Of a DNA stretch of 15,606 bases, positions 1 through 15,606 are shown piece by piece (the stretch's first letter is position 1; the number at the start of each line of letters is the position of its first letter). A program made the translations under genes and the position numbers. The notes under the pieces are model-generated. The model was not told the DNA's origin, did no database searches, and saw only the letters and a program-made list of their open reading frames with translations. The DNA comes from an uncultured Coprococcus sp. (lineage in GTDB: Bacteria; Bacillota_A; Clostridia; Lachnospirales; Lachnospiraceae), in contig CAAGAB010000330.1 of NCBI GenBank assembly GCA_900767685.1, positions 1-15,606 of the forward strand, read 5' to 3'.

Positions 1-60
1 AAACAGAACTATTAAGTTGATAATGGTGAATGCTATTGTAGAAAATTCTATATCAATCAT
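1..60 (-). CDS. atpF: ATP synthase Fo subunit b, N-terminal 20 codons (runs off the left edge)
   Basis: The minus strand opens with ATG at 60 and reads MIDIEFSTIAFTIINLIVLF in an open frame to the window edge. This is the short polar N-terminus plus the start of the single membrane helix of subunit b, the peripheral-stalk protein that ties F1 to Fo. An AGGAG ribosome binding site lies 7 bases upstream of the ATG. The gene follows atpE in the usual atpB-atpE-atpF order. Only the first 20 codons are visible, so the call rests on the helix pattern, the ribosome binding site and the gene order. Confidence 0.85.
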   Translation of the reverse strand, partial: MIDIEFSTIAFTIINLIVLF

Positions 61-111
61 ATAGCCACTCCTATCTTTCTGTTTCTATTATCCGCATCTC
101 TTCTGCAATTC

Positions 112-162
112 CAGATTTCTATTAGATATTTCTATTAAAATATCCATCTGACCAAAAATCTG
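112..162 (-). promoter_or_regulatory. Nested stem-loop just after the atpE stop codon
   Basis: Two 7-bp inverted repeats are nested. The outer arms are 112-118 (CAGATTT) and 156-162 (AAATCTG). The inner arms are 125-131 (GATATTT) and 138-144 (AAATATC). The hairpin begins one base after the atpE stop in the mRNA sense and has no long U-run, so it is not a typical terminator. I infer a possible role in mRNA stability or processing between atpE and atpF, since subunit c is needed in many more copies than subunit b. It is AT-rich and could be weak. Confidence 0.4.
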
Positions 163-163
163 A

Positions 164-388
164 TTACTTAAGAAGAATGATTGCAAGAAGTCCGATTACG
201 AAACCGTAGATAGCTGTTGCCTCTGCAAGGGCACAACCGATGATAAGAAGCTTTGTGATCTTTCCGTCTGCCTCCGGCTGTCTAGCTACAGCCTCAACTG
301 CCTTTGATGTTGCAAGACCGATTCCAAGTCCTGCGCCAAGTCCTACTAATGCTGCTATACCTGCTCCAATTGCTAATAATCCGTTCAT
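164..388 (-). CDS. atpE: ATP synthase Fo subunit c (proteolipid ring), proton type
   Basis: This 74-residue protein has two membrane helices (about 4-26 and 45-73) joined by the polar loop ARQPEADGK (35-43), the diagnostic RQP loop of subunit c. Helix 1 is glycine-rich (GLGAGLGIG), as needed for tight ring packing. The ion-binding carboxylate is Glu56 in ALAEATAIY. Compared with sodium-type rings such as that of Ilyobacter tartaricus, the position of Gln32 is Ile23 here and the Ser after the Glu is Ala57. I therefore infer coupling to protons. The ATG at 388 has AAGGAG 8 bases upstream. It lies between atpB and atpF in the same direction, with gaps of 65 and 103 bases. Confidence 0.97.
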
Positions 389-453
389 ATCATTTTCTCC
401 TTCATATTTTCATTTTAATTTCAGATAATATGTTAATTATCTTTAAATAACCT

Positions 454-1137
454 TTACTCCATCGCTTCCTGCATGTAAAGCGTAGTCAGGAAAGTAAATA
501 CAAATGCCTGCAAGAATCCATCAAAGAAATCAAAATACAGGCTGAGTGGGATAGGGACAACGAGTGGAACCACTGCCTCTATCAGTTTCATGATGACGAA
601 TGCTCCGAGAACATTACCGAAAAGTCGCATACACAGCGACAGCGGCTTGATGACAAGCTCAAGTACATTGAGCGGTGCAACTATGGCTACCGGCTCTGCA
701 AAGCTCTTGACCCAGCCCTTTGTTCCCTTTCCTCTTATTCCTGCCACCTGCACGAGCACTATACTCATGATGGCAAGCGAGGCTGTCACATTCAGATCCT
801 TTGTCGGTGGTTTAAACCCAAACACACCCATGATGTTGGCCATACCAATGTACAGAATAACCGTTATCAGATATGGAACATACTTCATTCCAGCCTCTCC
901 GATAACACCTTTGAACAGATTGTTAAAAGTCGTTATTATGGTCTCCAGCACAAGCTGTTTCTTGCCGGGATTCTCGACCTTGAGATTCCTTACAAGTATG
1001 ATAGACAACAACACTAGTACCGCCATAATGATCCATGTTACCACCACGGATTCTGTTACTGGTATCCCACCAAATATTGGTATTGTAAATACTGTTTTGC
1101 ATTGGAGTTCATTGGATAACTCTTCTGCCAGATCCGT
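454..1137 (-). CDS. atpB: ATP synthase Fo subunit a, apparently starting at an ACG codon
   Basis: Subunit a is the membrane stator that forms the two half-channels beside the c-ring. The protein has several membrane helices. The essential Arg is seen in KPLSLCMRLFGNVLG (about residue 171), and the family C-terminus is FVFTFLTTLYMQEA. No ATG opens the frame. The first GTG is at 1047, but the frame upstream codes for conserved N-terminal sequence (KTVFTIPIFGGIP), so 1047 is too late. In-frame reading extends up to a TGA at 1144-1146. The best start is ACG at 1135-1137, giving (M)DLAEELSNELQ and 227 residues, a normal length. A near-perfect Shine-Dalgarno (AAGGAAGTGAT, 1143-1153) lies just upstream. 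CTG at 1131 is the alternative. An ATG at 1144 is out of frame and ends after 11 codons. The function is certain; the start is not. Confidence 0.93.
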   Translation of the reverse strand, partial: TDLAEELSNELQCKTVFTIPIFGGIPVTESVVVTWIIMAVLVLLSIILVRNLKVENPGKKQLVLETIITTFNNLFKGVIGEAGMKYVPYLITVILYIGMANIMGVFGFKPPTKDLNVTASLAIMSIVLVQVAGIRGKGTKGWVKSFAEPVAIVAPLNVLELVIKPLSLCMRLFGNVLGAFVIMKLIEAVVPLVVPIPLSLYFDFFDGFLQAFVFTFLTTLYMQEAME

Positions 1138-1183
1138 AAGACATCACTTCCTTTCGCACTGTTTATTATATGTCATGATGCCA

Positions 1184-1657
1184 TTATCCATTTATTATGG
1201 AAACAGCATTCCTGGCATCTGCCTCAGTCAACCCCACAAGTACATTCTCCGTATTGATCCAGTGAGAATCAAGACCATAAGTCTCCCAGTCCATATCCAT
1301 GTCATCCAATATGACATATCCCTCCACGGAATTGGCGGTCACGTACTCCTTAACCGCACATGCTCTGGTATAAGTTCCATACTTGTTTCTAAGTTCATCC
1401 CCTGAAGGAGTTGCCCCATAAACTTCCAATCCAGCATCAGCAAGTCTGCCTATCAGTTCTCTTACATGTGCTTTACTGACTTCCTTATCAATCACCTGTT
1501 TTCTCCAGTCACTGGTCATAACCAGCTTAGCCTGTGTGGCATCAACTATCATTTTAAGATTCGCCACATTCTTGGGATTTATAAACTCCCCTTGTTTATC
1601 ACACAGGAATTTTTCTGAATTCAGTACGCCGTCTACATCAAAAAATACTACATTCAT
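1184..1657 (-). CDS. HAD-superfamily phosphatase-like protein
   Basis: This 157-residue soluble protein carries HAD motifs. Motif I is FFDVDGVLN with Asp7 and Asp9 (nucleophile and acid/base). The motif II candidate is VMTSDWR (Thr48/Ser49). The acidic motif is YVILDDMDMDW (Asp118, Asp119), which would bind magnesium. It resembles the small HAD domain found alone or in RNA-repair 'Swiss army knife' proteins, with no cap domain evident. The substrate cannot be predicted. The ATG at 1657 is preceded by a GGGGA sequence about 10 bases away. The gene ends 46 bases before the atpB start on the same strand, so co-transcription with the ATP synthase genes is possible. No atpI-like gene is seen in its place. 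Confidence 0.85.
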   Translation of the reverse strand: MNVVFFDVDGVLNSEKFLCDKQGEFINPKNVANLKMIVDATQAKLVMTSDWRKQVIDKEVSKAHVRELIGRLADAGLEVYGATPSGDELRNKYGTYTRACAVKEYVTANSVEGYVILDDMDMDWETYGLDSHWINTENVLVGLTEADARNAVSIING

Positions 1658-1713
1658 ACGGTCATAATCCCCTATTTTTTTTATTTACGAGCTCTCTCGC
1701 TCCTTGCTTGCGT

Positions 1714-1742
1714 ATTTTAGCACCATTCAAAACAAATTTAAA
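1714..1742 (-). promoter_or_regulatory. Weak candidate promoter for the HAD-atp operon
   Basis: On the minus strand, TTTAAA (1737-1742) and TAAAAT (1714-1719) are 17 bases apart, about 57 bases upstream of the HAD start codon. The -10 is good and the -35 poor. The surrounding stretch (1658-2034) is AT-rich and shows no gene. Confidence 0.3.
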
Positions 1743-2034
1743 GTCATTTATTTGCCCTTATAGTCAAATTTTAATCATTTTTTATATTTGTATTGTTTTT
1801 CACAACAAAAACTTAAATTTGTCACAGTTTTCCAATGAAGCCCGCATAAAACCTAGCGTATCACCAGTTTATACTTTTTTAATAATCTTAACATTTAGTT
1901 TATAATCAGCAAACCTCTGTCAATTTCATTCAAACCACTCTAAGCAACAGCATTAAATCTATACGCAACTGTGTTTTGTAACGCACCGTTTTTCTATTTT
2001 ACTCAGAATTCAGCTTTATTTACTACAATATTTT

Positions 2035-2097
2035 CCCTATACCCAACCCCAAACACCCCCTGGGATAATATCCTGATTTTTGTATCCCAGCCCCCCC
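2035..2097 (-). other. G-run cluster (G-quadruplex motif) beside an inverted repeat
   Basis: On the minus strand the segment 2035-2060 has four runs of three or more G (GGGGG, GGGG, GGG, GGG) with loops of 5, 2 and 4 bases. This fits the simple G-quadruplex pattern. Next to it, TGGGATA (2061-2067) and TATCCCA (2083-2089) form a 7-bp inverted repeat, then seven more C (2091-2097; G on the minus strand). Such G density is striking in an otherwise AT-rich gap. No gene is visible here. Function is unknown. Confidence 0.5.
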
Positions 2098-2156
2098 AAT
2101 ATCACATAAAAATATATAATTTTATCCCTTTTACGCCAAAACAGACTGATTATAGA

Positions 2157-2162
2157 TAAAAT
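2157..2162 (+). promoter_or_regulatory. Candidate -10 element of the structured RNA
   Basis: TAAAAT at 2157-2162 lies exactly 7 bases before the first paired base (2169) of the RNA structure. TATAGA at 2151 is another option. No good -35 is seen, so the promoter may need an activator, or the RNA may start elsewhere. Confidence 0.3.
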
Positions 2163-2168
2163 CATAAT

Positions 2169-2432
2169 ATGTGGGTGTCGGTAGCGAATACGACCGATCT
2201 TCGGTGCTTCTTGCCGAGGTGGAAGCCGCAAACGCCCTTATCGCGGGCGGCGCCGTATACAAGTAGAGACAGCGAAACTAAGGACGCAGAGCGTGATAAC
2301 ACTCACAGAATTACTGTCCAATCAAAAGTGACAGCCGTCCCCAGCCCCACGAAAAAAGGCTATCTTCATATCGACGCCCAACGCTCGGTATGTGATAGCC
2401 TTGTTCCCTCTGCCGAAATCCGCCACCCCCAT
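2169..2432 (+). ncRNA. Candidate structured noncoding RNA, about 264 nt
   Basis: A GC-rich island in AT-rich DNA folds into one nested structure. P1 pairs the two ends, 2169-2181 with 2420-2432 (11 of 13 positions). Domain 1 is closed by 2188-2192/2254-2258. It holds three hairpins: 2193-2197/2201-2205, 2206-2210/2222-2226, and 2233-2237/2245-2249 extended by 2227-2229/2250-2252. Domain 2 is closed by 2286-2291/2408-2413. It holds 2314-2318/2330-2334 and a long hairpin at 2358-2400 (7 bp, a small bulge, then 8 bp with one U-G wobble). That wobble and the candidate -10 favour the plus strand. It is not RNase P RNA, tmRNA, SRP RNA or a T-box by their known core sequences. A known class of large Firmicutes RNA, such as the raiA motif, cannot be excluded by eye. 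It lies 270 bases upstream of the regulator gene, which has its own promoter. A 143-codon frame across it looks like no known protein. Confidence 0.62.
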
Positions 2433-2563
2433 TGTGACAGATTATTGTTTGTAGAAAATGACCCCCTTGTCATCTCTCGATGTAACAGATACTTCTATTA
2501 TACCTATTTGAAAAACAAATGGAAGAGATGTTTATACACCACTGCGCACCATAGTTTCACCCA

Positions 2564-2585
2564 AAAGTGTATATTGTTACACTTT
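2564..2585. promoter_or_regulatory. Palindromic operator candidate upstream of the regulator promoter
   Basis: AAAGTGTA (2564-2571) and TACACTTT (2578-2585) are perfect 8-bp inverted repeats around a 6-base centre. The palindrome ends 4 bases before the -35 box of the following regulator gene. That is a good place for binding by a dimeric HTH protein, perhaps the regulator itself. Confidence 0.5.
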
Positions 2586-2589
2586 GTTA

Positions 2590-2618
2590 TGGACATTTGA
2601 CTTTCTTCTATATATAAT
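2590..2618 (+). promoter_or_regulatory. Sigma-A type promoter for the LexA-fold regulator
   Basis: TGGACA (2590-2595) and TATAAT (2613-2618) are separated by 17 bases, matching 5 of 6 and 6 of 6 consensus positions. The start would be near 2625, leaving a leader of about 78 bases before the ATG at 2704. Confidence 0.7.
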
Positions 2619-2703
2619 AAATATATCTGTTTGTATATTATGCATATTTATATGTAATTTTGCAGACAATTTTTATTTGTTTTTTATTAAGGGGTAGATT
2701 TAT

Positions 2704-3447
2704 ATGGGAGATTATTACGATATAGGATATAGACTGAAGGATGTAATGGCTGAAAAGGGTGTGACTATCAGCCAGCTGGCAGATATGACCGGGATATCAG
2801 AAGACACGATAAAAGCTATAAGAAGCGGCAAGACCAAAAGTCCCGGGATCCAGCTCATGATCTCCATTGCAGATGCGCTGGGCTGCACTATGGACGGATT
2901 TCTCCATCGCCAAAGTCTTACTCCGGAAGAACTCTACCTTCTTAGGAAATTCAGGACACTCAATATTCATGGCAAGAAAATGGTCATGCTCATGGCGGAC
3001 TCAGAGGATCACATGCAGTGCAGACTTCCCGCTGATTCCGCGGAACCCGGAACACGCAAGATACCATGTATATCATCCACACACACTCTCGCATCCAACA
3101 CAGACTATTCAACTCATGCGACCGACTTTATAGATATACCCCGGGATTATTTTCCTTCGGCAGACTACTGTCTTCGCCTTACAACCAACATGCTGCATCC
3201 CATCTATATGAAAGGGGATATTCTGGCTGTCGAGAAGGACTTCCCGAGATTTGGGGATATTGCCGTATTTCTGAATGAGGACGGCGTTGAGATGATCCGA
3301 AAGTACACCGAACGCGACGGTTCACCATACCTTGAAGCCGTCAGCAGATGCGACAAATCCACGTATCTCACAAGTGATATAATCTGCCTTGGAACTATTC
3401 TCGGCATAATCAGGCTTCAGGATACCCGGATGCCGCCTATTTCTTAA
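2704..3447 (+). CDS. XRE-family regulator with a catalytically degenerate LexA/S24-like domain
   Basis: This 247-residue protein starts with an XRE/Cro-CI HTH (about 8-67; ISQLADMTGISEDTIKAIRSG is the helix pair). A linker follows, then a LexA/S24-like fold (about 145-240). In active LexA or CI proteins the nucleophile sits in a GDSMxP motif and the Lys in a V-K-R stretch. Here the first motif reads TTNMLHPIYMKGD, with Asn162 at the Ser position. The second reads EMIRKY, with Arg199 most likely at the Lys position. Self-cleavage is therefore unlikely. I infer a repressor or sensor that responds by ligand or protein binding. AAGGGG lies 9 bases before the ATG. It is the only plus-strand protein gene in the window and ends at a strong terminator. 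A palindrome just upstream of its promoter suggests autoregulation. Confidence 0.85.
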   Translation: MGDYYDIGYRLKDVMAEKGVTISQLADMTGISEDTIKAIRSGKTKSPGIQLMISIADALGCTMDGFLHRQSLTPEELYLLRKFRTLNIHGKKMVMLMADSEDHMQCRLPADSAEPGTRKIPCISSTHTLASNTDYSTHATDFIDIPRDYFPSADYCLRLTTNMLHPIYMKGDILAVEKDFPRFGDIAVFLNEDGVEMIRKYTERDGSPYLEAVSRCDKSTYLTSDIICLGTILGIIRLQDTRMPPIS

Positions 3448-3510
3448 AGTATCCAATACAGTACCCAGCACATTGCTGATACCGGCTGATCACAGATAAA
3501 AACACAAACG

Positions 3511-3568
3511 CCAGAAGAAACTGATCTCATAAGCATATCACGTATGTATCAGTCTCTTCTGGCTTTTT
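3511..3568. terminator. Strong intrinsic terminator between convergent genes
   Basis: CCAGAAGA-ACTGAT (from 3511) pairs with ATCAGT-TCTTCTGG (to 3562), giving 14 bp with one mismatch. On the plus strand it is followed by CTTTTTCT, ending the regulator transcript. On the minus strand it is followed by a T-rich stretch, so it probably also ends the convergent CbiET-like gene. Confidence 0.85.
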
Positions 3569-3596
3569 CTATTACTTAAAACCTATAGCCGTCCGC

Positions 3597-4490
3597 TTAT
3601 TTCTCAGCCGCACCTGTGATAAGCCAAGGTGATGGCTGTGTCACGAACATATTGTCCTTATTTGTTTTGGACACGGATATCTGTATCGCCTCCATATTCT
3701 TGATTCCCAACTTGTCAAATATAAGCTTTGCCTGGGCAAGTATACCAAGATCAAGAGTATATATGACGAACTGCATCTCCGGATTGATCTTCAAAAGTCT
3801 CTCCATATCAGACTCAAGATAATGGTTTGCAACTATAAACGCAAGCCTTGGAACAGGTATCGCTGCCAAAGTCTCCTCGCCCATATCCGGGATGATCTGG
3901 ACATTATGTACGCCAAACTTGTCCACATTCTCTTCCATGGAACGTCTCGAGCCTTCATCCGGCTCCACTGCTATGATATTGCCCTCGCTGGCAACTATGG
4001 CAGCCTCTATGACAATACTCTCGGCCTGAAGTGCAAGGATCGTATCATGTGTGTCAACGTCAAGCAGACTCATGATAACTGCACGTATCTCTTTACCAAC
4101 ATAGTGAACCGTACCTGCTGAGAAGAAATCATTTGCTATTCCATATCTTACAGACTCCCTGGTCTTTTCGTTCATGATAAATATAACTGTTGGTCCTGTT
4201 ATCTTTTTATTGAGCACCTTCTCTATCTTGTCGTGCTGTACCTCGCCGCCAGGCTCAGTTCCCTCGGCATACCACATGTCATACTCGCCAAATCCCTTCT
4301 CCCACAGTGTGTAAAGAAGATCCTCATGGCTCTCATCGGCAAATATCAGCACCCTCTTGTGCGTGTCTATAGTTGGAACAACATTCTTCTGCTTTCCACA
4401 TATGTTCAGCATCTTTATCTTCTCAGGACTGACCTTCATCATATCTGCAAAATATCCAAGCCAGCTGAGCATATTCTTGTTCTCATACAT
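3597..4490 (-). CDS. Orphan CbiE/CbiT (CobL)-like protein lacking the SAM-binding motif
   Basis: The 297 residues resemble the two-part corrin methyltransferase CobL/CbiET. Residues about 40-135 recall CbiE (GPTVIFIMNEKTRESVRYGI, then VHYVGKEIRAV). Residues 140-295 recall CbiT/precorrin-6B methylase (IEAAIVASEGNIIAVEPDEG, KFGVHNVQII, ISVSKTNKDNMF, WLITG). The family's DxGxGxGS motif that holds S-adenosylmethionine reads ILALQAES here (151-158): the Asp and all three Gly are gone. Methyl transfer is therefore unlikely, and a binding or regulatory role is possible. No other cobalamin gene is in the window. I chose the ATG at 4490 because AAGGAGG lies 9 bases upstream; an in-frame extension to 4544 has no such site. 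It has its own promoter preceded by direct repeats. The family call is by motif recognition and moderately sure. Confidence 0.72.
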   Translation of the reverse strand: MYENKNMLSWLGYFADMMKVSPEKIKMLNICGKQKNVVPTIDTHKRVLIFADESHEDLLYTLWEKGFGEYDMWYAEGTEPGGEVQHDKIEKVLNKKITGPTVIFIMNEKTRESVRYGIANDFFSAGTVHYVGKEIRAVIMSLLDVDTHDTILALQAESIVIEAAIVASEGNIIAVEPDEGSRRSMEENVDKFGVHNVQIIPDMGEETLAAIPVPRLAFIVANHYLESDMERLLKINPEMQFVIYTLDLGILAQAKLIFDKLGIKNMEAIQISVSKTNKDNMFVTQPSPWLITGAAEK

Positions 4491-4616
4491 AACTGTAACC
4501 CTCCTTCTCTTTGAACACCAGCCATCCAAGGTCAATTCTGACAACGGCTATGGCTGCATATCAAGTTTTCATAGAAAACTTAACACATCCTTTGTCCGTC
4601 CAATCTCATGAATAAT

Positions 4617-4645
4617 ATTATACTATTTTATTCTCTGTCTGTACA
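4617..4645 (-). promoter_or_regulatory. Promoter candidate for the CbiET-like gene
   Basis: On the minus strand, TGTACA (4640-4645) and TATAAT (4617-4622) are 17 bases apart, giving a leader of about 120 bases before the ATG at 4490. The -10 is perfect. A tandem direct repeat begins 8 bases upstream of the -35. Confidence 0.6.
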
Positions 4646-4653
4646 CCCAAAGA

Positions 4654-4711
4654 ACATAATATGAAGAGTCGATCGAGCACATAATATGAAGAGTCGCTCA
4701 AGCACATAATA
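4654..4711. repeat. Tandem 25-bp direct repeat upstream of the CbiET-like promoter
   Basis: Two 25-bp copies, 4654-4678 and 4679-4703, differ at two positions. A third partial copy (ACATAATA) begins at 4704. The shared core is ACATAATATGAAGAGTCG. The copies sit directly upstream of the promoter at 4617-4645 and downstream of the DeoR gene. The spacing suggests repeated binding sites for a regulator, though a simple tandem duplication is also possible. Confidence 0.75.
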
Positions 4712-4779
4712 CATCTCTGCCCCAGTAAAGATCACTGCCCGGCTGACATAGCGACTAACTTGTCCACCTACGGTGCCGT

Positions 4780-5541
4780 TCATACGATATTCAGACCTCG
4801 GTCTTTATACATACTGTATATAGACTCCGACAGCCTGTCATCCGTTATGATGGTATACTCCGGCTGAAGATCACATATCTTCAGATCGCCCTTTGTCTCA
4901 AACTTCGAACTATCTGCCAGAATGAACACCTCACTTGCATGTCCTATCATCATGCACTGATTCTCATATGTCTCCCTTATAAAGTCATGCGCACCATCCT
5001 CCAGCGACAGCGCCTGAGGCACCACAAATGCCTTTGAAAAATACAGTCTCTTCAGCGCCTCATGAGTAAGAAATCCATAAAATATTTTTTCTTTTGGAAG
5101 GTAATCTCCTCCAAGCAATGTAATTCTGTAATTTTCGCAATCAGATAATATCGAAAATACCTCTGATGAATAGGTTATCACTGAAAGCGAATCAAATCTG
5201 CGCGTCTTAAGTGCCATAGCAAATACCGCAGCTGTACTTCCTGAATCTATAGCTATCGTGTCCCCATCTTTGACATACTCCAGCGCTTTTCTGGCAATCT
5301 GTTCCTTAAGCTCCATATTGGATGTCGTTCTTACATCCATATCATCAAAACGATATCTCTTCTTCACAGAAACAGCTCCACCATGCACTCTGGTAAGCAG
5401 ATTATTATTTTCAAGATCCTCAAGGTCACGTCTGACCGTCTCTGTTGATACACTGAGAAGCTCGACAAGCTTCGCCACGGTGACTGAATGATTCAGGTCG
5501 ATCTGTTCCAGGATGATCTGTTTTCTCTGGTCCGCCAGCAT
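4780..5541 (-). CDS. DeoR/GlpR-family transcriptional regulator
   Basis: This 253-residue protein starts with a winged HTH (about 5-57) carrying the family signature VSTETVRRDLEDLENNNLLTRVHGGA. The DeoR sensor domain follows (about 75-240), with IAIDSGSTAAVFAMAL (phosphosugar-binding type loop), ITLLGGDY and EVFILADSSKFE. Such proteins usually repress carbohydrate or related catabolic operons and are released by a phosphorylated intermediate. The ligand cannot be told here. GGAGGAAGTAAT precedes the ATG at 5541. It has its own promoter and lies just downstream of the decayed aminotransferase/M20 genes, which it may once have controlled. No clear terminator is seen after it. Confidence 0.92.
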   Translation of the reverse strand: MLADQRKQIILEQIDLNHSVTVAKLVELLSVSTETVRRDLEDLENNNLLTRVHGGAVSVKKRYRFDDMDVRTTSNMELKEQIARKALEYVKDGDTIAIDSGSTAAVFAMALKTRRFDSLSVITYSSEVFSILSDCENYRITLLGGDYLPKEKIFYGFLTHEALKRLYFSKAFVVPQALSLEDGAHDFIRETYENQCMMIGHASEVFILADSSKFETKGDLKICDLQPEYTIITDDRLSESIYSMYKDRGLNIV

Positions 5542-5577
5542 ATTACTTCCTCCCTTATATATCCTTGTCGTATCCTG

Positions 5578-5607
5578 ATTGTATCAAAATAAAGGACATT
5601 GTGTAAA
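5578..5607 (-). promoter_or_regulatory. Promoter for the DeoR-family gene
   Basis: On the minus strand, TTTACA (5602-5607) and TACAAT (5578-5583) are 18 bases apart, each matching 5 of 6 consensus positions. They lie about 37 bases upstream of the start codon. Confidence 0.6.
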
Positions 5608-5635
5608 CCTCTATCAAAGCCCGAATACAAAATAC

Positions 5636-5670
5636 CAGTATATTCTGATACCGCAGTATATTGCAGTATT
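5636..5670. repeat. Short CAGTATATT repeats upstream of the DeoR promoter
   Basis: CAGTATATT occurs at 5636-5644 and 5654-5662 (18-bp period), with CAGTATT at 5664-5670. They lie 29 to 63 bases upstream of the -35 of the regulator gene and could be its operator. Chance similarity in AT-rich DNA is possible. Confidence 0.35.
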
Positions 5671-5674
5671 TCAT

Positions 5675-5986
5675 CTACCCAGGCATCACAAGGTCATACA
5701 GCTTACAAAGTACTGCCGTATATCCCTCTATACAATCAAGTACCCTGTTTATCTCCACATGCTCCTGTGCCTGGTGTGCCTGACTCATCATTGCACCAGA
5801 ATATCCTATCGTAGGGATATTGTATTTGCCACGGATCACACTGCCATCTGTTCCAAACTGCCAGTATATCTTCTTTACATCCTGTCCAAGTCCAACCAAC
5901 GTCTGATATGTCATTTCCACATATTCATTGTCCTTACCTGTCTCCCACGCCGGATGCTGCTTTGCAGCCTCCATCTTATAGCCTGT
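5675..5986 (-). pseudogene. C-terminal remnant of an M20-family metallopeptidase/deacylase (YgeY-like)
   Basis: The readable piece begins TGYKMEAAKQHPAW and ends normally at TAG. It contains YWQFGTDGSVIRGKYNIPTI and AHQAQEHVEI. This matches the end of ArgE/DapE/CPG2 enzymes, where a TDG/SDG segment and a late His help bind the two zinc ions. Everything before it (the N-terminal metal-binding half and most of the dimerisation domain, roughly 300 residues) is missing. It is joined out of frame to the aminotransferase remnant near 5976-5990. This points to a deletion that removed the end of one gene and the start of the next. Any internal Met start (5974) would give a 99-residue non-catalytic peptide. 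Confidence 0.75.
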
Positions 5987-6756
5987 GCCGCTGCGATCGA
6001 TACCGGATTTCCTCCAAATGTATTAAAATATGGAAGTTTATCACTGAACGCCTCCAGCACTTCATGCTTTACGGCAAGTCCTGATATCGGGATTCCATTT
6101 CCCATTGGCTTACCTGTTGTTACCATATCCGGAATTATTCCATGTCTCGCAAATCCCCAGAACGCATCTCCTGTTCTTGCAAATCCCGGCTGTACCTCAT
6201 AAGCTATGAACACACCGCCATTTTTATGTACAACATCGATTGCTGCTTTAAGGAATCCCACCGGATCCGGATGTACTCCATCTGATGAAAATATCGAATC
6301 CGCAAGGAAACACGAGAATTTATATCCTGCAGCCGCAAGCTCATCGATCTTTTTCTGCATCTCACCTGAGTACCACGCCGTGAATTCTTCAGGTGTTCCA
6401 CCATGCCTGTAATAATCAGGTGTATCGATCAGTCTGACATTTGGAAGAAGTGGCTGCTCACTTCCCAGAGCCGGTGAGCATCCGGATGTCAGTGCACTTG
6501 TTCCGTGATATGCCTCCCTTGAAACTATGATTCCCGCTACATTGTTATACATATCGAGGTACTTATTGCCCTCTGCATCCCAAAGATACTGTCCCTTTCC
6601 ACGGACAAGATTGACAGGTTTTCTATAGAAAAGTCTGTATGCTCCTCCCATCCATTTCTCACGGCGGCTTATCATATCCTTAGTCGTCGCACTCAGTAAT
6701 GAGACATAATCATCACTGTAACTATTCGTATCCATAATGCTTGATTTAGTTGCCAT
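5911..6756 (-). pseudogene. Class III aminotransferase with an internal deletion, truncated C-terminus and lost PLP Asp
   Basis: The frame from the ATG at 6756 (GGAGG 6 bases upstream) gives 281 residues, against about 430-450 in the family. The N-terminus (GGAYRLFYRKPVNLVRGKG, YLDMYNNVA) jumps at residue 74-76 to IIVSREAYHGTSALTSG. About 80-90 residues are missing, including the part that normally holds the NSGSEAN motif. The PLP Lys is present (TTGKPMGNG, Lys216). The Asp that contacts the PLP ring nitrogen, normally in the DEVQ motif, is Tyr186 (AYEVQPGFARTG), a single-base change. After FNTFGGNPVSIAAAQAI (260) the frame runs into the M20 remnant in the wrong register and stops at 5911. 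The enzyme cannot work. The frame stayed open across the internal deletion, so a short protein may still be made. Confidence 0.88.
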
Positions 6757-6783
6757 ATTCCACCTCCAAGAGATTTCCCTGTT

Positions 6784-6836
6784 AAACAAAAAGGGCACAG
6801 GAATCAAACTTTAAAGTTTAATTTCTGTGCCCCTTT
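6784..6836 (-). terminator. Leader terminator (attenuator candidate) ahead of the aminotransferase remnant
   Basis: On the minus strand a long hairpin (arms 6790-6811 and 6814-6836, about 19 pairs with small bulges, GC-rich base AAAGGGCACAG/CTGTGCCCCTTT) is followed by TTTTTGTTT. It lies between a promoter (6876-6904) and the ribosome binding site of the gene, so transcripts would end before the coding region unless readthrough occurs. Confidence 0.7.
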
Positions 6837-6875
6837 GCACTCCAAAATCAGATACGCGCTTCTGTTTTGTTTTGT

Positions 6876-6904
6876 ATATTAGCTACGCATGAATCGAATG
6901 TCAA
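6876..6904 (-). promoter_or_regulatory. Promoter upstream of the leader terminator
   Basis: On the minus strand, TTGACA (6899-6904, perfect) and TAATAT (6876-6881) are 17 bases apart. The predicted start near 6869 gives a leader of about 113 bases to the ATG at 6756. The rest of 6905-7017 is T-rich on the plus strand with no gene. Confidence 0.55.
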
Positions 6905-7017
6905 CATTTTTTGTGGGCTTTTCTGCATTTCATTTGTTATTTTTGTTTTTTTGTGTTGTTTTGTGGTTTTGTAAATTTATATGCATCAATTATTTATTTT
7001 ATTAACCGTGCCCAGCA

Positions 7018-7074
7018 CACAAAAAACACCACTTCACACAGATCATTTCGGAATATCTGTCTAAGTGGTGTTTT
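7018..7074 (-). terminator. Intrinsic terminator of fabF
   Basis: Perfect 12-bp arms (7023-7034 and 7063-7074, AAAACACCACTT) enclose a second 6-bp stem (7038-7043/7055-7060). On the minus strand a T-run (TTTTTT) follows. It lies about 37 bases beyond the fabF stop. Confidence 0.9.
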
Positions 7075-7110
7075 CTTGTTATATATAACTATCAGTAATC
7101 TGATTGGGTA

Positions 7111-8346
7111 TTATGCCTCAAACTTTTTTACAAGGATACTTGCGTTGTGTCCACCAAATCCCAGTGAGTTGCTAAGTGCATATGTAATGTCCTTATGAAC
7201 ACCCTCACCCATTGTATAGTTGAGATCCATCTCGCCCTCGGTCTCACGGAGACCAACTGTTGGATGGATGTATGAATCCTCTATGGACTTCACACATGTG
7301 ATGAACTCAACTGCACCGGCAGCTCCAAACAGATGTCCTATCATAGACTTTGTGGAATTGATATTCACATTGTATGCGTCATCGCCCATGGCATACTTGT
7401 TAGCTCTCGTCTCAAACAGATCGTTGTGGTGTGTGCTTGTTCCGTGAGCATTGATATAATCAACGTCAGCAGGTGAGATTCCTGCCTCTTCCATGGCAAG
7501 CTTCATGGCACGACCTGAACCGCTTCCATCCTCCTTAGGGGATGTGATGTGATATGCGTCACATGTTGAACCATAACCTACTATCTCAGCAAGTATCTGC
7601 GCACCTCTAGCCTGAGCATGCTCAAGTGACTCAAGCACAACCACGCCGGCACCCTCGGCAATTACAAATCCACATCTGTCCTTGTCAAATGGTATGGACG
7701 CTCTCATAGGGTCCTCAGCGCTTGAAAGTGCTGTCATTGATATAAATCCTGATACATTTGTCTCGCAGATAGGTGACTCTGCGCCTCCGGCTACCATGAC
7801 ATCAGCCTCTCCTGCCTGTATATATCTGTATGCCTCTCCTATAGAGTTTGTTCCTGTGGCACAGGCTGTAACTATGTCAGTACATTTGCCCTCAAGGCCA
7901 AACTGTATTGCAACATTGCCCGCAGCCATGTTGGATATCATCATAGGAACCATCATTACACTGACTCTGTTCGCTTTGCCCTCTACAACCTTCTTGTGCT
8001 CCTTCTCTATGGTTGCCACACCGCCAAGTCCGTTTCCTATACATGTTCCGATCCTTGTTCTGTCTTCCTTCTCAAGATCAAGACCTGCATCCTTGATCGC
8101 CTCGCCTGTAGCTGCTATGGCATACTGACAAAATGGCTCCATACGTCTTGCTGCCTTTGGATCCATGTACTGTTTTGGATCAAAGTTCTTCACCTCAGCG
8201 GCAAGCTTACACTTGTAATCGCTGACATCAAACTTGGTGATCTCACCGATTCCAACTGTATTCTTCTTTATATTCTCCCAAAACTCTTCTACACTGTTTC
8301 CTATAGGTGTAACTGCACCCATTCCTGTTACAACAACTCTCTTCAT
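7111..8346 (-). CDS. fabF: 3-oxoacyl-[acyl-carrier-protein] synthase II (KAS II)
   Basis: FabF condenses malonyl-ACP with acyl-ACP, the chain-elongation step of type II fatty acid synthesis in the cytoplasm. The 411-residue protein has the full thiolase-fold active site: Cys162 (VTACATGTNSIGEA), His301 (NAHGTSTHHND) and His338 (STKSMIGHLFGAAG). The start MKRVVVTGMGAVTPIG is typical, as is the glycine-rich end SNSLGFGGHNAS. The ATG at 8346 has GAGGT 5 bases upstream; an in-frame extension to 8457 has no family similarity. It stands alone, away from other fab genes, with its own promoter, a leader of about 205 bases that contains a hairpin, and a strong terminator. Length and motifs are complete. 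Confidence 0.98.
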   Translation of the reverse strand: MKRVVVTGMGAVTPIGNSVEEFWENIKKNTVGIGEITKFDVSDYKCKLAAEVKNFDPKQYMDPKAARRMEPFCQYAIAATGEAIKDAGLDLEKEDRTRIGTCIGNGLGGVATIEKEHKKVVEGKANRVSVMMVPMMISNMAAGNVAIQFGLEGKCTDIVTACATGTNSIGEAYRYIQAGEADVMVAGGAESPICETNVSGFISMTALSSAEDPMRASIPFDKDRCGFVIAEGAGVVVLESLEHAQARGAQILAEIVGYGSTCDAYHITSPKEDGSGSGRAMKLAMEEAGISPADVDYINAHGTSTHHNDLFETRANKYAMGDDAYNVNINSTKSMIGHLFGAAGAVEFITCVKSIEDSYIHPTVGLRETEGEMDLNYTMGEGVHKDITYALSNSLGFGGHNASILVKKFEA

Positions 8347-8457
8347 CTCGTACCTCGTATTTTTATATTTGCAGCCGCCCGCTCTGTCTGTTGTCTGTTC
8401 ATGTTCTTTGTCTTCCAGCCGACTGCATATTCCGTAACACAGATATATAAACAGCAC

Positions 8458-8484
8458 AAAAGGACTGCCGGCAGCAGTCCTTTT
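8458..8484. terminator. Perfect hairpin with T-run in the fabF leader (bidirectional terminator shape)
   Basis: AAAAGGACTGC (8458-8468) and GCAGTCCTTTT (8474-8484) are perfect 11-bp arms around a 5-base loop. The sequence has terminator form on both strands, although the T-run is only 4 long. It could end the upstream 1609-residue gene's transcript, or act in the fabF leader, because the fabF promoter candidate lies upstream of it. Confidence 0.6.
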
Positions 8485-8557
8485 GGTCTATAAGCCATCG
8501 TTCTTCGCCCGATGACCACATGCACATCACTGTGCTTTCTGCGTCCCAGATATATAG

Positions 8558-8586
8558 ATTTTACCATAAGGTGATATATATAACAA
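8558..8586 (-). promoter_or_regulatory. Promoter candidate for fabF
   Basis: On the minus strand, TTGTTA (8581-8586) and TAAAAT (8558-8563) are 17 bases apart. The start would be near 8551, giving a leader of about 205 bases. Confidence 0.5.
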
Positions 8587-8684
8587 GGATAAATAGTATT
8601 GATTACTATGTTTGATTGTGCTATATAGGTTGCAGACTGATATATTATTTTTTTGTACTAAAATCTATCTCTATGCATAGAATC

Positions 8685-11600
8685 TTATCTCCATGATGAA
8701 TAATAATATCTGGTGCCAACCTTCCTATACGCGCGAACCCTTATATAATACTTTGTTCCCTGCTTCAGATTTCTGATTGTATAAGAACTCTGTTTCCTGC
8801 CAGAAATAACTACTGATTTTACACCGGAAGAAAAATTCTTTTTATCTGAGTATTGCAGCTGGTATCCCGATACCAAAGCATTTGTCTTCCAGCTCAGCTG
8901 GCATGCCGTTAAGGTTTTCTTTTTAATAGAAAATGTCACCGGACTAATGTAATATGTTGATACCCTTGCAGATCCATCGGAAACATATTTAACGCTGCCG
9001 TTCTTTCTATAGGCAACCACAAAATAACTATATTTCATTCCATTTACATTGGCTTTAGAATCCGCATATTTTATCGTTCCGCCGCCCTGAATGTTCTTTA
9101 TAAGCTTATACTTTCCAGATTCACCGGCTCTATATATTTCATATCCGGTCGCTCCTGTTGTCTTATTCCATGAGACATTTATTCCACCAGCTGCTGCCTG
9201 CAAATGTACTGAAGGCTTTGCCAGATAAATAACTGGTTTAAACGCTGTACCACATACGCTACATTTTTTATGACGCTTGCCCATGGATACCGTTGTCGCT
9301 TTTTTATCTATTACCCACTTATAACTATGAGCTTTTTTTGCTATTGTTTTACCCGTCTTCAGCTTTTTACCACAATCTTTACAATAGGTATCTCCTGTAT
9401 ATCCATTACTTGTACACGTTGCTGCTTTCTTACCATTAAGTACCGTGTTCTTGTGTTCTCCCTTTATTTCAAATGTCTTATCAATACTTCCTGAATAATT
9501 ACCAATACCAGTTATTGTCACAAGGGCTGTACCTATATCTGTGTTATCTGCATAGCTTGTCTTGTAATCCTTACCATATACGAGAGCCCTTCCATCAACT
9601 GATATCTCAATTTTTGTCTGAAGCGGCTTACCTGTGTACTCACAATCAGCGACCTTAACAGATGCCGCCTCATCAAGCTGGCGCTCTGTAATATTGAATA
9701 ACTTCACATACTTTCCTGAATAGCCGTTTATAACCTTCACTACAACTATTCCATAGCCGACATTTTTATTATTCTGATAACTTACTGTATAATCTGTGTC
9801 CTCCACCAGCTGATATTTTCCATCTTTCGCTGTTATCGATGGCTTGATCAAATCGCCTGTATACACAACATCTGGAATATCTTCAATACTGATCTTACTG
9901 CAATCGCCTGCGATTACATTATACTTGATATTCCTTGTACCGGTATACAGTCCTTTTCCAGAAATTGTCGCAGTGTGTTCTCCCACATCTCCTGCAAGAT
10001 CACCAGCCAACTCATAATCTACACCCTCTGTCAATTTCTTTCCCTCATATATTACATCTGGTGAAACTTTTCTTACTCCGCCACAATAGATAATATCAGG
10101 GACATCTATTTCCGCATTTTCTATTGAATTCTGTGTCTTTGCTACCACAAATTCTGTTGACATATCATATTCTGCTGTCGGAACATAATCCAGAGATATC
10201 TCACCATTCTCATCAGCTGTCAACTGCTGTATGTATAACACATTATCACCTGTAAATGGCCTGTCTTCACCTCTATATTTCAGAGAATAAAAGTTGTATA
10301 TCTCCCCCGGAGTAAGGTTTTTAAACGATACACTATGAATATTGCCCGATTTAGCTGAGGTATCTGCCAATACAGCAACACTGTCTATGTCTACATCCTG
10401 TGCAGCATCCATATTCTCTGTATCCACAGCTGACACGACCGCCGTATCTCCAGATTTTTTCGCAGAAGAAAGTTCTGAAATATCTGGCTCTAACGGTATC
10501 TTCTGTGGTGTTGTGGATGCAGTCGTTGTTCCGTTGCCAAGCTGACCTTGGGAATTAGTGCGCCCCCAAGTGTAAACACTGCCATCATTGGTCATTGCCA
10601 GTGCATGATATGTGGACGGTTCTCCATAACGATACCAATCAGAACCACCAACTGATATATCCTGAACATCAGAAAGCATCATCGACATTGTTTTTGAAAC
10701 GCCCCATCCGCACATATAAACATTTCCATCTTTAGACAAAATCATCGTTTCATATCCACTTAGCGACACTTTTTTCACATTGCTTGCCACACGCTTAGGC
10801 ACCTGCTCACAAGCTTGTGTATCATTTCCCAGCTGTCCAAACTGATTATCCCCCCATAAATACAGTTTTCCATCCTTCGTTACAGCTGCACCATGTCTGT
10901 TTCCCATACTTGCAGATTCTATATTTGACATTATTTTTCTAGGAGTTGCTATATCACTGGTGTTACCTGTGCCTAAAGCATAATACGATCCACCGCCCCA
11001 CACATAAAGATTGCCCTCTTTATCAACTGCTGAAACATTGCTACAACGATATTCCTCATTATTTATTGAAACCGATACGCTTTCTATATCATCCATTATT
11101 TTCTGTGGCATCGAACATTTAGCATCTTCCGTACTTCCATTACCAAGTGAACCTCTATATGTTCTTCCCCACGTAAATAACTGTCCATCATTTTTTATCA
11201 CCGCAGTCATATATGTACCACAGGCCACCATCTTAACATTCTTCATGACAAGTTTAGGGACTTTAACATATGATTCGGTTTCTCCATTTCCGATCTGTCC
11301 ATATAGATTTGATCCCCACATGTACAAATCACCATTTTTCATGACGACTGCGCTGTGACTATAACCCATACTAACCTGCGCAACTTCACCAGATGGAAGC
11401 ATCCCCTCTACGTTATTATTTGTTATACTGACCGGACTGTATCTGTCCTGACTGGATCCATCCCCGGCATACGCAGATCCCCATGTATAGAGATCTCCAC
11501 TGCTTGTAACTACAGCAGACGAATATCCCCCTGCGCTCACCATAGGCTCATACTTATCCTGCTCATCGTCCTGATCACGGTTGTCATCGCCGCCTGAACC

Positions 11601-13514
11601 ACCTATGTACAATTCCATACTCGTGGTCGTCTCAGTTACATTATACGAAGCAGTTGCTTTATAACTTCCCTTGTAAGCACTTATGGTCTGTTCTCCCGGA
11701 GACAAAATCAATTTAGCGACACCATTCGAATTCGTCTTCACACTATCATTTACTATCGCGCCTTCCACCGGCTTTCCATTTCCGTCTTTTACCGTAACCG
11801 TCAGCTCATATTTCAGGTATGGACATTTTGAAAATCCTCCTTGCTTATGTGTGAACGAATAGTAAAAATCTCCCATCTTTTCTTTTATTTCAAGTGGCGT
11901 ATATTCCGGTGAATATTTTTTAAACAAAGTTGCCTTAATCTTTATATTCATAACAAAGTTAATCACGCCACTTATACAATCTGTACAATCGTGTTTTTCA
12001 GAACCATTTCCTGTTGCATCGAGCAATGTTGCAACAATCTCCACTCCAACTGTACTTTCAAGTCCTACATTCACAACATCATCATGAGCCAGATATACTC
12101 TTGGATTAAGTTTTATGCCAATAAAGAAAGTTGCCTTAACCTTTAACTCTGATTTGAACGTTGGTGTCTTCGATCTGTCACTGATTCCCGATTTATTTGA
12201 TATAGCTGTTCCAACACTCTGGGTCATGACACCGCTGGCAGTTATATCACCACTGAGTTTTATCACAAATTCAGGAGATAATGCTAATCCCCCCAGCCCT
12301 GCAACAGGTATGTTCACTTTTCCCAAAGGGAGTGTTAACATATCTGTTTCTCCCTTAAACTGAATAGAAACACCAACTATACTATTTACATTGAATTCAA
12401 CATACTGATAGGAAAACGAAAGATAGTATTTAAACGATACTCCAATCTGTGCTTCCATTTTAACTTGGCCCGTATACTTGCCTTCACCAATAGTATAATC
12501 GAAGCCAAACTTTTTACTAGCGGAAAGATCTCCATCCTTTTCAAATACTGATGCTAATTCTCCATCCGACGCATCCTTGAGTCCATTATATTTTCCATAT
12601 TTCACAGCATCTGCAGGATCATAGTTGTTATCATCGAGGGTTGCTGTCATTTCATATCTTACATACTCAAAAGCCTCTTCAATTCCATCATCACTTTTAG
12701 TTATTGTTGCCTTATTTCCGTCTATCGATATATCGCCAACATTTACAATTATGGTATCTGTACCATTATAGTTATACGCAAATATATCGCCTTTTTTTAG
12801 TTCAGATATATTACTATCTATGTTGTCAAATACATACTCTCCCTTGTCTTCATCTATTTGCTCTACTGTATTGACACCCTCTTTTTCTGTTATCACCGTT
12901 GTACTGTCAGAAAAAACAGCAAAATTATCTTCGTCTTTGTTATCGAGACTTAATACCTTGTCCTGATCAAAATCAGACTGCTTTTTTGAAAAAAACTCCT
13001 GCATCTCCTGCGTATAATTTGGTGTCTCGAACTTTGAACACAAAGGTCTTCCATTTACAGGATCTATCAAAAAAGCTCTCAAGTAGAAATATTGAGGCAT
13101 GTCTGTCGTATCTATAGTCACCTCAGCACTTGTTTCTCCAGCTGATACATCCGCATTTCCAATTGCAAGCATGCTATCTCCGGCTTCATTGTAAATAGCC
13201 ACGACCAGCTGAGCGTTACTCAGTGTCTCAAAACTCACATTTGCTTTTACCCCATTCATTTCAACAGAAAAAATATTATGACCATCATTAGCCTTTTCAT
13301 TCTCTGCCTTTTCGTCAAGTTTATCGGCAACCATTTTTCCTATATCACTAGATGCCTCCAGCCTCGTCCCATCCGTATTCAACTTTGCCGCATTTTTGCT
13401 TCCTGCTGCCGACACTGAAGCATCTGCTTTAATTGTCGATGGGAATAATCCCATCACAACTGAAAAAACAAGTAAAATACTCAGTATCTTTCTCATGGTT
13501 GTTTTCTTTCTCAT
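8685..13514 (-). CDS. Large secreted protein: Ig-like, seven-blade RCC1 propeller, YDG-like, Cys-pair module and two FN3 domains
   Basis: The 1609-residue protein starts with a signal peptide (about 1-30, MRKILSILLVFSVVMGLF). Residues 80-565 are beta-rich and unassigned. An Ig-like domain follows (about 568-636, VKDGNGKPVEGAIV), then an acidic linker (638-657). Seven RCC1-type repeats run 658-995, each with a GDLYTWG-type core, four of them followed by a GxLGNG-type turn. That is enough for a closed propeller. Next come YDG-like modules (about 1210-1275 and 1288-1350, with VYTGDLIKP and CEYTGKPL) and a four-Cys segment (C1367, C1378, C1381, then C1418/C1421 with nearby His). Two FN3 domains end the protein (1430-1520, 1523-1609). 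The last FN3 stops abruptly at SSWR. No LPXTG, SLH or wall-binding repeat is seen, so it may be released or held by partners. GAGGAGG lies 6 bases before the ATG at 13514. The ligand is unknown. Confidence 0.9.
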   Translation of the reverse strand: MRKKTTMRKILSILLVFSVVMGLFPSTIKADASVSAAGSKNAAKLNTDGTRLEASSDIGKMVADKLDEKAENEKANDGHNIFSVEMNGVKANVSFETLSNAQLVVAIYNEAGDSMLAIGNADVSAGETSAEVTIDTTDMPQYFYLRAFLIDPVNGRPLCSKFETPNYTQEMQEFFSKKQSDFDQDKVLSLDNKDEDNFAVFSDSTTVITEKEGVNTVEQIDEDKGEYVFDNIDSNISELKKGDIFAYNYNGTDTIIVNVGDISIDGNKATITKSDDGIEEAFEYVRYEMTATLDDNNYDPADAVKYGKYNGLKDASDGELASVFEKDGDLSASKKFGFDYTIGEGKYTGQVKMEAQIGVSFKYYLSFSYQYVEFNVNSIVGVSIQFKGETDMLTLPLGKVNIPVAGLGGLALSPEFVIKLSGDITASGVMTQSVGTAISNKSGISDRSKTPTFKSELKVKATFFIGIKLNPRVYLAHDDVVNVGLESTVGVEIVATLLDATGNGSEKHDCTDCISGVINFVMNIKIKATLFKKYSPEYTPLEIKEKMGDFYYSFTHKQGGFSKCPYLKYELTVTVKDGNGKPVEGAIVNDSVKTNSNGVAKLILSPGEQTISAYKGSYKATASYNVTETTTSMELYIGGSGGDDNRDQDDEQDKYEPMVSAGGYSSAVVTSSGDLYTWGSAYAGDGSSQDRYSPVSITNNNVEGMLPSGEVAQVSMGYSHSAVVMKNGDLYMWGSNLYGQIGNGETESYVKVPKLVMKNVKMVACGTYMTAVIKNDGQLFTWGRTYRGSLGNGSTEDAKCSMPQKIMDDIESVSVSINNEEYRCSNVSAVDKEGNLYVWGGGSYYALGTGNTSDIATPRKIMSNIESASMGNRHGAAVTKDGKLYLWGDNQFGQLGNDTQACEQVPKRVASNVKKVSLSGYETMILSKDGNVYMCGWGVSKTMSMMLSDVQDISVGGSDWYRYGEPSTYHALAMTNDGSVYTWGRTNSQGQLGNGTTTASTTPQKIPLEPDISELSSAKKSGDTAVVSAVDTENMDAAQDVDIDSVAVLADTSAKSGNIHSVSFKNLTPGEIYNFYSLKYRGEDRPFTGDNVLYIQQLTADENGEISLDYVPTAEYDMSTEFVVAKTQNSIENAEIDVPDIIYCGGVRKVSPDVIYEGKKLTEGVDYELAGDLAGDVGEHTATISGKGLYTGTRNIKYNVIAGDCSKISIEDIPDVVYTGDLIKPSITAKDGKYQLVEDTDYTVSYQNNKNVGYGIVVVKVINGYSGKYVKLFNITERQLDEAASVKVADCEYTGKPLQTKIEISVDGRALVYGKDYKTSYADNTDIGTALVTITGIGNYSGSIDKTFEIKGEHKNTVLNGKKAATCTSNGYTGDTYCKDCGKKLKTGKTIAKKAHSYKWVIDKKATTVSMGKRHKKCSVCGTAFKPVIYLAKPSVHLQAAAGGINVSWNKTTGATGYEIYRAGESGKYKLIKNIQGGGTIKYADSKANVNGMKYSYFVVAYRKNGSVKYVSDGSARVSTYYISPVTFSIKKKTLTACQLSWKTNALVSGYQLQYSDKKNFSSGVKSVVISGRKQSSYTIRNLKQGTKYYIRVRAYRKVGTRYYYSSWR

Positions 13515-13545
13515 ATGTGCCCTCCTCGCATATTTTTATTAAAAT

Positions 13546-13614
13546 ATTTTAATATACCCCATACATGAAATGAACACGCCTTGCATAATTTGCTTATAAT
13601 CCTGCATAACTTGA
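13546..13614 (-). promoter_or_regulatory. LytTR-type operator pair and -10 box of the RCC1-protein gene
   Basis: On the minus strand, TCAAGTTATGCA (13603-13614) and GCAAATTATGCA (13582-13593) are direct repeats with a 21-bp period. TAAAAT (13546-13551) follows exactly 30 bases after the second repeat. No good -35 exists, which fits activator-dependent transcription. The same arrangement stands before the next secreted-protein gene. Confidence 0.68.
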
Positions 13615-13630
13615 GTTTTATGATTTAAAT

Positions 13631-13669
13631 AAAAAATCACCGTGACACCCTTATCGTATCACGATGATT
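13631..13669 (-). terminator. Intrinsic terminator of the DUF5050-like gene
   Basis: Arms 13635-13645 and 13659-13669 pair at 10 of 11 positions. On the minus strand TTTTTTATTT follows. It separates the two secreted-protein genes, which are therefore separate transcripts despite sharing direction. Confidence 0.85.
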
Positions 13670-13720
13670 CTCTTTGATTTATTTCTTTTGTTATTTGATT
13701 CTTCCCGCAACTTTTGAAAT

Positions 13721-14908
13721 TTATGGTATGTACTGATGTGTTGCAAGTCTGCTATGCAATGTTCTGGCCACGTTTCCTGTTTTTGATACAATCGCCAACT
13801 TCACAACACTTTCATTACATCCCGCCACAATCACATATTCACCAACATCATATATATCATATATTCTAAATGCAAATGTCCTGACAACCTTACTTTTGCC
13901 ATCAAGTTTTCTTATCAATCTGGATTCATAGCCATTACTTGTGTATGAATAACCATACGGATTGTTAGAAACATTCATGAAATTTTCCTTTGAATCATAT
14001 GGAGATGTCCATTTGCTTACGGAACTGGATGACGATATGCTTATCTGTTTTGTCCTTCCCTTACTTCCTATAAGATATGTATCCTGAGTAAATCCATAAT
14101 AACCGACGCCGTTCTGTATTCCCACCAGCTTATTATTTGCAACGCACAGCTCATATGAACCATTACATATAAACGTCTTTCCCGTTCCGTCTAACTTTAC
14201 CCTGTACACAGCTCCGCAGTAGACATAATATATGAAATTTCCTACTATCTTCGCATTTGAACCCTTTGCAAGGCATTTCTGCGAACGTCCATCCTTTGAT
14301 ATTCTATATACATACTCTGTGGACGAACTCGAACTTCTCTTCGCAGTGAAATATATATAATTACCTTTAATATCATCCAAGCTCATGCATTTGAGGCTTG
14401 TAAGCTTTTTCTTTTTATTTGTTGCCGGATTATAAGCATATAAAATATTTACATAATTCCAGTTACTGTCATATCTCTGCCTTATGTATATCAGTTTGCC
14501 ATCTGATAGCACCTTTCCACTTCTACGGATATGTATTCTGCTTGATACAGATATTTTGCATTTGTAGATTTTGCCATTTCCAAGTTTCGCAATCACATAG
14601 GCAGTTCCTCTGTTCTTTCCTGTTACACATCCATATGAATCAACAACTGCAACTGAGCTGTTAGAAGTGCTCCACCGAACTGACGATGTGGTTCCCTGTA
14701 CATACAGATTCACTCTCTGTCCCTTATCTAACTTGCAGCTACTGTAATTCAGTTTCACTGTTGCGGCCTGAGCCTCAACAATTCCCGCCTTCCAGCCATT
14801 GCCATCGGATAGCTGAGGGACATACACCATCCCAGCAAGGATCATAACAACAGCAATAATCACACTCAAAGTTCTTCTGGCAAGTCCAAATCTCGATTGT
14901 CTCCTCAT
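13721..14908 (-). CDS. Secreted Ig-like (Big_2 type) and DUF5050-like beta-propeller protein
   Basis: The 395 residues begin with a basic start and a signal peptide (about 1-48, cleavage likely after EAQA). A bacterial Ig-like group 2 domain follows (about 50-122: VRWSTSNSSVAVVDSYGCVTG, GTAYVIAKL). Then come short repeats of the type GNYIYFTAK...YVYRISKDG...KC and GNFIYYVYCGAVYRVKLDG, the pattern of DUF5050/propeller domains in clostridial surface proteins (about 130-380). No membrane anchor, sortase signal or catalytic motif is visible. GGAG lies 8 bases before the ATG at 14908. It has its own terminator and an operator pair like that of the RCC1 protein gene. The function is unknown; a scaffold or binding role outside the cell is inferred. 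Confidence 0.85.
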   Translation of the reverse strand: MRRQSRFGLARRTLSVIIAVVMILAGMVYVPQLSDGNGWKAGIVEAQAATVKLNYSSCKLDKGQRVNLYVQGTTSSVRWSTSNSSVAVVDSYGCVTGKNRGTAYVIAKLGNGKIYKCKISVSSRIHIRRSGKVLSDGKLIYIRQRYDSNWNYVNILYAYNPATNKKKKLTSLKCMSLDDIKGNYIYFTAKRSSSSSTEYVYRISKDGRSQKCLAKGSNAKIVGNFIYYVYCGAVYRVKLDGTGKTFICNGSYELCVANNKLVGIQNGVGYYGFTQDTYLIGSKGRTKQISISSSSSVSKWTSPYDSKENFMNVSNNPYGYSYTSNGYESRLIRKLDGKSKVVRTFAFRIYDIYDVGEYVIVAGCNESVVKLAIVSKTGNVARTLHSRLATHQYIP

Positions 14909-15009
14909 ATCTACCGCTCCTTCAATAATTCTAAACTGCGTTCAAAGAGTCTGTTCAATCAAAGCTCCTTGAAACATCTCTTTTCTCATAAAATTAAAGT
15001 TATGGATAT

Positions 15010-15079
15010 ATTTTACACAAATATCTGTTGTCACAAAATAAATCGTGCATAACTTTGCAATAATCTTGCACAACTTTGC
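15010..15079 (-). promoter_or_regulatory. LytTR-type operator pair and -10 box of the DUF5050-like gene
   Basis: On the minus strand, GCAAAGTTGTGCA (15067-15079) and GCAAAGTTATGCA (15046-15058) differ at one base and have a 21-bp period. TAAAAT (15010-15015) follows 30 bases after the second repeat. The start would be near 15003, leaving a leader of about 95 bases. No convincing -35 is seen. Confidence 0.72.
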
Positions 15080-15111
15080 TGTCTATACAAGGTATAACGA
15101 ATCAATATATT

Positions 15112-15606
15112 CTACTTCAGCAATCCTTTCTCCACCTTGAGTGAGAGTATTCTTCTCACACTCTCATCAATCCTGTCCTCGGTAATGTCACCGCTCTCAA
15201 CTGCCTGAACGATCGAATCCACCGCAGTATCTATGTCAGTTGGATCCAGAAGCATATCTATTCCGGCTTTTACAGCCATAACAGAAGACTCTCCCACACC
15301 ATAATTATCCGCTATGGAGCCCATAGCCAGAGAATCTGTAATTGCTATTCCATTGAAATCCATCTCGTTTCTGAGCATCTCAGTTGTTATCTTGTATGAA
15401 AGTGTGGCTGGGAGTTCATCTATATCCGGAACTATAAGATGTCCAACCATCACAAAGTCTGCTCCTGCATCTATGCCGGCTTTAAATGGCTGCATCTCGT
15501 CCGCCATAATCTCATCCTTTGTCCGCTTCACATAGGCGCTGCTGTAGTGTGAATCCTCCGCTGTATCGCCATGTCCAGGGAAATGCTTCAGCGTACACAT
15601 TATATC
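15112..15606 (-). CDS. Glycoside hydrolase family 3, NagZ-like beta-N-acetylhexosaminidase, C-terminal part (runs off the right edge)
   Basis: The visible 164 residues are the end of the GH3 N-terminal barrel type used to remove beta-linked GlcNAc, for example from muropeptides. KHFPGHGDTAEDSH is the loop holding the Asp-His general acid/base pair special to NagZ enzymes. FNGIAITDSLAMGSI holds the nucleophile Asp. The helix ending VRRILSLKVEKG closes the barrel. The frame is open to 15606, so the start lies outside; the Met at 15600 is internal. It stops at 15112 with no second GH3 domain and no clear terminator before the next operator pair, so readthrough into the DUF5050-like gene is possible. 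Confidence 0.92.
   Translation of the reverse strand, partial: DIMCTLKHFPGHGDTAEDSHYSSAYVKRTKDEIMADEMQPFKAGIDAGADFVMVGHLIVPDIDELPATLSYKITTEMLRNEMDFNGIAITDSLAMGSIADNYGVGESSVMAVKAGIDMLLDPTDIDTAVDSIVQAVESGDITEDRIDESVRRILSLKVEKGLLK

Follow-up and report, generated by a model that had tools for sequence, protein, structure and literature searches.

The described systems that come closest to the locus analysed here are promoters activated through paired direct repeats. In the excerpts of the report on promoters of LytTR Regulatory Systems (LRS), 9-bp repeats are mostly separated by 12 bp, and the distance from them to the -35 element downstream is most often 10 bp (PMC6193735). By our own arithmetic from the table in those excerpts, the distance from repeat to -10 box is 33 nt in 6 of the 9 rows covered, 32 nt in two and 34 nt in one (PMC6193735). 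According to excerpts of two further reports, VirR boxes immediately precede the -35 element and need correct phasing (PMC2838878), and the critical G's of the RgaR-activated spoZ promoter are at -72 and -51 (PMC10602386). Direct LytTR targets in gut Lachnospiraceae seem to be little described; among the titles listed for the open-licence literature on LytTR regulators in Lachnospiraceae and on AgrB in Coprococcus, none pointed to such a regulon.

We analysed a window of 15,606 nucleotides, the whole stretch taken from contig CAAGAB010000330.1 of an uncultured Coprococcus sp. The results showed that the word AARTTRTGCA has four exact copies in the window and no others, all on the minus strand and arranged as two pairs, each with a period of 21. 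The first pair (P1, 13612-13582) is composed of a distal repeat AAGTTATGCA at 13603..13612 and a proximal repeat AAATTATGCA at 13582..13591, in which core position 3 is A and not G. The second pair (P2, 15076-15046) is composed of a distal repeat AAGTTGTGCA at 15067..15076 and a proximal repeat AAGTTATGCA at 15046..15055. The first-pass annotation had given the word as CAARTTRTGCA with this period; the period was confirmed, but the 11-mer is exact only before 13514, the preceding base before 14908 being A, and the word common to both is the 10-mer. No further period-21 pair was counted in the window at ≤3 mismatches, and in 100 dinucleotide-shuffled versions of the entire window there were six such pairs in total, compared to the two observed at 0 mismatches. 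A four-unit similarity statistic, in which both the word and the period (15-30) were left free, reached 54/60 for the observed repeats, and the best value among 1000 shuffles was 47, so that chance is a poor explanation of the repeats. At both promoters the hexamer TAAAAT begins 31 bases past the final repeat base, exactly as annotated, placing putative -10 boxes on the minus strand at 13546..13551 (P1) and 15010..15015 (P2). Recomputing the best gap-free 32-bp blocks of P1 and P2 also reproduced the annotated 24 identical positions, a value reached by 0 of 200 shuffles of the upstream stretches (best 23). The twin operators are very probably a real pair.

Aligning P1 with P2, we found that their likeness is mostly restricted to the repeats, the GATTA of the spacer and the -10 register. 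This alignment bears on the possibility that the blocks have no role in regulation today and descend from a duplicated promoter or a small mobile repeat. Such a remnant would fit the adjacency of the two genes and the differences upstream of fabF among the three nearest MAG loci; a decayed copy, however, would not be expected to retain the repeats and their spacing selectively, and we consider this origin very unlikely.

Both P1 and P2 have a pair of direct repeats spaced by about 21 bp, which is a trait of LytTR-type operators. We aligned the window with the LRS repeats in a 9-mer register ending in AGTTAT or AATTAT, chosen because one B. cereus LRS repeat ends likewise; in this register, on which the figure depends, the 9-mer lies 33 nt from the predicted -10 box at both promoters. 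Given this register and these predicted boxes, the repeats also show a second LytTR trait, a location directly upstream of the -35 position with nearly constant spacing to the -10 box. Compared by eye, the 9-mers ending in AGTTAT agree with one B. cereus LRS repeat at 6 or 7 of 9 positions, and the proximal repeat of P1 has AATTAT. The window thus shares with the LRS promoters the 9-12-9 bp direct repeats and the distance to the -10 box that prevails in the excerpted table, whereas the repeats given there are mostly ACCACTTAC-like and the window core is AGTTAT/AATTAT; the window also contains no recognised operon of a regulator and a membrane inhibitor (PMC6193735). If the -10 box begins at -12, base 3 of the window core falls at -71 and -50 and is G and A at P1, and G and G at P2. 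As far as the excerpts of the clostridial reports describe them, the VirR and RgaR boxes likewise consist of two direct repeats preceding the -35 element, with critical G's 21 apart at a nearly equal promoter position and with few direct targets, but the proximal repeat of P1 has A at the critical G, and the putative targets in the window are an RCC1-repeat protein and a Big_2 protein (PMC2838878, PMC10602386). AgrA sites, in the excerpts of the corresponding report, resemble the window sites as tandem direct repeats upstream of promoters with suboptimal -35/-10 spacing; they differ in that the promoter-proximal repeats are centred near -60, and the window has no agr operon (PMC4227749).

A sigma-70 scan found no minus-strand -35/-10 pair at P1 or P2, and by eye the -35 positions at 17-nt spacing read TTCATT and TTTTGT. 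The scan reported 15 promoter-like sites in the region compared to a shuffle mean of 7.0. One of them, on the plus strand at 13571-13600 (TGAACA, 18 nt, TATAAT; 10/12 matches), overlaps the proximal P1 repeat. We also observed a single inverted near-copy of the repeat, AAGTTATGGA, on the plus strand at 14997-15006 over the expected P2 start site, which is possibly repressive and possibly due to chance.

The annotation had taken direct repeats two helical turns apart, together with a missing -35, as the hallmark of LytTR regulators. The geometry, together with the double site in genome G008 described below, supports the LytTR class, but the period of 21 alone is no hallmark, because AraC-type sites have it too. 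AraC/XylS-type activators bind direct repeats about 21 bp apart, and the period of the window repeats would fit them. The window repeats, however, are single 10-bp blocks, and their gap to the -10 box is 30 nt, whereas AggR, the sole member of the family compared, occupies a site that overlaps the -35 element and lies 21-22 bp before the -10 box according to the excerpts of its report (PMC6392122). The 30-nt gap leaves no AggR-like proximal site overlapping the -35 position, and an AraC/XylS-type activator appears unlikely here. Between the repeats of both operators sits GATTAT, creating a 10-11-bp periodicity that could be recognised by other regulators. An OmpR/PhoB-type response regulator might accordingly occupy three or four tandem 10-11-bp units with GATTAT as a weak middle unit, and by eye TTAT/TTGT does recur at 10-11-bp steps in both blocks. 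Since the middle unit is poor and, by eye, absent at the G008 site, and since the blocks stop 30 nt upstream of the -10 box, we regard this assignment as improbable. DnaA boxes were considered and dropped because the repeats are arranged in tandem upstream of two genes. On this comparison, the P1 and P2 blocks are likely, though by no means certain, to be twin activator sites of LytTR type.

The genes behind the operators are arranged on the minus strand as a GH3 gene truncated at the end of the window, a gene for a 395-aa protein (13721..14908, starting at 14908) and a gene for a 1609-aa protein (8685..13514, starting at 13514). By Pfam, the larger protein has RCC1 repeats and Fn3, and the smaller one a Big_2 domain; both are probably secreted, judging from signal-like N-termini. 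Structure prediction for the 395-aa protein gave a weak model (mean pLDDT 50.8), with an all-beta C-terminal part. Among the 50 of 919 rows listed by a PDB search with this model, many are propeller proteins by name, with low TM-scores to the query of 0.14-0.36. In an alignment of six members of the 395-aa family we obtained one DUF5050 match (E 7e-13) and two Kelch_6 matches; the DUF5050 match belonged to one homologue, and the protein of the window itself did not match DUF5050. These data give only a hint that the 395-aa protein is a propeller. The annotated pair of extracellular propeller proteins is therefore backed by RCC1 matches for the 1609-aa protein, and for the 395-aa protein by the weak model and the DUF5050 match of one homologue.

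Five homologues of the 395-aa protein (P0001-P0005) were available as protein sequences only. A search of genome contigs gave no locus for the 395-aa protein, 397 family genomes gave no match at E≤1e-20, and 144 relatives, searched with homologue P0003 as well, gave none; with no positive genome, each of these empty results is uninformative. In 5/5 genus genomes the 395-aa protein was matched only by N-terminal stretches (within residues 1-172). Viral contigs yielded 0 promoter matches and 0 homologues.

Downstream of the 395-aa gene, the minus strand carries a terminator-like hairpin with a U tract at 13618..13690, with a folding energy of -24.4 kcal/mol (z -8.4; 0/200 shuffles as good). A simple consensus terminator scan reported 0 sites in 13480-15140 and missed this hairpin. 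The hairpin suggests separate transcripts for the 395-aa and 1609-aa genes; if it terminates transcription, the 1609-aa gene requires a promoter of its own, and P1 fits this need. After the GH3 gene, the consensus scan found no terminator, so that read-through from there into the 395-aa gene is possible.

The annotation had placed the regulator outside the window. None of the 15 window ORFs scanned gave a LytTR match, which counts against the LytTR reading. LytTR genes were present in 3/3 genus genomes searched, with 8, 12 and 5 matches, and AgrB matches were present in 4/5 genus genomes, 10 in all, several of them beside LytTR genes. We then searched 397 family genomes for AGTTNTGCA-N6..18-AGTTNTGCA and obtained 18 hits in 18 genomes compared to 2 for the reversed pattern. 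The spacer was 12 in five hits and 15 in three, while 6, 10, 11 and 18 occurred twice each and 13 and 14 once each. Among the spacer-12 hits, 4/5 overlap ORFs of at least 224 aa, and the fifth is the site in G008. There, AGTTATGCA-N12-AGTTATGCA is flanked by a GH3 gene and, in divergent orientation, a receiver-LytTR gene that is followed by a GHKL kinase gene; the distance from the double site to TAGACT, itself preceded by TGC, is 32 nt. A 136-aa ORF with a TTG start also crosses the site and was taken for chance. Around it (L161, 3120-11648), two GH3 genes with a GtrA-like gene between them (its match being below the Pfam cut-off) are divergent from the LytTR response regulator and GHKL kinase genes. 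This locus is a candidate for a LytTR-controlled glycosidase locus.

Searching 1.5 kb on each side of the motif loci with our own HMM, we found a LytTR neighbour at 1/26 loci (25 distinct sites), namely in G008. By a rough estimate that uses 5-12 LytTR matches per genus genome, the chance of one such neighbour is about 1/5 for all 25 sites and about 5% for the five with spacer 12, and the promoter register at G008 lowers this probability further. The closest relative of the G008 regulator (56%) has no such site at its locus. Relaxed motif pairs at 25 genus LytTR loci and 30 loci of G008-regulator homologues occurred at all periods 19-23, and with the exception of the G008 site they look like noise. 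An upstream scan of the 25 genus LytTR loci, whose start codons are uncertain, found repeats of period 20-23 in four, all of other sequence. In G005, a genus genome consisting of a single contig, an operon of agrB, a LytTR regulator gene and a GHKL gene is accompanied by ACCATTCAC-N12-ACCACTCAC, a 9-12-9 arrangement 32 nt before TATACT. This was the sole period-21 repeat among the 7/10 AgrB places scanned; three others had a period of 20 or 22. The G005 site is situated within a long inverted repeat upstream of its agrB operon (L206, 4390-4500), which has, by eye, LytTR-like direct repeats in both arms.

Other results weigh against the LytTR reading. In five genus genomes the motif pair was absent at 0-1 mismatch. 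At ≤3 mismatches these genomes gave 71 hits compared to 14 for the reversed pattern, a control of different composition, and we draw nothing from this five-fold excess because composition may explain it. Both genus hits at 2 mismatches lie over ORFs; a divergent double hit in G004 was rejected as it lies inside an ORF. In 397 family genomes, 8 hits at ≤1 mismatch were obtained compared to 2 in the control, and 7/8 lie over ORFs of 60 aa or more. The eighth (L109) is an exact pair between ORFs, with no LytTR match within 1.5 kb and, by eye, no TAAAAT-like box at the matching distance. The motif was also absent from the 250 bp before the script-chosen start of 8 distant RCC1-protein genes (9 loci), two of which have unrelated repeats with periods of 21 and 23. 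Its absence in relatives indicates that the operator either diverges quickly or is limited to the species and its near relatives; fast divergence is described for LRS repeats in the excerpts consulted (PMC6193735).

Taking the P1 and P2 blocks as LytTR-type sites, a LytTR-domain regulator would bind both repeats from the same side of the helix, immediately upstream of a poor -35 element, and recruit RNA polymerase, and the same signal would switch on the 395-aa and 1609-aa genes. Of the two promoters, P1 would be the weaker, as A occupies the position of RgaR's critical G in its proximal repeat. The annotation had described a small regulon switched by a cell-density or surface-signal system. 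That both genes are turned on together through a common operator is well supported; cell density as the signal is a guess, conceivable because of AgrB matches in 4/5 genus genomes, and these matches are not tied to the operator. A broader proposal, which we put forward tentatively and consider doubtful, is that an Agr-like peptide-sensing LytTR system of a Coprococcus-related bacterium directly targets two extracellular proteins of adjacent genes, a giant RCC1-repeat protein and a Big_2/propeller protein, at two strengths set by the G-to-A change in the proximal box, as a quorum-controlled surface programme of a gut commensal. With its exact register, the twin operator provides a ready motif for tracing the regulon and its regulator once the species' complete genome can be searched, and it suggests signal control of a very large RCC1-repeat protein.

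The FabF protein of the window shares 98% identity with the FabF of a Clostridiales MAG (L005) and 92-93% with those of two MAGs titled Coprococcus (L002 and L001). The locus upstream of fabF (window 8374-15606) is variable, because the repeat-controlled gene pair replaces the genes found there in L005, L001 and L002. Genes resembling fabD and fabG (acyl-transferase, short-chain-reductase) lie upstream of fabF in L005 and L001, that is in 2/3 of the nearest MAG loci, and a sodium:alanine symporter gene lies directly upstream of fabF in L001 and L002. Elsewhere in the window, the class-III aminotransferase ORF at 5675-6807 matches only profile positions 118-301 of 403 and adjoins a second ORF in another frame without a Pfam match; this aminotransferase gene is possibly frameshifted or decayed.
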